NCBI GenBank assembly: GCA_003222395.1
Contig: QHWB01000039.1
Span: forward strand, 310,001 to 374,000
Direction: 5' to 3'
Source of the DNA: Acidobacteriota bacterium
GTDB lineage: Bacteria > Acidobacteriota > Vicinamibacteria > Vicinamibacterales > CAVVIG01
Length of the DNA stretch: 64,000 nucleotides
The notes below the pieces were generated by a model, which worked only from the letters and a program-made list of their open reading frames with translations, was not told the DNA's origin and did no database searches. This document shows positions 1-64,000 of the stretch, one piece after another. The position numbers were made by a program, and so were the translations under genes. Numbering within the stretch: the stretch's first letter is position 1; every line of letters begins with the position of its first letter.

Positions 1-259
1 GCGAGATGAGCGCCGCCGACGTCAGCAGCTTGTCGGCGAGCGGATCGATCACCTGTCCGAGCGGCGTAATCTGCTTGCGCCGCCGCGCGAGGTAGCCGTC
101 GGCCCAGTCGGTCAGCGACGCGACCGCGAAGATCGCCGCGCCGACGATCTCGGGCGCGAGCCCGAGGACGTTTCTTCCTTCGAACTGCGTGAGCAGCACG
201 ACGACGAGCAGCGGCACGAGGAAGATCCGCGTGACCGTGAGCGCGTTCGGCAGGTTCAT
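1..259 (-). CDS. pgsA: CDP-diacylglycerol--glycerol-3-phosphate phosphatidyltransferase, partial (N-terminal part)
   Basis: Minus-strand translation contains DWADGYLARRRKQITPLGQVIDPLADKLL, the CDP-alcohol phosphatidyltransferase motif; runs off the left edge. Confidence 0.85.
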   Translation of the reverse strand, partial: MNLPNALTVTRIFLVPLLVVVLLTQFEGRNVLGLAPEIVGAAIFAVASLTDWADGYLARRRKQITPLGQVIDPLADKLLTSAALIS

Positions 260-297
260 GGACGGCCGTCTTCACATGATAACATCGGTGGTTGCCC

Positions 298-1362
298 ATG
301 AAGGCGATCCTGCTCGCGGGGGGCAAGGGCACGCGCCTGCGTCCGCTGACGATTCACACGCCGAAGCCGATCGTTCCGATCTTCAATCGTCCCTTTCTTC
401 ATTACCAACTCGACCTGCTGAAGCAGGTTTCTGAGATCGATGAAGTGATCCTCAGCCTGAATTATCAGCCGCGGCGCATCGAGGAGATCTTCGGTGACGG
501 CGGCGACAGCGGGCTCGGGATCAAGTACGTCGTCGAGCCGGCCCCGCTCGGCACGGCCGGCGCCGTCCGTTATGCGGGCGATCAGCTTCGCGAATCGGTG
601 GTCGTGTTCAACGGCGACGTGCTGACGGAAGTCGATCTCGCCGCGGTGATCGCGCTGCACCGCGACCGCAGGGCGAAGGCGACGATCGTGCTGACGCCGG
701 TGGACAACCCGACCGCGTACGGTCTGGTCGAAACCGATGCGGATTCCAACATCCGCCGCTTTCTCGAGAAGCCGAAGCCCGACGAGATCACCTGCGACAC
801 GATCAACGCCGGCATCTACGTTCTCGAGCCGGACACGTTCGATCGCATTCCGAAGGACACGCCGTGGTCGATCGAGCGCAGCTTTTTCCCGTCGCTCATC
901 GAGCAGGGCGAAAGCTTCGTCGCCTACGTGTACCGCGGCTACTGGATCGACATTGGAACGCCGGAAAAGTACATGCAGGTGCACCGCGACATGATGGACG
1001 GCCGCTTCACCGCGTATCGCGCCGCGCCGTTCGCCGCGAGGCCGTCGGCGGCGTGGATATCGCCCGAGGCGCGCATCGAAGATGGCGCCATCGTCGAGGG
1101 GCCGTGCTTCATCGACGAAGCCACGATTGTGAGGCCCGGCGCCCGGATCGGCCCCTACAGCGTCGTCGGCCGCCACTGTCACATCGAGGAGCACGCGGCG
1201 ATCGAGCGCGCCATCGTCTGGGCGAACAGCCGCGTCAGTCAGGAAGCGACCGTGCGCAACTCGATTCTCGGCCGCCACTGCCACATCGGCCGGAATGCCG
1301 CGGTCGACAACGGCACCGTGCTCGGCGACAAGTCCGTCCTGACCGATTACAGTCGACTCTAA
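298..1362 (+). CDS. Sugar nucleotidyltransferase (mannose-1-phosphate guanylyltransferase / glucose-1-phosphate nucleotidyltransferase family) with left-handed beta-helix C-terminus
   Basis: MKAILLAGGKGTRLRPLTIHTPKPIVPIFNRPFL N-terminus; hexapeptide-like C-terminus. Confidence 0.9.
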   Translation: MKAILLAGGKGTRLRPLTIHTPKPIVPIFNRPFLHYQLDLLKQVSEIDEVILSLNYQPRRIEEIFGDGGDSGLGIKYVVEPAPLGTAGAVRYAGDQLRESVVVFNGDVLTEVDLAAVIALHRDRRAKATIVLTPVDNPTAYGLVETDADSNIRRFLEKPKPDEITCDTINAGIYVLEPDTFDRIPKDTPWSIERSFFPSLIEQGESFVAYVYRGYWIDIGTPEKYMQVHRDMMDGRFTAYRAAPFAARPSAAWISPEARIEDGAIVEGPCFIDEATIVRPGARIGPYSVVGRHCHIEEHAAIERAIVWANSRVSQEATVRNSILGRHCHIGRNAAVDNGTVLGDKSVLTDYSRL

Positions 1363-1365
1363 ATA

Positions 1366-1505
1366 AGCTATCAGCTATCAGCTATCAGCTATCAGCTTTC
1401 AGCTGATAGCCGATAGCTGATAGCCGATAGCTGATAGCCGATAGCCGATAGCTGATAGCCGATAGCTGATAGCCGATAGCCGATAGCTGATAGCTGATAG
1501 CTGAT
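1366..1505. repeat. Heptad tandem array (agctatc / gatagct / gatagcc), about 20 units
   Basis: Direct reading of period-7 units; contains a motif and its reverse complement. Confidence 0.95.
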
Positions 1506-1507
1506 AT

Positions 1508-2863
1508 ATGAACATCGATCCGAATATCTTCAAAGCTTACGACGTGCGCGGCATTTACCCGTCCGAGATCAACGAGGACGTGGCGCGCGCGATCGGTGCC
1601 GGGTTCGTCTCGTATCTCAAAGCGAACCGGATCGCCGTCGGCCGCGATATGCGTCTGTCGTCGCCTTCGATCGCCGCCGCGTTCATCGACGGCGCCACGT
1701 CGCGCGGCGCCGACGTCGTCGACTACGGCATGATTCCGACCGACATGCTCTACTTCGCCGTCGCGCGCGATCGTCACGACGGCGGCGTGCAGGTGACCGC
1801 GTCGCACAATCCCAAGCAGTACAACGGCATGAAGATGGTGCGGCAGGAAGCGTTCCCGCTGAGCGGCGAAGAAGGGCTCGTCGAGATCCGCCAGATGATC
1901 GCGGCCGACACGCTGCCACCGCCGGTGGCCAGGCGCGGTCAGGTGACGACGAAGGATGCGTTGCACGCCTACGTCGATCACGTCATGGCGTTCATCGACG
2001 CGTCGATCGTCAAGCCGTTCAACGTCGTCCTGGATGCCGGCAGCGGCATGGCTGGCCTCGTCGCGCCGAAGCTGTTCGAGCGCCTTCCGTGCAAGACGAC
2101 GCGGCTCTGCTTCGAGATCGACGGACGGTTTCCGAACCACGAGGCGAACCCGCTGATCGAGGAGAACCGCCGCGACATCGTCGAGCGCGTGGTGGCCGAC
2201 AAGGCGGACGTCGGGATCGCGTGGGACGGCGACGCGGATCGCTGCTTCTTCATCGACGGCCGGGGCGAGTTCATCTCCGGCGATTTCATCACGGCGCTGC
2301 TGGCGGAAGCGTTTCTCATCAAGCATCCCGGCGCCGGCATCATCTACGATCTGCGCGCGAGCCACGCCGTGAAGGACACGGTGGAGCGCTACGGTGGGAC
2401 GTGGTACATGAACCGCGTCGGCCATGCGTTCTTCAAGCGGCGCATGCGCGAGACCAACGCCATCTTCGGCGGCGAAGTGACCGGCCACTATTATTTCCGC
2501 GACAACTTCTACGCGGACAATGGATTCATTCCCGCGCTGTTGATGCTGGAGTTGATGTCGAGGAAGGGCCAGAGCCTTCACGAGCTCGTGCAGCCGCTCG
2601 AGCGGCGGTACTTCATCTCCGGCGAGATCAACACGAAGCTGAAAAGCATGGAGCAGGTGCCGGCGAAGCTGACGGCGATCGCCGCGAAGTACGCGGACGG
2701 TCACCAGTACACGCTCGACGGCATATCGGTCGAATATCCCGACTGGCACTTCAACGTACGGCCGTCGAACACCGAACCGCTGCTGCGGCTGAACCTCGAG
2801 GCGACGACGCCCGAGCTGATGGCGTCGAGGCGCGATGAGGTGGTCAGCCTCATTCGAGCGTAG
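1508..2863 (+). CDS. Phosphomannomutase/phosphoglucomutase
   Basis: FKAYDVRGIYP, TASHNPKQYNGMK, GIAWDGDADRCFFID, RPSNTEPLLRLNLEA motifs. Confidence 0.95.
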   Translation: MNIDPNIFKAYDVRGIYPSEINEDVARAIGAGFVSYLKANRIAVGRDMRLSSPSIAAAFIDGATSRGADVVDYGMIPTDMLYFAVARDRHDGGVQVTASHNPKQYNGMKMVRQEAFPLSGEEGLVEIRQMIAADTLPPPVARRGQVTTKDALHAYVDHVMAFIDASIVKPFNVVLDAGSGMAGLVAPKLFERLPCKTTRLCFEIDGRFPNHEANPLIEENRRDIVERVVADKADVGIAWDGDADRCFFIDGRGEFISGDFITALLAEAFLIKHPGAGIIYDLRASHAVKDTVERYGGTWYMNRVGHAFFKRRMRETNAIFGGEVTGHYYFRDNFYADNGFIPALLMLELMSRKGQSLHELVQPLERRYFISGEINTKLKSMEQVPAKLTAIAAKYADGHQYTLDGISVEYPDWHFNVRPSNTEPLLRLNLEATTPELMASRRDEVVSLIRA

Positions 2864-2935
2864 CGGCCTGCGCCCGGTGACGGCACTCGGGAAATGGTGA
2901 CACCGCGGGGCTGATATACAATTGGCCGAACGAAT

Positions 2936-3007
2936 GCGGGAGTAGTTCAGCGGTAGAACGCAGGCTTCCCAAGCCTGATGTCGCGGGTTCGATCCCCGTC
3001 TCCCGCT
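2936..3007 (+). tRNA. tRNA-Gly (anticodon CCC)
   Basis: Acceptor GCGGGAG/CTCCCGC, anticodon loop TTCCCAA, T-arm GCGGGTTCGATCCCCGT. Confidence 0.95.
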
Positions 3008-3046
3008 CTTTTCTTTTCCTACTGATCTCAGAACCGACCGGTCAGC

Positions 3047-5041
3047 TTATTCCTGCGATCGGTCTGCTGTTTCGGCGAACACGTACTCGTGCTGGCCGTC
3101 GCGGACGATGAGCGCTCGTTTTCCATCACGATCCGCCACGACGAACTCGAAGCCCAGGAGCGACGGATCGGTGGTGATGAACGAGATGGTGTGGTCGTCG
3201 TTCACGCGCGACGCGACTGCGCTCTTCCACTCTCCGACGTCGAAGACCGTGCCGCCCCGCTCGTGCCGCACGACGACGTCACCGAGCGCGGCGTTTCGAT
3301 AGCGCGCTGCCAGCTTCGCGGCCTGTGAAGGATCGGCCGGAACGATCAGACGCTCGCGCTCCTTGGCGATCGCCGTCTTCATCTGACGCGCAGACGCGGC
3401 GAGGTCCTCCGCCGCTTCGGGTTTTCCGTCGAAGAGCACTTCGAGGAGCCGGCGCATGAACGGACGCCGGAGCCGCACTCCTGGATCGCTGTTGGTGAGA
3501 ATGACGGCGCCGACGCCGTGAACCGGCAAGAAGATCATGTCGCTGTGGTAGCCCGCGAGATCGCCGCCATGATGCACGACGTTCACGCCCCACGTACGGT
3601 CCTCCATCAGGCCCATGCCGTATGTCTGATCTTCGCCGAGCAGAATCTGCGGAGAGCGCCGCATCACGAGGTTCTGCTCGGACACCAGACGGCTGCCGTC
3701 GGACAGCCTGCCTCCGGCGAGCTCCATCATCACGTAACGGGACAGGTCGTGAACGCTGGTCCACATGCCGCCCGCCGGACGGACCGGCACGACTGCATAG
3801 TTCAGATCCATCTTCCCGATTGCCAGTTTGCCATCGACGTCGAGTCCGTGCGGGCGCGCGTGGTTCGATTTCTGAGCGCGCGCGAAGTCGAACGTCGTGC
3901 GGCTCATCCCCAGCGGCTCGAAAATCTGCGTCCGCATCGCGTCGTCGTATGCGGCGCCGAGCTCCCGGCCGGGATACAAGAGGCTGCCGCCGACGAATCC
4001 GGCCGCGGCCGCCATCAGGTTGCTGTACTGAAATACCTCGCCGAATTTGCTCGTCGGCTCGATCGTGCCGAGCAGCGACATCGCGCGAGCGGGCGTCGAT
4101 TGCGCGAATTCGAAAATCCACTCGAGGTCCTGGCGTGGCAGGCCGGTGCAGGCGCAGATCAGGTGCTTGACGAGCACGCGCCGCGTGGTGTCGGCATCGC
4201 CGAGCTTGAACGCCGGGTACACCTGCGCGACGGGCTGCTCCCAATCGAGCTTCTTCGCATCCACCAGCCGCGCCAGCAGAAGCGTCGTCAACGCCTTCGT
4301 GTTGGAAGCGGCGATGAACAGCGTGTTCTCGTCGATGGGATCGGTCTTGCCGAGCTCGCGGACGCCCAGTCCCCCTTCGAACACCACCTTGCCGCGATCG
4401 ATGAGGCTGAACGCGACCCCGGGCACGCCGAGCTCTTTCATACCGCTTTCGAGAAGCGATTTGATGTTCGCGATGCGCTCGGCGTCGAGCGGGTGAGAAG
4501 TGCGTCCGGCAAAAGACTCCCGCTGGTAGCCTTTCGGCCGCAAGCTTTGCGCGACGAGCGAGAGCGGTGCGGCGCGTCGCTCGAATGTGGGTTCGGTTCC
4601 GTCGACGATGAGCACGGTCCACGCGGCGCCGGCGCGGTAGGCGACCGCCTGCACGACCGCGCGCTCGTTCGGAGAGGTCTCGTAATCGTAAACGCGTCGC
4701 GCGTCCCAGCCGTTGCGCGCCGGTCGATCCGTGGCGAGCTTCAGCGGCCGCTTCGCGTCCGCCTTGTAAAGCTTCCAGGCGGCCGCAACCGCGGCGTCGG
4801 CATCCGTCGCTTGCACGTCGATGACGACGACGTGCGAATCGGGTTCCGGCGTCTGGAGCACGACCATCGCGTCGGTCGACCGAACCGACCAACCGGCGGG
4901 CGCGGTGAAACTCGCGCCGCCGGGCGTCGCCAGACGCGTATCAGCCGATATGCGCGACGGCGGTTGTTGAGCGTTGACCGCGAGGGAAAGACCGCACAGC
5001 AGAACGGCGACGGACGCACCGGCGCACGAGAATCGGCGCAT
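3047..5041 (-). CDS. Serine hydrolase, beta-lactamase class C family, secreted
   Basis: Signal peptide MRRFSCAGASVAVLLCGLSLAVNAQQ; SNTKALTTLL (SxxK) and QYSNLMAAAAGF motifs. Confidence 0.88.
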   Translation of the reverse strand: MRRFSCAGASVAVLLCGLSLAVNAQQPPSRISADTRLATPGGASFTAPAGWSVRSTDAMVVLQTPEPDSHVVVIDVQATDADAAVAAAWKLYKADAKRPLKLATDRPARNGWDARRVYDYETSPNERAVVQAVAYRAGAAWTVLIVDGTEPTFERRAAPLSLVAQSLRPKGYQRESFAGRTSHPLDAERIANIKSLLESGMKELGVPGVAFSLIDRGKVVFEGGLGVRELGKTDPIDENTLFIAASNTKALTTLLLARLVDAKKLDWEQPVAQVYPAFKLGDADTTRRVLVKHLICACTGLPRQDLEWIFEFAQSTPARAMSLLGTIEPTSKFGEVFQYSNLMAAAAGFVGGSLLYPGRELGAAYDDAMRTQIFEPLGMSRTTFDFARAQKSNHARPHGLDVDGKLAIGKMDLNYAVVPVRPAGGMWTSVHDLSRYVMMELAGGRLSDGSRLVSEQNLVMRRSPQILLGEDQTYGMGLMEDRTWGVNVVHHGGDLAGYHSDMIFLPVHGVGAVILTNSDPGVRLRRPFMRRLLEVLFDGKPEAAEDLAASARQMKTAIAKERERLIVPADPSQAAKLAARYRNAALGDVVVRHERGGTVFDVGEWKSAVASRVNDDHTISFITTDPSLLGFEFVVADRDGKRALIVRDGQHEYVFAETADRSQE

Positions 5042-5103
5042 GGCGACCCCCTTTGGGAGTGCCATGATACCAGCCGGGACGCCGCTGATATGCACCAGGA
5101 GTT

Positions 5104-5190
5104 CTGCGACGTTCAGTCCTAGAAACGCGCGAGCGGTTTACGCCGCGAGCGCGTCAGCGCGTGGGGGTGGGGCCCCACGCGTCAAGAAAA
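5104..5190 (+). repeat. Dispersed intergenic repeat, copy 1 (modules A + C)
   Basis: ctgcgacgttc...cgcgagcggtttacgccgcgagcgcgtcagcgcgtggg..gtggggccccacgcgtcaagaaaatg; shared with 7211, 17724, 23131, 33603 and 55928. Confidence 0.85.
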
Positions 5191-5193
5191 TGT

Positions 5194-5895
5194 TCAGCCG
5201 TTCGGATTGAACCGATATCCGACCCACGGCTCCGTGACCAGATACCGCGGGTTGGACGGATCCGGTTCGAGCTTCTTGCGCAGCTGCCCCATGAAGACGC
5301 GCAGATATTCCGGTTGCTCCTGCGAGGCCTCGCCCCACACCGCTTCGAGCAGCGTGCGATGCGTGATGACGCGGTTGGGATGCCGCGCCATGTAGACGAA
5401 CAGATCGAACTCCTTCGGCGTCAGGCGCACTTCCTGTCCGCGCGCGTGCACGCGCCGCCCTTCGAGATCGACGCGGAAGTCGCCGGCGTCGAACGCCGCG
5501 ATGTCGGCCTCGCCGCCGCCACGGCGCAGCGCCGCGCGGACGCGGGCGAGCAGCTCGTCGATGCCGAACGGCTTGGTCACGTAGTCGTCGGCGCCCGAGT
5601 CGAGCGCTTCGACCTTGGTCTTCTCCTCGCCCTTCACCGACAGCACGATGATCGGCACGTTCGACATCGCGCGAATCCGTCGGCACAGCTCGATGCCGTC
5701 CATGTGCGGCATGTAGAGATCCGTGATCACCAGCTCGGGTCGCCACTCGGTGAAATTGGTGAGCGCCGCTTCACCCTCCGCCGCGGTTCTGACCTGGTAT
5801 CCCTGACTGGTGAGCACCGTCCGCAGCACGCGCGTGATCTGCGGCTCGTCGTCGACGACGAGCACTCTCGACTTGTCGATTGCGCTTGTTGCCAT
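5194..5895 (-). CDS. OmpR/KdpE-family response regulator
   Basis: VLVVDDEPQITRVLRTVL...VITDLYMPHMDG...KPFGIDELLARVRAALRR; C-terminal winged helix. Confidence 0.93.
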   Translation of the reverse strand: MATSAIDKSRVLVVDDEPQITRVLRTVLTSQGYQVRTAAEGEAALTNFTEWRPELVITDLYMPHMDGIELCRRIRAMSNVPIIVLSVKGEEKTKVEALDSGADDYVTKPFGIDELLARVRAALRRGGGEADIAAFDAGDFRVDLEGRRVHARGQEVRLTPKEFDLFVYMARHPNRVITHRTLLEAVWGEASQEQPEYLRVFMGQLRKKLEPDPSNPRYLVTEPWVGYRFNPNG

Positions 5896-6021
5896 AGGCC
5901 CCGATGTTATCGGAAGTCCGTATCCCACGGACGAGTTGTAATGGATTTCTTATGACGGGCCGATTTCACGAAAAGATCACTGGACTTCGAGATGTTGAGA
6001 AACCGCGGCGAGCGCGCTAGA

Positions 6022-6058
6022 ATCGAACGGTGGTTCAATTTTCGAACCGCCGTTCGAT
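6022..6058. promoter_or_regulatory. Candidate TetR operator: 15-bp inverted repeat with 7-nt spacer
   Basis: atcgaacggtggttc-aattttc-gaaccgccgttcgat, 14/15 pairing. Confidence 0.6.
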
Positions 6059-6773
6059 CCGCCTGCGGCGCGCCGACGCGCGGCGCGTCGAGATCCTCAG
6101 GGCCGCCGCGCGGACGTTCCGCGCGCACGGCTTCGCCGCGGCCGGCATGCGCGACATCGCCGTCGCGGCCGACCTCTCGCCCGGCAACCTGTATCACTAC
6201 TTCCGCGGCAAGAACGAGCTCCTCTTCTTCTGCCAGAATCAGGCGCTCGACCAGCTGCTCCAGGCGCTCGCCGCGGCGCGGCGCGTCGGCCGGCCGCTCG
6301 CCGATCGACTGCACCACCTCGCCGTGACCCATGTCCTCTGTCTGATCGACGAGGTCGAGGGATCGGCCGCGCACCTGGAAGTGGCGGCGCTGCCGCCCCG
6401 GATGCGCGCGGCCATCGTCGCCAAGCGCGACCGCTACGAACGCGGCGTGCGTGCGCTCGTCGGCGACGGCATCCGGCGCCGCGAGCTCCAGCACGCCGAC
6501 GCGACGATCGCGACGCGCGCGTTCCTCGGCGCGCTCAACTGGACCGCCCACTGGTTCCGTCCCGACGGTCCGCAGAATCCGGCCGCCATCGCCGAACAAG
6601 TCGCCGCCTTCGCGGTTGCGGGATTGAGCGGCGCGCAGCGCGCCGCCCACACCCCGAGATCCGCGGGCCGCAAGCCGAAATATGCCAAACGCCCACATCA
6701 CGCTGACGGTCAACCGCGAAGCGACCGAGATCGCCTTCGCGCCGTACAAAACGCTCCTCGAGGTGCTGCGTGA
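6030..6773 (+). CDS. TetR/AcrR family transcriptional regulator
   Basis: RVEILRAAARTFRAHGFAAAGMRDIAVAADLSPGNLYHYFRGKNELLFF HTH; start codon uncertain. Confidence 0.88.
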   Translation: MVQFSNRRSIRLRRADARRVEILRAAARTFRAHGFAAAGMRDIAVAADLSPGNLYHYFRGKNELLFFCQNQALDQLLQALAAARRVGRPLADRLHHLAVTHVLCLIDEVEGSAAHLEVAALPPRMRAAIVAKRDRYERGVRALVGDGIRRRELQHADATIATRAFLGALNWTAHWFRPDGPQNPAAIAEQVAAFAVAGLSGAQRAAHTPRSAGRKPKYAKRPHHADGQPRSDRDRLRAVQNAPRGAA

Positions 6774-7185
6774 GGACCTGAACCTGTGCGGCACGAAACA
6801 CGGCTGCGAGCTGGGCGAGTGTGGCGCGTGCGCCGTCCTGCTCGACGACCAGCCGGTGCTGTCGTGCCTGGTGCTCGGCGTCGACTGCGGCGGCCGGTGC
6901 GTGACGACGGTCGAAGGGCTCGCCGTCGACGGCCGCCTGCATCCGCTGCAGGAAACGTTCGCCGACCTCGGCGCCGCGCAGTGCGGCTACTGCACGCCGG
7001 GATTCCTGGTCGCCGCGAAGGCGCTTCTCGACGAACACCCGAACCCGACGCGCGATCAGATCAAGGAAGCCTTGTCCGGGAATCTGTGTCGCTGCACGGG
7101 GTATCAGCAGATTTTCGAAGCCGTCGAAGCAGCAATCGGGCGCTCGGCTGAAGGCCTCGCACTACGGCAGCCAGCTAACCCGTGA
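6682..7185 (+). CDS. (2Fe-2S)-binding small subunit of xanthine dehydrogenase-family enzyme (HcrC-like)
   Basis: CGTKHGCELGECGACAVLLDDQPVLSC and CGYCTPGF...LSGNLCRCTGYQQI cluster motifs. Confidence 0.95.
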   Translation: MPNAHITLTVNREATEIAFAPYKTLLEVLREDLNLCGTKHGCELGECGACAVLLDDQPVLSCLVLGVDCGGRCVTTVEGLAVDGRLHPLQETFADLGAAQCGYCTPGFLVAAKALLDEHPNPTRDQIKEALSGNLCRCTGYQQIFEAVEAAIGRSAEGLALRQPANP

Positions 7186-7210
7186 GCGCGTCGCGCATGA
7201 GCACCATGGT

Positions 7211-7366
7211 GACGTTCTGTTCTAACTGGGCGCGAGCGGTTTACACCGCGAGCGCGTCGGCGCGTGACAGCCTTGAGCCGTTGCGAGGCGCGAAGGCGCA
7301 GAGCAACCGCGGCGGGGGTGGGTCCCGCCGCGATGTGAGAAAGGTGGGGTCCCACGCGAAATAAGA
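7211..7366 (+). repeat. Dispersed intergenic repeat, copy 2 (modules A + B + C)
   Basis: Shares modules with 5104, 17724, 33603 and 55928; ends immediately 5' of the ATG at 7369. Confidence 0.88.
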
Positions 7367-7368
7367 AA

Positions 7369-9801
7369 ATGAATATCATCGGCAAACCCCGCCGCCGCGT
7401 CGACGGCCGCGCGAAGGCGACCGGTCAGACGAAGTTCGCCGACGACATCATGCTGCCGCGCATGGTGCACTGTAAGCTCCTGCGATCCACGGCGCCGCAC
7501 GCGCGCATTGTCCGCATCGACGCGGCGCGCGCGCGCGCCCACCCGGGCGTGCTCCTCATCCTGGACGGCCGCGACTTCCCGATTCCGTACGGCATCCTCC
7601 CCGTGAGCCAGGACGAGCACGCGCTCGCCGTCGATCGCGTTCGCTTCGTCGGCGATCCGGTCGCTGCCGTCATCGCACGCGACGAGCTGACTGCGTTCGA
7701 AGCGCTCGATCTGATCGACGTCGAGTACGAACCGCTGCGGACGTTCGCGGCGCCCGAAGACAGCCTGCAGCACGACGACCCTCGCATCCACGAGTACGGC
7801 GATCGCGGCAACATCCACAAGCTCGTCTCGCTCGAATTCGGAGACGTCGGACGCGCGCTCGCCGATGCAGACAAGGTGTTCGAGGACACGTTCTTCTATC
7901 AGGGCAATACGCACCTGCCGATCGAGCAGCATGCCGCAGTGGCGGCGAAGGATCCCGACGGCAAGCTCGTGCTCTGGTCGAGCACGCAGACGCCGCACTA
8001 CGTCCACCGGGCGCTCGCGAAGGCGCTCGACATGCCGGCCGCGCATATCCGAGTCGTCGCGACTCCCAACGGCGGCGGCTTCGGCGGCAAGAGCGATCCC
8101 TTCAACCACGAGATTGTGATCGCAAAGGCGGCGTGGCTGCTCGACCGTCCCGTGAAGATCTGCCTCACGCGCGAAGAGGTGTTCTACTGCCATCGCGGTC
8201 GCCATCCGGTGCTGATGCGGATGAAGACCGGAGTGAACGACGACGGCACGATCACCGGGATGGAAGTGCAGACCGTTCTCGACGGCGGCGCGTATGGATC
8301 GTACGGCGTCGCGAGCACGTTCTACACCGGCGCGCTGCAGACGGTCACGTACCACATCCCGGCGTACCGGTTTCAGGGTTGCCGCGTGTTCACGAACAAG
8401 CCGCCCTGCGGGCCGAAGCGAGGCCATGGCACGCCGCAAAGCCGTTTCGGCCAGGAGATTCAGCTCGACAAGATTGCCGACGCGCTCGGCCTCGACCCCG
8501 CAGACCTTCGCCTGCGCATCGTCGAAAAGCCTGAAACGTTGACGGCCAACTATCTGCGCCTGGGCACCATCGGTCTCGCCGAATGCATCCGCCGCGTCAC
8601 GCGCGCGGCCGACTGGTCGTCGAAGCATCGCAGGCTGCCGTTCGGACGCGGCGTCGGACTGGCCTGTTCGTCGTATCTGTCGGGCGCAGGGCTCCCGATC
8701 TACTGGAACGACATGCCGCATTCCGGCGTGCAGTTGAAGCTCGATCGCAGCGGCGGCGTCACCGCGTTCTGCGGCGCCACCGAAATCGGTCAAGGCTCGG
8801 ACGATGTCCTGGTCGCCTGCGTGGCGGAAGTCCTCGGCATCGATCCAATCGACATCCGCGCCGTCACGGGCGACACCGATCTGACGCCGGTCGATCTCGG
8901 CTCGTACTCGAGCCGCGTGACGCTGATGATGGGCAACGCGGCCATCCAGGCCGCCGAGCGCGCGCGAGACCTTCTGGCAGACTCCGTGTCGCGCAAGCTC
9001 GCGGTCCCGAAAGACCGGCTCGTGTTCGCCGATCGCCGCGTGTTCGATACCGAGAACCCATCGGTCGGTATCGCGTTCGCGGAAGCCGTGCAGCTCGCCG
9101 AGGCAGCATTCGGCACGATTGGGACGACCGGCTCGTACACGCCGCCGCGATCGGCTGCCCGGTTCAAGGGCGGAGGCGTGGGACCGTCGCCGACTTACTC
9201 GTACTCGGCGGCAATCGTCGAAGTGGACGTCGATCCCGCGACCGGATGGATTCATGTGCCGCGCGTGTGGATCGCGCACGACATCGGCCGCGCGCTCAAC
9301 CCGACGCTCGTGCGCGGTCAGGTCGAAGGAAGCGTCTACATGGCGCTCGGCGAAGCGCTGATGGAGGAGCAGATCTTCCGGCGTCTGCCGCCGCGTCTAT
9401 CGCACGCGCTCGTCCACAAGTTTCCGTCGATCCTCGAGTACAAGAGTCCGACGACGATGGACATGCCGGAGGTGTTCACGGAGTTGATCGAAGAACCCGA
9501 TCCGCGCGGTCCATTCGGCGCGAAGGAAGTTGGTCAGGGGCCGCTGCTGCCGGTGATGCCCGCAGTCGCCAACGCCGTGTTCGACGCAGTTGGCGTACGC
9601 ATCGACGAAGTGCCGACCACACCGGAAAAGATCCTGAAAGCGCTCGAAGCCAAAGCCGCCGGCAAGCCGGCGCGCTACGGCCCGTCACACTTCCCAGACG
9701 TCCCGTGGCCCGAGCCGCTGCAAGTGCCGCCGCCATGGGAAGGTGGAGATGGAAAAGCTCGCGGCCCTGAAAGGGCCACGCCACAGGTCATTCAGTCATG
9801 A
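7369..9801 (+). CDS. Molybdopterin-binding large subunit, xanthine dehydrogenase family (HcrA-like)
   Basis: RVDGRAKATGQTKFADDI, NGGGFGGKSDPF, GAKEVGQGPLLPVMPAVANAVFDAVG motifs; order S-L-M follows. Confidence 0.93.
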   Translation: MNIIGKPRRRVDGRAKATGQTKFADDIMLPRMVHCKLLRSTAPHARIVRIDAARARAHPGVLLILDGRDFPIPYGILPVSQDEHALAVDRVRFVGDPVAAVIARDELTAFEALDLIDVEYEPLRTFAAPEDSLQHDDPRIHEYGDRGNIHKLVSLEFGDVGRALADADKVFEDTFFYQGNTHLPIEQHAAVAAKDPDGKLVLWSSTQTPHYVHRALAKALDMPAAHIRVVATPNGGGFGGKSDPFNHEIVIAKAAWLLDRPVKICLTREEVFYCHRGRHPVLMRMKTGVNDDGTITGMEVQTVLDGGAYGSYGVASTFYTGALQTVTYHIPAYRFQGCRVFTNKPPCGPKRGHGTPQSRFGQEIQLDKIADALGLDPADLRLRIVEKPETLTANYLRLGTIGLAECIRRVTRAADWSSKHRRLPFGRGVGLACSSYLSGAGLPIYWNDMPHSGVQLKLDRSGGVTAFCGATEIGQGSDDVLVACVAEVLGIDPIDIRAVTGDTDLTPVDLGSYSSRVTLMMGNAAIQAAERARDLLADSVSRKLAVPKDRLVFADRRVFDTENPSVGIAFAEAVQLAEAAFGTIGTTGSYTPPRSAARFKGGGVGPSPTYSYSAAIVEVDVDPATGWIHVPRVWIAHDIGRALNPTLVRGQVEGSVYMALGEALMEEQIFRRLPPRLSHALVHKFPSILEYKSPTTMDMPEVFTELIEEPDPRGPFGAKEVGQGPLLPVMPAVANAVFDAVGVRIDEVPTTPEKILKALEAKAAGKPARYGPSHFPDVPWPEPLQVPPPWEGGDGKARGPERATPQVIQS
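9761..9787 (+). repeat. In-frame coding mini-repeat, copy 1 (ggccctgaaagggccacgccacag = GPERATPQ)
   Basis: Same sequence and codon phase as 10278-10319 and 60412-60490. Confidence 0.75.
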
Positions 9802-10919
9802 TGAGGCTTCCTCACTTTCGGTTCCATGCGCCGCGGACGGTGCAGGAGGCCGCGGATCTCCTCGCATCGGCGTCTCCGGGCGAGGCGATGATCGTGGCCG
9901 GCGGCACCGATCTGCTGCCGAACATGAAACGGCGTCAGCAGGTCCCGTCGACGTTGATCGGGCTCCGAGGGATTGCGGAACTCCGCGCGATCTCGAACGG
10001 CAACGCTTCGGCGACGCTCAGGGTCGCTCCGAGCCCGTCGAGAGGCGACGGTCTCACGATCGGCGCGAGCGTCACGCTGTCCGCGCTCGTCGGCGACGAG
10101 CGCGTGCGTCGCGCCTATACCGGCCTGTGGCAGGCCGCCTCGCAGGTCGCGACGCCGCTTCTGCGGAACATGGGCACGATTGGGGGCAATCTGTGCCTCG
10201 ACACACGCTGCAACTATTACGACCAGAACTACGAATGGCGCAAGGCGATCGATTTCTGCATGAAGAAGGATGATCGCAGCCCTGAAAGGGCCGCGCTACC
10301 TGGGAGGGCCGCGCTACAGGTGTGCTGGGTGGCGACGTCGAGTCCAAGGTGTCTCGCCGTGTCGTCAAGCGATACCGCGCCGATGTTGATGGCGCTCGGC
10401 GCGTCGGTCGACCTCACCTCTGCTGCCGGCGTCCGCTCGATACCACTTGCCGACCTGTATCGCAACGACGGCATCCACTACCTGACCCGGCGCCCGGACG
10501 AGATCCTGACGAGCATCCGCGTTCCCGGTGCTGATGGATGGAAGAGCACCTACTGGAAGCTGCGGCGCCGCGGTTCTTTCGATTTTCCTGTGCTGTCGGT
10601 GGCCGCCGCCGCAAAGATGAGAGGCGAAACGGTTGAAGCGGCGCGCATCGTGCTCGGCGCCGTGGCCTCCCGTCCGGTCGCGTCCGAAAACGCTGCGGCG
10701 GCCCTCGTAGGCCGCCGGCTCACGGATGACATCATCGCGGAAGCGGCGGAGCTTGCGGCCGTCCCGTCGAGGCCGATGGATAACACCGATTTCACACTCG
10801 TATGGCGGAAACGTGTCACTCGCGATTTTGTGTCGTATGCGCTGCGGGAACTGCGCGGCGACGAAACGACCGACCTCCGCCGCCGCCTTCACGCCTGGCA
10901 CGTCGTCCCAGGCGTCTGA
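9798..10919 (+). CDS. FAD-binding subunit, xanthine dehydrogenase family with extra 4Fe-4S loop (4-hydroxybenzoyl-CoA reductase beta-like)
   Basis: IVAGGTDLLPNMKRR, NMGTIGGNLCLDTRCNYYDQNYEWRKAIDFCMKK...CWVATSSPRCLAVSSSDTAP. Confidence 0.9.
   Translation: MMRLPHFRFHAPRTVQEAADLLASASPGEAMIVAGGTDLLPNMKRRQQVPSTLIGLRGIAELRAISNGNASATLRVAPSPSRGDGLTIGASVTLSALVGDERVRRAYTGLWQAASQVATPLLRNMGTIGGNLCLDTRCNYYDQNYEWRKAIDFCMKKDDRSPERAALPGRAALQVCWVATSSPRCLAVSSSDTAPMLMALGASVDLTSAAGVRSIPLADLYRNDGIHYLTRRPDEILTSIRVPGADGWKSTYWKLRRRGSFDFPVLSVAAAAKMRGETVEAARIVLGAVASRPVASENAAAALVGRRLTDDIIAEAAELAAVPSRPMDNTDFTLVWRKRVTRDFVSYALRELRGDETTDLRRRLHAWHVVPGV
10278..10319 (+). repeat. In-frame coding mini-repeat, copy 2 (SPERAALPGRAALQ)
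   Basis: agccctgaaagggccgcgctacctgggagggccgcgctacag; 42 nt, in phase with the CDS. Confidence 0.8.
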
Positions 10920-10927
10920 CAATGTTG

Positions 10928-11152
10928 TTACGAGTGAGGTGAGTTGTGATCGTCGCGGACGAACGCTCCGTCGCGGGTTCTGGCCAGAAATCGCGCGTCA
11001 ACGAGCGCGCCCAGCACCGCGTCGCACGCCGTTTCGTCGAGACGCCATAAGCGCCGCGCCTGTTCTGCCGTCAGCCGCAGTCCAGGCATCTCGAGAAACT
11101 CACCGCGAATACGCTGGACGACGTCCTGAATCCCTCTGCTGGTCTCTATCAT
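10928..11152 (-). CDS. Small conserved hypothetical protein (winged-helix-like)
   Basis: RIRGEFLEMPGLRLTAEQARRLWRLDETACDAVLGALVDARFLARTRDGAFVR resembles a family common in Acidobacteriota (recollection). Confidence 0.7.
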   Translation of the reverse strand: MIETSRGIQDVVQRIRGEFLEMPGLRLTAEQARRLWRLDETACDAVLGALVDARFLARTRDGAFVRDDHNSPHS

Positions 11153-11579
11153 CGACCCCCCGACAGACTTGACGGCTCCGTACTATTCAGCCGTCTTATT
11201 CATGCGAGGTGCCAGCCGACGACCACAGAATGGCGCTGCAACGCAGCCGTTTCCGAAAAGACCAGCCGCAATTTCGTCCGAACGAATTCAGTCTGTGCAG
11301 TAAATCCAGCCAACCCCAGCCGCGCGGCCTTCTACCTTTCTTTTCGTCTTCCGCCTGTCGGCCCAATATTTCTTCATGCGCCGCGAAACTGCTGCCGACG
11401 TGCCGCGACGACGACGCCGCCGCCTCCGGCGGTCATCTCCATCGATGCTCGCGGCCGCGATCGCAGCCTGACGGCGGCGACGGGCGCCGAACAAATCGGG
11501 AAAGGCCGCCACAGAACCTCCTGACGCTAAGAATTGGCCTATCGGCTAGCGGATTAGCCTATGAATGTCAACGGCCGTG

Positions 11580-12452
11580 TCAATAGCCGCTCGACGTGAT
11601 CGACGGCTTTTCTCCCCGAGCCTGCTGAACGATCTTGACGCCCGCGCTGGCGCCGACTCTCGTCGCGCCCGCCGCGATCATCGCCTTCAGCCCCTCGAGA
11701 TCGCGAACGCCGCCGGCGGCCTTGACGCCCATCTCGGCGCCGACGACGCGGCGCATGAGAGCGACGTCGGCGGCCGTCGCGCCGCCGGGACCGAAGCCGG
11801 TCGACGTCTTCACGTAATCGGCGCCCGCCGCCTTGGCGACCGTGCACGCCGTGATCTTTTCGTCGTCGGTGAGCAGCGCCGCTTCGATGATGACCTTGCT
11901 CAGCGCGCCGCATTCGCGGCACGGCGCGGTCACCGCCTCGATATCGCGCTCGACGCCGCGCAGGTCGCCCGACTTGAGCGCGCCCACGTTAATCACCATG
12001 TCGATCTCGCGCGCGCCGTCGAAGATCGCGCGCTGCGTCTCGTAGCCCTTCACGTCGGCTGTCGTCGCGCCGAGCGGAAACCCGACGACCGAGCAGACGC
12101 CGACGCCGCTGCCGGCGAGCAGCCGCGCGCACGTTGCCACCCACGTCGGGTTGACGCACACGGTCGCGAACTTGAACTGCGCCGCTTCGCGGCACAGCTC
12201 CTCGATTTGCCGTTTTGTCGCGTCGGGTTTGAGGAGCGTGTGATCGATCATCGACGCGACCGCAGCGGGCGCGCCGCCCGTCGCATGGACGCCGACGCGC
12301 GTGGCGCCGGCGTCGATGACGCCGCGCAGCCGATCCGGACAGCAGTCGTAGAGGACGGAATGGCATGCGCATCGCGCAGCCGGCCGGAGCGCGGTCGAGG
12401 ACATTTCCTGGACGATGATGTCGATCAGGCGCTGCAGCTCTTCTCTGGTCAC
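11580..12452 (-). CDS. deoC: Deoxyribose-phosphate aldolase
   Basis: [19 protein letters not shown]...[14 protein letters not shown]...[15 protein letters not shown]. Confidence 0.95.
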
Positions 12453-13078
12453 GGATGTTCGAGATCTCTGATTTTCGCGAGCCGGCGGATGTAGCGCGAC
12501 TCGCGCATCGGCGTCGTCAGCCACGTCGCGACGATCGCGCGCGCTTCGTCCGGGCCGACGAGCGTCGCGCCGAGGGTGAGGACGTTCGCGCCGTTGTGCT
12601 CGCGCGAATACCGGGCGATGAGCTCCGTGGTCGCCATGACGGCCCGCACGCCGGCGATCTTGTTTGCCGCGATTGCCGATCCGATTCCTGCGCCATCGAT
12701 CGCGATGCCGGCGTCGGCCTCGCCGCGGGAGACCGCGCGAGCGACCGAAGCCGCCACGTCGGGATAATCGACTGGATCGGCCGAGTCGGTTCCGAGATCC
12801 TGCACGGTCAGGCCGCGCCCCCGAAGAAACGCGACGAGCGCCCGCCGCAGCGCGATCCCGGTGTGATCGCTCGCGATCGCCACGGCCCGGATGTCGGCGC
12901 GCGGCGCGAGCGACGCCTCGTCGGTCGTGGTGCGCCCCTCGTGGACGACGGTCACGCGTTTGTCCTTCAGCGTATCGTGCGCGAGCGGCGTGATGTGGCC
13001 GCCGCGCGACAGCATCACGGTGTCGCCGCGCGTCAACACGCGCGCGTCGGCTTCCGTGATGATGTCGAACCGTTTCAT
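12449..13078 (-). CDS. rpiB: Ribose-5-phosphate isomerase B with N-terminal extension
   Basis: [15 protein letters not shown]...[51 protein letters not shown]; 4-bp overlap with deoC. Confidence 0.93.
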
Positions 13079-13130
13079 GGGTATGATGTCGCCGCCTTCG
13101 CCAGGGCTGCGGCGGCCAGGGCGCCTTCTT

Positions 13131-13655
13131 ATGATCGACCTGCGACCGACTGAAATCCTACTATCTGCCGACCAGATTCAAAAGCGCGTCGCGTCGATGG
13201 CGCTCGAGATCCGCGACGACTTCCCGGATGATCTGCACGTCGTCGCCGTCCTCAAAGGCGCGTTCATCTTCCTGTCCGATCTCATTCGCCACATGCCCGG
13301 GCAGGTGTCGCTCGATTTCATGGCGGTGTCGAGCTACGCCAAGGGCACGACGACCTCCGGCGAGGTACGGCTGCAGAAGGATCTCGATACGACGCTCGAC
13401 GGCCGCAACGTCGTCATCGTCGAGGACATCGTGGACACGGGGCTGACGCTCACCTACCTTCAGGAAATCCTGCGCGCGCGCAATCCACGGACGCTGCGCA
13501 CGGCGTGCCTGCTCAGCAAGCCGTCACGGCGGAAGGTGAACGTGAAAGTCGAGTACATCGGCTTCGAGATCGAGGATCGGTTCGTCGTCGGCTACGGCCT
13601 CGACTACGCCGAGCAGTACCGCAACCTGCCGTACATCTCGGTCGTCGGCGGCTGA
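13131..13655 (+). CDS. hpt: Hypoxanthine phosphoribosyltransferase
   Basis: [16 protein letters not shown]...[17 protein letters not shown]...[17 protein letters not shown]. Confidence 0.95.
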
Positions 13656-13746
13656 CGTTTCCTCTTTCACACTTTATTCTTTTTCTTCGCCGCGTCCGCT
13701 TCCACCGGCGATAAGGTGTCCCTCTCACTTCACGAAGGAGGGGGCA

Positions 13747-15492
13747 ATGAACCGCAGGAGTTTCCTCCAGCTGAGCGCGGCCGCGGGAGCAGGCGCGTCG
13801 TTGAACACGACGATCGGCGTCCGCGAAGCGACGGCGCAGACGGCGGCGCCCGCGGCGCCGGCGACGTTCAACGAAGCGACGATCACGCAGATGAAGGCGG
13901 CCATGGCCGCCGGGCGGACCAGCGCCGTGGAACTGACGACGTTCTATTTGAATCGCATTCAGGCGATCGACGAACGCGGACCCGGGCTCAATTCGGTGAT
14001 CGAGCTGAATCCCGACGCGCTTGGGATCGCGCAGAACGCCGACGCGATGCGCCTCAGAGGGCGCGCCGTCGGCCCGCTGAACGGTATTCCCATCCTGCTG
14101 AAAGACAACATCGACACGGGCGATTCGATGCAGACGACCGCCGGATCGTTCGCGCTCGCGGGAGCGCCCGCGGTTCAGGATTCGACGGTCGCTGCGAAGC
14201 TGCGCGCCGCCGGCGCCGTGATTCTCGGCAAGGCGAACCTGAGCGAGTGGGCGAATTTCCGATCGTTTCATTCGTCGAGCGGATGGAGCGGACGCGGCGG
14301 TCAGTGCAACAACCCGTACGCGATCGATCGCAATCCATGCGGATCGAGCTCGGGCTCCGGCGCGGCCGCGTCGGCGAATCTCTGCGCCGCCGCGCTCGCA
14401 ACCGAAACCGACGGCAGCATCGTCTGCCCCGCCAGCCTGTGCGGCATCGTCGGCATCAAGCCGACCGTCGGCGTCACGAGCCGCGGCGGCGTCGTGCCGA
14501 TTTCGCACACACAGGACACGATCGGTCCGCACGCGCGCACGGTCGCCGATGCGGCCGCCGTGCTGACGGCGATTGCGAGCCGCAAACCCGACCCGCGCGA
14601 CGCGGCGACCGGCGGCGTGCCGCTGGGATGGCGCGGACGCTTCGGTCGGCCTGCGCTCCCGGCGGACTATTCGCCGTTCGTCAATCCCGACGGCCTGCGC
14701 GGCGCGCGGATCGGCATCACGCGTCAGGGCGTCGACGGTGCGAGCCCGGCGGTCGGGACGTTGTTCGACACCGCCATCGCGGCGATGCGCAGCGCCGGCG
14801 CGATGCTCGTCGACCTCGACGCCGCCGGTTTCGTGTTCCCGCCGGCCGACGGCGAATTCCTCGTGCTGGTATTCGATTTCAAGATCGATCTGCAGAACTA
14901 TTTCTCGACACGCGTCGGCGTGCCGATGGCCGGACGGACGCTGGCGGACGCGATCGCGTTCAACAGCGCGAACGCCGCGACCGAAATGCCGTTCTTCGCG
15001 CAGGAAATATTCGAGCTCGCGCAGTCGATCGACGTGAGCAGTCCGGACGCCCCCCAGGCGGCGTTCGGCGGCCTCACGTACAACCAGGCGCTCGATATCG
15101 ATCAGGCGTCCGGCGTGAATGGCATCGACAAGGCGCTGTCCGATTTCAACCTGCAGGCGATCGCGACGCCGACCGGGACGCCGTCGTGGACGACGGATCT
15201 GATCAACGGCGATCACTTCCAGTTCGCGACGTCGACGCTCGCTGCCGTGGTCGGCTACCCGATCGTGAACGTGCCGATGGGCGACGTGTTCGGTCTGCCG
15301 GTGGGACTCAGCTTCATCGGCACGGCGTTCAGCGAGCCGACGCTCATCGGTCTCGCGGCCGGCTTCGAGCACGTGGCGCAGGCGCGCATCGTTCCACAGC
15401 TGTTCGCGTCGCTTCCGCTCGACAACGTCAAAGGCATACCGCTGGCGAAGCGCCGTCATTCGCCCGAACGGCGGCGGCATCAGTTCATGTAA
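13747..15492 (+). CDS. Amidase (amidase signature family) with Tat-type signal
   Basis: MNRRSFLQLSAAAGAGA; NPCGSSSGSGAAASANLCAAALATETDGSI. Confidence 0.92.
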   Translation: MNRRSFLQLSAAAGAGASLNTTIGVREATAQTAAPAAPATFNEATITQMKAAMAAGRTSAVELTTFYLNRIQAIDERGPGLNSVIELNPDALGIAQNADAMRLRGRAVGPLNGIPILLKDNIDTGDSMQTTAGSFALAGAPAVQDSTVAAKLRAAGAVILGKANLSEWANFRSFHSSSGWSGRGGQCNNPYAIDRNPCGSSSGSGAAASANLCAAALATETDGSIVCPASLCGIVGIKPTVGVTSRGGVVPISHTQDTIGPHARTVADAAAVLTAIASRKPDPRDAATGGVPLGWRGRFGRPALPADYSPFVNPDGLRGARIGITRQGVDGASPAVGTLFDTAIAAMRSAGAMLVDLDAAGFVFPPADGEFLVLVFDFKIDLQNYFSTRVGVPMAGRTLADAIAFNSANAATEMPFFAQEIFELAQSIDVSSPDAPQAAFGGLTYNQALDIDQASGVNGIDKALSDFNLQAIATPTGTPSWTTDLINGDHFQFATSTLAAVVGYPIVNVPMGDVFGLPVGLSFIGTAFSEPTLIGLAAGFEHVAQARIVPQLFASLPLDNVKGIPLAKRRHSPERRRHQFM

Positions 15493-15497
15493 CGGAT

Positions 15498-15576
15498 GCT
15501 GAGGGCTGGGGACTGAGGGCTGGGGCTGGGGCTGGCGGCTGGGGCAACCAGCAACCAGCCACCAACAACCAGCTAC
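15498..15576. repeat. Heptad-like array (ggctggg ... agcaacc agccacc aacaacc agctacc)
   Basis: Direct reading; lies between convergent CDSs. Confidence 0.8.
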
Positions 15577-16979
15577 CGTCCCACCGCTTCTTTGACGCGC
15601 CCCGCGAGTCTGTTCGCGTCGGCAATGACCGCAGCGCGATCCAGCGTTTTCATCTGCCGGTCTTTCATGAGCACCTTGCCGTCGACGATCGTCGTCCGCA
15701 CGTCGTCTCCGCGCGTCACGTAGACGAGGTGCGACACGGCGTCGTAGAGCGGCGTCTGGCGCGCGCTGTTCATCGACACCGTAATCAGATCCGCGCGCTT
15801 GCCGGGCTCGAGCGAGCCGATGAGACGCTCCATGCCGAGCGCACGCGCGCCGCCGATGGTGGCGAGATCGAGCGCCGTCTGCGCCGGAACCGCCGTCGGA
15901 TCGCCGGTGGCGTGCTTGGCGAGGAACGACGCCTGGCGCATCGCCTCGAACATGTCGAGATCGTTGTTGCTGGCGGCGCCGTCGGTCCCGAGCCCGAGCG
16001 CGACGCCGGCGGCCAGGTACATCGCCACCGGCGCGGTGCCGCTCGACAGCTTCATGTTGCTCTCGGGGTTGTGTGAGACGCCGATGCCGCGTCGTTTCAG
16101 GATCGCGACGTCCTCGTCGTTCACCCAGACGCCGTGCGCCGCGATCGTGTGGGTGTTCTGCCGGTCCGACGGCGGTCCCCAGAAGCCAATCGACTCCAGG
16201 TAGGCGGTCGGCGTCATCTGATATTTTTCACGTGCCGTCTTCAGCTCGTTTTCCGTTTCGGCGAGATGGATGATGACCGGAACGCCGTATCGCCGGGCCA
16301 GCTGCACCGACGCGAGGAGCGTCGCTTTGTCGTTCGTGTACATCGCGTGCGGGGCGACGGCGGGCACGATCAAGGCATCATCCTTATAGAGCTTGATGAA
16401 GCGTTCCGTGCGCGCCAGCCCCTCGATCGGCGTCTTCGCATCGGCGACCGGAAACTGGATGATCGTTTCGCCGAGCACGCCGCGCAGCCCCGCCTCTTTC
16501 GTCACCCTGGCGACTTCCTCCTCGAAGTAGTACATGTCGGCGTAGGTCGTCGTGCCCGACTCGATCATTTCGAGCGCGGCGAGCCGCGTCCCGACGCGGA
16601 CCATCTCAGGCGACACCGTCTTCGCCTCGGCGGGAAAGATGTATTTGTTCAACCACTCCATCAGCGCGAGGTCGTCGGCAAGGCCGCGGTACATCACCAT
16701 CGGCGCGTGCGTGTGCGTGTTGACGAGGCCAGGCAGCACGATCTCGTCGCGGGCGTTGATCGTTTCGCCCGCGCGATACTTCAGCGCGATCGTTGTGGGC
16801 GCGTCGACGTCGACGATCGCGTTGCCGTTGATCGCAACCGCGCCGGGCGACAGCACCTGACGCCGGATGTTCTGCGTCAGGACCGTCTTCCCGACGACTA
16901 CGAGCGAGATCGGCGTGCGGACAGGCTGAACCGCCAGTACACCGACGGCGGCGACGATGGTCACGAGATTCGCGCGCAT
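15573..16979 (-). CDS. Amidohydrolase (5-methylthioadenosine/S-adenosylhomocysteine deaminase-like)
   Basis: PGLVNTHTHAPMVMYRGLADDLALMEWL, HLAETENE, GLGTDGAASNNDLDMFEAMRQASFLAK. Confidence 0.92.
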   Translation of the reverse strand: MRANLVTIVAAVGVLAVQPVRTPISLVVVGKTVLTQNIRRQVLSPGAVAINGNAIVDVDAPTTIALKYRAGETINARDEIVLPGLVNTHTHAPMVMYRGLADDLALMEWLNKYIFPAEAKTVSPEMVRVGTRLAALEMIESGTTTYADMYYFEEEVARVTKEAGLRGVLGETIIQFPVADAKTPIEGLARTERFIKLYKDDALIVPAVAPHAMYTNDKATLLASVQLARRYGVPVIIHLAETENELKTAREKYQMTPTAYLESIGFWGPPSDRQNTHTIAAHGVWVNDEDVAILKRRGIGVSHNPESNMKLSSGTAPVAMYLAAGVALGLGTDGAASNNDLDMFEAMRQASFLAKHATGDPTAVPAQTALDLATIGGARALGMERLIGSLEPGKRADLITVSMNSARQTPLYDAVSHLVYVTRGDDVRTTIVDGKVLMKDRQMKTLDRAAVIADANRLAGRVKEAVGR

Positions 16980-17096
16980 CGATACCGATTCTATCGCCGA
17001 CGTCCACGCGTCCCCGTTCGTCGTACCCTCGCTCTCACCCGTAGTATCGGGCCTCAGCCGGATTCCGCTACTGGACCTTCGTGTATAGTGAACGCC

Positions 17097-17720
17097 GTGC
17101 CGGTGCGTCTCGTCGACCATCCGCTCGTGCACGATGCTCTCGTCAGCCTGCGCGACAAGCGGACTGCTCCGGAAGATTTTCGCCGCGGCGCGACGCGCAT
17201 CAGCGTGCTGCTCGCGGCTGAAGCGCTGCGCAGCGTGCCGACGCGCGACGTCACCGTCGAGACGCCGCTCGGCCCTGCGTCCGGTCGCCGCGTGCGGCCG
17301 GAGGTCGTCGTCGTTCCGGTGCTTCGCGCCGGACTCGGCATGCTCGACGCCGTCCTCGAGCTCGTGCCCGGCGCGCGCGTCGGGCACATCGGCCTGCAGC
17401 GCGACGAGATGACGGCGGTCGCATCGCAGTACTACTCGAAGCTGCCGCCGAATCTCGACACGAGTTACGTGCTGATCATCGATCCGATGCTCGCGACCGG
17501 CGGGAGCGCCGTCGCCGCGCTCGATCTCCTCCGCCGGGCCGGCGCGACAGCGATCCGCATCGTCTGCATCGTCGCTGCGCCTGAAGGTATCGCGGTCGTC
17601 GAGCAGCAGCATCCGACCGTTGAGATCTACACGCCCGTCGTCGATCGGATGCTCAACGAGCACAAATACATCGTTCCCGGTCTCGGCGACTTCGGCGATC
17701 GTTTGTATGGCACGACGTAG
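17097..17720 (+). CDS. upp: Uracil phosphoribosyltransferase
   Basis: VPVLRAGLGMLDAVLELVPGARVGHIGLQRDE, YVLIIDPMLATGGSAVAAL, VPGLGDFGDRLYGT. Confidence 0.95.
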   Translation: MPVRLVDHPLVHDALVSLRDKRTAPEDFRRGATRISVLLAAEALRSVPTRDVTVETPLGPASGRRVRPEVVVVPVLRAGLGMLDAVLELVPGARVGHIGLQRDEMTAVASQYYSKLPPNLDTSYVLIIDPMLATGGSAVAALDLLRRAGATAIRIVCIVAAPEGIAVVEQQHPTVEIYTPVVDRMLNEHKYIVPGLGDFGDRLYGTT

Positions 17721-17723
17721 TTG

Positions 17724-17828
17724 GCGTGACAGCCTTGAGCCGCTGCGAAGCGCGAATGCGCCGAGCAACAGCGGCGGGGGTGGGCCTGCCGCGAATAGAA
17801 GGATGTGGGGGACCGGCGCGAAATAAGA
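17724..17828 (+). repeat. Dispersed intergenic repeat, copy 3 (modules B + C)
   Basis: gacagccttgagccgctgcgaagcgcgaatgcgccgagcaacagcggcgggggtggg ... gcgcgaaataagaa; matches copy 2. Confidence 0.88.
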
Positions 17829-17842
17829 ATTGAGGATTGCTC

Positions 17843-18679
17843 ATGTCATCCACCATTCCTGAGCGTCGCGCCCAGCCGCGGACCGCATCCGACCGCTGGC
17901 AATCGGCGCTGACGTCGATTGCGCCGAACCAGATTCTCATCCGCGGCTACGCGCTCGACGAGATGATGGGTCGGCTCGGTTTCGCCGAAGCCGTCTATCT
18001 CCTCCTGATGGGCGAGCTGCCCACGCCGGCGATCGGCCGCATGCTGAACGCGGTGCTGGTGTCGTCGATCGATCACGGCGTCACGCCGCCGTCAACGATG
18101 GCGGCGCGGAGCGTGGCGACGACGGGCGCGCCGCTCAAGGATTGCGTGGCGGCCGGTATCCTCGGATTCGGTCCGCACCATGGCGGCGACATCGAGTCGT
18201 GCATGCGATTTCTCGACCGCGGCCTGTCGCTCGTCCGCAGCGGACGCACGCTGCAGCAGGCGGCCGAGGCCATCGTCGAAGAGTGCATGGAGCAGAACGA
18301 GATTCCGCCAGGCTTCGGTCACCGGTTCCATACGCGCGATCCGCGCGCCAGTCGCCTGTTCCAGATGGCGCTCGAGCTCGAGCTCGAAGGCGAGCACGTC
18401 CGCCTGATTCGCGCGGCCGAACGCGCCGTCGAATCGCGGCAGGAGCGCTTCGGCCGACCGCTGCCGGTCAACGTCGACGGCGCGATTGCCGCAATCTCGG
18501 CCGACCTCGGCTTCGCGTACGAATTGGGCAACGCGATCTTCCTCATCTCGCGGCTGCCGGGTCTCATCGCGCACGCGCATGAAGAGCGCACGCGTCAGAA
18601 GCCGATGCGGCAGATCGATCAGAAGGATTACGACTACGACGGATCGCGCGAGCGCCGGCTGCCGGAGGGACGAAAATAG
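17843..18679 (+). CDS. Citrate synthase-like / citryl-CoA lyase family protein
   Basis: IAPNQILIRGYALDEMMGRLGFAEAVYLLLMGELPT...GHRFHTRDPRASRLF...ELGNAIFLISRLPGLIAHAHEE. Confidence 0.85.
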   Translation: MSSTIPERRAQPRTASDRWQSALTSIAPNQILIRGYALDEMMGRLGFAEAVYLLLMGELPTPAIGRMLNAVLVSSIDHGVTPPSTMAARSVATTGAPLKDCVAAGILGFGPHHGGDIESCMRFLDRGLSLVRSGRTLQQAAEAIVEECMEQNEIPPGFGHRFHTRDPRASRLFQMALELELEGEHVRLIRAAERAVESRQERFGRPLPVNVDGAIAAISADLGFAYELGNAIFLISRLPGLIAHAHEERTRQKPMRQIDQKDYDYDGSRERRLPEGRK

Positions 18680-18684
18680 TTGCC

Positions 18685-19392
18685 ATTAATCCATTAGGCC
18701 AGCCGGTAGGCGACGCCGTTCCCGGCTGGACCGCGCGCCCGCGCCCGCCCCGCACGCCGATGTCGGGCCGCTACTGCCGTGTCGAGCCGATCGACGTCGA
18801 GCGCCATGCCGATCAGCTCTTCGAAGCGAACAGCGAGGATCGCGACGGCCGCCACTGGACGTACCTGACGTCGGGGCCGTTCAAGGACCTGCCCTCGTAC
18901 CGCGACTGGCTCGCGAAGATGGCGGCAAAGGACGATCCGCTGTTCCATGCGATCGTCGATGCGGAAACCGGGAGCGCGTCCGGCGTCGCCGCGTTCATGC
19001 GGATCGATCCGGCGAACGGAACCATCGAGGTCGGCCACATCAACTATTCGCCGCAGCTGCAGGCGACGACCGCGGCAACCGAAGCGATGTACTTGATGAT
19101 GCGGCGCGCCTTCGACGAGCTCGGCTACCGGCGGTACGAATGGAAATGCGACAGCCTGAACGAGTCGTCGTGCCGCGCCGCCGAGCGGCTCGGCTTCACG
19201 TTCGAGGGCGTCTTCAGGCAGGCCGTCGTGAACAAGGGGCGCAATCGCGATACCGCGTGGTTCTCGATCGTCGACGGCGAGTGGCCCGCGATCCGGACGG
19301 CGCTCGAGTCGTGGCTCGCCGCGTCGAACTTCGACGAGTCCGGCGAACAGCGCCGGCGTCTCGGAGACTTTCTTCATACGCGCGGCGGCTGA
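18685..19392 (+). CDS. GNAT family N-acetyltransferase (RimJ/RimL type); first ATG at 18760, homologous-looking N-terminus upstream
   Basis: RYCRVEPIDVERHADQLFEAN...RAFDELGYRRYEWKCDSLNESSCRAAERLGFTFEG; in-frame upstream INPLGQPVGDAVPGWTARPRPPRTP. Confidence 0.85.
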   Translation: MNPLGQPVGDAVPGWTARPRPPRTPMSGRYCRVEPIDVERHADQLFEANSEDRDGRHWTYLTSGPFKDLPSYRDWLAKMAAKDDPLFHAIVDAETGSASGVAAFMRIDPANGTIEVGHINYSPQLQATTAATEAMYLMMRRAFDELGYRRYEWKCDSLNESSCRAAERLGFTFEGVFRQAVVNKGRNRDTAWFSIVDGEWPAIRTALESWLAASNFDESGEQRRRLGDFLHTRGG

Positions 19393-19452
19393 CGATGCCG
19401 TGGCCCTCTTCCGCCTCGCGGAGCGTCGGTGAAAATCGTTTGCGGAGGATTC

Positions 19453-19782
19453 ATGGCAAAGACCGACAGCAAGATCGAGGATTTTGCCGAAGAGCTCGGG
19501 CGCCTGCTCGGCACGGCGGAAGCGAAGGCGCGCGGATGGCTGGGTCAGCGGCAGCAGATCGCGAAAACCCTCGAAGAGATCCGTGATACGGCCACGAAAC
19601 TGCTCGACGATCTCGGTCATCGCGCGCGGGCCGGCGTCGGCCGCGGCCGCCGCGCCGCGATGTCGACCGGCAGCGCCAGGCGGCCGAAGCGCCGGCGGAC
19701 GATGTCGGCCGAGGCGCGAGAGAAAATCCGTCAGGCGCAGCTGAAGCGGTGGGCGAAGCAGAAGGCGTCCGAGCGGAAGTAG
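19453..19782 (+). CDS. Hypothetical basic protein with C-terminal MSAEAREKIRQAQLKRWAKQK motif
   Basis: ORF with ATG and upstream purine-rich sequence (gcggagg). Confidence 0.65.
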   Translation: MAKTDSKIEDFAEELGRLLGTAEAKARGWLGQRQQIAKTLEEIRDTATKLLDDLGHRARAGVGRGRRAAMSTGSARRPKRRRTMSAEAREKIRQAQLKRWAKQKASERK

Positions 19783-19783
19783 C

Positions 19784-20362
19784 TTACGCGACGGCTTTCG
19801 CGCTGCCGTCTCCCGAAACGACGTGCGTGTGCTGGCTGCAGATCTCCTCGAAGTTCGCGTCCTTGTAGAAGGAGCCGATCGCGTAGCCGCAGAGCAGCGA
19901 AAAGGCGTGCGTGTTCGCCAACTGGTTCCAGAGCACTTCGAGGCGGATCGCCAGCTTGTGCTTCCCGCTCTTCCAGAGGATGTCGACCATCTGGCCGTAG
20001 ATGCGGACCGTGCAGTCGGTCCGTCCGCGGCACGCTTTCCGAATCACGTTGCACATCTCGTTCTCGAACGCCTTCGCATGGAGCTTCTCGTCGTCCGACA
20101 TGAACGTCGCCAGCGTCTCGTCGGCATCGAGCAGGACGAGGTCGCCCGAACCCTGCAGCGACACGACGTCGAACGATCGAACGACCAGTTCCCGCACGAT
20201 GGCGGCCCGCTGGCTCGGCGCGGCGATGACGATGCCCGGCTTGCCGTCGGTCAGCCCCTCGCCGAGGAACTCGGCGACGATCTGGGCGAGAGATTTCTCG
20301 TTGTCGTAGAAACGAACGGCGTGATACGGAACGGCCGGAACTGAACGAGCTCTGTTTTTCAT
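19784..20362 (-). CDS. MEDS domain-containing sensory protein
   Basis: HAVRFYDNEKSLAQIVAEFLGEGLTDGKPGIVIAAPSQRAAIVREL...MVDILWKSGKHKLAIRLEVLWNQLA. Confidence 0.88.
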   Translation of the reverse strand: MKNRARSVPAVPYHAVRFYDNEKSLAQIVAEFLGEGLTDGKPGIVIAAPSQRAAIVRELVVRSFDVVSLQGSGDLVLLDADETLATFMSDDEKLHAKAFENEMCNVIRKACRGRTDCTVRIYGQMVDILWKSGKHKLAIRLEVLWNQLANTHAFSLLCGYAIGSFYKDANFEEICSQHTHVVSGDGSAKAVA

Positions 20363-20459
20363 TCACGTCTCCAACAATCAGCGCTGCATCCGACTCCCAG
20401 CGTAGGGAGTGGCGTCGGTCGTCGCAATTGGGAGAAGCGATACGGGGTACGGGTTTGCC

Positions 20460-21116
20460 CTATGTGTCGTAGAGCCAGCCCTGCAGCACTGCGTATCGAA
20501 CGATGTCGACGCGACCTGTCATTCCGAGCTTCCGCATCGCGTTCGTCTTGTGGACTTCGACCGTTTTGACGCTGATCTTCAGCAGCGCGGCGATCTCCTT
20601 GTTGCTGTGCCCCACGGCTACCAGCCGCAGCACCTCGGACTCCCGTTCGCTGATCGAGCTGCGAGGCTGGAGGGAGACGTCAGGGTTTCTTGCGAGCAGT
20701 CCGTCGGCAACCCGCGAGGTCATCGCGGGGTCGACGTACACGCCTCCGGCCGCGACGGCGCGTATCGCTCGCATGAATTCGAGCGAGGCACTCTGCTTCA
20801 ACACATATCCGGACGCACCGGCACGCAGCAGCTCCTCGAGATAGGTCTCGTCGTCATGCCGCGTGAGGGCGACGATCGACACGTCGGGCTGCATGCGCTT
20901 GAGCGCTCGCGTTGCAACCAGGCCGTTCATGCCCGGCATCGAGATGTCGATCACGACGATATCGGGCTTCAGGGCCTCCGCTTGCCGGAGGACGCCATCG
21001 CCGTCAGCCGCCTCGCCGACGACCTCCATGTCGGCCTGACGGTCGATCAACAGCTTCAGGCCGTGACGGACCGTTGCGTGGTCGTCTGCGAGCAGGATGC
21101 GGAGCGGCACGGCCAT
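20460..21116 (-). CDS. NarL/FixJ family response regulator
   Basis: ILLADDHATVRHGLKLLID...VVIDISMPGMNGL...ISERESEVLRLVAVGHSNKEIAALLKISVKTVEVHKTNAMRKLG. Confidence 0.95.
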   Translation of the reverse strand: MAVPLRILLADDHATVRHGLKLLIDRQADMEVVGEAADGDGVLRQAEALKPDIVVIDISMPGMNGLVATRALKRMQPDVSIVALTRHDDETYLEELLRAGASGYVLKQSASLEFMRAIRAVAAGGVYVDPAMTSRVADGLLARNPDVSLQPRSSISERESEVLRLVAVGHSNKEIAALLKISVKTVEVHKTNAMRKLGMTGRVDIVRYAVLQGWLYDT

Positions 21117-21117
21117 C

Positions 21118-22707
21118 TCAGGGAATCCTGGTCGCTGCGGCGTGGGCGGGAACGCGCACGATCACCGTCGTGCCCCGGCCCGGCGTCGATTCGATCTGGA
21201 GATCCGCACCGACCAGTGCCGCGCGCTCGCGCATGCCGAGCAGCCCGACGCCGCCGCCGATGCTCCCCACGCTCGACAGGTCGAATCCGATGCCGTTGTC
21301 CTCGACGATCAGCGATAGATATTCGGGGCTGCGTTCGAGCACGACATCGGCGCACTCCGCCCGCGCGTGCTTGACGATGTTGTTCAGCGCTTCCTGCGCG
21401 AGGCGGTACAACATCGTTTCGACCTCGGAGGTGAAGCGCTCGCCGGTCGATGGGGTGGCGTGCAGGCGCACCGGGATGCCGGAGTGTTTCGACCACTTAC
21501 GGACGTAGTCCGTCAACACCGCCCGCAGCCCGCGTTCCTCGAAATCGACCGGCCTCAGTTCCCCGACACGAAACGCGACGTCCTGATCGAGCTGTCGCGC
21601 GAGCTCCTGCAGCGTTTCAATCTGAACCCGGACGTCGGTCTGGTCCGCGGACTGCGCGTTCAGCATCTCCAGCGTGAGCCGCAGGGCGGTCAACTGCTGC
21701 CCCAGCTGATCGTGCAGGTCGCGCGCGATCCGGCGGCGCTCTTCCTCCTGCGCGAGAACGAGCCGGGTCAACAACTGCGTACGCTCCGCTTCGACGCGCA
21801 GCCGCTCGGCGATCTCCTGGCGCAGCGACGCGTTCATGCGCGACAGCTCGGCCGTGCGCTCGCGAACACGTTCCTCCAGTTCCTCGTGCGCGCGCCTCAG
21901 CGTCTCCTCGGCGCGCTTGCGTTCGGTGATGTCTCGCGCGACCTTCGACGCACCGATGATGTGTCCGCGCGAATCCTTGATCGGCGATACCGTCAGCGAG
22001 ACCGCCACGTGGTGGCCGTTCTTCGCTTGCCGGATCGTGTCGAAATGCTCAATCCGCTCGCCCCGGCCGAGACGCGCGAGCACCTCGATCTCTTCCGCCC
22101 GCCGGTCCGCCGGAATGATCAGGAAGATGTGCCGGCCCACCGCTTCGGCCGCCGTGTACCCGAACAGCCGCTCGGCGCCCCGATTCCATGAGGTGATGAC
22201 GCCGTCAAGCGTCTTGCTCACGATCGCGTCATCAGAGAAGTCGACAATCGCGGCGAGCCGCGCCCGCAGCGCCTCGCTCTGCTGCCGTTCGGTGATGTCG
22301 CGCGCCACTTTCGATGCGCCGATGATGCGGCCCGCGGCGTTTCTGACCGGTGATACGGTCAGCGAAATGGGAATGCGGCGGCCGTCCTTGGTCTGCCGCA
22401 CGGTCTCGAAGTGGTCGATTCGCTCGCCGCGGCGAAGCCGCGCGAGCACCTCATCCTCTTCCGCTCGATGGTCGTCCGGGATGATCAGGTAGATGTGCTG
22501 GCCGACGGCTTCGGCAGCCGCGTATCCGAAGAGCGCCTCGGCGCCTCGATTCCACGAAGTGATCACGCCGTCCAGCGTCTTGCTGACGATGGCGTCGTCC
22601 GAGCAGTCGACGATTGCCGCCAGCAGCGCTCGGAGCGCATCGTCCTGCGGGACCGCGATTGTGGCGGGAGCGTCATTGGTCTCCATGGCGCGCGTGCAAT
22701 CGATCAT
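21118..22707 (-). CDS. PAS-PAS-HisKA_3 sensor histidine kinase
   Basis: Two near-identical PAS units (AAIVDxSDDAIVSKTLDGVITSWNRGAExLFGY), RDLHDQLGQQLTALRL, EALNNIVKHARA. Confidence 0.93.
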   Translation of the reverse strand: MIDCTRAMETNDAPATIAVPQDDALRALLAAIVDCSDDAIVSKTLDGVITSWNRGAEALFGYAAAEAVGQHIYLIIPDDHRAEEDEVLARLRRGERIDHFETVRQTKDGRRIPISLTVSPVRNAAGRIIGASKVARDITERQQSEALRARLAAIVDFSDDAIVSKTLDGVITSWNRGAERLFGYTAAEAVGRHIFLIIPADRRAEEIEVLARLGRGERIEHFDTIRQAKNGHHVAVSLTVSPIKDSRGHIIGASKVARDITERKRAEETLRRAHEELEERVRERTAELSRMNASLRQEIAERLRVEAERTQLLTRLVLAQEEERRRIARDLHDQLGQQLTALRLTLEMLNAQSADQTDVRVQIETLQELARQLDQDVAFRVGELRPVDFEERGLRAVLTDYVRKWSKHSGIPVRLHATPSTGERFTSEVETMLYRLAQEALNNIVKHARAECADVVLERSPEYLSLIVEDNGIGFDLSSVGSIGGGVGLLGMRERAALVGADLQIESTPGRGTTVIVRVPAHAAATRIP

Positions 22708-22711
22708 ACTT

Positions 22712-22938
22712 AGTTCTTCAAAACGGCGACCGGCTCTCGTCGTTTCCGCCTTCAACGATCAGATGCAAGATCTCGTCGTGGTTGCGATCACGTCGCATCT
22801 GACGGACGAGGACGCAGTCATCATCGAGCCGACCGATTGCGTCGACGGAGTGTTCCCAAGACGTTGGTCGTCAAGCTGGCATTCCTACTGGTCGACGAAA
22901 CGGGAGCGATCTGGCCGAGCTGCGGAAAAATTTCCGGC
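22712..22938 (+). pseudogene. PemK/MazF-like toxin relic with frameshift
   Basis: Frame 1 RRPALVVSAFNDQMQDLVVVAITSHLTDEDAVIIEPTDCVDGVFP continues in a second frame as KTLVVKLAFLLVDETGAIWPSCGKISG. Confidence 0.6.
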
Positions 22939-22953
22939 AGGGCCACAAAAGCG

Positions 22954-22987
22954 CCTCACGCTGATAAAATCGTCCGTCAGCGTGAGG
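22954..22987. promoter_or_regulatory. Perfect 11-bp inverted repeat upstream of tRNA-Val
   Basis: cctcacgctga-taaaatcgtccg-tcagcgtgagg. Confidence 0.7.
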
Positions 22988-23024
22988 TCGGAACGACCGT
23001 ACCCCCGCCACCAATCAATCGCTT

Positions 23025-23098
23025 GGGCGCTTAGCTCAGTTGGTTAGAGCGCGTGCTTCACACGCACGAGGTCTCAGGTTCGAGTCCTGAAGCGCCCA
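23025..23098 (+). tRNA. tRNA-Val (anticodon CAC)
   Basis: Acceptor GGGCGCT/AGCGCCC, anticodon loop TTCACAC, T-arm CAGGTTCGAGTCCTG. Confidence 0.95.
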
Positions 23099-23130
23099 TT
23101 ACTCTATTGCGTTGGGGCCCCACCCCCAAC

Positions 23131-23370
23131 GCCAGACACGCTCGCGGCGTAAACCGCTCGCGTGTATCCAGAACAGAGCGTCGCAGCGGACCATTCCCAA
23201 TGCCAGACACGCTCGCGGCGTGAACCGCTCGCGTGTATCCAGAACAGAACGTCGCAGCGGACCATTCCCAATGCCAGACACGCTCGCGGCGTAAACCGCT
23301 CGCGTGTATCCAGAACAGAACGTCGCAGCGGACCATTCCCAACGCCAGACACGCTCGCGGCGTAAACCGC
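23131..23370. repeat. 71-bp tandem repeat (three units plus partial), amplified module A of the dispersed family (minus orientation)
   Basis: gccagacacgctcgcggcg starts at 23131, 23202, 23273 and 23344 (period exactly 71). Confidence 0.95.
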
Positions 23371-23732
23371 TCTCGATGGCGCTGGGGCCGCGCGGTACGG
23401 TGGCCGATGGAATTCCCCGGGTCGGCCGGTCATTTACGCCGCGACGTCGTTATCGCTGGCGATGCTCGAACAACTCGCCCCAGACCGGAACGGGCCACCT
23501 TCCGAGCGACCAGGTCTGCGTCGAGATCACGATACCCGATGCGATCGCCGTTGAAACCGCTGACGCGAGCGATATTCCAGATCGGGATGCCCTGGATCGC
23601 CGCGCCAGCCGCGTCTTCGGCGGCCGATGGCTGACGGAAGCGCGTTCGTGCGTCCTGCTGATCCCGTCTCTGATCGTTCCGACGGAGCGGAATGTCGCCA
23701 TCAACCCGGCGCAACCGCACTTTCGCGGATGA
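23371..23732 (+). pseudogene. RES-domain toxin relic (5' truncated, frameshifted)
   Basis: LDGAGAARYGGRWNSPGRPVIYAATSLSLAMLEQLAPDR, then another frame QVCVEITIPDAIAVETAD...RRASRVFGGRWLTEARSCVLLIPSLIVPTERNVAINPAQPHF. Confidence 0.75.
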
Positions 23733-24144
23733 CCGCTTCTCCACCGCGACCGCTCGAGTGGGACGACAGGCTCCAGAAGCACCTCGCAGGGCGCCGCGTC
23801 TGAATTGGCCGCTCTGGCCTCATCCACCGGATAGGTCGCAACGACGTGGCGACGGATCGAGCCATCGCTTCGCCGCCTGGACCTCGACGTATCGGTTGTA
23901 GACCTGATCCTTCGTGATCGATCGAACGGCGGATTTTACACAGACCGTATGCGCATCGTCGACGTCGATTCTGCCGCCTTCCGCCGGTCGCCGGAGCCTC
24001 GCCGCAAGCAGTCAACGGCGATGTGTCGTTCTCGCGAGAGACGGCTGCCGGGGAATACGGACATCGCCTCGGTCATGCACCCGCGATGGTCGATGCCGCA
24101 CTTCGCACCACTTGATCGACCGAAGTCGTGTGCTCCCCGAAGAT

Positions 24145-24193
24145 AGTACGGTATCGGATAGTTCGCAATCGGATATCATCTTTGCCGATTTTC
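24145..24193 (+). repeat. Dispersed ~47-bp repeat copy 1 (tacggtatcggatagttc...gga.atc.tctttgccgattttc)
   Basis: 5 mismatches in 47 nt versus the copy at 24985; related copy at 26149. Confidence 0.8.
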
Positions 24194-24230
24194 GATTCGG
24201 CGGAGCGGCGGTATATTCGTCGCGGAGAGG

Positions 24231-24949
24231 TGGACGTGGATTCGGCGCGAAGAGCCAAGGCGCTTCTCGACGAGCTGCGCCGGACGCGGATGCTGCGCGG
24301 AGGGCGAATCTCAGAACACAAGCAGACGCTCCGAAGCCGCATCTCGGGGGCGATCGCGCGTCGGGCCGTGCTTCCGCGCCTTGCGGAGCGGGTGGCCTTT
24401 CAGCTCGTGCTGAAGGTCGAAACGGACGCGCTCGGCGATCGCGCGGTCTGGCTCGCGATTGGAGATCGCCTGCAGAAAGAGATCGAGTCGCTGAAGTCGA
24501 ACCTCGCGCTGGTCGATCGCCAGATCGTGGTGGCGCTGCCGAAGCTTTCGGCGGATCAGGTGGCGGCTCTGCACGACGAGCTCCAGGCCGCCGATCCGGC
24601 GGTCGCGCGCACGATTCTCAACGTGGCGCTCGACGCCGCGGAGCCCATTCCGGCGGCCCGACGCTATCTGGCGGCGTTTCACCGCATCGTCGACGACCTC
24701 GGCCCGATCGACCCCGGTATCGCACGCACGGTGGCAAATGCCACGTTCATGGCGCACGCGCCGAGCCGGAACGACGCCATCGTGCGCTTCGTCTGCAGGA
24801 CCGATCCCGAGATCGCCCACGCCGTCGCGGCGCAAGCCTTCCGATCCGACCAGCCCTTGCGGTGGGCGAAGCGATACCTCGAGCAATTGAAGGAGGAGCG
24901 ACGATTGCGTCGCTCCACGCGCGACGCTCGGCAGGCGGCCGCGGATTGA
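24231..24949 (+). CDS. Hypothetical helical protein, flanked by direct repeats
   Basis: Long ORF 24128..24949, probable GTG start near 24231; coherent helical composition (RLQKEIESLKSNLALVDRQIVVALPKLSADQVAALHDELQ). Confidence 0.6.
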
Positions 24950-24981
24950 TGTCCTCGGGACGTGCCGGCCGCACACGGCAG

Positions 24982-25032
24982 TACTACGGTATCGGATAGT
25001 TCATAACCGGAGATCGTCTTTGCCGATTTTCC
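24982..25032 (+). repeat. Dispersed ~47-bp repeat copy 2
   Basis: tactacggtatcggatagttcataaccggagatcgtctttgccgattttcc. Confidence 0.8.
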
Positions 25033-25122
25033 CTGGCGCTCCGATCGATCAATCGTCAATCGACTCGCGGTGCCGAGACGATTCTGGCCAGAGGTCGTCG
25101 AGGAATTCGAGGGCCCGACGTT

Positions 25123-25851
25123 TCACAGTCGATGGCAGGCAAGACACAGCGCGCTGCCACGGTTGTCGATGACGAGCTGTTTCGGCACGCGCGACAGTGC
25201 GTCGTGGCAGGAGGTGCAGCCGACGGTTCCGTTCTCGAGGCCGACCGCGGGATTCAGAAGCGGAAGGGCGGTGAGCGTCGCCGAGCGAATCTGCGCATTC
25301 GGATAGTCGATGCCGACCGGATGGCCGAGGTCGCGGCCGCTCCGCGCGATCTCCCCTTGCGTGGGCCAGTGCCCGCCCTCGCCGATGACGCCGTCATGGC
25401 AGGCCTGGCAATCGAGCGAGGCAGCCGGCGACCGGGACAATCGATTCGGGCTCTCGAGCGGACGCGCCCTGTGCGCGGCGCCCATTCTGACGGCATGCGC
25501 GAGCCGGCTTCCCTCCTCCTCGCGCGAGGCATGACAGCTGCGGCAGAAAGCCTCGCCTTGCAGGCCTCCGCGGATGTTCAGCGAACCGTTCGCAGCCCCG
25601 GCCGTCACCTCGTGACAGGTCAGGCATGTCAGCTCACCGTTCGGCGCCAACGGATAGGCTGCAGGAATCTCGAATGTGGGCCGCACGCCAGTGACGTGGC
25701 TGCGTGTTTGGGGAAACTGATGGCAGCTCTCGCAGTCTTCGATCCGGAGGCGATCAGCGGTGTGGTGAGTCGAGCTTGCCGCCGCTTCGACCGCGGTGAA
25801 TCCGGAAACCATCGTCCACACGACCACGCCGCTCAGAACCCGCGCAACCAT
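25123..25851 (-). CDS. Secreted hexaheme c-type cytochrome
   Basis: Six CxxCH motifs: CESCH, CLTCH, CRSCH, CQACH, CTSCH, CLACH; N-terminal signal. Confidence 0.9.
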   Translation of the reverse strand: MVARVLSGVVVWTMVSGFTAVEAAASSTHHTADRLRIEDCESCHQFPQTRSHVTGVRPTFEIPAAYPLAPNGELTCLTCHEVTAGAANGSLNIRGGLQGEAFCRSCHASREEEGSRLAHAVRMGAAHRARPLESPNRLSRSPAASLDCQACHDGVIGEGGHWPTQGEIARSGRDLGHPVGIDYPNAQIRSATLTALPLLNPAVGLENGTVGCTSCHDALSRVPKQLVIDNRGSALCLACHRL

Positions 25852-26148
25852 TCATCCTCCAGCGACCGACTTCTGCGATCACTAGAGGAAACGCTGTGCC
25901 CATGGAAATTACGTGCACTGATGGAAGCTTTTGGAAAGCTCTCCGGACTGCATGCACCACTATGGGTCAGCATATGACACACGGCGTGCGCTATTGCAGC
26001 ACACGACGGCCGCCCGAGCGTTGACCGATTGATGCGCGCTGATGCCGCGCGTCGCACACCCGACCCTTCGTCTCTTGTGATTCACAGTGCGGGACCGCCT
26101 GACACAGGCGACTCTGTCTCGTCATAATCCAAAGTCGCGGCGGAAATA

Positions 26149-26186
26149 TTACGATATCCGACAGTCCATAACCGGAGATCATCTTC
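26149..26186 (+). repeat. Dispersed repeat copy 3 (partial)
   Basis: attacgatatccgacagtccataaccggagatcatctt. Confidence 0.65.
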
Positions 26187-26354
26187 ATGGTTCAACCCGT
26201 CGCCCTCGTAGACAACGCTCGCGCACGCGGGTGCAAATTCGTGACAACTTGCGCTGAAACTGCCGGCGTGGGAACGGGGCGGCGGCGTCACCGGCCGCGG
26301 CCACGATCGTTCGCGTGTCGCGCTCCGGTTGTCAACACGCCGCGGCTTGTGTTC

Positions 26355-27752
26355 TCAGGGATTCAGTCCCGGAAACTTGACGTGACGAATGGACTGCGTC
26401 AGGACGTACACGCGCGTGTTGTTGGTCCGGTCGTCGAGCGGGTGGACGAAGAATCCGGGCCCCGCCGTCTGATAGTTCAGCGTGGCGCCGGCCAATTCTT
26501 CGCCGTCCAGAAATGTGACGGCCACTCTGCGACCGCACACCTTCGCCTTCGAAGGCTTGCCGGACTGGTAGCTCGCGCCGCCATCGAAATCGCGTACGAA
26601 GAAGATCGCTTTCAGCTGACCGAACGGGACGGTCACGCGGCTCGTCGACGGCGCGTCCGGCGACGGCCATACTTCTACTGCGCCGCGGTCGGGTACGAAG
26701 TGTGGTACGTAGCCTTTCAGCAGCCGCCCGTCCAGATATCGAACCACGACGCGACTGGTCGGCGAGATGGGGCCATCTGTCGACGCGGCCGTCGTTTCTT
26801 CGGCCGGCCGCAGTTCCTCCTCGATCGCGGCCTGCTCGGCCGCGTGCCGCTTCTCGGCGATCTCGCGAACCAGAGCGAGGAAATGCGCGGCCGTCTTCAG
26901 GTATTGAAACTGCCACTCCTCGGATCTGAAATCGCGCGGGAACTCGACCACCAGCTTGGCCGAAGGTTGATCGGCGCTCACCGGCACGTCGAAATAGATC
27001 GCGTCGCCGCCCGACGCCGGGAGGCTCTCGGTCACGCGAATCGCGCGGACGGGAACGGTGCGCCGCAGGCGGTCTACGAGACACGCGACCGTGACGTCTT
27101 CCGGCGTGTCTTTCTCGATGGCGCGGGCCACGATGTTGAACAGCGCGGCCACTTCCCGGGTGAACGCGGGTCCGGCTCGCCGCGCCGCCGGGGTCTCGAT
27201 CATCGCAAGCACGCCCGACATCGCCTCGACCTCGGCGGCCGCGCCGACGAATCCGACCATTGGCGACGCGTCCGCACTCCAACACGATCTGGCGGCGTCG
27301 AGGCGGCGCAGAGCGTGCAGCAGCCGCGCATGCTCGCGCGCCGGGTTGGCGTCCGCTCCAAGCGGATGATGACACGCGGCGCTTGCGGGCAGCGCGAGGA
27401 TCCGCTTGAACTGCAGCGCAGAACGATAAATCGGCTGCGGCGCGAGCCCCGCGATCTGACAGCGGATCACGCGCGACGGAATCGGCGATTCGTCCTGGTT
27501 CCCGTTGATTTCGACGACCACGATTGACCCCGGATTGAGCCGATAGCCGGCCGTCTCGAGCTGCGCGCCGCCGCCGGATAGATCGATGAGGACCGCGCGC
27601 GGTCCGTACTTGAGACGAACCTCGCGGAGCCACGGCAGCTCGGCGAGCATGCAGCGATGATGGACGCGACGGTCGCGCTCGGACTGGTGCTCCGCCCGGT
27701 GCGGAGGGATGACGAGGCGCAAGGAACGCAGTGTGGCCTGCTGTGGACTCAT
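26355..27752 (-). CDS. PilZ-like / DUF6982-like domain protein
   Basis: GPRAVLIDLSGGGAQLETAGYRLNPGSIVVVEI (PilZ-like); C-terminus RYLDGRLLKGYVPHFVPDRGAVEVWPSP...LKAIFFVRDFDGG. Confidence 0.75.
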   Translation of the reverse strand: MSPQQATLRSLRLVIPPHRAEHQSERDRRVHHRCMLAELPWLREVRLKYGPRAVLIDLSGGGAQLETAGYRLNPGSIVVVEINGNQDESPIPSRVIRCQIAGLAPQPIYRSALQFKRILALPASAACHHPLGADANPAREHARLLHALRRLDAARSCWSADASPMVGFVGAAAEVEAMSGVLAMIETPAARRAGPAFTREVAALFNIVARAIEKDTPEDVTVACLVDRLRRTVPVRAIRVTESLPASGGDAIYFDVPVSADQPSAKLVVEFPRDFRSEEWQFQYLKTAAHFLALVREIAEKRHAAEQAAIEEELRPAEETTAASTDGPISPTSRVVVRYLDGRLLKGYVPHFVPDRGAVEVWPSPDAPSTSRVTVPFGQLKAIFFVRDFDGGASYQSGKPSKAKVCGRRVAVTFLDGEELAGATLNYQTAGPGFFVHPLDDRTNNTRVYVLTQSIRHVKFPGLNP

Positions 27753-28014
27753 TTCGTGCTCGCGGATCTCGAGGGGATCGACACACGGCCATCAACATCG
27801 ATGCCGTGCACGAGCCTTCACACTCTCGCCGCAGGTTGCGTGTTCAGAGGCCGCACGCGTGACGCGAAACGGAACGCTTCGCCGACGATGCGCGCCCAAA
27901 CGGCCTCTTTCACAAGCGTGTACGCCGATGCGATTCTTGAACACGATCGGCCAGGACAAGACACACGCTGAAAGGCCGTTGCCGTCGTCCGCACCGGATT
28001 TGGGGTGGGTGCCG

Positions 28015-28467
28015 TCAAGAACCGTCGACCCGCCGACGCGTCCAGAACACAAAATCGGTGAGCGCCGGCTCGGCCCCGATTCTTCGTAGCAGCAGCGCAA
28101 TCTGACCGCGGTGGTACGACGAATGGCTGAACAGCTGCGTCAGCACGTTGTGAACGGCATCGGCGTAGCGCTCGCCAGTGTAGGTTGTGTACTCGAATCG
28201 GCGTTCGAGCCCGGCGTCGGCGAGATCGTCGAGATACCGCGACCAGATCGCGTGCATTCGTTCGAACGTCTCGACGACTTCCGGCAGCGGCGTCCCTTCC
28301 GGAAACAACGTCGCGGGAAGCGGCACCGAGCCCGTCATTCTGGACAGCCACATCATGCGGCATGTCACGATGTGCGCCGCCAGGTCGATTGCCTTGCGCA
28401 GATCGGCGCTCGGCAGATCACCTAAAACGGCAACTCGCGAGCTCGCCGGACGGTTTAAGCAGTGCAC
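28015..28467 (-). CDS. DinB family protein
   Basis: AHIVTCRMMWLSRMTGS...VLTQLFSHSSYHRGQIALLLRRIGAEPALTDFVFW; GTG start assumed. Confidence 0.85.
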   Translation of the reverse strand: MHCLNRPASSRVAVLGDLPSADLRKAIDLAAHIVTCRMMWLSRMTGSVPLPATLFPEGTPLPEVVETFERMHAIWSRYLDDLADAGLERRFEYTTYTGERYADAVHNVLTQLFSHSSYHRGQIALLLRRIGAEPALTDFVFWTRRRVDGS

Positions 28468-28566
28468 AGTATCGTGCGTTTCCGCACGGTTTCGTCGGCG
28501 GACGTCGTGCCGGTCTGCGCAGAACTGACGATCGGCAAAGGCATCGAGGTTGCGTATCCGCTGCGC

Positions 28567-29493
28567 ATGCGCGCGCTTGTCGCAGACGACGATCGGACCA
28601 CCGCCGTCATCGTATCCAACGCACTGAGCAGCTGGGGCATCGACGTGGACCTGGCGCACGACGGAGCGGCGGCGTGGAACATCCTGAACTCGCTCCGTCC
28701 CCCTTCACTCGCGGTCGTCGATTGGACGATGCCCGAGCTCGATGGAATCGAATTGTGCCGGCGCGTGCGGACGGCGCCTCGCCTCAATAGTCTGTACGTC
28801 CTGCTGCTGACGGCGCGCGATCGCCGCTCCGATCTCATCGCCGGTCTCGACGCCGGCGCCGATGACTACATGACCAAGCCGATCGATCTCGACGAGCTGC
28901 GCGCCCGCATCCACGTCGGGATGCGCGTCGCCGCGCTGCAGCAGCAGCTCGCCGAGCGCGTGACCGAACTGCGCCGCGCGCACGATCATCTCACCGAGCT
29001 CGTGAGCACCGATGCGCTGACGCTCGTCTACTCCCGCCGCTGGTGGTTCGATCTCGCCGCCACGGAATTCTCGCGCTCGCGTCGGCACGGCCGCGACATG
29101 AGCGTCCTGCAGCTCGATCTGGATCTGTTCAAGCGCGTGAACGACCGGTTCGGCCACCAAACCGGCGACATGGTGCTGCGAACGTTTTCGGACATGCTGC
29201 GGCGCGAGTGCCGGTCGTCGGACCTCGTCGGCCGGCTCGGCGGCGAAGAGTTCGCCATTGCGCTGCCGGAAACGTCGGTCGATCAGGCTCAGACGCTCGC
29301 GGCGCGCCTGACGGAAGCGTGTCGATCGCTCGTCGTCCGGACGCCCGCCGGCGAAGTCACGTGGTCGTGCAGCATCGGCCTCACCGGCCTGCGGCCCAGT
29401 GACGAAACCGTCGACGCCCTGCTTCGCCGCGCCGACACGGCGCTCTATGAAGCGAAGCGGGCCGGCCGCGATCGCTGGAGCGATGCCGCGTAG
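28567..29493 (+). CDS. Response regulator receiver-GGDEF diguanylate cyclase (PleD-like)
   Basis: MRALVADDDRTTAVIVSNAL...VVDWTMPELDGIELCRRVR...KPIDLDELRARI...STDALTLVYSRRWW, GRLGGEEFAIALPET. Confidence 0.92.
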   Translation: MRALVADDDRTTAVIVSNALSSWGIDVDLAHDGAAAWNILNSLRPPSLAVVDWTMPELDGIELCRRVRTAPRLNSLYVLLLTARDRRSDLIAGLDAGADDYMTKPIDLDELRARIHVGMRVAALQQQLAERVTELRRAHDHLTELVSTDALTLVYSRRWWFDLAATEFSRSRRHGRDMSVLQLDLDLFKRVNDRFGHQTGDMVLRTFSDMLRRECRSSDLVGRLGGEEFAIALPETSVDQAQTLAARLTEACRSLVVRTPAGEVTWSCSIGLTGLRPSDETVDALLRRADTALYEAKRAGRDRWSDAA

Positions 29494-29640
29494 GAACGCA
29501 CTCCACTACGATTTTGTAAGTCGATCGAGATTTTCAGCCGTCCGGGCAAAGTCGTCAAAGGCTCGCGGAGAGCAGACTTATGGCTGCTCTGGCCGGCGAT
29601 TTCGCATGATTTCTCCGACGAAACGCGTGATTGATAGGGC

Positions 29641-29973
29641 ATGCAGCCCAGCATTGATTTTGCGTTCACGATCGCTGTGCAAATCACAGAGGATTTTCTG
29701 GAACCGGGCTCCTGCGAGACCTTGAAGGCGACCGTGCATGCGGCAGCCTTCGGGCTCGCGATCGTGATGGGCGTCTACAACGCGGCGGCCTGGTTCCGGC
29801 GTCGTGAGCGGCACCTGGCGATCAACACGGTGCTCTACGCTGCGCTGACCGCGTGGGAGCAGAAGAACGTCGCCCACCACCTGGCGTCGCGCCGCCGGCG
29901 TCTCGACGCGGATGCCGCCGCCGACGCTCCGCTGGGGACGCCGCGCCCGGCGGACGACGTCGTCGCCGCCTAG
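29641..29973 (+). CDS. Hypothetical membrane-associated protein
   Basis: CETLKATVHAAAFGLAIVMGVYNAAAWFRRRERHLAINTVLYAALTAWEQKNVAHH. Confidence 0.6.
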   Translation: MQPSIDFAFTIAVQITEDFLEPGSCETLKATVHAAAFGLAIVMGVYNAAAWFRRRERHLAINTVLYAALTAWEQKNVAHHLASRRRRLDADAAADAPLGTPRPADDVVAA

Positions 29974-31109
29974 GGGCGGGTCTGCTGACACGCCGAGCCG
30001 GCGTCGTAGGTGCGAACGACGTACCCGGGTTGAAGCCGCGCCACGTCGATGACGTGGCCGACGGTGTAATCGGCAGCGACGTCGCAATTCAGCACGCGGT
30101 CGCCCTGCGAAAACCGCATCGTGTTGTTCTCGATCGCACCGCCGTTCAGACCATCCACCGCGAAGTTCACGACCGCTCCCGTCACGTGGTTGTCGTACAC
30201 GCGCACGCCTGACGCGTAGCCGCCGCGGCACTGCGACCACGGATGGCACCCGACGATGATCCCGAAGCCGAGCAGGTTGTAGCCCGACGAAACGATGTTG
30301 GCGCTGAACTCGCCTCCCGTCTGCGACGGATCGCCGACGACGACGCCGGCGAAGCCGTATTTCGAGAAGTGGCTGATCGTGTTGCGATACACCGAGCACG
30401 ATCGCCCGCCGTTGACGCCGAGGTCAACGTCGGTGTTGTCCCAGAAATCGTTGTCGCGAATCGTGGAGTTGCGGCAGTCGAACACTGTAAGGCCGTCGGC
30501 CCACAGCCCGCTGACGCCGTCTGCCTCTTCGGGCTGCCTCCCGTTGTCATAGAACAGGCTCTGGTAGATCTCGTAGTTCGAGCTGCCGCCGACGGTCATC
30601 GCGGAGCCGCACACCGCGCCGAACGATTCGACGTAGCGGACGTGGAAGCCGGCACCGGTCAATTCCACGTTGCGGAGATCGTTGCCGGTGACACACGGCT
30701 TCCCGCGCGGCCGTTGCTCGCGGTTGCCGTCGAACCGAATGAAGGAAATCTCGAAATCAGCGAGGCCGTTGACGCGCAGCATCGCATCGCCGAGGCCGGG
30801 CGCCGCGACCATCGTCGCCTTGCGCGGGATGGCCGCGCTCGTCAGCAGCTGTCCTGGACGCTTCGGCTTGAGCGTGTTCGCGATCAGGTAGCCGACGTAG
30901 CCAGGCTGACCGTCAGGAACCAGCAGCACGCGATCGTAGGCGTCGAGGCATGCCTGCAGAGCGATGTCATCCGGGGTATCGTCGAACGGATTCGCCGCGC
31001 GGCACGTCGTCATCGTCTGAGTCGCTACGGACGGCGCGAAACAGAAGAGACCGAGGGCGCCGACTGCGGAAAATAGGACCGCTCGCAACGTTCGCGACAA
31101 AACGCCCAC
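29970..31109 (-). CDS. Secreted right-handed parallel beta-helix (pectate-lyase-fold) protein
   Basis: Signal peptide; repeated NSTIRDNDFWDNTDVDLGVNGGRSCSVYRNTISHFSKYGFAGVVV pattern. Confidence 0.85.
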   Translation of the reverse strand: MGVLSRTLRAVLFSAVGALGLFCFAPSVATQTMTTCRAANPFDDTPDDIALQACLDAYDRVLLVPDGQPGYVGYLIANTLKPKRPGQLLTSAAIPRKATMVAAPGLGDAMLRVNGLADFEISFIRFDGNREQRPRGKPCVTGNDLRNVELTGAGFHVRYVESFGAVCGSAMTVGGSSNYEIYQSLFYDNGRQPEEADGVSGLWADGLTVFDCRNSTIRDNDFWDNTDVDLGVNGGRSCSVYRNTISHFSKYGFAGVVVGDPSQTGGEFSANIVSSGYNLLGFGIIVGCHPWSQCRGGYASGVRVYDNHVTGAVVNFAVDGLNGGAIENNTMRFSQGDRVLNCDVAADYTVGHVIDVARLQPGYVVRTYDAGSACQQTRP

Positions 31110-31133
31110 GAGACAATTCTAGCGGTACAAGAG

Positions 31134-31160
31134 AAAGGGGTCCGCGGTGGACCCCTTTTC
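31134..31160 (-). terminator. Rho-independent terminator-like hairpin downstream of the aminotransferase
   Basis: Minus strand AAAAGGGGTCC-ACCGC-GGACCCCTTT followed by CTCTTGT. Confidence 0.7.
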
Positions 31161-31221
31161 GATCATTCGCTCGCCTGAAAGGCTCCCGCCTTCGCGCCTT
31201 CGGCGCTTCGGCGGGCAGGCG

Positions 31222-32628
31222 CTAAAGGGCGGAAGTCGACGTCTTTTTCAATCCATCGAGCGCGCGCGCCATGCTCGTGAGCGCGGCGTCGAGCGTCTTG
31301 CGCGAGGTCGCGATGTTCATGCGGACGTGATTGTCGCCGCCCTTGCCGTACGTATCGCCGGCGTTGAGCGCCACCTTCGCGTTCTTCGCGAACCACTTGA
31401 CGAGCATCGCTTCCGGCGAAGGCGGATTTCCGTTGCGCGTCTTGCCGGCTTCCGCAGCGGCCATCCCCTTCGCGTCGATGCGCGCGGCCACGTCGGAAAG
31501 ATCGAGCCACGTCAGGTAGGTGCCCTGCGGCTTGGCCCCGATCTTCACGAGCGGTATGTTCGCCCGGATGAACTTCTGCGTGAAATCGTGGTTGCCGTCG
31601 ATGTAGTCGACGCACTGGTTCAGCCAGTCCTCGCCGCCCGCGTAGGCCGCCTTGCTGGCGATCATACCGAGCGTCGAGAGGTCGGCGCGGTTCTGTGCCT
31701 TCACGCGGTTGATGTACTCCACGTTGTCGGAGAAGAACCACGCGCACTTCATCGCCGCCAGACCGAAGGACTTGCTCGCCGCCTTGAACGTGATGCTGTT
31801 GTTGACGACCGCCTTGTTCGGCAGCGTGGCGAAGGGCGTGTACTTGTTCCCCTTGCTGACGAAATCGCAGTGGATCTCGTCGGCGAGCACGACGACGCGC
31901 TTGCGCAGGCAGATTTCGCCGAGGCGCATCAGATCGTCAGGCGACCACGCGTTGCCGGTCGGGTTCTGCGGGTTGCACAGGATGAACGCGTTCGTGTCCA
32001 TGCTGATGCGCCGCTCGAAGTCGTCGAAATCGATCTGGAATCTGCCGTCGACGTACTTCATCAGGCTCTCTTCCGGCTTCGTCCCGGTGAAGCGGAGATC
32101 GCCGTAGAACCCGTTGTAGGTCGGCGTCGTCAGCAGCACTTTGCTGCCCACGGGACAAAACGTCTTGATCGCCGCGATGAGGCCGGGGTGCACGCCGGTC
32201 GTGATCACGACCGATTCAGGGTTGACGTCGATGCCGTAGCGCCTCTTGTTCCACGCGACGATGCCGTCGGTGAACGACTTCGGCGTGTCGAGGTATCCCC
32301 AGTTTTCATGCTGGATGCGTTCCTGCAAAGCCTTGGTGATGACCGGCGCGCAGCGGAAATCCATGTCGGCAATGCCCATGCCGGCCACGATCGTTCCCAT
32401 TTCGTTCTGACGGAGCGCCTGATCCCATTTCACCGAATCGGTGCCGAGGCGGTTGTATGGCGTATCGAAGTCGTACTTGCCGGTGTCGGCGGCCGCGCCA
32501 AACGCCGCGCCCGCAGCGACGCCCGTCATGGCTCCCAGGGAGGTGCCCGGTCCCACAGCGCCCACGAGCGCCGTCATTCCCGCGTTCCTCAGGAACGCTC
32601 TGCGATTCAGACCGTCATACTGCGACAT
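31222..32628 (-). CDS. PLP-dependent aminotransferase / cystathionine beta-lyase (MalY/PatB family) with Tat-like signal
   Basis: NRRAFLRNAGMTALVGAVG; GMGIADMDFRCAPVITKALQERIQHENWGYLD...NPQNPTGNAWSPDDL...FKAASKSFGLAAMKCAW. Confidence 0.9.
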   Translation of the reverse strand: MSQYDGLNRRAFLRNAGMTALVGAVGPGTSLGAMTGVAAGAAFGAAADTGKYDFDTPYNRLGTDSVKWDQALRQNEMGTIVAGMGIADMDFRCAPVITKALQERIQHENWGYLDTPKSFTDGIVAWNKRRYGIDVNPESVVITTGVHPGLIAAIKTFCPVGSKVLLTTPTYNGFYGDLRFTGTKPEESLMKYVDGRFQIDFDDFERRISMDTNAFILCNPQNPTGNAWSPDDLMRLGEICLRKRVVVLADEIHCDFVSKGNKYTPFATLPNKAVVNNSITFKAASKSFGLAAMKCAWFFSDNVEYINRVKAQNRADLSTLGMIASKAAYAGGEDWLNQCVDYIDGNHDFTQKFIRANIPLVKIGAKPQGTYLTWLDLSDVAARIDAKGMAAAEAGKTRNGNPPSPEAMLVKWFAKNAKVALNAGDTYGKGGDNHVRMNIATSRKTLDAALTSMARALDGLKKTSTSAL

Positions 32629-32691
32629 GCGTGTGCCTCCCTTGAATTACGGTGGCCAGATGTTACACCCGCGCGCGCCGAATGTGGTCGG

Positions 32692-32898
32692 TTAAGCGGG
32701 CCGGACGTTCTCGCCCCGCGGTCCTTTCGGTCCCTGCCCTTTGTCGAACGTCACCGCTTGTCCTTCGCGCAGTTCGTCGAACGGCGTGCTCGTGCACGCG
32801 GACTGGTGAAAGAAGTACTCACTCCCGTCTTCCGCTGCGATGAACCCGAACCCCTTGGCCGTCACCAACCGCTTGATGGTGCCCTTCGTCGAAGCCAT
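32692..32898 (-). CDS. Cold shock protein
   Basis: KGTIKRLVTAKGFGFIAAEDGSEYFFHQSA...LREGQAVTFDKGQGPKGPRGENVRP. Confidence 0.95.
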   Translation of the reverse strand: MASTKGTIKRLVTAKGFGFIAAEDGSEYFFHQSACTSTPFDELREGQAVTFDKGQGPKGPRGENVRPA

Positions 32899-33068
32899 GT
32901 CGCGTCTCCTTCGGCTGTCGCCTATCCGCGCCGATGAGTATACGGCGGGACTGAACTTTTTCCTGCGCCAGGGCAAATTTCTGTGGCGCCGAAGCCGGCG
33001 AGCCTCAAGAATAGCTGGGATTCGTGCCGATCGGGAATGGCCGTGTTTTTGCAGCCTACTCAGGCGTT

Positions 33069-33254
33069 ATGCCTCGTAAACGTGCCCCGATCGATCAGCT
33101 CCCGGGTCGCTTCCCGGAAATCCGTACGGACGGCGACAGCGTCACCTTCAAGCTGGCGCTGCCAGGCCTCGACGAGCAGACGCGTCTCGTGCTGCGCTGC
33201 GACCCTGACGGCAACGTCTGGGCGTCAATCGCTTCGCGGCGGCCGGCCGACTAA
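33069..33254 (+). CDS. Small hypothetical protein
   Basis: MPRKRAPIDQLPGRFPEIRTDGDSVTFKLALPGLDEQTRLVLRCDPDGNVWASIASRRPAD. Confidence 0.55.
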   Translation: MPRKRAPIDQLPGRFPEIRTDGDSVTFKLALPGLDEQTRLVLRCDPDGNVWASIASRRPAD

Positions 33255-33363
33255 AGATCGTTCGAGCAAAAGCGCGCATCGGCGCGGAGGGGGACGGAAC
33301 GCGATCGAGGGACGCGGGAAGAGAGTGAGTTCAGGCGATCGACTTACGCGCCTGGACCGAGCG

Positions 33364-33528
33364 TTATGAGTTGGCAGCCTGACTGGCCTTGAGCTTCATC
33401 TCGATCTGACCGCGCAGAATCGAGCACCACTCCTTGTGATCGGCAATCGGCATCCCGCATTCGACGCAGATCCGAATCCGTTCTTTCGGCGGCTCGCTCT
33501 TTCCCAGCAAACGCTTCAGCAGTGACAT
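33364..33528 (-). CDS. Small zinc-ribbon-like hypothetical protein
   Basis: MSLLKRLLGKSEPPKERIRICVECGMPIADHKEWCSILRGQIEMKLKASQ. Confidence 0.65.
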   Translation of the reverse strand: MSLLKRLLGKSEPPKERIRICVECGMPIADHKEWCSILRGQIEMKLKASQAANS

Positions 33529-33602
33529 GCGCCCTCCCGGCGGCTGTCCATTGGTCGTTGAGACGTTAGACGGCCGCCGGAGGTTCATGGTTGTCGACGG
33601 CC

Positions 33603-33676
33603 CAGACAGCCCTGAGCCGTCGCGAAGCGCGTACGCGCCGGGCAACAGCGGCGGATGTGGGGTCCGCCGCCTGAAG
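33603..33676 (+). repeat. Dispersed intergenic repeat, copy 4 (module B)
   Basis: gacagccctgagccgtcgcgaagcgcgtacgcgccgggcaacagcggcggatgtggggtccgccgcc. Confidence 0.8.
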
Positions 33677-33688
33677 AAGTGTCTGGCC

Positions 33689-34600
33689 TCAGGCGTGTTT
33701 AATGAACGTCCCGGCGCGCAGCTCGTCGTAAGCGCGCTGGAGCTCCTGTTCGGTGTTCATGACGATCGGGCCGTACCAGGCCACCGGCTCCTCGATCGGC
33801 TTGCCTGAGACGAGCAGGAAGCGGATCCCCTCGTCGCCGGCCTGCACGCTGATCTCGTCGCCGCTGTCGAACAGCACGAGCGATCGGTTGCCGGTGCGGT
33901 CGATTTCGGGATCAGATCCGCTGCCGGTCCCGACACGTTCCGTCGCGACCGCGCGCGGCTCCGAGGCGTCGCGGAACGAACCCGAGCCTGCGAACACATA
34001 CGCAAACGCATGCCGCGAGCGCTCGATCGCGATCCGCTTGCGCTGACCCGGCGGCACCGACACGTCGACGTACCGCGGATCGGCTGCAACGCCTTCGACC
34101 GGTCCGGTCTTGCCCCAGAACGATCCGCAGATCACGCGCGCCGTCGTCCCATCGTCGTCGGTCACTTCTGGGATGTCGCGCGCGGCGATGTCCTGATATC
34201 GCGGCGCGGTCATCTTCAGCGACGATGGCAGGTTCGCCCACAGCTGGAAACCGTGCATGCGCCCCGCCGCGTCGCCCTTCGGCATCTCCTGATGAAGGAT
34301 GCCGCTCCCGGCCGTCATCCACTGCACGTCGCCGGCGCCGAGGCTGCCGCGGTTGCCGAGGCTGTCGCCGTGCGCGACGCTGCCGGCGAGCACGTACGTG
34401 ATCGTCTCGATGCCGCGGTGCGGATGCCACGGGAATCCGGCCACGTAATCGTCCGGATTCTCGTTGCGGAAATCATCGAGCAACAGAAATGGATCGAAAT
34501 CGGTCGTGTTGCCGAAGCCGAACGCGCGCCGCAGCCTGACGCCGGCGCCCTCCAATGTCGGCTTCGATTGGACGATTCTTTTGATTGGTCTGATCGACAT
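33689..34600 (-). CDS. Pirin family protein
   Basis: GFGNTTDFDPFLLLDDFRNENPDDYVAGFPWHPHRGIETITYVLAGSVAHGDSLGNRGSLGAGDVQWMTAGSGILHQE. Confidence 0.95.
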   Translation of the reverse strand: MSIRPIKRIVQSKPTLEGAGVRLRRAFGFGNTTDFDPFLLLDDFRNENPDDYVAGFPWHPHRGIETITYVLAGSVAHGDSLGNRGSLGAGDVQWMTAGSGILHQEMPKGDAAGRMHGFQLWANLPSSLKMTAPRYQDIAARDIPEVTDDDGTTARVICGSFWGKTGPVEGVAADPRYVDVSVPPGQRKRIAIERSRHAFAYVFAGSGSFRDASEPRAVATERVGTGSGSDPEIDRTGNRSLVLFDSGDEISVQAGDEGIRFLLVSGKPIEEPVAWYGPIVMNTEQELQRAYDELRAGTFIKHA

Positions 34601-34655
34601 GATTCCTTCTTTTGTACGCGTGCGCGCACCCTGCACCCCTGCACAGAACGTTCGC

Positions 34656-35153
34656 TCATACCTGTACCGGGCGACGGACGGCGAGATTGCCAATGCCGCC
34701 CACGACTCCGATGACGAGCGCGCTCCACGCGATTGCCGGCGTCCAGAGCGACGAGAATCCCAGCAGCGTGTCGAGCGAATAGACACCAAACCCGGTGAGC
34801 GTCAGCGTCGCGGCGCCGGCTGCGTACAACAACGGTAGCTCGATTCCGTTGGTCGTCGCGAACAGCCCATTGGCCCAGTGCACGCTGACTGCGGCGACGA
34901 TCATCACCGCGAGCATCAACGCCGGGCCAATTGGCCCGAAGAGGCCCAGAGCCACGAGCACGCCGCTCAGCACTTCACCCGCCGCCGCCGCGAACGCGAA
35001 CAGCCGGCCTGGCCTGAAACCCAGCGTCTCGAAGTAGCCGGTCACCGCGGTCAGGCCGTACCCGCCGAACCAGCCAAACAGCTTCTGCGCGCCGTGCGCC
35101 GCCATCATGAGGCCGAGCACGATCCGCGCGACGAACAATCCTGCATCCGCCAT
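34656..35153 (-). CDS. DoxX family membrane protein
   Basis: VARIVLGLMMAAHGAQKLFGWFGGYGLTAVTGYFETLGFRPG...GEVLSGVLVALGL. Confidence 0.92.
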   Translation of the reverse strand: MADAGLFVARIVLGLMMAAHGAQKLFGWFGGYGLTAVTGYFETLGFRPGRLFAFAAAAGEVLSGVLVALGLFGPIGPALMLAVMIVAAVSVHWANGLFATTNGIELPLLYAAGAATLTLTGFGVYSLDTLLGFSSLWTPAIAWSALVIGVVGGIGNLAVRRPVQV

Positions 35154-35190
35154 CGTTCACCTCCAGAACCACTACACTATACTTTATATA

Positions 35191-35213
35191 GTTACAACTT
35201 GTCAAGTAGTTAC
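35191..35213. promoter_or_regulatory. Candidate HxlR operator
   Basis: gttacaACTTGtCAAGTagttac in the divergent AT-rich promoter region. Confidence 0.55.
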
Positions 35214-35226
35214 TTGGGCTGGTACC

Positions 35227-35619
35227 ATGCGAGGTCCCATGGGAGAACGATCGGCTGAGACGCCGGAGTTGTGCCGCCGGTTTCATCACGCCAGCGAGTT
35301 GATCGGACGCCGCTGGACGGGCGCAATCATTTTCGTGCTGCTCGCGTCGCGCTGCCGCTTCGCCACGCTGCGCGCCGCGATTCCCGACATCACCGATCGG
35401 ATGCTCAGCGAACGCCTTCAGGAGCTCGAGGACGAGGGGATCGTGGAACGCACCGTCGTGCCCGAGACGCCGGTTCGCGTGGAATACGCGCTGACGAAGA
35501 AAGGACGCGCACTGGGCGACGCCATCGAGGCCATCACCGAGTGGGCGCACAAGTGGGTCGAGCCCGAGACGGTCTCGCCGAAACCGGCGGTTCAGACCCG
35601 CCGCCGCCGACGCGCCTGA
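35227..35619 (+). CDS. HxlR family transcriptional regulator
   Basis: LCRRFHHASELIGRRWTGAIIFVLLASRCRFATLRAAIPDITDRMLSERLQELEDEGIVERTVVPETPVRVEYALT. Confidence 0.93.
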   Translation: MRGPMGERSAETPELCRRFHHASELIGRRWTGAIIFVLLASRCRFATLRAAIPDITDRMLSERLQELEDEGIVERTVVPETPVRVEYALTKKGRALGDAIEAITEWAHKWVEPETVSPKPAVQTRRRRRA

Positions 35620-35671
35620 ACGACGTTCTCACGGCTTACCGAAAATCGCTTCTACGCTGGACCGCGACGGC

Positions 35672-38104
35672 ATGGTGGCAATCCTTCTTCTGGCGATGAG
35701 TCTGTCGTCGACGCAGAGCGCGACCGATGACGCGTCGAGAGCGCGCGAGCTCGTGACGGCGACCGACGCCGCGCTGGCCCGCGGCCAGTACCAAGACGCG
35801 ATCAAAAGCGCGGAGGACGCGTTGAGGGCGCACGAACAGCTCGGCCTTCACGCCGATGCCGCGTGGGATCTGAACGCGATCGGCCTCGCGAATTTCTATC
35901 TCGCCCGCTACGCCGCGGCGCTCGACGCCTACCGGCGCGCGCTCGATCTCGATCGCGCGAGCGACAGCGCGGACGGCACGATCACGCGGTTGAACAACAT
36001 CGGCAACGTGCACTTCATGCTCGGTCGGTACTCGGACGCCTTGCAGCAGTATCAGGACGCGCTCCGCCGCGTCGACACGGCGCCGCCGCGCGCGCGCGAG
36101 CGGCTGCACAAGATGACGGTCTCGAACCTCGCGGTGCTCAACCAGCGCCTGGGCGCCGACGAACGCGCCCTCGATTACTACGGCGAGCTGTCGGGCGAAA
36201 CGATGCAGCCGGCCGAAGAGGCGCAGCTGCTCGTCAACCGCGGCGCGCTGTTCCGCCGGCTCGGAGATCCGGTCAAGGCGCTGGAGCTGTATCGTTCGGC
36301 GCAGCGGCTCTTCGCGACCTCAGGACACCGCGACGGCGAGATCGGCGCGTGGCGCAACATAGGGATCCTGTACGCCCTCGAGCTGGGCGATGCCGGTCGC
36401 GCCCTCGACGCATTCGACACCGCTCTCCGGCTCGCGCGCGCTTCGTCGAACCGCCTCCGCGAAGCCCAGGCGCTCCTCTACCGCGGCGAGGCGCTACGGC
36501 GCGCCGGCCGCCTGGAGGCCGCCGAACTCGACCTGCAGGCGGCGCTCGACGCGGCAAGTGGTGCGGGCCTCGTCGAGGAACAATGGAAGGCGCTGTACGG
36601 CATCGGCCGCGTGCGCGAGGCGAACCGCGACGGTCGAAGCGCGCGAGCGGCCTACGAGCGCGCCATCGCAGCCATCGAGTCGGTGCGATCGGATCTGCGA
36701 ACGCTGGCGCTGCGATCGGAATTCCTCGCCGACCGGCGTGATGTCTACGACGCGCTCGTCTGGCTTCGCGCCGCCGAACGGCCCGCGCCGGTCGCCGATC
36801 TGTTCCGTCTCATCGAGCAGAGCCGCGCGCGCACCTGGCAGGATCGCCTGCAGACGAGCCAACGCGCGCCGTCGCTCGCCGACGTGCAGGCGCGGCTGCC
36901 CGCCGACACGTGGCTCCTCGAATACTGGACCGGCAGCGCCGGCACGGCGCGGCTGTGGATCGCCCGCGACGCCGCCGACGTCACGACCGCCGCACCGAGT
37001 GCTGAGACCGCGCACGCGGTTCATCGCTTCATCGACGACCTCGCACATCCCGAATCGGATTGGCGGCGTACGTCGGCGTTGGTGGGTCGGTCACTGCTGG
37101 CGGGCCTGCCCGACCGCCCGGCGATTACGCGGCTGCTGATCGTGCCGGACGGCACGCTCTCGTTCGTTCCGTTCGAAGCGCTGACGATGCCCGAGACGAA
37201 GCGTTCAGACGATGATGGTTCGGCGGCAAAGGATCCGTCTTTCGTCGTGAACCGGTTCGACGTCAGCTATCTGCCGTCCGCCGCGCTGCTCCTGCGCGCG
37301 CGGGGCACACATCCTCGCTGGACATGGCCATGGCGGCGGCAACTCGTCGCCTTCGGCGATCCCGCAGCAGCCGGCGTATATCCGCTCGAGATGCGGCCGC
37401 TGCCGCCGCTGCCCTACGCCGACGAAGAGGTCCATCGCATCGCTCGCGAGCTCCGCGGCGCCGCAGACGTACACCTCGGAGCCGACGCGCGGAAAGCGTT
37501 CGTCGTCGACGGCCGCCTGCGATCCGTTCCGTTCGTTCACTTCGCGACGCATGCGGTCGCCGACACGCGCGACCCCGATCGCTCGCGGATTCTGCTCGCG
37601 CCGCCCGACGCGAGCGCGCCCGCCGACTATCTTTTCCTCCGCGAAATCTACGACCTCGATCTGCGCGATGTCACGCTCGTCACGTTGTCGGCCTGCGAAA
37701 CCGAGCGCGGCAAGATCGTGCGCGGCGAAGGCGTCGAAGGCTTCAGCCGCGCGCTGCTTGCCGCCGGCGCCTCCGCAGCCATGACGACGATGTGGGATGT
37801 GGCGGATCGGCCGAGCGCCGAGCTCATGACGCTTTTCTATTACGCGCTCGGCCGTGGCGCGTCGCCGGCCGCCGCGCTGCGACAGGCGAAGCTTCGCTTT
37901 CTGCACTCGCGGCTACCCTGGGCGCATCCGTATTTCTGGGCGGGCTACGTGCTCACCGGCGACGGCAGCCAGCCGCTGCCACGCGTCGTCCCGTGGAGCG
38001 CCATCGCCGCTGCCGCGGTGATGATGGTGGCGATCGTTATTGCTGCGATTCGAGCGCGAGCCTCGGCGACAGGCTCGCGGTGGCTTCGTCGCACCGCAGG
38101 CTGA
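35672..38104 (+). CDS. TPR-CHAT domain protein with signal-like N-terminus and C-terminal TM segment
   Basis: TPR units in N-terminal half; VHFATHAV (His) and LVTLSACETERGKIVRGEGVEGFSRALLAAGA (Cys) CHAT motifs; C-terminal PWSAIAAAAVMMVAIVIAAIRAR. Confidence 0.93.
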   Translation: MVAILLLAMSLSSTQSATDDASRARELVTATDAALARGQYQDAIKSAEDALRAHEQLGLHADAAWDLNAIGLANFYLARYAAALDAYRRALDLDRASDSADGTITRLNNIGNVHFMLGRYSDALQQYQDALRRVDTAPPRARERLHKMTVSNLAVLNQRLGADERALDYYGELSGETMQPAEEAQLLVNRGALFRRLGDPVKALELYRSAQRLFATSGHRDGEIGAWRNIGILYALELGDAGRALDAFDTALRLARASSNRLREAQALLYRGEALRRAGRLEAAELDLQAALDAASGAGLVEEQWKALYGIGRVREANRDGRSARAAYERAIAAIESVRSDLRTLALRSEFLADRRDVYDALVWLRAAERPAPVADLFRLIEQSRARTWQDRLQTSQRAPSLADVQARLPADTWLLEYWTGSAGTARLWIARDAADVTTAAPSAETAHAVHRFIDDLAHPESDWRRTSALVGRSLLAGLPDRPAITRLLIVPDGTLSFVPFEALTMPETKRSDDDGSAAKDPSFVVNRFDVSYLPSAALLLRARGTHPRWTWPWRRQLVAFGDPAAAGVYPLEMRPLPPLPYADEEVHRIARELRGAADVHLGADARKAFVVDGRLRSVPFVHFATHAVADTRDPDRSRILLAPPDASAPADYLFLREIYDLDLRDVTLVTLSACETERGKIVRGEGVEGFSRALLAAGASAAMTTMWDVADRPSAELMTLFYYALGRGASPAAALRQAKLRFLHSRLPWAHPYFWAGYVLTGDGSQPLPRVVPWSAIAAAAVMMVAIVIAAIRARASATGSRWLRRTAG

Positions 38105-39155
38105 ACGCGTCGATCGGCGCCGACGCCGAGACCACGACGTGCATGTCCGCAGCCGGCGTGATGCCGTCCAGCAGCTCCGACACGGTCAGCGCAAGACGGT
38201 GGCGGCTCGCGAGCGTGCGCACCGCGCGATGGACGAATGTGCCGTTCGCGGCGTACGCCGACAGGCGCACCTTCACGTCGGCCATGTTCGGATTCTGCAG
38301 CGCCAAAGCCATGTATTGGCTTCCGGTCAGCGGACCGCTCGGTCCAAAAGTTGCGACTGCGCGCGGCCTGACCGAAAAAATCGGCTCGGTCTTCGCCAGC
38401 AGCGTTCGCGCGCTGACGGCCGACGTGACGCCGCGCATGTACGAGTAATACGTCGTCGAGTTCGTGCTGCCCTTGACAACGATGCGCAATCCGCGGACAT
38501 CGGCCGTGTCGACCAGTTGGAACCGCAGCTCGGTGGGACCGACGACCCTGAATCCGTTGACGGATGCGCCGTTGACGTTGAGCGATGTTCTCGCGTCGAA
38601 GCCGGTGCCGCGGACGGTGACGACCGTGCCCGCCGGCCAGACGCCTTCGCCGGGAATGACGTCGGTAATCGAGGTTGTTCCGCCGACCGTGACAGTCGCC
38701 GGAGAGATCCTCGCTCTAACAGCGCCGACGGTCGAATAGTTGAACGTCGACTGTGGATCGAGCGTGAACTGAGTTCGTGAACCGGAAATGGCGTCGGCGC
38801 GGACCGGCAGCGAGATGGTGAGGATCGGATAATTCGCTGTCAGCAGCGATGTACCGGAATAGAAAATCTGGACGTGATTGCCGTCGATCACCGCGGCGCC
38901 GGCCATCTCACCGTCTGGTGCGGCGAGGCTGAAGCCGGCGAAGCCCTCAAACACCGACGGGTTGTAGGCCGCCGACGGGCGTCCGCCGGAAATCGGCGAC
39001 ACCTCCGTCGTCCTGACCTTCATCTGGACCATGCCACCGACGGGCACAGTCTCATCGGGGATCCGCATCGTGATTTCGCCGATCGAGTTCGCCGTCGCCG
39101 TGACGGCGACGGCAACGATGGCAGCGGCGTGTACCAACGATCGCTTTACGGACAT
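38037..39155 (-). CDS. Secreted cohesin-like / IPT-TIG domain protein
   Basis: Signal peptide; cohesin-like N-terminal half (VPVGGMVQMKVRTTEV...YNPSVFEGF); ITDVIPGEGVWPAGTVVTVRGTGFDARTSLNVNG (IPT/TIG). Confidence 0.75.
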   Translation of the reverse strand: MSVKRSLVHAAAIVAVAVTATANSIGEITMRIPDETVPVGGMVQMKVRTTEVSPISGGRPSAAYNPSVFEGFAGFSLAAPDGEMAGAAVIDGNHVQIFYSGTSLLTANYPILTISLPVRADAISGSRTQFTLDPQSTFNYSTVGAVRARISPATVTVGGTTSITDVIPGEGVWPAGTVVTVRGTGFDARTSLNVNGASVNGFRVVGPTELRFQLVDTADVRGLRIVVKGSTNSTTYYSYMRGVTSAVSARTLLAKTEPIFSVRPRAVATFGPSGPLTGSQYMALALQNPNMADVKVRLSAYAANGTFVHRAVRTLASRHRLALTVSELLDGITPAADMHVVVSASAPIDAFSLRCDEATASLSPRLALESQQ

Positions 39156-39165
39156 CTGTTCTCCA

Positions 39166-39885
39166 TCACCGTGGTGCGAGGCGGAAGCGCTCGACGCCCG
39201 ATTCGGCGATTGGCGCGTCGGCCGCGCCGACTGCCTTCACTTGCCAGAGCAGCGTCTTGGACGGAACGATCTGTCTGCGCACCGCAGCCGGAAGCGTGAC
39301 GCTCGTGTCGCTGGTGTCGATTGCCCACAGTTCGCGGCGATCGACTTCCATCAACGCGACATGGTAGCGCACCGCGCCGGACACTGGCTGCCATTCGAAT
39401 CGCTCGGGCGCTTCCACCTGATCGCCGACCGGTGTTCGCACGCTCACCGTCAGCGAACGCATCGCCTCGGTTTCCCTGCCGACATTGGACGGGAGCCGGG
39501 GAGCGTCCGATTTGAAAAGGTAGAAGCTGCCGACGACGGCCAGCAAAACGGCTGCCAGTGAAAGCGCCGGGCGAATCGCGCGGAACGGCCCTTTCGTGCG
39601 CGCTGATCCCTCGTGCCGCGCGTCTGCGAAAATCTCCGACTCGCGCTGCCGCAGCCGAGTCACCCCGTTACGTACCGCGTCGCGCTCCCCGTCGCGCACC
39701 GTCGCGCCGGTGAACGCGCGCAGCAGCGCGAGTTCCGCCTGACAGTTCGCGCACGCCTCGACGTGCGCGGCGACGCTCGCGCGTTCCTGCGGCGCGAGCG
39801 CGCCGTCGGCGTAACGGCCGAGCTCGTCGATCGGCACGCAGTCGGGTCCGGGCTTCAGGGCGCCGTGGAGGAGTTCTTTTTCCAT
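39166..39885 (-). CDS. zf-HC2 anti-sigma factor with TM and Fn3-like extracytoplasmic domain
   Basis: AAHVEACANCQAEL zinc motif; TM ALSLAAVLLAVVGSFYLF; C-terminal FEWQPVSGAVRYHVALMEVDRRELW. Confidence 0.82.
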   Translation of the reverse strand: MEKELLHGALKPGPDCVPIDELGRYADGALAPQERASVAAHVEACANCQAELALLRAFTGATVRDGERDAVRNGVTRLRQRESEIFADARHEGSARTKGPFRAIRPALSLAAVLLAVVGSFYLFKSDAPRLPSNVGRETEAMRSLTVSVRTPVGDQVEAPERFEWQPVSGAVRYHVALMEVDRRELWAIDTSDTSVTLPAAVRRQIVPSKTLLWQVKAVGAADAPIAESGVERFRLAPR

Positions 39886-40448
39886 CTCTTAACCGCCGCA
39901 TTCAGCTTTCGTTTGGCACTGACGATGTACGCTTTCGCGCCGCTGGCGTTCGTGAGCCCGAGCGTCGCCGTGATCGCGTCGAGCCGCATCTCGTGACCGT
40001 AGTGCAGCGTCATGACGCGTTGTTCCGTCTCGTCGAGCACGTCTGCCATCAAACGCCGCACGATCGCGCGCGCATCCCGCGCCTCGAGCGCCGCCAGTGC
40101 CTCGTTCTCGCCGGTCGGTTCGACCTCGTCTATCGACGCCTCGGAGGTTTCACGCGGACGCGCCCGCCGCGCCCGCAGCTCGTCGCGCCAGCGATTGCGC
40201 GTGATGACGTAAAGCCACGTCGTGAACTTCGAGTCCGATCGGAAGGCGTCGAGGCTGGCGTAAGCCTTGGCGAATACCTCCTGCGCGAGATCGGCGGCCT
40301 GCGTGCGGTCGCCGGTCAGCCGATAGCACCAGGCGACGACCCGCGATTGATGCCTGCGGAACAGTTCCTCGACGAGCGGCCTCGATCGCTCCGCAGCCGG
40401 CGCCAGTCGGTACTGCGCAATGAGCTGCTCGTCCGACAGAACGTCCAT
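39855..40448 (-). CDS. ECF RNA polymerase sigma factor
   Basis: LVEELFRRHQSRVVAWCYRLTGDRTQAADLAQEVFAKAYASLDAFRSDSKFTTWLYVITRNRWRDELR. Confidence 0.93.
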   Translation of the reverse strand: MDVLSDEQLIAQYRLAPAAERSRPLVEELFRRHQSRVVAWCYRLTGDRTQAADLAQEVFAKAYASLDAFRSDSKFTTWLYVITRNRWRDELRARRARPRETSEASIDEVEPTGENEALAALEARDARAIVRRLMADVLDETEQRVMTLHYGHEMRLDAITATLGLTNASGAKAYIVSAKRKLNAAVKRWKKNSSTAP

Positions 40449-40629
40449 TCATTGCAGTGTAAGACGGTCGGCGGGCCGGTGCGGAACGACGAATTTCGAA
40501 AGGCCTTCCGGAATCCGAAAACCCGGTCAGAGCGGTCCGATTGCGGGCTTAAGGTGTTCGTGAGGCACCAAGGGGTCAGGTTCGTCCGATTTCCCCGTGC
40601 TCACCACGTGAGTAAGACGGATATCAAGG

Positions 40630-41574
40630 TCATCGCGCGGCGTGCTCGAAGCGCAGGACGCCGCTCTTTCGGACGCGCGTCTCTGTCGACGGTGAGCGGC
40701 GCGCGACCAGCTCGATGAAGTCCTTGATGAACGGCTCTGCGGCCATCGCGCGCAGCGTGAGCGCGCGCCAGCGCCGCTTGAAGCCGCCGCGCGTAAGGCG
40801 GACGGCGCGGATCGTCCCCGCGTCGATGTGCGGCCGGACGGCCCATTTCGCCATCGCGGCGACGCCGAGGCCTGCCTTGACGAGCTCGATGATCGCCTCG
40901 GTCAGCTGCACCATCTGCACCGCGCCCGGTGCGACGCCGGCAGGCGCGAGCACGCGGTTGATGACCGTGCTGTCCTCGCGCGGCGGGTAGACGATGAGTG
41001 TCTCCTTCGCAAAGTCCTCCGCCCTCACGTACGGACGCGCCGCGAGCGGATGATCGCGCGCGGTGATGACGACGAGATCGTCTTCGAACAGCGGCGTCTC
41101 GGTGAGCCGCGAGTCGCGGAACCGGTCGCTGACGATCGCCAGATCGAGCCGCCCTTCGAGCAGCCCTGCCACCGGCCGCGTCGTCTCGGACGCGTAGACC
41201 TGCACGTCGACGCCGGAGCGCTTCGTGCGGTACTCGCGCAGAATCGCCGGCAGCCAGTGATAGCACGTGTAGCAGGCGGTGCTGATGCGCAGCACGCCCG
41301 TCTTGCCGGCAGCGCTGTCGCGGATGCCTTCCTCGGCGCGCCGCACGATCTCGAGCACCTGCGCGGCGGCGCGACGGACTTCCTCACCCGCCGGCGTCAA
41401 CACCATCCGGCGGCCGACGCGGTGGAACAGCGCGGTGTTCAATCGATCTTCGATGTCGCGCAGCTGATGGCTGAGCGCGCTCTGCGAGAGGTTCAGCCGC
41501 TCGCCGGCACGCGTCACGCTGCCCGTTTCCGCAATCGCCGCCACGAGCTGCAGGTGCCGGATCTCGAGATCCAT
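40630..41574 (-). CDS. LysR family transcriptional regulator
   Basis: MDLEIRHLQLVAAIAETGSVTRAGERLNLSQSALSHQLRDIEDRLNTALFHRVGRRMVLTPAGE. Confidence 0.95.
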   Translation of the reverse strand: MDLEIRHLQLVAAIAETGSVTRAGERLNLSQSALSHQLRDIEDRLNTALFHRVGRRMVLTPAGEEVRRAAAQVLEIVRRAEEGIRDSAAGKTGVLRISTACYTCYHWLPAILREYRTKRSGVDVQVYASETTRPVAGLLEGRLDLAIVSDRFRDSRLTETPLFEDDLVVITARDHPLAARPYVRAEDFAKETLIVYPPREDSTVINRVLAPAGVAPGAVQMVQLTEAIIELVKAGLGVAAMAKWAVRPHIDAGTIRAVRLTRGGFKRRWRALTLRAMAAEPFIKDFIELVARRSPSTETRVRKSGVLRFEHAAR

Positions 41575-41666
41575 GCGCGCATGATAGCAGTTCATCGACG
41601 CGCGAGGTGTCATGAAGATTCCTCATCGAAACCATCGGGAATCGCATCGCCTCGGATCGCGACATC

Positions 41667-42305
41667 TTACCGAAGAAAGACGCGAGCGGCTTCCAGTTCG
41701 TCGTCGTTGACGAGGTGTCCCATGCGCGGGTAGATCCGCTCGTCGACCGAGGCGCCGAGGCGACGGAAGACATCAGCCGTCTCGTGCACCCGTTCGAGCG
41801 GGATGTGCGGATCGATGTCGCTGCAGCCGAGAAAGACGGGCGTCGCCCGAAGCGATCCGGCGTAGTTTCTCGGCGTTCCCGGCGGACCGATGACGCCGCC
41901 GCTGAATCCGACGATGGCGCGATAGCGGCGGGCGTGGCGCGCCGCGAATTCGAGCGTCAGGCAGGCGCCCTGCGAGAAGCCGAGCAGCGCGATCCGCTCT
42001 TCGCCCACGTTCTCCTTCTCCAGTCCTTCGACGAGCCTGGTCAGTACGCCCAACGCCGAATCGAGGCCAGGCTGGTTATCGTTCATCGGCGCGAGAAACG
42101 AATACGGGTACCAGGTGTGCCCGGCCGCCTGCGGCGCCAGGTAGGCCACATCGGTCGTTCCGAGCGCCGCCGCGACGCCGAGGATGTCCTCCGCGGAAGC
42201 GCCGCGGCCGTGCGCGCAGATGACGGCGAGGCGAGCCTTCGCCGGTTCGACGCCATATCGCAGCACCGGCTGCGCGGCATGCGGATCGGATATCGTGTGC
42301 GTCAT
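41667..42305 (-). CDS. Alpha/beta hydrolase (phospholipase/carboxylesterase family)
   Basis: ICAHGRGASAEDILGVAAAL...IALLGFSQGACLTLEFAARHARRYRAIVGFSGGVIGP. Confidence 0.9.
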   Translation of the reverse strand: MTHTISDPHAAQPVLRYGVEPAKARLAVICAHGRGASAEDILGVAAALGTTDVAYLAPQAAGHTWYPYSFLAPMNDNQPGLDSALGVLTRLVEGLEKENVGEERIALLGFSQGACLTLEFAARHARRYRAIVGFSGGVIGPPGTPRNYAGSLRATPVFLGCSDIDPHIPLERVHETADVFRRLGASVDERIYPRMGHLVNDDELEAARVFLR

Positions 42306-42330
42306 CCGCGGTGTTATACCATCGGACCTG

Positions 42331-43230
42331 GTGACGACGACCTCCTGGCCGGCGCTTCCACTGCAGGAATGGAGGGACACGTACGAAACGCTCCACATGT
42401 GGACGCAGATCGTCGGAAAGATCGCGCTCGCGTTGACGCCGAGGATGAATCATTTCTGGAACACGGCGTTTCACCTCACGGCGCGCGGCTTGACGACGCA
42501 GCCGCTCCGGTCCGGCGACACGACCTTCGCCATCCTGTTCGACTTCACGTCACACCGCCTGACCATCCAATGCGCGGACGGCGGTACGCAGTCGATCCCT
42601 CTCGAGCCGCGAACGGTTGCCGATTTCTACCGGCTCGTCATGGAAACGCTCGACCGGATGCGCATCCCGGTCCGCATAAGGACGGTGCCGTCCGAGGTGG
42701 CCAATCCGATCCGCTTCGAACAGGACGTGACGCACCGCGCGTACGATCCCGAGGCGGCCAACCGCTTCTGGCGCGTGCTCGTGGCCATCGCGCCGGTATT
42801 TGCGGACTTCCGGTGCCGGTTCGTCGGCAAGAGCAGCCCGGTTCATTTTTTCTGGGGCAGCTTCGATCTCGCCACCACGCGCTTCTCGGGGCTGCGCGCT
42901 CCTGAGCGGCCCGGCGCCGACTCGATTACGCGCGAGGCGTACTCGCATGAAGTGATCAGCCACGGATGGTGGCCGGGCAGCGGCACCGTGAAGGACGCGG
43001 CGTTCTATGCGTACGCCGCGCCGGAACCGGCGGGCTTCAAGACCGCGGCCATTCGGCCGGCCGACGCCTACTACGACGCCGACTTCTCGATCTTCATCCT
43101 GCCGTACGACGCGGTCCGCGCGACGCCGTCGCCCGAGGCGACGCTTACGACATTTCTGAGGAGCACATATGACGCCGCCGCCGATCTCGCGCACTGGCGG
43201 CGTGCGGAGCTCGAACGGAGGGAATCCTGA
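42331..43230 (+). CDS. DUF5996 family protein
   Basis: YETLHMWTQIVGKIALALTPRMNHFWNTAFHLTARGLTT...SHEVISHGWWPGSG...AAFYAYAAPEP. Confidence 0.85.
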   Translation: MTTTSWPALPLQEWRDTYETLHMWTQIVGKIALALTPRMNHFWNTAFHLTARGLTTQPLRSGDTTFAILFDFTSHRLTIQCADGGTQSIPLEPRTVADFYRLVMETLDRMRIPVRIRTVPSEVANPIRFEQDVTHRAYDPEAANRFWRVLVAIAPVFADFRCRFVGKSSPVHFFWGSFDLATTRFSGLRAPERPGADSITREAYSHEVISHGWWPGSGTVKDAAFYAYAAPEPAGFKTAAIRPADAYYDADFSIFILPYDAVRATPSPEATLTTFLRSTYDAAADLAHWRRAELERRES

Positions 43231-43349
43231 TGGGCGGCGCGTGTCCCGATGATGCTTTCGCGGAGTACTAGAACGCAGGGAGCGCAGAGAACGCACAGAA
43301 CGCCGAGCTCGCAAACAGATTCTCTGCTTCAGCGGAGACCATTCACCGG

Positions 43350-43988
43350 ATGAGTATTCGCGTAGTCCTCGTCGACGATCACCCGATCGTCCTGCAGGGG
43401 CTCCAGCACCTGTTCGAGCGCCAGGCGGACTTCGAGGTGGTGTCGTGCTGCGAGGATGCCGCTACTGCAATCGAGGCGGTGCGCGCGCAACACCCCGACG
43501 TCCTCGTACTCGACCTGCGCATGCCGGGCGCGAACGGGCTCGACGTCCTCCGCACGATGTTCAATGAGCGGATCCCCTGCCGCACCGTGCTGCTCACGGC
43601 CGCGATCACCGAAGAACAGGTGCTCGAAGCGGTGAAGCTCGGCGCGGCGGGGCTCGTCCTGAAGGAATCGCCGCCGGACACGCTCGTGTCGTGCGTCCGC
43701 CGCGTTCATCAGGGCGAGCAATGGATCGATCAGGACACGGTGTCGCGCGCGTTCCGCGCCGTGCTCGATCGTGAAGCGGCCGCCCGCGAAGCGTCGCTGA
43801 CGCTCACGCCGCGCGAGATCGAGATCGTCCGCATGGTGGCCCAGGGCCTGCGCAACAAAGCCATTGCCGAACGGCTGTCAATCTCGGAAGGGACCGTGAA
43901 GGTGCACCTGCACAACATCTACGAGAAGTTCCGCGTCGACGGCCGCCTCGAGCTCGTCTTGTGCGCGCAGCAGAAGGGATTGATCTGA
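43350..43988 (+). CDS. NarL/FixJ family response regulator
   Basis: RVVLVDDHPIVLQGLQHLFERQ...VLDLRMPGANGLDVL...LTPREIEIVRMVAQGLRNKAIAERLSISEGTVKVHLHNIYEKF. Confidence 0.95.
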   Translation: MSIRVVLVDDHPIVLQGLQHLFERQADFEVVSCCEDAATAIEAVRAQHPDVLVLDLRMPGANGLDVLRTMFNERIPCRTVLLTAAITEEQVLEAVKLGAAGLVLKESPPDTLVSCVRRVHQGEQWIDQDTVSRAFRAVLDREAAAREASLTLTPREIEIVRMVAQGLRNKAIAERLSISEGTVKVHLHNIYEKFRVDGRLELVLCAQQKGLI

Positions 43989-44000
43989 CACGGTCGCGTC

Positions 44001-45401
44001 TCATGCCTGCTGGATCGTCACCGGCACGACGAATTCCACGCGCGAGCCCGCCGCCGTCGATTCGATCGTCATCCGGCCGTCGAGCGCGGTCACGCGCTCA
44101 CGCAGGCTGACCGGTCCGGCGTTGGCGGCGATCAACCGGTCGTGATCCAGGCGTCCTCGGAACGGGAACCCCCGGCCGTCGTCGGCGATCGACACTCGAA
44201 GCTGCGCATCGACCGCGTCGAGGCTGACGGCGACGCGCGAGGGATGCGCGTGCTTCAGCGCGTTCACGATCGCTTCGTGCACCATCAGCCGGACGGCGTG
44301 ATCGACCGTCTCGGGGAGCGAGAGCTCGGGCGGCACGACGCGCAGGGTAATCGGCGTCTTCCACTCCGCGCTCACGCGCGCGCACATGTCCTCGAGCCGC
44401 TGCGCGATGGGACCGGAGTGCACCGGCGCAGGGGCGGCCGGCTTCAGCTCGTCGATGAACAGCCGCAGCTCGCGCTGCTCGCTCGCGAGCGCACGCTCGA
44501 TGGCGAGCAGCCGGTCGTGCGCCGGGGCCGACATGTCCTTGTCGGCGGCAATCGCCTGCAGCTCGAGGCGGATGCCGGTCAGCGCCTGCAGGACGCCGTC
44601 GTGCAGATCGCGCGACAGGCGCAGGCGATCTTCGCGCACGGCGAGCTCGCGCAGCCGCTCGGCTACGTACAGCTGGTCGAGCGAGTTCCCGACCTCGCGC
44701 GCGACGACTTCTACCGCCGCAAATAAATCCGGCGTCGACGTCTCGGCGCCGGCGAAGAACACCCGGCCCGACAGGTGCTCGGTGTGAAACGCGGCCGACA
44801 CGAGCGCCTCCGGATCGTATCGCCCGGCGACGAGCGCCTCGAGATCCGACGGCGCGTGCTTGGTCACCACCTCATCGCTGCGGAGCGGATCGGCGACGTA
44901 AAGCCACGGCTCATCGTCGGACTCCCACCCGACGACTGCGTTCTGCGATCCGACGACGTTGGCGGCGTGTCGCAGCAGCTGCTCGATGCTCGCCGTCGTG
45001 TTCGCGCCGATCAACACCGGCCAGCCGCTCACCTTGCGCAGCGTCGCGATCGCGCTCTCGAGGTCATGGACTGATCGCTGCTGCGCGGTTTCCGCGCGCC
45101 GCCGCGCCGAGCTGAGCCATGCGGTCGACACCGCGACGACCACGAACACCGCGAGCCGTACCGCGTCGTCGATACCGACGTCCAGCGAGTAGCGCGGCGG
45201 GACGAACCAGTACGCGAGCGACAGCGTCGAGAGAATCGTCGCGAGCATCGCCGGCCCGTATCCGCCGTACATCGCCGGAATGACGACAGCCGGAAAGAAC
45301 AGGAGGGAGATGCTCGGTTCAATCCAGGGATAGATGAGAGCGGTTCCAATCGACGCGCCCGCGACGGCGACGATAGCGGTCAGATAGCGGTGAGACATCA
45401 C
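44001..45401 (-). CDS. Sensor histidine kinase (DUF4118-like N-terminus, HisKA_3)
   Basis: N-terminal TM helices; LRLSRDLHDGVLQALTGIRLELQAI; VHEAIVNALKHAHPSRV; ADDGRGFPF. Confidence 0.93.
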   Translation of the reverse strand: MMSHRYLTAIVAVAGASIGTALIYPWIEPSISLLFFPAVVIPAMYGGYGPAMLATILSTLSLAYWFVPPRYSLDVGIDDAVRLAVFVVVAVSTAWLSSARRRAETAQQRSVHDLESAIATLRKVSGWPVLIGANTTASIEQLLRHAANVVGSQNAVVGWESDDEPWLYVADPLRSDEVVTKHAPSDLEALVAGRYDPEALVSAAFHTEHLSGRVFFAGAETSTPDLFAAVEVVAREVGNSLDQLYVAERLRELAVREDRLRLSRDLHDGVLQALTGIRLELQAIAADKDMSAPAHDRLLAIERALASEQRELRLFIDELKPAAPAPVHSGPIAQRLEDMCARVSAEWKTPITLRVVPPELSLPETVDHAVRLMVHEAIVNALKHAHPSRVAVSLDAVDAQLRVSIADDGRGFPFRGRLDHDRLIAANAGPVSLRERVTALDGRMTIESTAAGSRVEFVVPVTIQQA

Positions 45402-45446
45402 GCGGTCGTGCGGCGCGGACCGCTGGCGTGCCGGCTCGGCATGCTC

Positions 45447-45474
45447 TTGACAATACTGTATTTGGGCTTACATT
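45447..45474 (+). promoter_or_regulatory. Sigma70-like promoter candidate without an obvious downstream gene
   Basis: TTGACA-N16-TACATT in an AT-rich patch. Confidence 0.4.
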
Positions 45475-45717
45475 CACTGACACGTCGTGATGCCCCGTCG
45501 CTCGAAATCCGGCGACGGCGTGGTTTAGGTTCGTCGCGGTGAGGAACCGCGCGGCCGCGCGACGCGGGACGCCCTGTCGGTCGGGCCGGGTCGCGGCTGG
45601 TCAGGCTTCATCGCCACCAACGCCGCAAGACGTGCTCCCTCAAAGCCTTTTGCGAGGTGAGCCGCTCGGGCCGGACCAGCAGGGCGTTCACTTCTGCACC
45701 CAGCTCCAGCCCGCATC

Positions 45718-46257
45718 TCAGCTCGTCTTTTTCAGCTGCGCGAGCAATGCCGCCAGGATCTGGCTGTACTTGTCGTCGGCGGTCGCAAACGCCTTCATGT
45801 AGTCCTGCTCGTTCATCTTCTGTTTCTTCCAATCGCCGTCGAACGCGATTGGCTTCCCGCCTTCCTCGTACTGATCGAACGGCTGGTTCTCGGTGATCTT
45901 CGACTTCAGCCCGTCGGCAGCGGCGTCCTGAATGAACACCTTCGTGGACGGCACCGATGCGCTGTTCAAGTCGATGTACGTGTCGCGATATTCCTTCTTG
46001 TTCAATCGATCGTTGAGCAGCTGCGGCACGGTGTACTTGGCGGAGACGACGAGGAGCTGTGAATTCGGAAAATAGAGCGCGGCGCAGAAGATATCGGGGG
46101 CCGTCGGATCCTTCGCGGCAATGGAATCGAGCTTGGCCGCATCGAGCGCCGCCGCGAGCTGTTTGGCAAGCGCCGCAGATTTCGATTCCTGCGCAAAGGC
46201 AGTCGACGAGAGCGACACGATGAAGACTGCGACCAGGGGACGGAGCACTCGCGTCAT
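45718..46257 (-). CDS. Secreted hypothetical protein
   Basis: Signal peptide MTRVLRPLVAVFIVSLSSTAFAQE. Confidence 0.7.
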   Translation of the reverse strand: MTRVLRPLVAVFIVSLSSTAFAQESKSAALAKQLAAALDAAKLDSIAAKDPTAPDIFCAALYFPNSQLLVVSAKYTVPQLLNDRLNKKEYRDTYIDLNSASVPSTKVFIQDAAADGLKSKITENQPFDQYEEGGKPIAFDGDWKKQKMNEQDYMKAFATADDKYSQILAALLAQLKKTS

Positions 46258-46304
46258 ACGGCCTCCCAGATGGGTTATGGGAGGTCTTTTTACACCCTAC
46301 GGCC

Positions 46305-46730
46305 TCAAATGAAAAGGGCGTCTTCTTCTTCGCCGCGCGCCTGGCGGCTGCGGCCGTTCTGGCGCAGCTCGCGGATGGCTTGAAATGCGGCGCGAAACGC
46401 GCTGAGCAGCGCGCGTCCCTCGCGGGCCGGAGCGCCGATCGACGCCTGCACGGCGTTCAGCGCTTCGTCCACTCGCACCGCGACGTCGCTGAACAACTTG
46501 TCGGCGCGCTCCACTTGCGCCGTGGCGAGCGCCGCGGCGCGCGAGGCGTCGCGCGCAATCGTGTTGACGTGGCCGAAGATCGGCTTGATCTCTTGTTCTA
46601 CGGTGTCGACCAGGCGGCCCAGACGGCGCAGAGCGACACCCGCGGCGACGACGACGCCGACCTGCACGATCGCGACAACCAGGGTCGAAACCGCGATCAC
46701 GCCGAGAAAGATCTCGCTCGATCGGCTCAC
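46305..46730 (-). CDS. Hypothetical membrane protein (DUF948-like)
   Basis: N-terminal TM helix then coiled segment; ATGA overlap with the upstream YtxH-like ORF. Confidence 0.65.
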   Translation of the reverse strand: MSRSSEIFLGVIAVSTLVVAIVQVGVVVAAGVALRRLGRLVDTVEQEIKPIFGHVNTIARDASRAAALATAQVERADKLFSDVAVRVDEALNAVQASIGAPAREGRALLSAFRAAFQAIRELRQNGRSRQARGEEEDALFI

Positions 46731-47002
46731 GCGTTCTCCCGCGCGCGTGCCTGCTGGTAAGCCTCGCGGCCGCGCTCGATCGCGGTCGAGAGCGTCTCGC
46801 GGCTCTGATTGAGCATGTCACGCCCGCGCGCTGCGGCGTCGGCCGCACGGTCGCGTCCCTCGCGTGCCTTCTCGCCGAGGAATTCGCGCGTTTCGCGGCC
46901 GGTCGCCGGCGCATACAGCAATGCGACCGCCGCGCCCGCCACCGCGCCAACCAGAAACGCCAGAAGAATGCTGCCCGCGCCCGCGCCGTCGTTGTTCGCC
47001 AT
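46727..47002 (-). CDS. YtxH domain-containing protein
   Basis: ILLAFLVGAVAGAAVALLYAPATGRETREFLGEKAREGRDRA. Confidence 0.85.
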   Translation of the reverse strand: MANNDGAGAGSILLAFLVGAVAGAAVALLYAPATGRETREFLGEKAREGRDRAADAAARGRDMLNQSRETLSTAIERGREAYQQARARENA

Positions 47003-47020
47003 CTCAGCGATCTCCTAATT

Positions 47021-47066
47021 CCTGCTCCCTGACCCCTGATCCCCGATCCCTGATCTCCGATCTCTC
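47021..47066. repeat. Heptad array (cctgctc cctgacc cctgatc cccgatc cctgatc tccgatc)
   Basis: Six consecutive 7-bp units. Confidence 0.92.
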
Positions 47067-48105
47067 AAAAGATGCTCACCTTCACATTGAGATACTTCTT
47101 CGGATCCTGCTCGATTTGCTTCAGCAGCGCCTGAAATTCCAGGACCGTTTTGTTCATGTTCTCATATAACTGTTTATCTTTCAGCAACTGTCCGGCGGTC
47201 CCTTCCCCGTCGTTCAGCTTCGTGACGACCTGATCGAGCCGCGTCGTGACGTCGTTGAGACGATTGAACAGCGCCGGATCGGTCATCAGCTTCCCCGCCG
47301 TGCCTTCGCCGCGATTGAGGCGATCGGTGAGCGTACGCAGGTTCGTCGTCGCGCCGGTGAGCGACTGCGAGAAAGCGTCGTCTTTCAGCAGCTTGCCGAG
47401 GCTTCCCTCGCCGGCGTTGATGCGCTGCGTCATCGTCTCCAGATTCCGCAGCGACGCGTTGAGCGCATCGACCGTCTGCCGGTCTGTGACGAGTCGACCG
47501 AGCGTGCCACGGCCGCCCTTGATCGCGTTGGTGACGTCGTTCGCCGATGTGACGAACTGGTGCAGCTCCGCGTACACGCGATCGTCAGTCATCAGCTTGC
47601 CGACCGTGCCCTTGCCCGTCCTGACGTCGCGGACCAGACCGGTGATTTCGCCGATGCCCTGGCTCGCCGTTTCCGTGATGTCGGAAAGCTGCGCCGGCGG
47701 GCGGCCCGCGCGGACGGAGCCTCCGTCGGGAATCGGCGTGCCTTTTGTCGACGGCGTGATGTCGACGGCCGCCTGCCCGAGGAGCGACACCGATCCGAGC
47801 GTCGCGACCGACTGGTCGGTGATGCGATCGCGGACGCTCTTGTTGACTTCGAACGTGATGTCCACCTGCTCGCCGCCAAGCTCGATGCCGCGCACCGTGC
47901 CGAGTTCGACGCCCGCGACGCGCACCGGCGACCCGGGCGTAAGACCCGGCACGGCCGCGAAGCGTGTTTTCAACGTGTAGCGCTGCCAGAAGAACCCACG
48001 ACTCCCCGTGAGGCTGAAGATCAGAACGCCGGCGATCCCGACCGCGACAATCATCAGCACGCCAATCTTCAATTCCGACCACGCCAGCGAACGTGTCCTC
48101 GGCAT
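47065..48105 (-). CDS. mlaD: MlaD family (MCE) substrate-binding protein
   Basis: FAAVPGLTPGSPVRVAGVELGTVRGIEL...SVATLGSVSLLGQAAVDIT. Confidence 0.9.
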   Translation of the reverse strand: MPRTRSLAWSELKIGVLMIVAVGIAGVLIFSLTGSRGFFWQRYTLKTRFAAVPGLTPGSPVRVAGVELGTVRGIELGGEQVDITFEVNKSVRDRITDQSVATLGSVSLLGQAAVDITPSTKGTPIPDGGSVRAGRPPAQLSDITETASQGIGEITGLVRDVRTGKGTVGKLMTDDRVYAELHQFVTSANDVTNAIKGGRGTLGRLVTDRQTVDALNASLRNLETMTQRINAGEGSLGKLLKDDAFSQSLTGATTNLRTLTDRLNRGEGTAGKLMTDPALFNRLNDVTTRLDQVVTKLNDGEGTAGQLLKDKQLYENMNKTVLEFQALLKQIEQDPKKYLNVKVSIF

Positions 48106-48112
48106 AAATACC

Positions 48113-48216
48113 TTCAGCTTTCAGCTTTCAGCTTTCAGCTATCAGCGCCCTGCAACCCTGCACCGCCGCACCGGCACCCTGCAACCCTGCATCCCGCACC
48201 TTGCACTGCACCCGGC
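48113..48216. repeat. Two adjacent heptad-like arrays (ttcagct)n then (ccctgca)n
   Basis: ttcagct x4 + atcagcg, then ccctgca/accctgca/... units. Confidence 0.85.
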
Positions 48217-48227
48217 AAACGAGCTCT

Positions 48228-49076
48228 TCAGGCGAGAAACTCCTGAATATATTCGTCCTTCGAGTTGCGGAACGCGTCGGCGTCTCCTTCGAAGATGATG
48301 AGGCCGTCGCGCAGCATGATGAATTCCGCCTGCCGCTCCTTCTGCGGCGTGGCGGGCACGACGTGCACCGTGCCGTCGCGATCGCGAGTCGCCATGTGCG
48401 TCGCGACGTAAAAGGCGTCGCGAAGCTGGTGGGTCACGATGATCGAGCTGACGTTCTCGAGATCTCTCAGCTTGATCATCTCGTCGTCGACGGTGGTCGC
48501 GGTGATCGGATCGAGACCTGTCGTCGCCTCGTCGTACAGCAGGACGCTCGGCTTGAATGCCATGGCCCGCGCGATCGCGACGCGCCGCCGCTGCCCACCC
48601 GAGAGTTCGGACGGCATCTTGTCGATGTGCTCGGCGAGCCCGATGAAGCCGAGCACTTCTTCGACACGGCGGTCGACTTCCTCCAGCGGCATGTCAGTTT
48701 CCTCGTACAGCTTGTAGCCGACGTTTTCGCGAACGGTGAGCGAGTCGAAGAGCGCGCCCTCCTGAAAGATCATCCCCAGATCCGTGCGGACGGCCATCAG
48801 CTCGTGCTCGCTGAGCTGATCGACGCGCTGGCCGTTGACCCACACCACGCCGGCGTCCGCCTTCAACAGTCCCACGATGATCTTGAGCGCGGTCGATTTT
48901 CCCGACCCGCTGGCCCCCAGGATGATCTTCGTGTGCCCCTTGATGAGCGTGAAGCTGAGATCCCGCAGGACGACCTTGTCGTCGAAGGCGAGCTGCACGC
49001 GGTCGAACACCACGACCGGCGCGCCCACTTCAGCGAGCACTTGTTTCGCCGTGAGGCCGTTGGCCGTCGCCTTCAT
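48228..49076 (-). CDS. mlaF: Lipid ABC transporter ATP-binding protein
   Basis: ILGASGSGKSTALKIIVGLL; LSGGQRRRVAIARAMAFKPSVLLYDEATTGLDPITATTVDDEMIKL. Confidence 0.93.
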   Translation of the reverse strand: MKATANGLTAKQVLAEVGAPVVVFDRVQLAFDDKVVLRDLSFTLIKGHTKIILGASGSGKSTALKIIVGLLKADAGVVWVNGQRVDQLSEHELMAVRTDLGMIFQEGALFDSLTVRENVGYKLYEETDMPLEEVDRRVEEVLGFIGLAEHIDKMPSELSGGQRRRVAIARAMAFKPSVLLYDEATTGLDPITATTVDDEMIKLRDLENVSSIIVTHQLRDAFYVATHMATRDRDGTVHVVPATPQKERQAEFIMLRDGLIIFEGDADAFRNSKDEYIQEFLA

Positions 49077-49077
49077 G

Positions 49078-49857
49078 TCAGCGGGGATAGATCGTGAATA
49101 TGAGGATCTGCGTGACGAAGAAGTCTGCCGCGATGACTGCGACGGATCCGGCGACGACCGCCAGCGTCGTCGCCTTGCCGACACCCTGCGTGCCGCCGCT
49201 CGTCCGCAGCCCGACGTGACACGCGATAGTCACGATGATGAATCCGAGGACGAACGGCTTGATGAGCCCCATCCACACGTCCTGCATGTACAGACTCTTG
49301 GTGACCGACGACCAGTAGAGGCCCGATGCCACTTCTAACTGGAACCGCGAAACGACCCAGCCGCCGAAAATACCGACGAAATCCGAGATGATCGTGAGCA
49401 CCGGCGCCATGAAGAATCCCGCCAGCACGCGCGGCACGACGAGCTTCCGCACCGGATCGGTGCCAAGCGCACGCAGTGCATTGATCTGATCGGTCACGAC
49501 CATCGATCCGAGCTCGGCGGCAATGCCCGACCCGACGCGTCCCACCAACATCAGTCCGGCCAGCACCGGGCCCAGCTCCTTGATCATCGACGCGCTCACG
49601 AGACGTCCCACGACCGGACGCGCGCCGAACTGATCGAGCGTCAGGCCGCTCTGCGACGCGAGCGCCATACCGGTGAACAGCCCGGTCATCAGTACGACCG
49701 TCAACGATCCAACGCCGATCAGATCGAACTGCTCGACGATATCGTGGCTGTAAATCGGACGGGTGAAGACGCCGCGGAAGGCGGCGGCGGTCAGAAAGAC
49801 GTATTCCTGAACTTCGAGCGCCGCTTTCTTGAGCCCGGAGTCGATGGCGCGGATCAC
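49078..49857 (-). CDS. mlaE: Lipid ABC transporter permease; GTG start overlapping the uvrB stop
   Basis: [63 protein letters not shown]. Confidence 0.92.
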
Positions 49858-51896
49858 GCGGCGTTGGGTCCCCGGTGATGATGTGACGTCGGCCACGGCA
49901 CACCGAGCTCGGGGTTGCGGAGCCGCTTGATCGTGTCGCGGATCGCCGCAGCCTTCTCGAAGTCGAGGTTGATCGCCGCCGCCTTCATTTCGACCTGCAG
50001 CGCCGCGACGTGCGCGTCGAGCTCCGCCTGCGTCTTGAAGCGCTCCGTGCCGTCGCGGACCGTCGTCGGCGTCATGTAGTCGCGCTCATAGACGCTCGAC
50101 ATCACCTCGTCGATCTGCTTGACGATCGACTGCGGCGTGATGCCGTGCTCCTCGTTGTAGGCCTGCTGGAGCGCGCGCCGGCGCTCGGTCTCGCCGATGC
50201 ACACGCGCATCGAATCCGTGATCGTATCGGCGTACATGATGACGCGGCCGTTGACGTTCCGCGCTGCGCGGCCGGACGTCTGAATGAGCGAGCCGCCCGA
50301 TCGCAGGAATCCCTCCTTATCGGCGTCGAGAATCGCGACCAGCGACACCTCCGGCAGGTCGAGCCCTTCGCGCAGCAGATTGATGCCGACGAGCACGTCG
50401 AACTCGCCGCGCCGCAGGTCGCGCAGAATCTGCACCCGCTCGAGCGTCTCGATGTCCGAATGCAGATACCGCACTTTGACGCCGAGCTCCTGATAGTACG
50501 ACGTCAGATCTTCCGCCATCCGCTTGGTCAGCGTCGTCACCAGCACGCGCTCCTTGCGGTCGACGCGCGTCCGGATCTCCTGCAGCAGGTCGTCCACCTG
50601 GCCTTTCACCGGACGCACGTCGATCGGCGGATCGATGAGCCCTGTCGGACGGATGATCTGCTCGACGACGACGCCCTGCGATTTAGACAGCTCGTAAGGA
50701 CCCGGCGTTGCCGACACGAAGATCACCTGGTGCACCCGCTTTTCCCACTCCTCGAAGTTCAGCGGCCGGTTGTCGAGCGCCGACGGCAGCCGAAACCCGT
50801 ACGCGACGAGCACTTCCTTGCGCGAGCGGTCGCCGTGGTACATCCCGCGGACTTGCGGCACGGTCTGGTGGCTCTCGTCGACGATGATCAACGCGTCGGT
50901 CGGCAGGTAGTCGAGGAGGGTCGGCGGCGGCTCGCCGGGTGCACGGCCGGTCAGATGGCGCGCGTAGTTCTCGATGCCATGGCAGTAGCCGATCTCGCGG
51001 ATCATCTCGAGGTCGAACATCGTGCGCTGGTGCAGCCGCTGGGCCTCGAGCAGCCGGCCCTCACCCTCGAGAATGCTGCGGCGCTCCTTCAACTCCTCCT
51101 TGATCGTCTCGACGGCGCGCCGAGTCCGATCGCGCGGCGCCACGAAATGCGACTTCGGGTAGATGGCGATCTTGTCGTGGCGGCGGATTGTCTTGCCGGT
51201 CAGCGGATCGAACGACACCAGCTCGTCGACATCGTCGCCGAACAGCTCGATGCGAAGCCCCTGCTCTTCGTAGGACGGATAGACTTCGACGATGTCGCCC
51301 CGGACGCGGAAAGTGCCGCGACCGAAGTCGTGATCGTTGCGCTCGTACTGGATTTCGACGAGCTTCCTGAGAATCTGCTCGCGCCCCATCCGCTGCCCGC
51401 GCTCGAGCGGCAGCAGCATGCCGTAATAGGCCTCGGGCGATCCGAGGCCGTAGATGCACGACACGCTGGCGACGATGATGACGTCTCGGCGCTCGAACAG
51501 CGACCGTGTCGCCGACAGCCGCATGCGGTCGATCTCGTCGTTGATCGTCGCCTCTTTCTCGATGTACGAGTCGGTGGCCGGCACATAGGCTTCCGGCTGG
51601 TAGTAGTCGTAGTAGCTGACGAAATACTCGACGGCGTTGTCGGGGAAGAAGCGCCGGAACTCCTGGAAGAGCTGCGCGGCGAGCGTCTTATTGTGAACCA
51701 TCACCAGCGTCGGCCGGTTCACGCGCGAGATGGTCTGCGCCATCGTGAAGGTCTTGCCCGAGCCGGTGACGCCGAGCAGTGTCTGACACCGATCGCCGCG
51801 TTCGAGTCCGTCCACGAGCTCGCCGATGGCGCGCTCCTGGTCGCCGGCGAGAGAGAAATCCGAGACGAGGCTGAAGCGGTCGTAGACGGAGGGCAT
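49854..51896 (-). CDS. uvrB: UvrABC system protein B
   Basis: [15 protein letters not shown]...[63 protein letters not shown]. Confidence 0.98.
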
Positions 51897-51932
51897 TGGA
51901 ACTCACCATGGTACTCGGGGCGGGTGATTCGA

Positions 51933-51995
51933 GGCTAGGGCTGGGTCGGTTGCTGGTTGCTCGGGGCTGGTTGCCGGGGGTTGGTTGGTCGGGCC
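51933..51995. repeat. Heptad-like array (ggctagg gctgggt cggttgc tggttgc tcggggc tggttgc cgggggt tggttgg)
   Basis: Direct reading. Confidence 0.8.
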
Positions 51996-52001
51996 GGCCT
52001 T

Positions 52002-52085
52002 TCCTTCGAGCTCCCGCAACAGCCACAGCTTGGCGAGCCGCCAGTCGCGCTTCACGGTGTCGGTGGAGACGTGCAGGACTTCGAT
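52002..52085 (-). pseudogene. C-terminal fragment of an ECF-like sigma factor (region 4)
   Basis: IEVLHVSTDTVKRDWRLAKLWLLRELEG on the minus strand, no N-terminal part. Confidence 0.7.
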
Positions 52086-52255
52086 GCTCGCACTGGCCAT
52101 GGCGCACGAGATCGGCCACGTGCTGCTGCCGCCGCCCGGTCACTCGACGAGCGGGATCATGCGACCGACGCGGGACGGCGACGACATCCGTCATGCCGTT
52201 CTCTCGGCCAGCTGACGTTCACGTCCGCGCAATCGAGTCTTATTCGAAAGAAGGT
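52084..52255 (+). pseudogene. C-terminal fragment of a HExxH metallopeptidase, frameshifted
   Basis: MAHEIGHVLLPPPGHSTSGIMRPTRDGDDIRHAVLSAS then another frame LTFTSAQSSLIRKKV. Confidence 0.6.
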
Positions 52256-52273
52256 CGTCGGCTGCCGGTGCGA

Positions 52274-53194
52274 TCAGCGCTTGAAGGGAGCGAAGTAGCC
52301 TCTTCGAGATCGAACTTTTTGATCGCGCGCGTTCCGAACCTTCACCTCAACTTTGCGCCAGGCGCCGTCAGCCTTCTCGTTCGCGGACACATAGCCGATC
52401 GTGTATTGCGCGCGGATCTCGGCGACGACCTTCTCGTACACGCCGTCGAGCTCCTTCACCGATGTGGGGAAGAACGCGCGGCCGCCGGTCGTATCGGCAA
52501 TCTGCTGGAGGATCATCCGCTGCTCGTTCCGCGATGACGCCGACTGGTGTTCGAGCGCGCCGATGGCGTACACGGTCGCGTCCGACGCCTTCAGGAGATC
52601 CATCAGCTCGCTTCGCGAAAGGGAGCTGCGCGTATCGCCGCCGTCGGTGTACAGCAGCATGATCTTGCGTCCGTCCTGTCCGGCCGCGCCGTCGAGATAC
52701 ACGCCGATCGCGTCGTAGAGCGCGGTCCACCCGCTCGCCTTCTTCTGGCGGATCCGCTCAACCACGCGGGGAAACTCATTCTGGCTGTAGCGCGCCACGC
52801 GCACTTCCGTGTCGAAGTCGACAACGGTGATGTCGGCGGCGTCGGTCAGCGTGTTGAGGAACTTGATCGCGGCGGTCTTCGTGAACCGCATGTCCTCGCC
52901 CATGCTCTCGCTCACGTCGAGGAGCACGCCGAGGTGCATCGTGGGGCCGGCCTGTCCGGCCTCGACGTCGCCGGCCGCGAAATGGCGAATCGTCTGTTTC
53001 TTCCCGTCTTCGAAGATCTCGAAGTCGTCGGCAGTGAGACCGTCGACGAGGCCGCCTTTCCTGTCCGTCACGGTCACGCCGACGTTCACGAGGTCGACGG
53101 CGCTGCGGAAAACCGGCACCTGCTGACCTGCGCCGCTCGACATCACGGACACGACTGACGCTACGGACAGAGAGAGAAAAGCCAGCGCAGTCAC
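52274..53194 (-). CDS. VWA domain-containing secreted protein (VWFA-related Acidobacteria type)
   Basis: FRSAVDLVNVGVTVTDRKGGLVDGLTADDFEIFEDGKKQTI...GVLLDVSESM...GYFAPFKR. Confidence 0.92.
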   Translation of the reverse strand: MTALAFLSLSVASVVSVMSSGAGQQVPVFRSAVDLVNVGVTVTDRKGGLVDGLTADDFEIFEDGKKQTIRHFAAGDVEAGQAGPTMHLGVLLDVSESMGEDMRFTKTAAIKFLNTLTDAADITVVDFDTEVRVARYSQNEFPRVVERIRQKKASGWTALYDAIGVYLDGAAGQDGRKIMLLYTDGGDTRSSLSRSELMDLLKASDATVYAIGALEHQSASSRNEQRMILQQIADTTGGRAFFPTSVKELDGVYEKVVAEIRAQYTIGYVSANEKADGAWRKVEVKVRNARDQKVRSRRGYFAPFKR

Positions 53195-53250
53195 CGCCGC
53201 CTCACAATCCGCACTATAAACCTGTGCCAGCTCGACAGAGCGTATAATCG

Positions 53251-54729
53251 TTGGTTGGTACTGACGTGCGGTGCCTTGCAGTCTGTCAGGACGAGCTGGT
53301 CATCAGGATGCTCGACGAGATCCTGCTGCCCGGGTTCGAGGTCGAGTTCATCGTCGACAATCGGCCGCTCTCCCGACGTCTGCACGAAGCCGGCGTCACC
53401 GTCACGCTGGGCGACCCGCGGCGCACTGAGACGTGGCTCAAGGCCGACATCGGCCCGAGCACCTGCGTCATCATCGAGGACAACGGCCGCCGCAACCCCA
53501 GAAAACTCCTCGAAGCCGTTCGCGACGCCGGCGCGGCACTCATCTACGTGCTCGCCGTCGGCGCGGTGCCGACCGGCAAGCGCGCCGAGGAACTGCGCGA
53601 CGAATTCCCGGACGTCGTCCACCTGTCGATGTCCGAGCTGTTCGGCGGCCCGCTGCTCACCGAGTTCAGCCGCTCCCTGACGCGCGCGCGCGTGCAGCAG
53701 TACCAGCGCTACTTCAGCGATGCGGAGCGCGTCCTCATCATGCTGCACAACGATCCCGATCCCGACGCGCTCGCGAGCGGCCTGGCGCTGCGCAACGTGC
53801 TCCGCCGCACGAAAGCGACGGCGATCATCGGCGCCATGCAGGGCGTGACGCGGCCGGAAAACCTGCGGATGGTGAATCTGCTCGACATCCACGTCGAGCC
53901 GGTCACGATCGAGTCGCTGAAAGAGTACGATCGCCTCGCGATGGTCGACGTGCAGCCGCACTACTTCGGCGACGCCATCGACCGCATCGATCTCGTCATC
54001 GATCACCATCCCGAGCAGCCCGGATACACGGCGGTGTTCAAGGACATCCGTCCGGACTACGGATCGACGTCGACGATTCTCACCGAGCACCTGCGCGCCG
54101 TGGACGCGAACATCTCGGAGCGCACCGCGACGGCGATGCTCTACGCGATCAAGTCCGACACGCTGTTCTTCAACCGCCAGACCAATCGCGTGGACCTCGA
54201 GGCGTTCTCGTATCTCTACCCGCTGGCCGACGCGGCGCTCATTCGCAAGATGGAGGGGTCGGAAATCACGCTGGAGCGGCTCGAGTACGTGCTGAAGGCG
54301 CACCGCGGCGGCGTCCTCGCCGATCAGGTGTTCTGCGCGTTCCTCGGACCGTCGCCGCGCGAAGACTTCATCCCCTACGTCGCCGACTTTTTCCTGCAGG
54401 TGGAGGACGTCAAGTGGACGATCGTCGCGGGCGTGGTCGGCGATTCGCTCGTCGTGTCGGTCCGCAATCTCGGGTACACGAAGAACGCGGGCGAGTTCGT
54501 CCGGCGCTACTTCTCGAACATCGGCAGCGCCGGTGGCCATCGGGCGATGGCGAAGGCCGTCGTGCCGATGCGCGCGTTTCGCGAGAAGTTCGGCGACCCG
54601 AGCGGCGAGGAGATCGGCGCGAAGCTGCAGGCGCTCGCGCACGAGTTCCTCGCGCACGATGGCATGCGGGAAGTCCGAAGTCCGAAGTCCGAAGTACGAA
54701 GTGAGTCTGAAGAAGTGAAAAGCCGCTAA
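53251..54729 (+). CDS. DHH family phosphoesterase with N-terminal TrkA-N-like domain
   Basis: HNDPDPDALASGLALRNVL; DRIDLVIDHHPEQPG; GSAGGHRAMAKAVVP; N-terminal Rossmann-like region. Confidence 0.9.
   Translation: MVGTDVRCLAVCQDELVIRMLDEILLPGFEVEFIVDNRPLSRRLHEAGVTVTLGDPRRTETWLKADIGPSTCVIIEDNGRRNPRKLLEAVRDAGAALIYVLAVGAVPTGKRAEELRDEFPDVVHLSMSELFGGPLLTEFSRSLTRARVQQYQRYFSDAERVLIMLHNDPDPDALASGLALRNVLRRTKATAIIGAMQGVTRPENLRMVNLLDIHVEPVTIESLKEYDRLAMVDVQPHYFGDAIDRIDLVIDHHPEQPGYTAVFKDIRPDYGSTSTILTEHLRAVDANISERTATAMLYAIKSDTLFFNRQTNRVDLEAFSYLYPLADAALIRKMEGSEITLERLEYVLKAHRGGVLADQVFCAFLGPSPREDFIPYVADFFLQVEDVKWTIVAGVVGDSLVVSVRNLGYTKNAGEFVRRYFSNIGSAGGHRAMAKAVVPMRAFREKFGDPSGEEIGAKLQALAHEFLAHDGMREVRSPKSEVRSESEEVKSR
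54671..54705 (+). repeat. Heptad array (aagtccg)x3 aagtacg aagtgag at the 3' end of the CDS
   Basis: Direct reading; encodes the C-terminal EVRSPKSEVRSE segment. Confidence 0.88.
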
Positions 54730-55889
54730 CTTTCGAGCGCCTGATCGAGATCGGCGATCACATCCTCCGGATCTTCCAACCCCACCGACAACCGCAGCAT
54801 GCCGCGCGTGACGCCCGCTTCGCGAAGCTGCGCGTCGGTGTGCCCCCACTGCGATGTGAGCACCGGCATGCTGATCAGGCTCTCCACGCCGCCGAGGCTC
54901 GCCGCGCGCCTGATGATCTTCAGTCGATCGTACACACGCGCGGCGCGATCGTAGCTTCCATCGAGGTCGAAGCAGACCATCCCGCCGAAGCCGGTCATCT
55001 GCCGCTTCGCGATGGCGTGATCCGGGTGCGTCGCGAGGCCGGGGTAAAACACACAGGTGACGCGCTTGTCGCGCGCCAGGAACTGCGCCACCGCGTCGGC
55101 GTTCGCGTTGTGCCGCGCCACGCGCAGCGGCAGCGTCTTCAGGCCGCGTCCGAGCGCGTACGCCGGATGCGGATCCATCACCGTCCCCAGCTGGCGGCGG
55201 GCTTTGGCGATCGGATCGACCAGCGCTTTCGACCCGGTGACGACGCCGCCGGTTACGTCGCTGTGACCGTTGAGATATTTCGTCGCGCTCTGCATCGCGA
55301 GGTCGACGCCCATGGCCAGCGGCTGTTGATTGATGGGGCTCGCAAAAGTGTTGTCGATCACCGACATCACGCCGCGCGCGCGGCAGGCGTCGGCGACCCG
55401 CTTCACGTCGACGCATCGGAGGGTCGGGTTGATCGGCGACTCGAACCAGACGATGCGCGTGCGCGGGCCGATGACGCGATCGGGATTGGCGAGATCGTCG
55501 AGCGTCACGAACCGGGGTACGACGCCGAACTTGGCGAGCAGATCCTCGAGCAGATGGAGCGTTCCGCCGTAGATGGCGGCGCTGCACACCACCTCGTCGC
55601 CGGCCTTCAGGTGCGCCATCAGAATGGTCGTCGTCGCCCCTTGTCCCGACGAGAAGAGCAGCGCCGACTCGCCGCGATCGAGCGACGCCACCTTGCGCTC
55701 GACGCTGACGATCGTCGGGTTGTCGTACCGTGAGTAGAGATATTTCGACGATCGTCCCTGGTTGTAGTCGACGACCTCCTGCGCGGTGTCGAAGACGAAG
55801 GTCGTCGTTTCGTAGATCGGCGTTGTCAGCGGCATCGCAACGCCGCGATCTGTTTCTCCGGCGTGGATCAGTTCGGTTGAAAATTTCAT
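54726..55889 (-). CDS. Cys/Met metabolism PLP-dependent enzyme (cystathionine gamma-synthase/lyase family)
   Basis: STELIHAGETDRGVAMPLTTPIYETTTF...YSRYDNPT...MQSATKYLNGHSDVTGGVV. Confidence 0.95.
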   Translation of the reverse strand: MKFSTELIHAGETDRGVAMPLTTPIYETTTFVFDTAQEVVDYNQGRSSKYLYSRYDNPTIVSVERKVASLDRGESALLFSSGQGATTTILMAHLKAGDEVVCSAAIYGGTLHLLEDLLAKFGVVPRFVTLDDLANPDRVIGPRTRIVWFESPINPTLRCVDVKRVADACRARGVMSVIDNTFASPINQQPLAMGVDLAMQSATKYLNGHSDVTGGVVTGSKALVDPIAKARRQLGTVMDPHPAYALGRGLKTLPLRVARHNANADAVAQFLARDKRVTCVFYPGLATHPDHAIAKRQMTGFGGMVCFDLDGSYDRAARVYDRLKIIRRAASLGGVESLISMPVLTSQWGHTDAQLREAGVTRGMLRLSVGLEDPEDVIADLDQALES

Positions 55890-55927
55890 GATCCGACTCT
55901 TTCTCCACTCGCGCCCACGTTTTCTTA

Positions 55928-56058
55928 TTCGCGTGGGGCCCCGCCCCCACGCGCTGGCGCCCTCGCAGCTCTTTCCACTGCTCGCGGGGCCCCACCCCCG
56001 CTCGTCTCACTTGCGCATTCGCGCTCGCTCGAGCCGCAGGCGCTGCCCTCGCGCCTAT
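55928..56058 (-). repeat. Dispersed intergenic repeat, copy 5 (module C and divergent flanks), minus orientation
   Basis: Minus strand gcgtgggggcggggccccacgcgaataagaaaa, as in copies 1-3. Confidence 0.7.
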
Positions 56059-56071
56059 CCAAAACCAAACG

Positions 56072-57466
56072 TCACCGAATCGTGACGTGTTCTCCGCTCG
56101 CGCCTACGACGGGCTCGATGAATTGATGATACGCGTCTTCGTAGCCGCGACTCATCAACTCGTCGAGCGGCTGCGCGCGATGCGATCGATCGTCGTAGCC
56201 GCCCGCGAAATCGAGCGGTCCGACGGCGTTGTGGACCGGTCGGATCGTGAAGATGCGAACGCCGCCGGTGGTCGTCGTCGCATCACGGACGACCGCGGCT
56301 TCCGTCGACTGCAGATATTCCCCAAGGCGGCCGCGTCCCTCGATGCGCGCGCTGGCGAGCGCGTGCGGTCCCGGCGACTGCGGGGCGGCCGCGACCAGGA
56401 CGATCTGCTCCGTTCCGAGATCGATCAGCTCGTCGACGAGGCGAATGAGGCCCGCCGGCCGGTCGCACAGGCGATGCGTCTCGCCGCGCCAGTAGCTCTC
56501 GGATGCGAACGTGACACGGTGCCAGTCGGCCGCGAGGGGCAGCGTCAGCGCTGCGGCGACCGCGTCGGCCAGATGATCCCGGCCGATGCCGGCCAGATCG
56601 AACACCTCGGCGCGCCGTGCGTCCGCGGCCTCCGTCGTCGCCCGCCGCACGAGACCGCGCCGCCGCGGCTCCGCCACCAGCGCGAACACGAGATCGCGGC
56701 GCGCGTCGACGTCGTGCGCGGTCACGAGCAACTCGCTGAACCCGGGCTGCCCGAGGTTGTCGGCGAGCAACTCGGCGTACCGCCGCACCAGCTCGGGCGG
56801 CGGCGGTTGCTTCAGCTGTGCGGCGCCCCGGACGAGGTCCCACAGCACGCGCCACGTGTAATCGACGGCTGTCTGCGACGACAGCGGCGCGCGCGCGCCG
56901 AGCCACCACCACGCGCCGCGAACGTTCCGTATGCCTGCGGCGATCCCGTCCGCGAGAGCAATTGCCGCGGCGACGCCCAACACGATCAGCACGAGGCGCG
57001 GAAGCCACGTCGGCAGCGCGTCGGGCGCGAAGGCCGCCCGTGCGGCGCTGACGTACGCGCCGACGAGGCCGGACGATCCGCCGGCGCCCACGAGCTTGAG
57101 CACGAAATCAATCGGAAAAACGATCAGACCGAGCGCGACCGCGGCGATTGGCACGGCGACCGTTGCGACCGACGCCGCGACCGCCCACGCCACGATGCGC
57201 GGGACCAGACGCCACGCATACAACGATCGCACGGATGGCGACCGCCAGAATCCTTTGTCGTCCCACAGGCGCTGAGCGCCGTCGATGGCGGCGAAGAGCG
57301 CGCCGACGGCGCCGATGCCGCGGCCGGCGACGATATCGATCTTGACGCCGGCCTCGTGGAGCGCCCGCAACGCACCGGTATGGTACGCGCCGTCGGTGCC
57401 CGTTCCCGTCAGCACCAGCGCCGTTCGAAGTCGCGGCGAGTACGGTACGGCGCCGAGCTCGGTCAT
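56072..57466 (-). CDS. Patatin-like protein, probably lacking the catalytic serine
   Basis: TALVLTGTGTDGAYHTGALRALHEAGVKIDIVAGRGIGAVGALFAAIDG; GxSxG replaced by GRGIG. Confidence 0.8.
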   Translation of the reverse strand: MTELGAVPYSPRLRTALVLTGTGTDGAYHTGALRALHEAGVKIDIVAGRGIGAVGALFAAIDGAQRLWDDKGFWRSPSVRSLYAWRLVPRIVAWAVAASVATVAVPIAAVALGLIVFPIDFVLKLVGAGGSSGLVGAYVSAARAAFAPDALPTWLPRLVLIVLGVAAAIALADGIAAGIRNVRGAWWWLGARAPLSSQTAVDYTWRVLWDLVRGAAQLKQPPPPELVRRYAELLADNLGQPGFSELLVTAHDVDARRDLVFALVAEPRRRGLVRRATTEAADARRAEVFDLAGIGRDHLADAVAAALTLPLAADWHRVTFASESYWRGETHRLCDRPAGLIRLVDELIDLGTEQIVLVAAAPQSPGPHALASARIEGRGRLGEYLQSTEAAVVRDATTTTGGVRIFTIRPVHNAVGPLDFAGGYDDRSHRAQPLDELMSRGYEDAYHQFIEPVVGASGEHVTIR

Positions 57467-57936
57467 CCGCCGTTGTCGTCGTGGATGGTAATGAGCTTGA
57501 CGATCTCGAACTCGCGGTTGCCGCCGGGCGTGATGACCTTCACCGCGTCGCCCGCCTCCTTGTTGAGGAAGGCGCGCCCGAGCGGCGAGGTCGTGGAGAT
57601 GAGCCCTTTGGCCGCGTCTGCGTCCTCAGGCATGACGAGCTGAAACACCTGTTTCTCGCCGTTGCTCTCGACGACGTGTACCGTCGAGCCGAATCCCGCG
57701 CGGTCGTGCGGAATGCGATCGACGTTCATGATCGCAATCTCCGAGACACGCTTCTTCAGCATGCTGATGCGCGCCTCGACGAGACGCTGCCGCTCCTTGG
57801 CCGCGGCGTATTCCGCGTTCTCGCGCAGATCGCCGAGCTCGCGCGCGCGCTTGATTTCCTTCGGCAGCTCCAGCTTCAGCTCGCGATCGAGCGCCGCGAT
57901 TTCTCCCTCGAACTTCCTGATCAGCCGTTCCTTCAT
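57463..57936 (-). CDS. greA: Transcription elongation factor GreA/GreB family
   Basis: EIKRARELGDLRENAEYAAAKERQRLVEARISML...LISTTSPLGRAFLNKEAGDAVKVITPGG. Confidence 0.93.
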   Translation of the reverse strand: MKERLIRKFEGEIAALDRELKLELPKEIKRARELGDLRENAEYAAAKERQRLVEARISMLKKRVSEIAIMNVDRIPHDRAGFGSTVHVVESNGEKQVFQLVMPEDADAAKGLISTTSPLGRAFLNKEAGDAVKVITPGGNREFEIVKLITIHDDNGG

Positions 57937-58003
57937 TGATGGATCGTCTCGAAGCCGAATGGTACCACAGTGTTATAGTCGTCGGTCGTCGGTCGACTGA
58001 ACG

Positions 58004-58792
58004 ATGAAGTCTATCGCCAGCCGTCAGAATCCGATCGTAGCGCACTACCGCTCCGCAGCGCGCGGCGACGCAGCGGACGTCGTCCTGCTGGACGGCGTTC
58101 ATCTCGTCGTCGAAGCCCTCGAGGCCGGCATTCCACTGCACGACGTCGCCGTCGCGAGCGATGCGACCGGCCGCGCCGACGTAAAGGAAGCGACCCGAGC
58201 GCTGGTCGATCGCGGCGTCGACTTCGTCACTGTCTCTGCGTCGGTCATCGACGCGATCAGCCCGGTGCGATCGTCGAGTCCAATCGTCGCGCTCGCCTGC
58301 CGGCCGTCCACCGACGAAGCGCGCCTGTACCGCAGCGCGGCGCCGCTCGTGATCGTCGCCGTCGACGTTCAGGATCCCGGCAACGTCGGCGCGATCGTGC
58401 GCGTGGCCGAAGCCGCCGGCGCAACCGGCGTAGTCGCCGCCGGCGCGTCAGCAGATCCGCTCGGCTGGAAAGCGCTGCGCGGATCGATGGGGAGCGCGCT
58501 GCGGCTGCCGTTGACGGCAGCGTCCGACGTCGGCGCATCGATTGCCGGTGCTCGGCGACACGGGTGCCGCATCGTCGCGACCGTCGCCCGGGGCGGTCGA
58601 TCCGTATTCGATGTCGATTACACCGGTCCGGTGGCGATCCTGATCGGCGGCGAGGGCCCTGGGCTGCCGGAATCGATCGTCGGACGGGCTGACGAGCGCG
58701 TCACGATTCCAATGCGGCCGCCCGTCGAGTCACTGAACGCTGCCGTCACGGCCGCGTTGATCGTCTACGAAGCGCACCGGCAACGACGATGA
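58004..58792 (+). CDS. TrmH family RNA methyltransferase
   Basis: [51 protein letters not shown]...[37 protein letters not shown]. Confidence 0.94.
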
Positions 58793-60198
58793 GCTCGCTG
58801 TTCGAAGACGACGAGCCGCGCGGGAAATGGGCGCCGGCGCCGCTGGCCGAGCGGATGCGCCCGCGCGCGTTCGACGAGTTCGTCGGCCAGGAGGAGCTGC
58901 TCGCGCCCGGCAAGCCGCTGCGCGAAGCCATCGAGCGCGATTTCCTGCAGTCGATCATTCTCTGGGGCCCGCCCGGCACCGGCAAGACGACGCTCGCCCG
59001 CATCATCGCGGACACGACGAAGGCTCGCTTCGTGTCGTTCAGCGCGGCGCTGGCCGGCATCAAGGAAATCCGCGAGGTCATGGCCGACGCCGAGCGCCTG
59101 CGACGGACCACCGGCCGCCGAACGATCGTCTTCATCGACGAAATCCATCGCTTCAACAAGGCGCAGCAGGACGCGTTTCTGCCGCGCGTCGAAGCCGGCG
59201 ACATCGTGCTCATCGGCGCGACGACCGAGAATCCATCGTTCGAAGTCAACGCGGCGCTGCTGTCGCGGTCCAAGGTCTTCGTGCTGCGCGGCCTCGTCAC
59301 CGAGGAAGTCGAGGTGATCCTGCGCCGCGCCGTTGCGGACGCCGAGCGCGGCTACGGCACGGAGCGCATCGACATCGACGACGATGCGCTGCACGCGATG
59401 GCGGTGTATGCCAACGGGGACGCGCGCGCGGCGTTGAACGTGCTCGAGCTCAGCGTCACCTCGGCGCCGGTCGTCGCGGAGCGGGGCGATGGAGTCCCCG
59501 CGGAGCGCGTCCGGGCGGCAGGGGCTCCCGGATTGAGCGAAGACGGGCGCCGCCGCGTCGACGTTCAGCACGTCGAGCAGTCGATCCAGCGACGTGCTCT
59601 GCTGTACGACAAAAGTGGAGAAGAGCATTACAACCTCATCTCGGCGCTTCACAAGTCGATGCGCAACAGCGATCCCGACGCGTCGGTGTACTGGCTCGCG
59701 CGGATGCTCGAAGCGGGTGAGGATCCGCTGTACATCGCCCGGCGGCTCGTGCGCTTCGCGTCCGAGGACGTCGGCAACGCCGACCCTCAGGCGTTGACGG
59801 TCGCAGTCGCCGCGAAGGATGCCGTCCATTTCATCGGCATGCCGGAAGGGAACACCGCGCTCGCGCAGGCGGCGATCTATCTGGCGACGGCGCCCAAGAG
59901 CAACGCGGTGTACGAAGCGTATAGCCAGGCTGCCGAAGATGCGCACAAGGACGTGGCACAGCCGGTGCCGCTGCATCTGCGGAATGCGCCAACCAGACTG
60001 ATGAAGGATCTCGAGTACGGCAAAGGCTATCGCTACGCCCACAACGAACAGGATGCGATCGCCGACATGTCGTGTCTGCCGCCGGCGCTCGAAGGCCGCC
60101 AGTACTACGATCCGAAGGAGCGCGGGTTCGAGAAGGAAATCAAGAGGCGCCTCGACGGATGGGCCGAGATCAAGAAGAAGCGGCGAAACATCGAGTGA
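58789..60198 (+). CDS. rarA: Replication-associated recombination protein A
   Basis: [83 protein letters not shown] overlaps upstream stop. Confidence 0.96.
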
Positions 60199-60231
60199 TC
60201 TGCGCGTCGAGCGTGGCATCATAGCAGCACG

Positions 60232-60897
60232 ATGCCGCCGACTCGTACCTACCGCGCCGGCGAGTCGATCGAAGACTACTGCCGCGCGTGCAAGACCGAC
60301 CGCATGCATACCGTGATCGTCGTCGATGCCGAGAGTCGACCGCTGCGCGTATCGTGCGGGTTCTGTCACAGCGAGCACAATTATCGCGGCGGACCCAGAG
60401 TCGATGTCGGCGGCCCTGAAAGAGCCGCCCCTCTACAAAGAGCCGCCCCATTACAAAGAGCCGCCCCACAACAAAGGACCACCGCACAACATCGCGAATC
60501 GTTCCCCATCGTCAGCGACCGTGAAAGGACGAGCGCGCCTATGAGCGTCGATCGTGAGACGGATATCGAGCTCCTGCTGCGCCGGATCATCCGCGAAGAA
60601 ACCGGCATCACACCTGTTACACCCGCCGAGAAATGGCGCGGCGGCACGTTCGTGTTGCGTCCAGGCACGGCGGGGCTCCAGGAGAAGAGCTGGCCGATCG
60701 AAACGTTCTTTCACAAAGTGGTCATGCTGCGGAATCGGCTGCGGAACCTCGAACAGCAGGTCAACGCTGCCGAGCTCCCCGACGAGATGAAGGTGAAGCT
60801 GCAGGCGTATATCAGCGGATGCTACGGAAGCCTGACCAGTTTCAACGTGCTCTTCGCCGATGAAGACGATCAGTTCAAGGGATCCGGCGGCGAGTAA
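60232..60897 (+). CDS. Hypothetical zinc-ribbon protein with internal repeat insertion
   Basis: YCRACKTDRMHTVIVVDAESRPLRVSCGFCHSEHNYRGG then GPERAAPLQRAAPLQRAAPQQRTTAQ. Confidence 0.75.
   Translation: MPPTRTYRAGESIEDYCRACKTDRMHTVIVVDAESRPLRVSCGFCHSEHNYRGGPRVDVGGPERAAPLQRAAPLQRAAPQQRTTAQHRESFPIVSDRERTSAPMSVDRETDIELLLRRIIREETGITPVTPAEKWRGGTFVLRPGTAGLQEKSWPIETFFHKVVMLRNRLRNLEQQVNAAELPDEMKVKLQAYISGCYGSLTSFNVLFADEDDQFKGSGGE
60412..60490 (+). repeat. In-frame coding mini-repeat, copy 3, expanded as 18-bp units (agagccgccccattacaa)
   Basis: Units start at 60421, 60439, 60457 and 60475; preceded by ggccctgaa. Confidence 0.88.
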
Positions 60898-60910
60898 TAC
60901 ACTACGCGCT

Positions 60911-61582
60911 ATGAAATTTACTCTTCTCGCGACATCGCTCGCCCTCCTCGCTGTCGGCTGCGGCAGCAGCAACAGCAGCGCTCCCACGGCGGCCCAGAGC
61001 GGACCGACGATGAGCTTCTTCGTCAGCAGCGCGAAGAGCACCACGGGGAATCTTGCCGGTCTGGCGGGCGCCGATGCTACCTGCCAGCGGCTCGCGCAGA
61101 ACGTCGGTCTCGGCGCCAAGACGTGGCGAGCCTATCTGAGCGTCGAGCATGATGCCGCGAACAACAACAACCCGACCGACGCGCGCAGCCGAATCGGCAG
61201 CGGCCCCTGGTTCAATGCGAAAGGCGTGATGGTTGCCGCGAATCTGACCGATCTGCACGCGCGCAAAGGCGACGCGACCGTGTTCCTCGACGAGACCGGA
61301 GCGCAGATTCCGGGCAACTGGACCGGATCGCCTACGCCGATCGAGCACGACATCCTGACCGGGTCGAACGCTGATGGAACCCTCATGGTTGGCTTCACGT
61401 GTTCCGACTGGACGTCGGCGGCAACGACCGCAGTGGCACAGGTCGGCCATTCAGATGGTTTGGGACCGAATGGCGACACGTCGGGAACGCTCGCGTTGTG
61501 GACCTCGGCGCACGCGAACCAGAACTGCTCCAACACGGCCCCGCGCGGAGGAGCCGGACGAATCTACTGCTTCGCCCGCTGA
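60911..61582 (+). CDS. Putative secreted lipoprotein
   Basis: Lipobox LLAVGCGSS; Cys-rich C-terminus CSDWTS...NCSNTAPRGGAGRIYCFAR. Confidence 0.75.
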   Translation: MKFTLLATSLALLAVGCGSSNSSAPTAAQSGPTMSFFVSSAKSTTGNLAGLAGADATCQRLAQNVGLGAKTWRAYLSVEHDAANNNNPTDARSRIGSGPWFNAKGVMVAANLTDLHARKGDATVFLDETGAQIPGNWTGSPTPIEHDILTGSNADGTLMVGFTCSDWTSAATTAVAQVGHSDGLGPNGDTSGTLALWTSAHANQNCSNTAPRGGAGRIYCFAR

Positions 61583-61600
61583 CGATCCGCCGCTGCGGCG

Positions 61601-62689
61601 CTATCTGAAGATCGACTTCGCGATCGTCATGTGGACACCCTTCGTGCCGTCGACGACCTGCGTCACGTGCAGGTTGCCGGCGATCGAGCACAGGACGTAC
61701 GCGTCTTCGCGCGACAGCTTCTTCTCCGCGACGAGGAACTCCACCATCTCGCGCGTGGCGATTTCCGCCGCCTTATCGAGATCCGGATCGAGCCCCATCG
61801 TGATGTAGCCGAGTCTGGTTTCAGCGCGCGGCCACTTCAGCTGCGCTCGTTTTCGGACGCGGATCTCGAACGTCCCTCGGAGCGAGGTCTCGACGGCCGT
61901 TCCTGTCACCTCGCCGTCCGCTTGAACCGCGTGGCCATCTCCGATCGACAACAGCGCCCCCGGTACGTTGACAGGCAGCAGCAACGTCGATCCCGCGACA
62001 AGATCCTTGTTGTCGAGATTGCCGCCATGCTTTCCGGGTTCGCGGCTGCCGATGCGCGCCGCGCCTGCCGGCGGCGCCACGCCAATCGTGCCGAAAAACG
62101 GCGCCATCGAGATGGAAGCGCCGGCGAACTGCAACTGCGCCGCGCCCGGCGGCCACCGTATGAGGCGCAGCGCAGGCGCCGTGAAATCGTCGGGCAATGC
62201 GCCGCCGCCTGGATTGATGGCCTCGACGCCGAACGGATGAAGGAACGCGATCGCGATGATCTCGACTTCGAGCGCATCGCCGGGCTCCGCGCCTTCGACG
62301 AAGATCGGACCGGTCAGCGGGTGCGGTCCGGCCGTCTTGTCCGTGATCGCCGCCTCGACGGCCTTCAGCGACGCCGGAATCTCGTCGTCTTTGACGCCGG
62401 CGTCCTTCAGCCGCTGTACGCCGCGCGCGATCATCGTCTCGACGCGCACGCGATCGCCGGCTGCGATCCGCAGCGCCGGCGGGAGGCGCGCGTCGAAGTA
62501 GCCCCAGTGCACGTGCGAGGGCGTAAGCGGAAGATCGTGTACGCGGCCCTGGAAAGCGGTCTCGCGGACCTGAAAGGAGCGCGCCACACGTTCGGCCTGC
62601 CGAGACGACGGCACCGCGTCGGTGCGCGCCACATTCGAGTTGTTTTGAGCGGTGAGGAGGGCGGCGACAACGATCAGTATCTGCTTCAT
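61601..62689 (-). CDS. Acetamidase/formamidase family protein, secreted
   Basis: HPLTGPIFVEGAEPGDALEVEII...GGNLDNKDLVAGSTLLLPVNVPGALLSIGDGHAVQADGEVTGTAVE. Confidence 0.93.
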   Translation of the reverse strand: MKQILIVVAALLTAQNNSNVARTDAVPSSRQAERVARSFQVRETAFQGRVHDLPLTPSHVHWGYFDARLPPALRIAAGDRVRVETMIARGVQRLKDAGVKDDEIPASLKAVEAAITDKTAGPHPLTGPIFVEGAEPGDALEVEIIAIAFLHPFGVEAINPGGGALPDDFTAPALRLIRWPPGAAQLQFAGASISMAPFFGTIGVAPPAGAARIGSREPGKHGGNLDNKDLVAGSTLLLPVNVPGALLSIGDGHAVQADGEVTGTAVETSLRGTFEIRVRKRAQLKWPRAETRLGYITMGLDPDLDKAAEIATREMVEFLVAEKKLSREDAYVLCSIAGNLHVTQVVDGTKGVHMTIAKSIFR

Positions 62690-62777
62690 GGGTTCACATG
62701 AGTCGAGAGCGACCACGTGCGAATTATACTGACCGCCTTCCACCGGGAGGTCTCCATGCAGCTGCATCTGGCCGAAC

Positions 62778-62870
62778 GCACTGAACGTCACCAGGCGCAT
62801 CCACGATCTGCGGGCGATCACGAAGCTGTTGACGGTGTTCGAGACGTTCGACAGCGAGGCGGAGGCGTGA
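62778..62870 (+). pseudogene. C-terminal fragment of a STAS-domain anti-anti-sigma factor
   Basis: ALNVTRRIHDLRAITKLLTVFETFDSEAEA*. Confidence 0.65.
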
Positions 62871-62925
62871 CCAGTTTCTCGATTGCGGGAGTGTGACGGG
62901 ACTTCGGGATTCGAACCCCGAACCT

Positions 62926-63879
62926 TTATTGTTGTTCCGCGACAATCGCCTGCTGCGTCTGCTGCACGGGCGCCTCGAACGACGGCAGCTTGCGCAGCAT
63001 CTCGGCGCGCAGCGGAAGAATGAATGAGAAGCGATAATCACCCTGCATGCGGCCGATCGGGATGCCGACGAGATCGCCGTGCTGGTTCAGCACGCCGCCG
63101 CCCGACACGCCGGGGTGGCCGTCGGTGAGGCAGGTCACCAGGCCGTTCGACGTCCGCTGGCCGACGTAGCCGGTCGAGAGGATGATTCCCTTCGAGTAGT
63201 CGTTGCCGAGCCGGAAGATCGGATCGGCGAAGTCGTAGGCGAACGACGTATCGAGATGCAGCGCCGGTAGATCGACTTCTTTCGTCTTGATGATCGCCCA
63301 GTCGCCGCTGTGGACCTCCACGTCGGCATCGCCCGTGTCGACGACCTTCGCTGAAATTTCTTTCCCCTGATACATCACCTTGACCGACGCGATCCGCCGC
63401 GACGACTGGCGGTCGTCGTCTTCTCGGAGCGCGACGACCGCGTGCTTGACGGTGATGAAGTAGCCGTGTCCGAGATAGCCGGCCGTGCCGTAATTGGTCT
63501 TGCCGAAGTTGTCGTACGAGTAGAGCTCGACGAAGCTGGTTCGGCGCTGACGCAGCAGCTGCACCGGCAGCAGCCCCATCTCGCTCTGCAGCTCCTGCTT
63601 GATCTCCGCCATCATCTTTGCGCGCGATCCGGTCGTCGGTCCGTCGGCGTCGTCCTTCGGCCTTGACGTCCGGCCGATCGTCGCCGCGGGCACGACCGCG
63701 TCGGTAGTCCGCGCATGTCCGAGCTCGCTGCGCACTTCGGCACGAAGCGCCTGCAGCTCGCGCTCGTACGATGCCTGCGCCGCCGCGTCGTGGCGGCGCG
63801 CGTGCAGAATGCCGAGCGTGAAGCCGGAGATCGCCGTGGCGGCGAGGGAGGTGATGAACACGAGGCGCCGAGAAATCAT
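62926..63879 (-). CDS. Membrane-anchored trypsin-like serine protease (S1 family)
   Basis: N-terminal TM; FITVKHAVVAL (His), DWAIIKTKEVDL (Asp), DGHPGVSGGGVLNQHGDLVGI (Ser). Confidence 0.8.
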   Translation of the reverse strand: MISRRLVFITSLAATAISGFTLGILHARRHDAAAQASYERELQALRAEVRSELGHARTTDAVVPAATIGRTSRPKDDADGPTTGSRAKMMAEIKQELQSEMGLLPVQLLRQRRTSFVELYSYDNFGKTNYGTAGYLGHGYFITVKHAVVALREDDDRQSSRRIASVKVMYQGKEISAKVVDTGDADVEVHSGDWAIIKTKEVDLPALHLDTSFAYDFADPIFRLGNDYSKGIILSTGYVGQRTSNGLVTCLTDGHPGVSGGGVLNQHGDLVGIPIGRMQGDYRFSFILPLRAEMLRKLPSFEAPVQQTQQAIVAEQQ

Positions 63880-63885
63880 TCTGTA

Positions 63886-63998
63886 CTCCAAGTTCGGCAG
63901 CTAAACCACCGTCCCCCAGCCTGCAGACGAGCTGCCGGCCGCGGTAGGTTTACAGCTTTGCGTTCCCGCACACGGCGGGATTGCCCTTTCGCTTGGAA
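63886..63998 (-). ncRNA. c-di-GMP-I (GEMM-I) riboswitch-like leader
   Basis: Minus strand UUCCAAGCGAAAGGGCAAUCCCGCCGUGUGCGGGAACGCAAAGCUGUAAACCUACC...GGUGGUUUAGCUGCCGAACUUGGAG; P1 UUCCAAG/CUUGGAG, P2 CCCGC/GCGGG, P3 AGCU..AAACC.ACC/GGU.GGUUUAGCU. Confidence 0.78.
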
Positions 63999-64000
63999 AG

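Follow-up and report, generated by a model that had tools for sequence, protein, structure and literature searches.

Docking of a GNRA-capped P2 onto P3 is a usual, although not strictly required, feature of class-I c-di-GMP (GEMM-I) riboswitches. The leader described here shares with Vc2 and with Rfam family RF01051 the order of the conserved motifs, the three-helix junction and the positions corresponding to G20-C46, C92 and A47. It differs from them, together with its homologues, in a P2 without a GNRA loop, a P3 in which no tetraloop receptor was seen, a P2 of variable length and a P1 of fixed sequence. The core is also common to c-di-GMP-I-GGC (RF03167), which belongs to the same Rfam clan as RF01051 (CL00126) and is common in other Acidobacteriota; several RF03167 matches, in contrast to the leaders considered here, keep a GNRA-type P2 loop and do not precede the same protease gene. 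The cGAMP (GEMM-Ib) riboswitches of Geobacter have a related aptamer fold but carry a changed nucleotide (A) at G20, whereas a G is present in all leaders of this group. Sequestration of the Shine-Dalgarno sequence by the aptamer likewise occurs in the preQ1 and SAM translational riboswitches, the aptamers and ligands of which are unrelated, and PMC10622847 describes translational riboswitches that hold the Shine-Dalgarno sequence inside the aptamer with no separate expression platform. A partial search of the literature returned no paper on this leader group, on the L094-type group described below or on a c-di-GMP-I aptamer with the Shine-Dalgarno sequence inside P1.

The leader lies on the minus strand at the end of the window, a 64,000-nucleotide stretch of an acidobacterial contig. 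From its sequence, it is best interpreted as a divergent class-I c-di-GMP (GEMM-I) riboswitch that would switch off translation of an HtrA-like, putatively membrane-anchored protease by direct masking of the Shine-Dalgarno sequence in P1, a reading to which a probability of about 0.72 is assigned.

Anatomy and detection of the aptamer

The elements named in the original prediction were all located on the minus strand, at the positions given here. The labels G20, C46, A47 and C92 follow the numbering of Vc2, mapped through the Rfam alignment.

63998-63992 (-): P1 5' strand UUCCAAG, the anti-Shine-Dalgarno, with conserved core CCAAG
63990-63977 (-): GAAAGGGCAAUCCC
63983-63984 (-): equivalents of G20 and C21 (Vc2 numbering) in the ligand-binding core, from the Rfam alignment
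63965-63979 (-): P2 hairpin CCCGC-CGUGU-GCGGG without a GNRA tetraloop, from folding and leader comparison
63974-63970 (-): P2 loop CGUGU
63967-63955 (-): GGGAACGCAAAGC
63955-63961 (-): GCAAAGC core with the equivalents of G45, C46 and A47, from the Rfam alignment
63957-63951 (-): P3a 5' strand AGCUGUA, read from the sequence and the alignment
63906-63950 (-): P3b, the variable extension of P3, from alignment and folding
63905-63899 (-): P3a 3' strand UUUAGCU, read from the sequence and the alignment
63893-63898 (-): GCCGAA junction, with the C92 equivalent at 63897, from the Rfam alignment
63892-63886 (-): P1 3' strand CUUGGAG, containing the Shine-Dalgarno GGAG
63889-63886 (-): Shine-Dalgarno GGAG, 6 nt before the ATG at 63879-63877
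63995-63893 (-): match to Rfam RF01051 (c-di-GMP-I), 37.0 bits
62926-63879 (-): protease gene with ATG start, 317 aa (Pfam PF13365)
L004 1272-1244 (43-71 nt beyond the window end): sigma-70-type promoter TTGACA-17-TACAGT

The helix originally called a long P3 is present and is better read as P3a, which has 7 positions with one U.U mismatch, plus the variable P3b. The c-di-GMP-I tetraloop receptor was not seen in P3b, the consensus receptor letters being absent from the window in the Rfam alignment. The replacement of the usual P2 tetraloop, noticed as CGUGU in the window, turned out to characterize the group, with GNRA lost in 23 of 25 leaders. As P2 is GNRA-capped in only the remaining two, nearly every member of the group lacks the customary P2-P3 dock, and this loss is the reason that the leader is filed as a variant of the c-di-GMP-I family.

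RF01051 matched the leader over its full length (1-87) at 37.0 bits, so that the search suggested by the original prediction ended above the gathering score of 35, with E = 0.0013 when all families are searched against the whole window; the 7.7-Mb genome holds no second RF01051 match. Taken alone the score is marginal; the unique genome match and the homologous leaders that precede this gene in 24 further genomes put the leader well beyond chance. A recognizable aptamer is kept in 25 leaders (the window and these 24 others). An Rfam search of 20 leaders of the order saw 5 of them at all, and 2 reached the RF01051 threshold; the low scores reflect the departure of P2 and P3 from the family. In the same 20 leaders RF03167 gave two weak matches (32.8 and 30.0 bits), both short of its gathering score of 59. 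By core and fold the group is a member of GEMM-I, but a variant one, with a fixed P1, a Shine-Dalgarno sequence in P1, one dedicated gene and a dock that is mostly gone.

A covariance model (R1) built from 24 leaders matched 26 of 162 genomes of the order, with one copy in each, and in 25 of these 26 the match lay directly 5' of the Trypsin_2 protease. The exception is L093, in which the aptamer is cut off before GCUGCCG and is not followed directly by the protease. Across a 396-genome sample of the phylum, strong R1 matches were confined to the same order; four weak matches elsewhere (L094-L097) were set aside as ordinary RF01051 or RF03167 members. Close copies of the protease within the family carried an alignable leader in 12 of 14 cases, the window's included, the exceptions being L022/L047 and the partial L023.

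The promoter listed above, which is followed by roughly 160 nt of leader, falls outside the window, as only 2 nt of the window lie upstream of the P1 5' strand. No terminator-like site was present in the leader region scanned, on which ground terminator-based control was rejected. A separate expression platform was not detectable, as had been anticipated, and this reading, like those of family, motif order, Shine-Dalgarno position and P2 loop, holds in relatives too.

Conservation of the leader across genomes

In a plain MAFFT alignment, 80.9% of cells were paired, against 31-50% when the structure was slid, and 44 two-sided changes were counted against 21.5 +/- 3.8 in shuffles. The model-fitted alignment, which leans towards the model, gave 83.6% against 32.6-47.6% and 74 two-sided changes against 28.7 +/- 4.2. 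Of the covariation expected in P1-P3 of orthologous leaders, that of P2 and P3 was found; in P3a, for example, AGCUGUA/UUUAGCU becomes AGCCGGA/UCCGGUU and AGCUGGA/UCCAGUU in relatives. P1 showed conservation of its core but no formal covariation. CCAAG and CUUGG pair completely in 21 of the 25 leaders, and this core scarcely changes, so covariation is uninformative for P1 and its support comes from conservation. P1 pairing survives sequence change in two leaders: in L032, CUGGGAG faces a strand with an additional C, and in L039, CUCC faces GGAG. The ligand-contact positions G20, C46, A47 and C92 are kept in all leaders read (the window and its relatives, including L091). The length of P2 varies between 14 and 53 nt, and other letters (CCA, UCA and AAU) stand at the AAA internal-loop positions.

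The placement of the Shine-Dalgarno sequence inside the P1 3' strand, first noticed in the window, recurs: 21 leaders have GGAG within this strand, at a spacing of 5-8 nt from the start codon, shifted by one base in L039. In L041, L049, L055 and L056 the start codon is 58-95 nt further downstream; all four of these keep CUUGG and three (L041, L055 and L056) have lost GGAG, a comparison by which the two jobs of the strand can be told apart. CUUGG is kept for P1 and the aptamer, and GGAG is retained mostly where it serves as the ribosome-binding site. On the protease tree, two groups set well apart have the direct form, and the moved form turns up in at least three places. In L041 (2400-2500) and L056 (2380-2500) the distal Shine-Dalgarno sequence sits in a potential hairpin of its own, a separate platform, the hairpins being of the types GGUGCUC...GAGCACC and CUCCG...CGGAG.

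About a third of the protease orthologs lack the aptamer or have a broken one, so the control is dispensable. In one protease clade (L043-L046, L051, L053 and L058), P2 and GCAAAGC are missing while the 5' stretch CUGACAACCAAGCGUUUAGCUCA and the downstream GGUAGCGGAUUUCGGAG block are kept, and several of these leaders hold a remnant, GGCUGCCGA..UGG; they look like leaders retained after loss of the ligand core. In L042 (upstream of 226) and L093 (minus strand, about 1542), the aptamer is apparently interrupted by a REP-like palindrome, ACCGCCTTTCAGGCGGT, leaving CUGCCGAACUUGGGAG only in the former and only the 5' part in the latter.

Other aptamers of the same clan were also noted. L005 and L006, from the same order, are c-di-GMP-I-GGC-like aptamers with a downstream hairpin of the type CAUCC-UU-GGAGGAUG around the Shine-Dalgarno sequence, with which the P1 5' strand UCCUCC could pair instead. 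L094, L095, L097 and L122, from another acidobacterial family, are c-di-GMP-I or c-di-GMP-I-GGC aptamers with the Shine-Dalgarno sequence in P1 (CCUUAUC/GUGAGG before AUG), followed by open reading frames of about 180-200 aa. Judged by these leaders, the arrangement is not unique to the protease group, and they possibly represent an independent origin of it.

The downstream protease and its genome context

The protease begins with a hydrophobic segment at its N-terminus, which a charged linker joins to a Trypsin_2 domain at residues 133-273 (PF13365, 42 bits). H146, D193 and S259, in the contexts VKHAVV, SGDWAI and GVSGGG, are invariant over 12 orthologs and, by position, would form the catalytic triad. 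The original prediction had spoken of a membrane-anchored, trypsin-like protease; the Trypsin_2 domain agrees with the latter, and the N-terminal hydrophobic segment suggests anchoring in the membrane. A sequence profile of the protease reached DegP-like chains weakly (E = 0.0006), and its scores against the DegS/HtrA NCBIfam models were far below cut-off, so that by profile searches the protein appears weakly HtrA/DegS-like. Its AlphaFold model is poor (mean pLDDT 54).

Of 27 genomes in the family, 17 have matches to the protease at E <= 0.001, and 13 of those 17 (the window genome excluded) are close, at 64-75% identity. Orthologs occur across one acidobacterial order. In named genome records 39 relatives were found, some of them partial; most of the records bear the title Acidobacteria, and gp6, Luteitalea and Vicinamibacterales occur as well. 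Three orthologs (L065, L044 and L066) stand in records titled Candidatus Doudnabacteria and Acidimicrobiia, which are probably mislabelled bins rather than cases of transfer.

Upstream of the protease gene, mutL is found in the window genome and in four further loci read (L031, L035, L048 and L049). An open reading frame for a small hydrophobic protein (MTAIYYTGRLAQLMGMWLLL..., L004 1286-1456, minus strand) lies between mutL and the protease promoter, and endings like that of this frame (FVAGWAITR) occur upstream in other genomes too. The genome carries 13 GGDEF loci; one is inside the window, at 29005-29475 on the plus strand (138 bits, in a 344-aa frame).

Ligand and sign of the proposed control

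The anatomy of the leader, its conservation and its association with the gene are read from sequence; c-di-GMP as the ligand, the OFF sign and the physiological role we infer. At high c-di-GMP, the ligand would lie between G20 and C92, A47 being inserted between its bases, and would stabilize the junction and the short P1 (UUCCAAG/CUUGGAG); P1 would then mask the Shine-Dalgarno sequence and shut off translation of the protease. At low c-di-GMP, P1 would be too weak against competing pairings of its flanks, leaving the Shine-Dalgarno sequence exposed and the protease made. In the window's family, a CGCUU-(3-6 nt)-AAGCG hairpin may be the competing, anti-sequestering structure. Because GGAG lies in P1, it is occluded in the P1-formed structure, with a predicted effect on translation. 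Vc2, studied more than any other relative, is a translational OFF switch in which binding requires P1 (PMC9262584). A role for the protease in motile or dispersing cells is a reasonable guess.

For the isolated window aptamer, the minimum-energy structure contains P1, P2 and P3, with a P1 probability of 1.00, and P1 probability was at least 0.89 in 18 of 24 isolated aptamers. When natural flanks were added, P1 probability fell: with 30-40 nt on both sides (ViennaRNA), P1 was predicted in few leaders and the Shine-Dalgarno sequence was often paired elsewhere, so that the ligand-free Shine-Dalgarno sequence is not predicted to be clearly open. A clean two-state picture was not obtained from free-energy folding with natural flanks. 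Weakening of P1 by the flanks would be expected if P1 needs the ligand; shuffling the upstream 12 nt, however, gave a similar P1 penalty in most leaders, so this weakening is not a specific signal and an antisequestor role of CGCUU/AAGCG is not established. The hairpin, a possible antisequestor, overlaps the P1 5' strand (contig about 374003-373990, at the window end); although its loop changes, most clade A leaders retain it.

The features in which the group departs from its family bear on the identity of the ligand. With P2 of 14-53 nt and a GNRA cap in only 2 of 25 leaders, variable AAA internal-loop positions (CCA, UCA and AAU) and the RF01051 threshold reached by only 2 of 20 leaders, specificity could have changed along with the lost dock and the remodelled P2 and P3, to another cyclic dinucleotide (for instance 3',3'-cGAMP) or to some other ligand, with the same masking of the Shine-Dalgarno sequence. 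The leader would then belong to an order-specific, mostly Rfam-invisible GEMM-I branch serving one protease gene, with the P2-P3 dock discarded, the Shine-Dalgarno sequence in P1 and a ligand that is no longer c-di-GMP. We consider this unlikely, as conservation of G20, C46, A47 and C92 speaks against it. For cGAMP in particular, G20A is discussed for cGAMP-selective GEMM-I aptamers in PMC6274999, and PMC9481103 attributes such selectivity to one key nucleotide change in the pocket; the association of selective aptamers with a G20 change disfavours cGAMP specificity here, given the G at this position in every leader.

Even with c-di-GMP as ligand the sign could be reversed, binding refolding the flanks and freeing a Shine-Dalgarno sequence otherwise caught in another structure. 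GEMM-I switches of both signs are known (PMC9262584), and the frequent pairing of the Shine-Dalgarno sequence without P1 in natural flanks would fit an ON switch. Such a switch would not be expected to carry its Shine-Dalgarno sequence in the ligand-stabilized P1 strand, however, and this placement in 21 leaders from two well-separated protease clades makes the ON reading quite improbable. That the leader is a relic, a former riboswitch now acting as a weak translation-lowering structure or protein-binding site without ligand sensing, is suggested by the clade that lost its P2 and core region but keeps parts of the leader (L043-L046, L051, L053, L058) and by the two interrupted aptamers (L042, L093); it is nonetheless very improbable, because, wherever the aptamer is present, the unpaired core nucleotides, for which no structural role beyond contacting the ligand is evident, stay invariant next to a freely varying P2 and P3b.

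If the preferred reading, direct masking by c-di-GMP-stabilized P1, is correct, the leader would be a c-di-GMP riboswitch without a separate expression platform, in which the short helix that closes the aptamer also hides the ribosome-binding site. The group would add aptamers that Rfam models currently overlook, with 18 of 20 below threshold, and its natural variants at the same gene, with the start moved or the aptamer lost, make the evolution of expression platforms testable on one locus. For the largely uncultured Acidobacteriota of soil and groundwater, the switch, if true, would link c-di-GMP with the regulation of a protease at the cell surface or in the periplasm.
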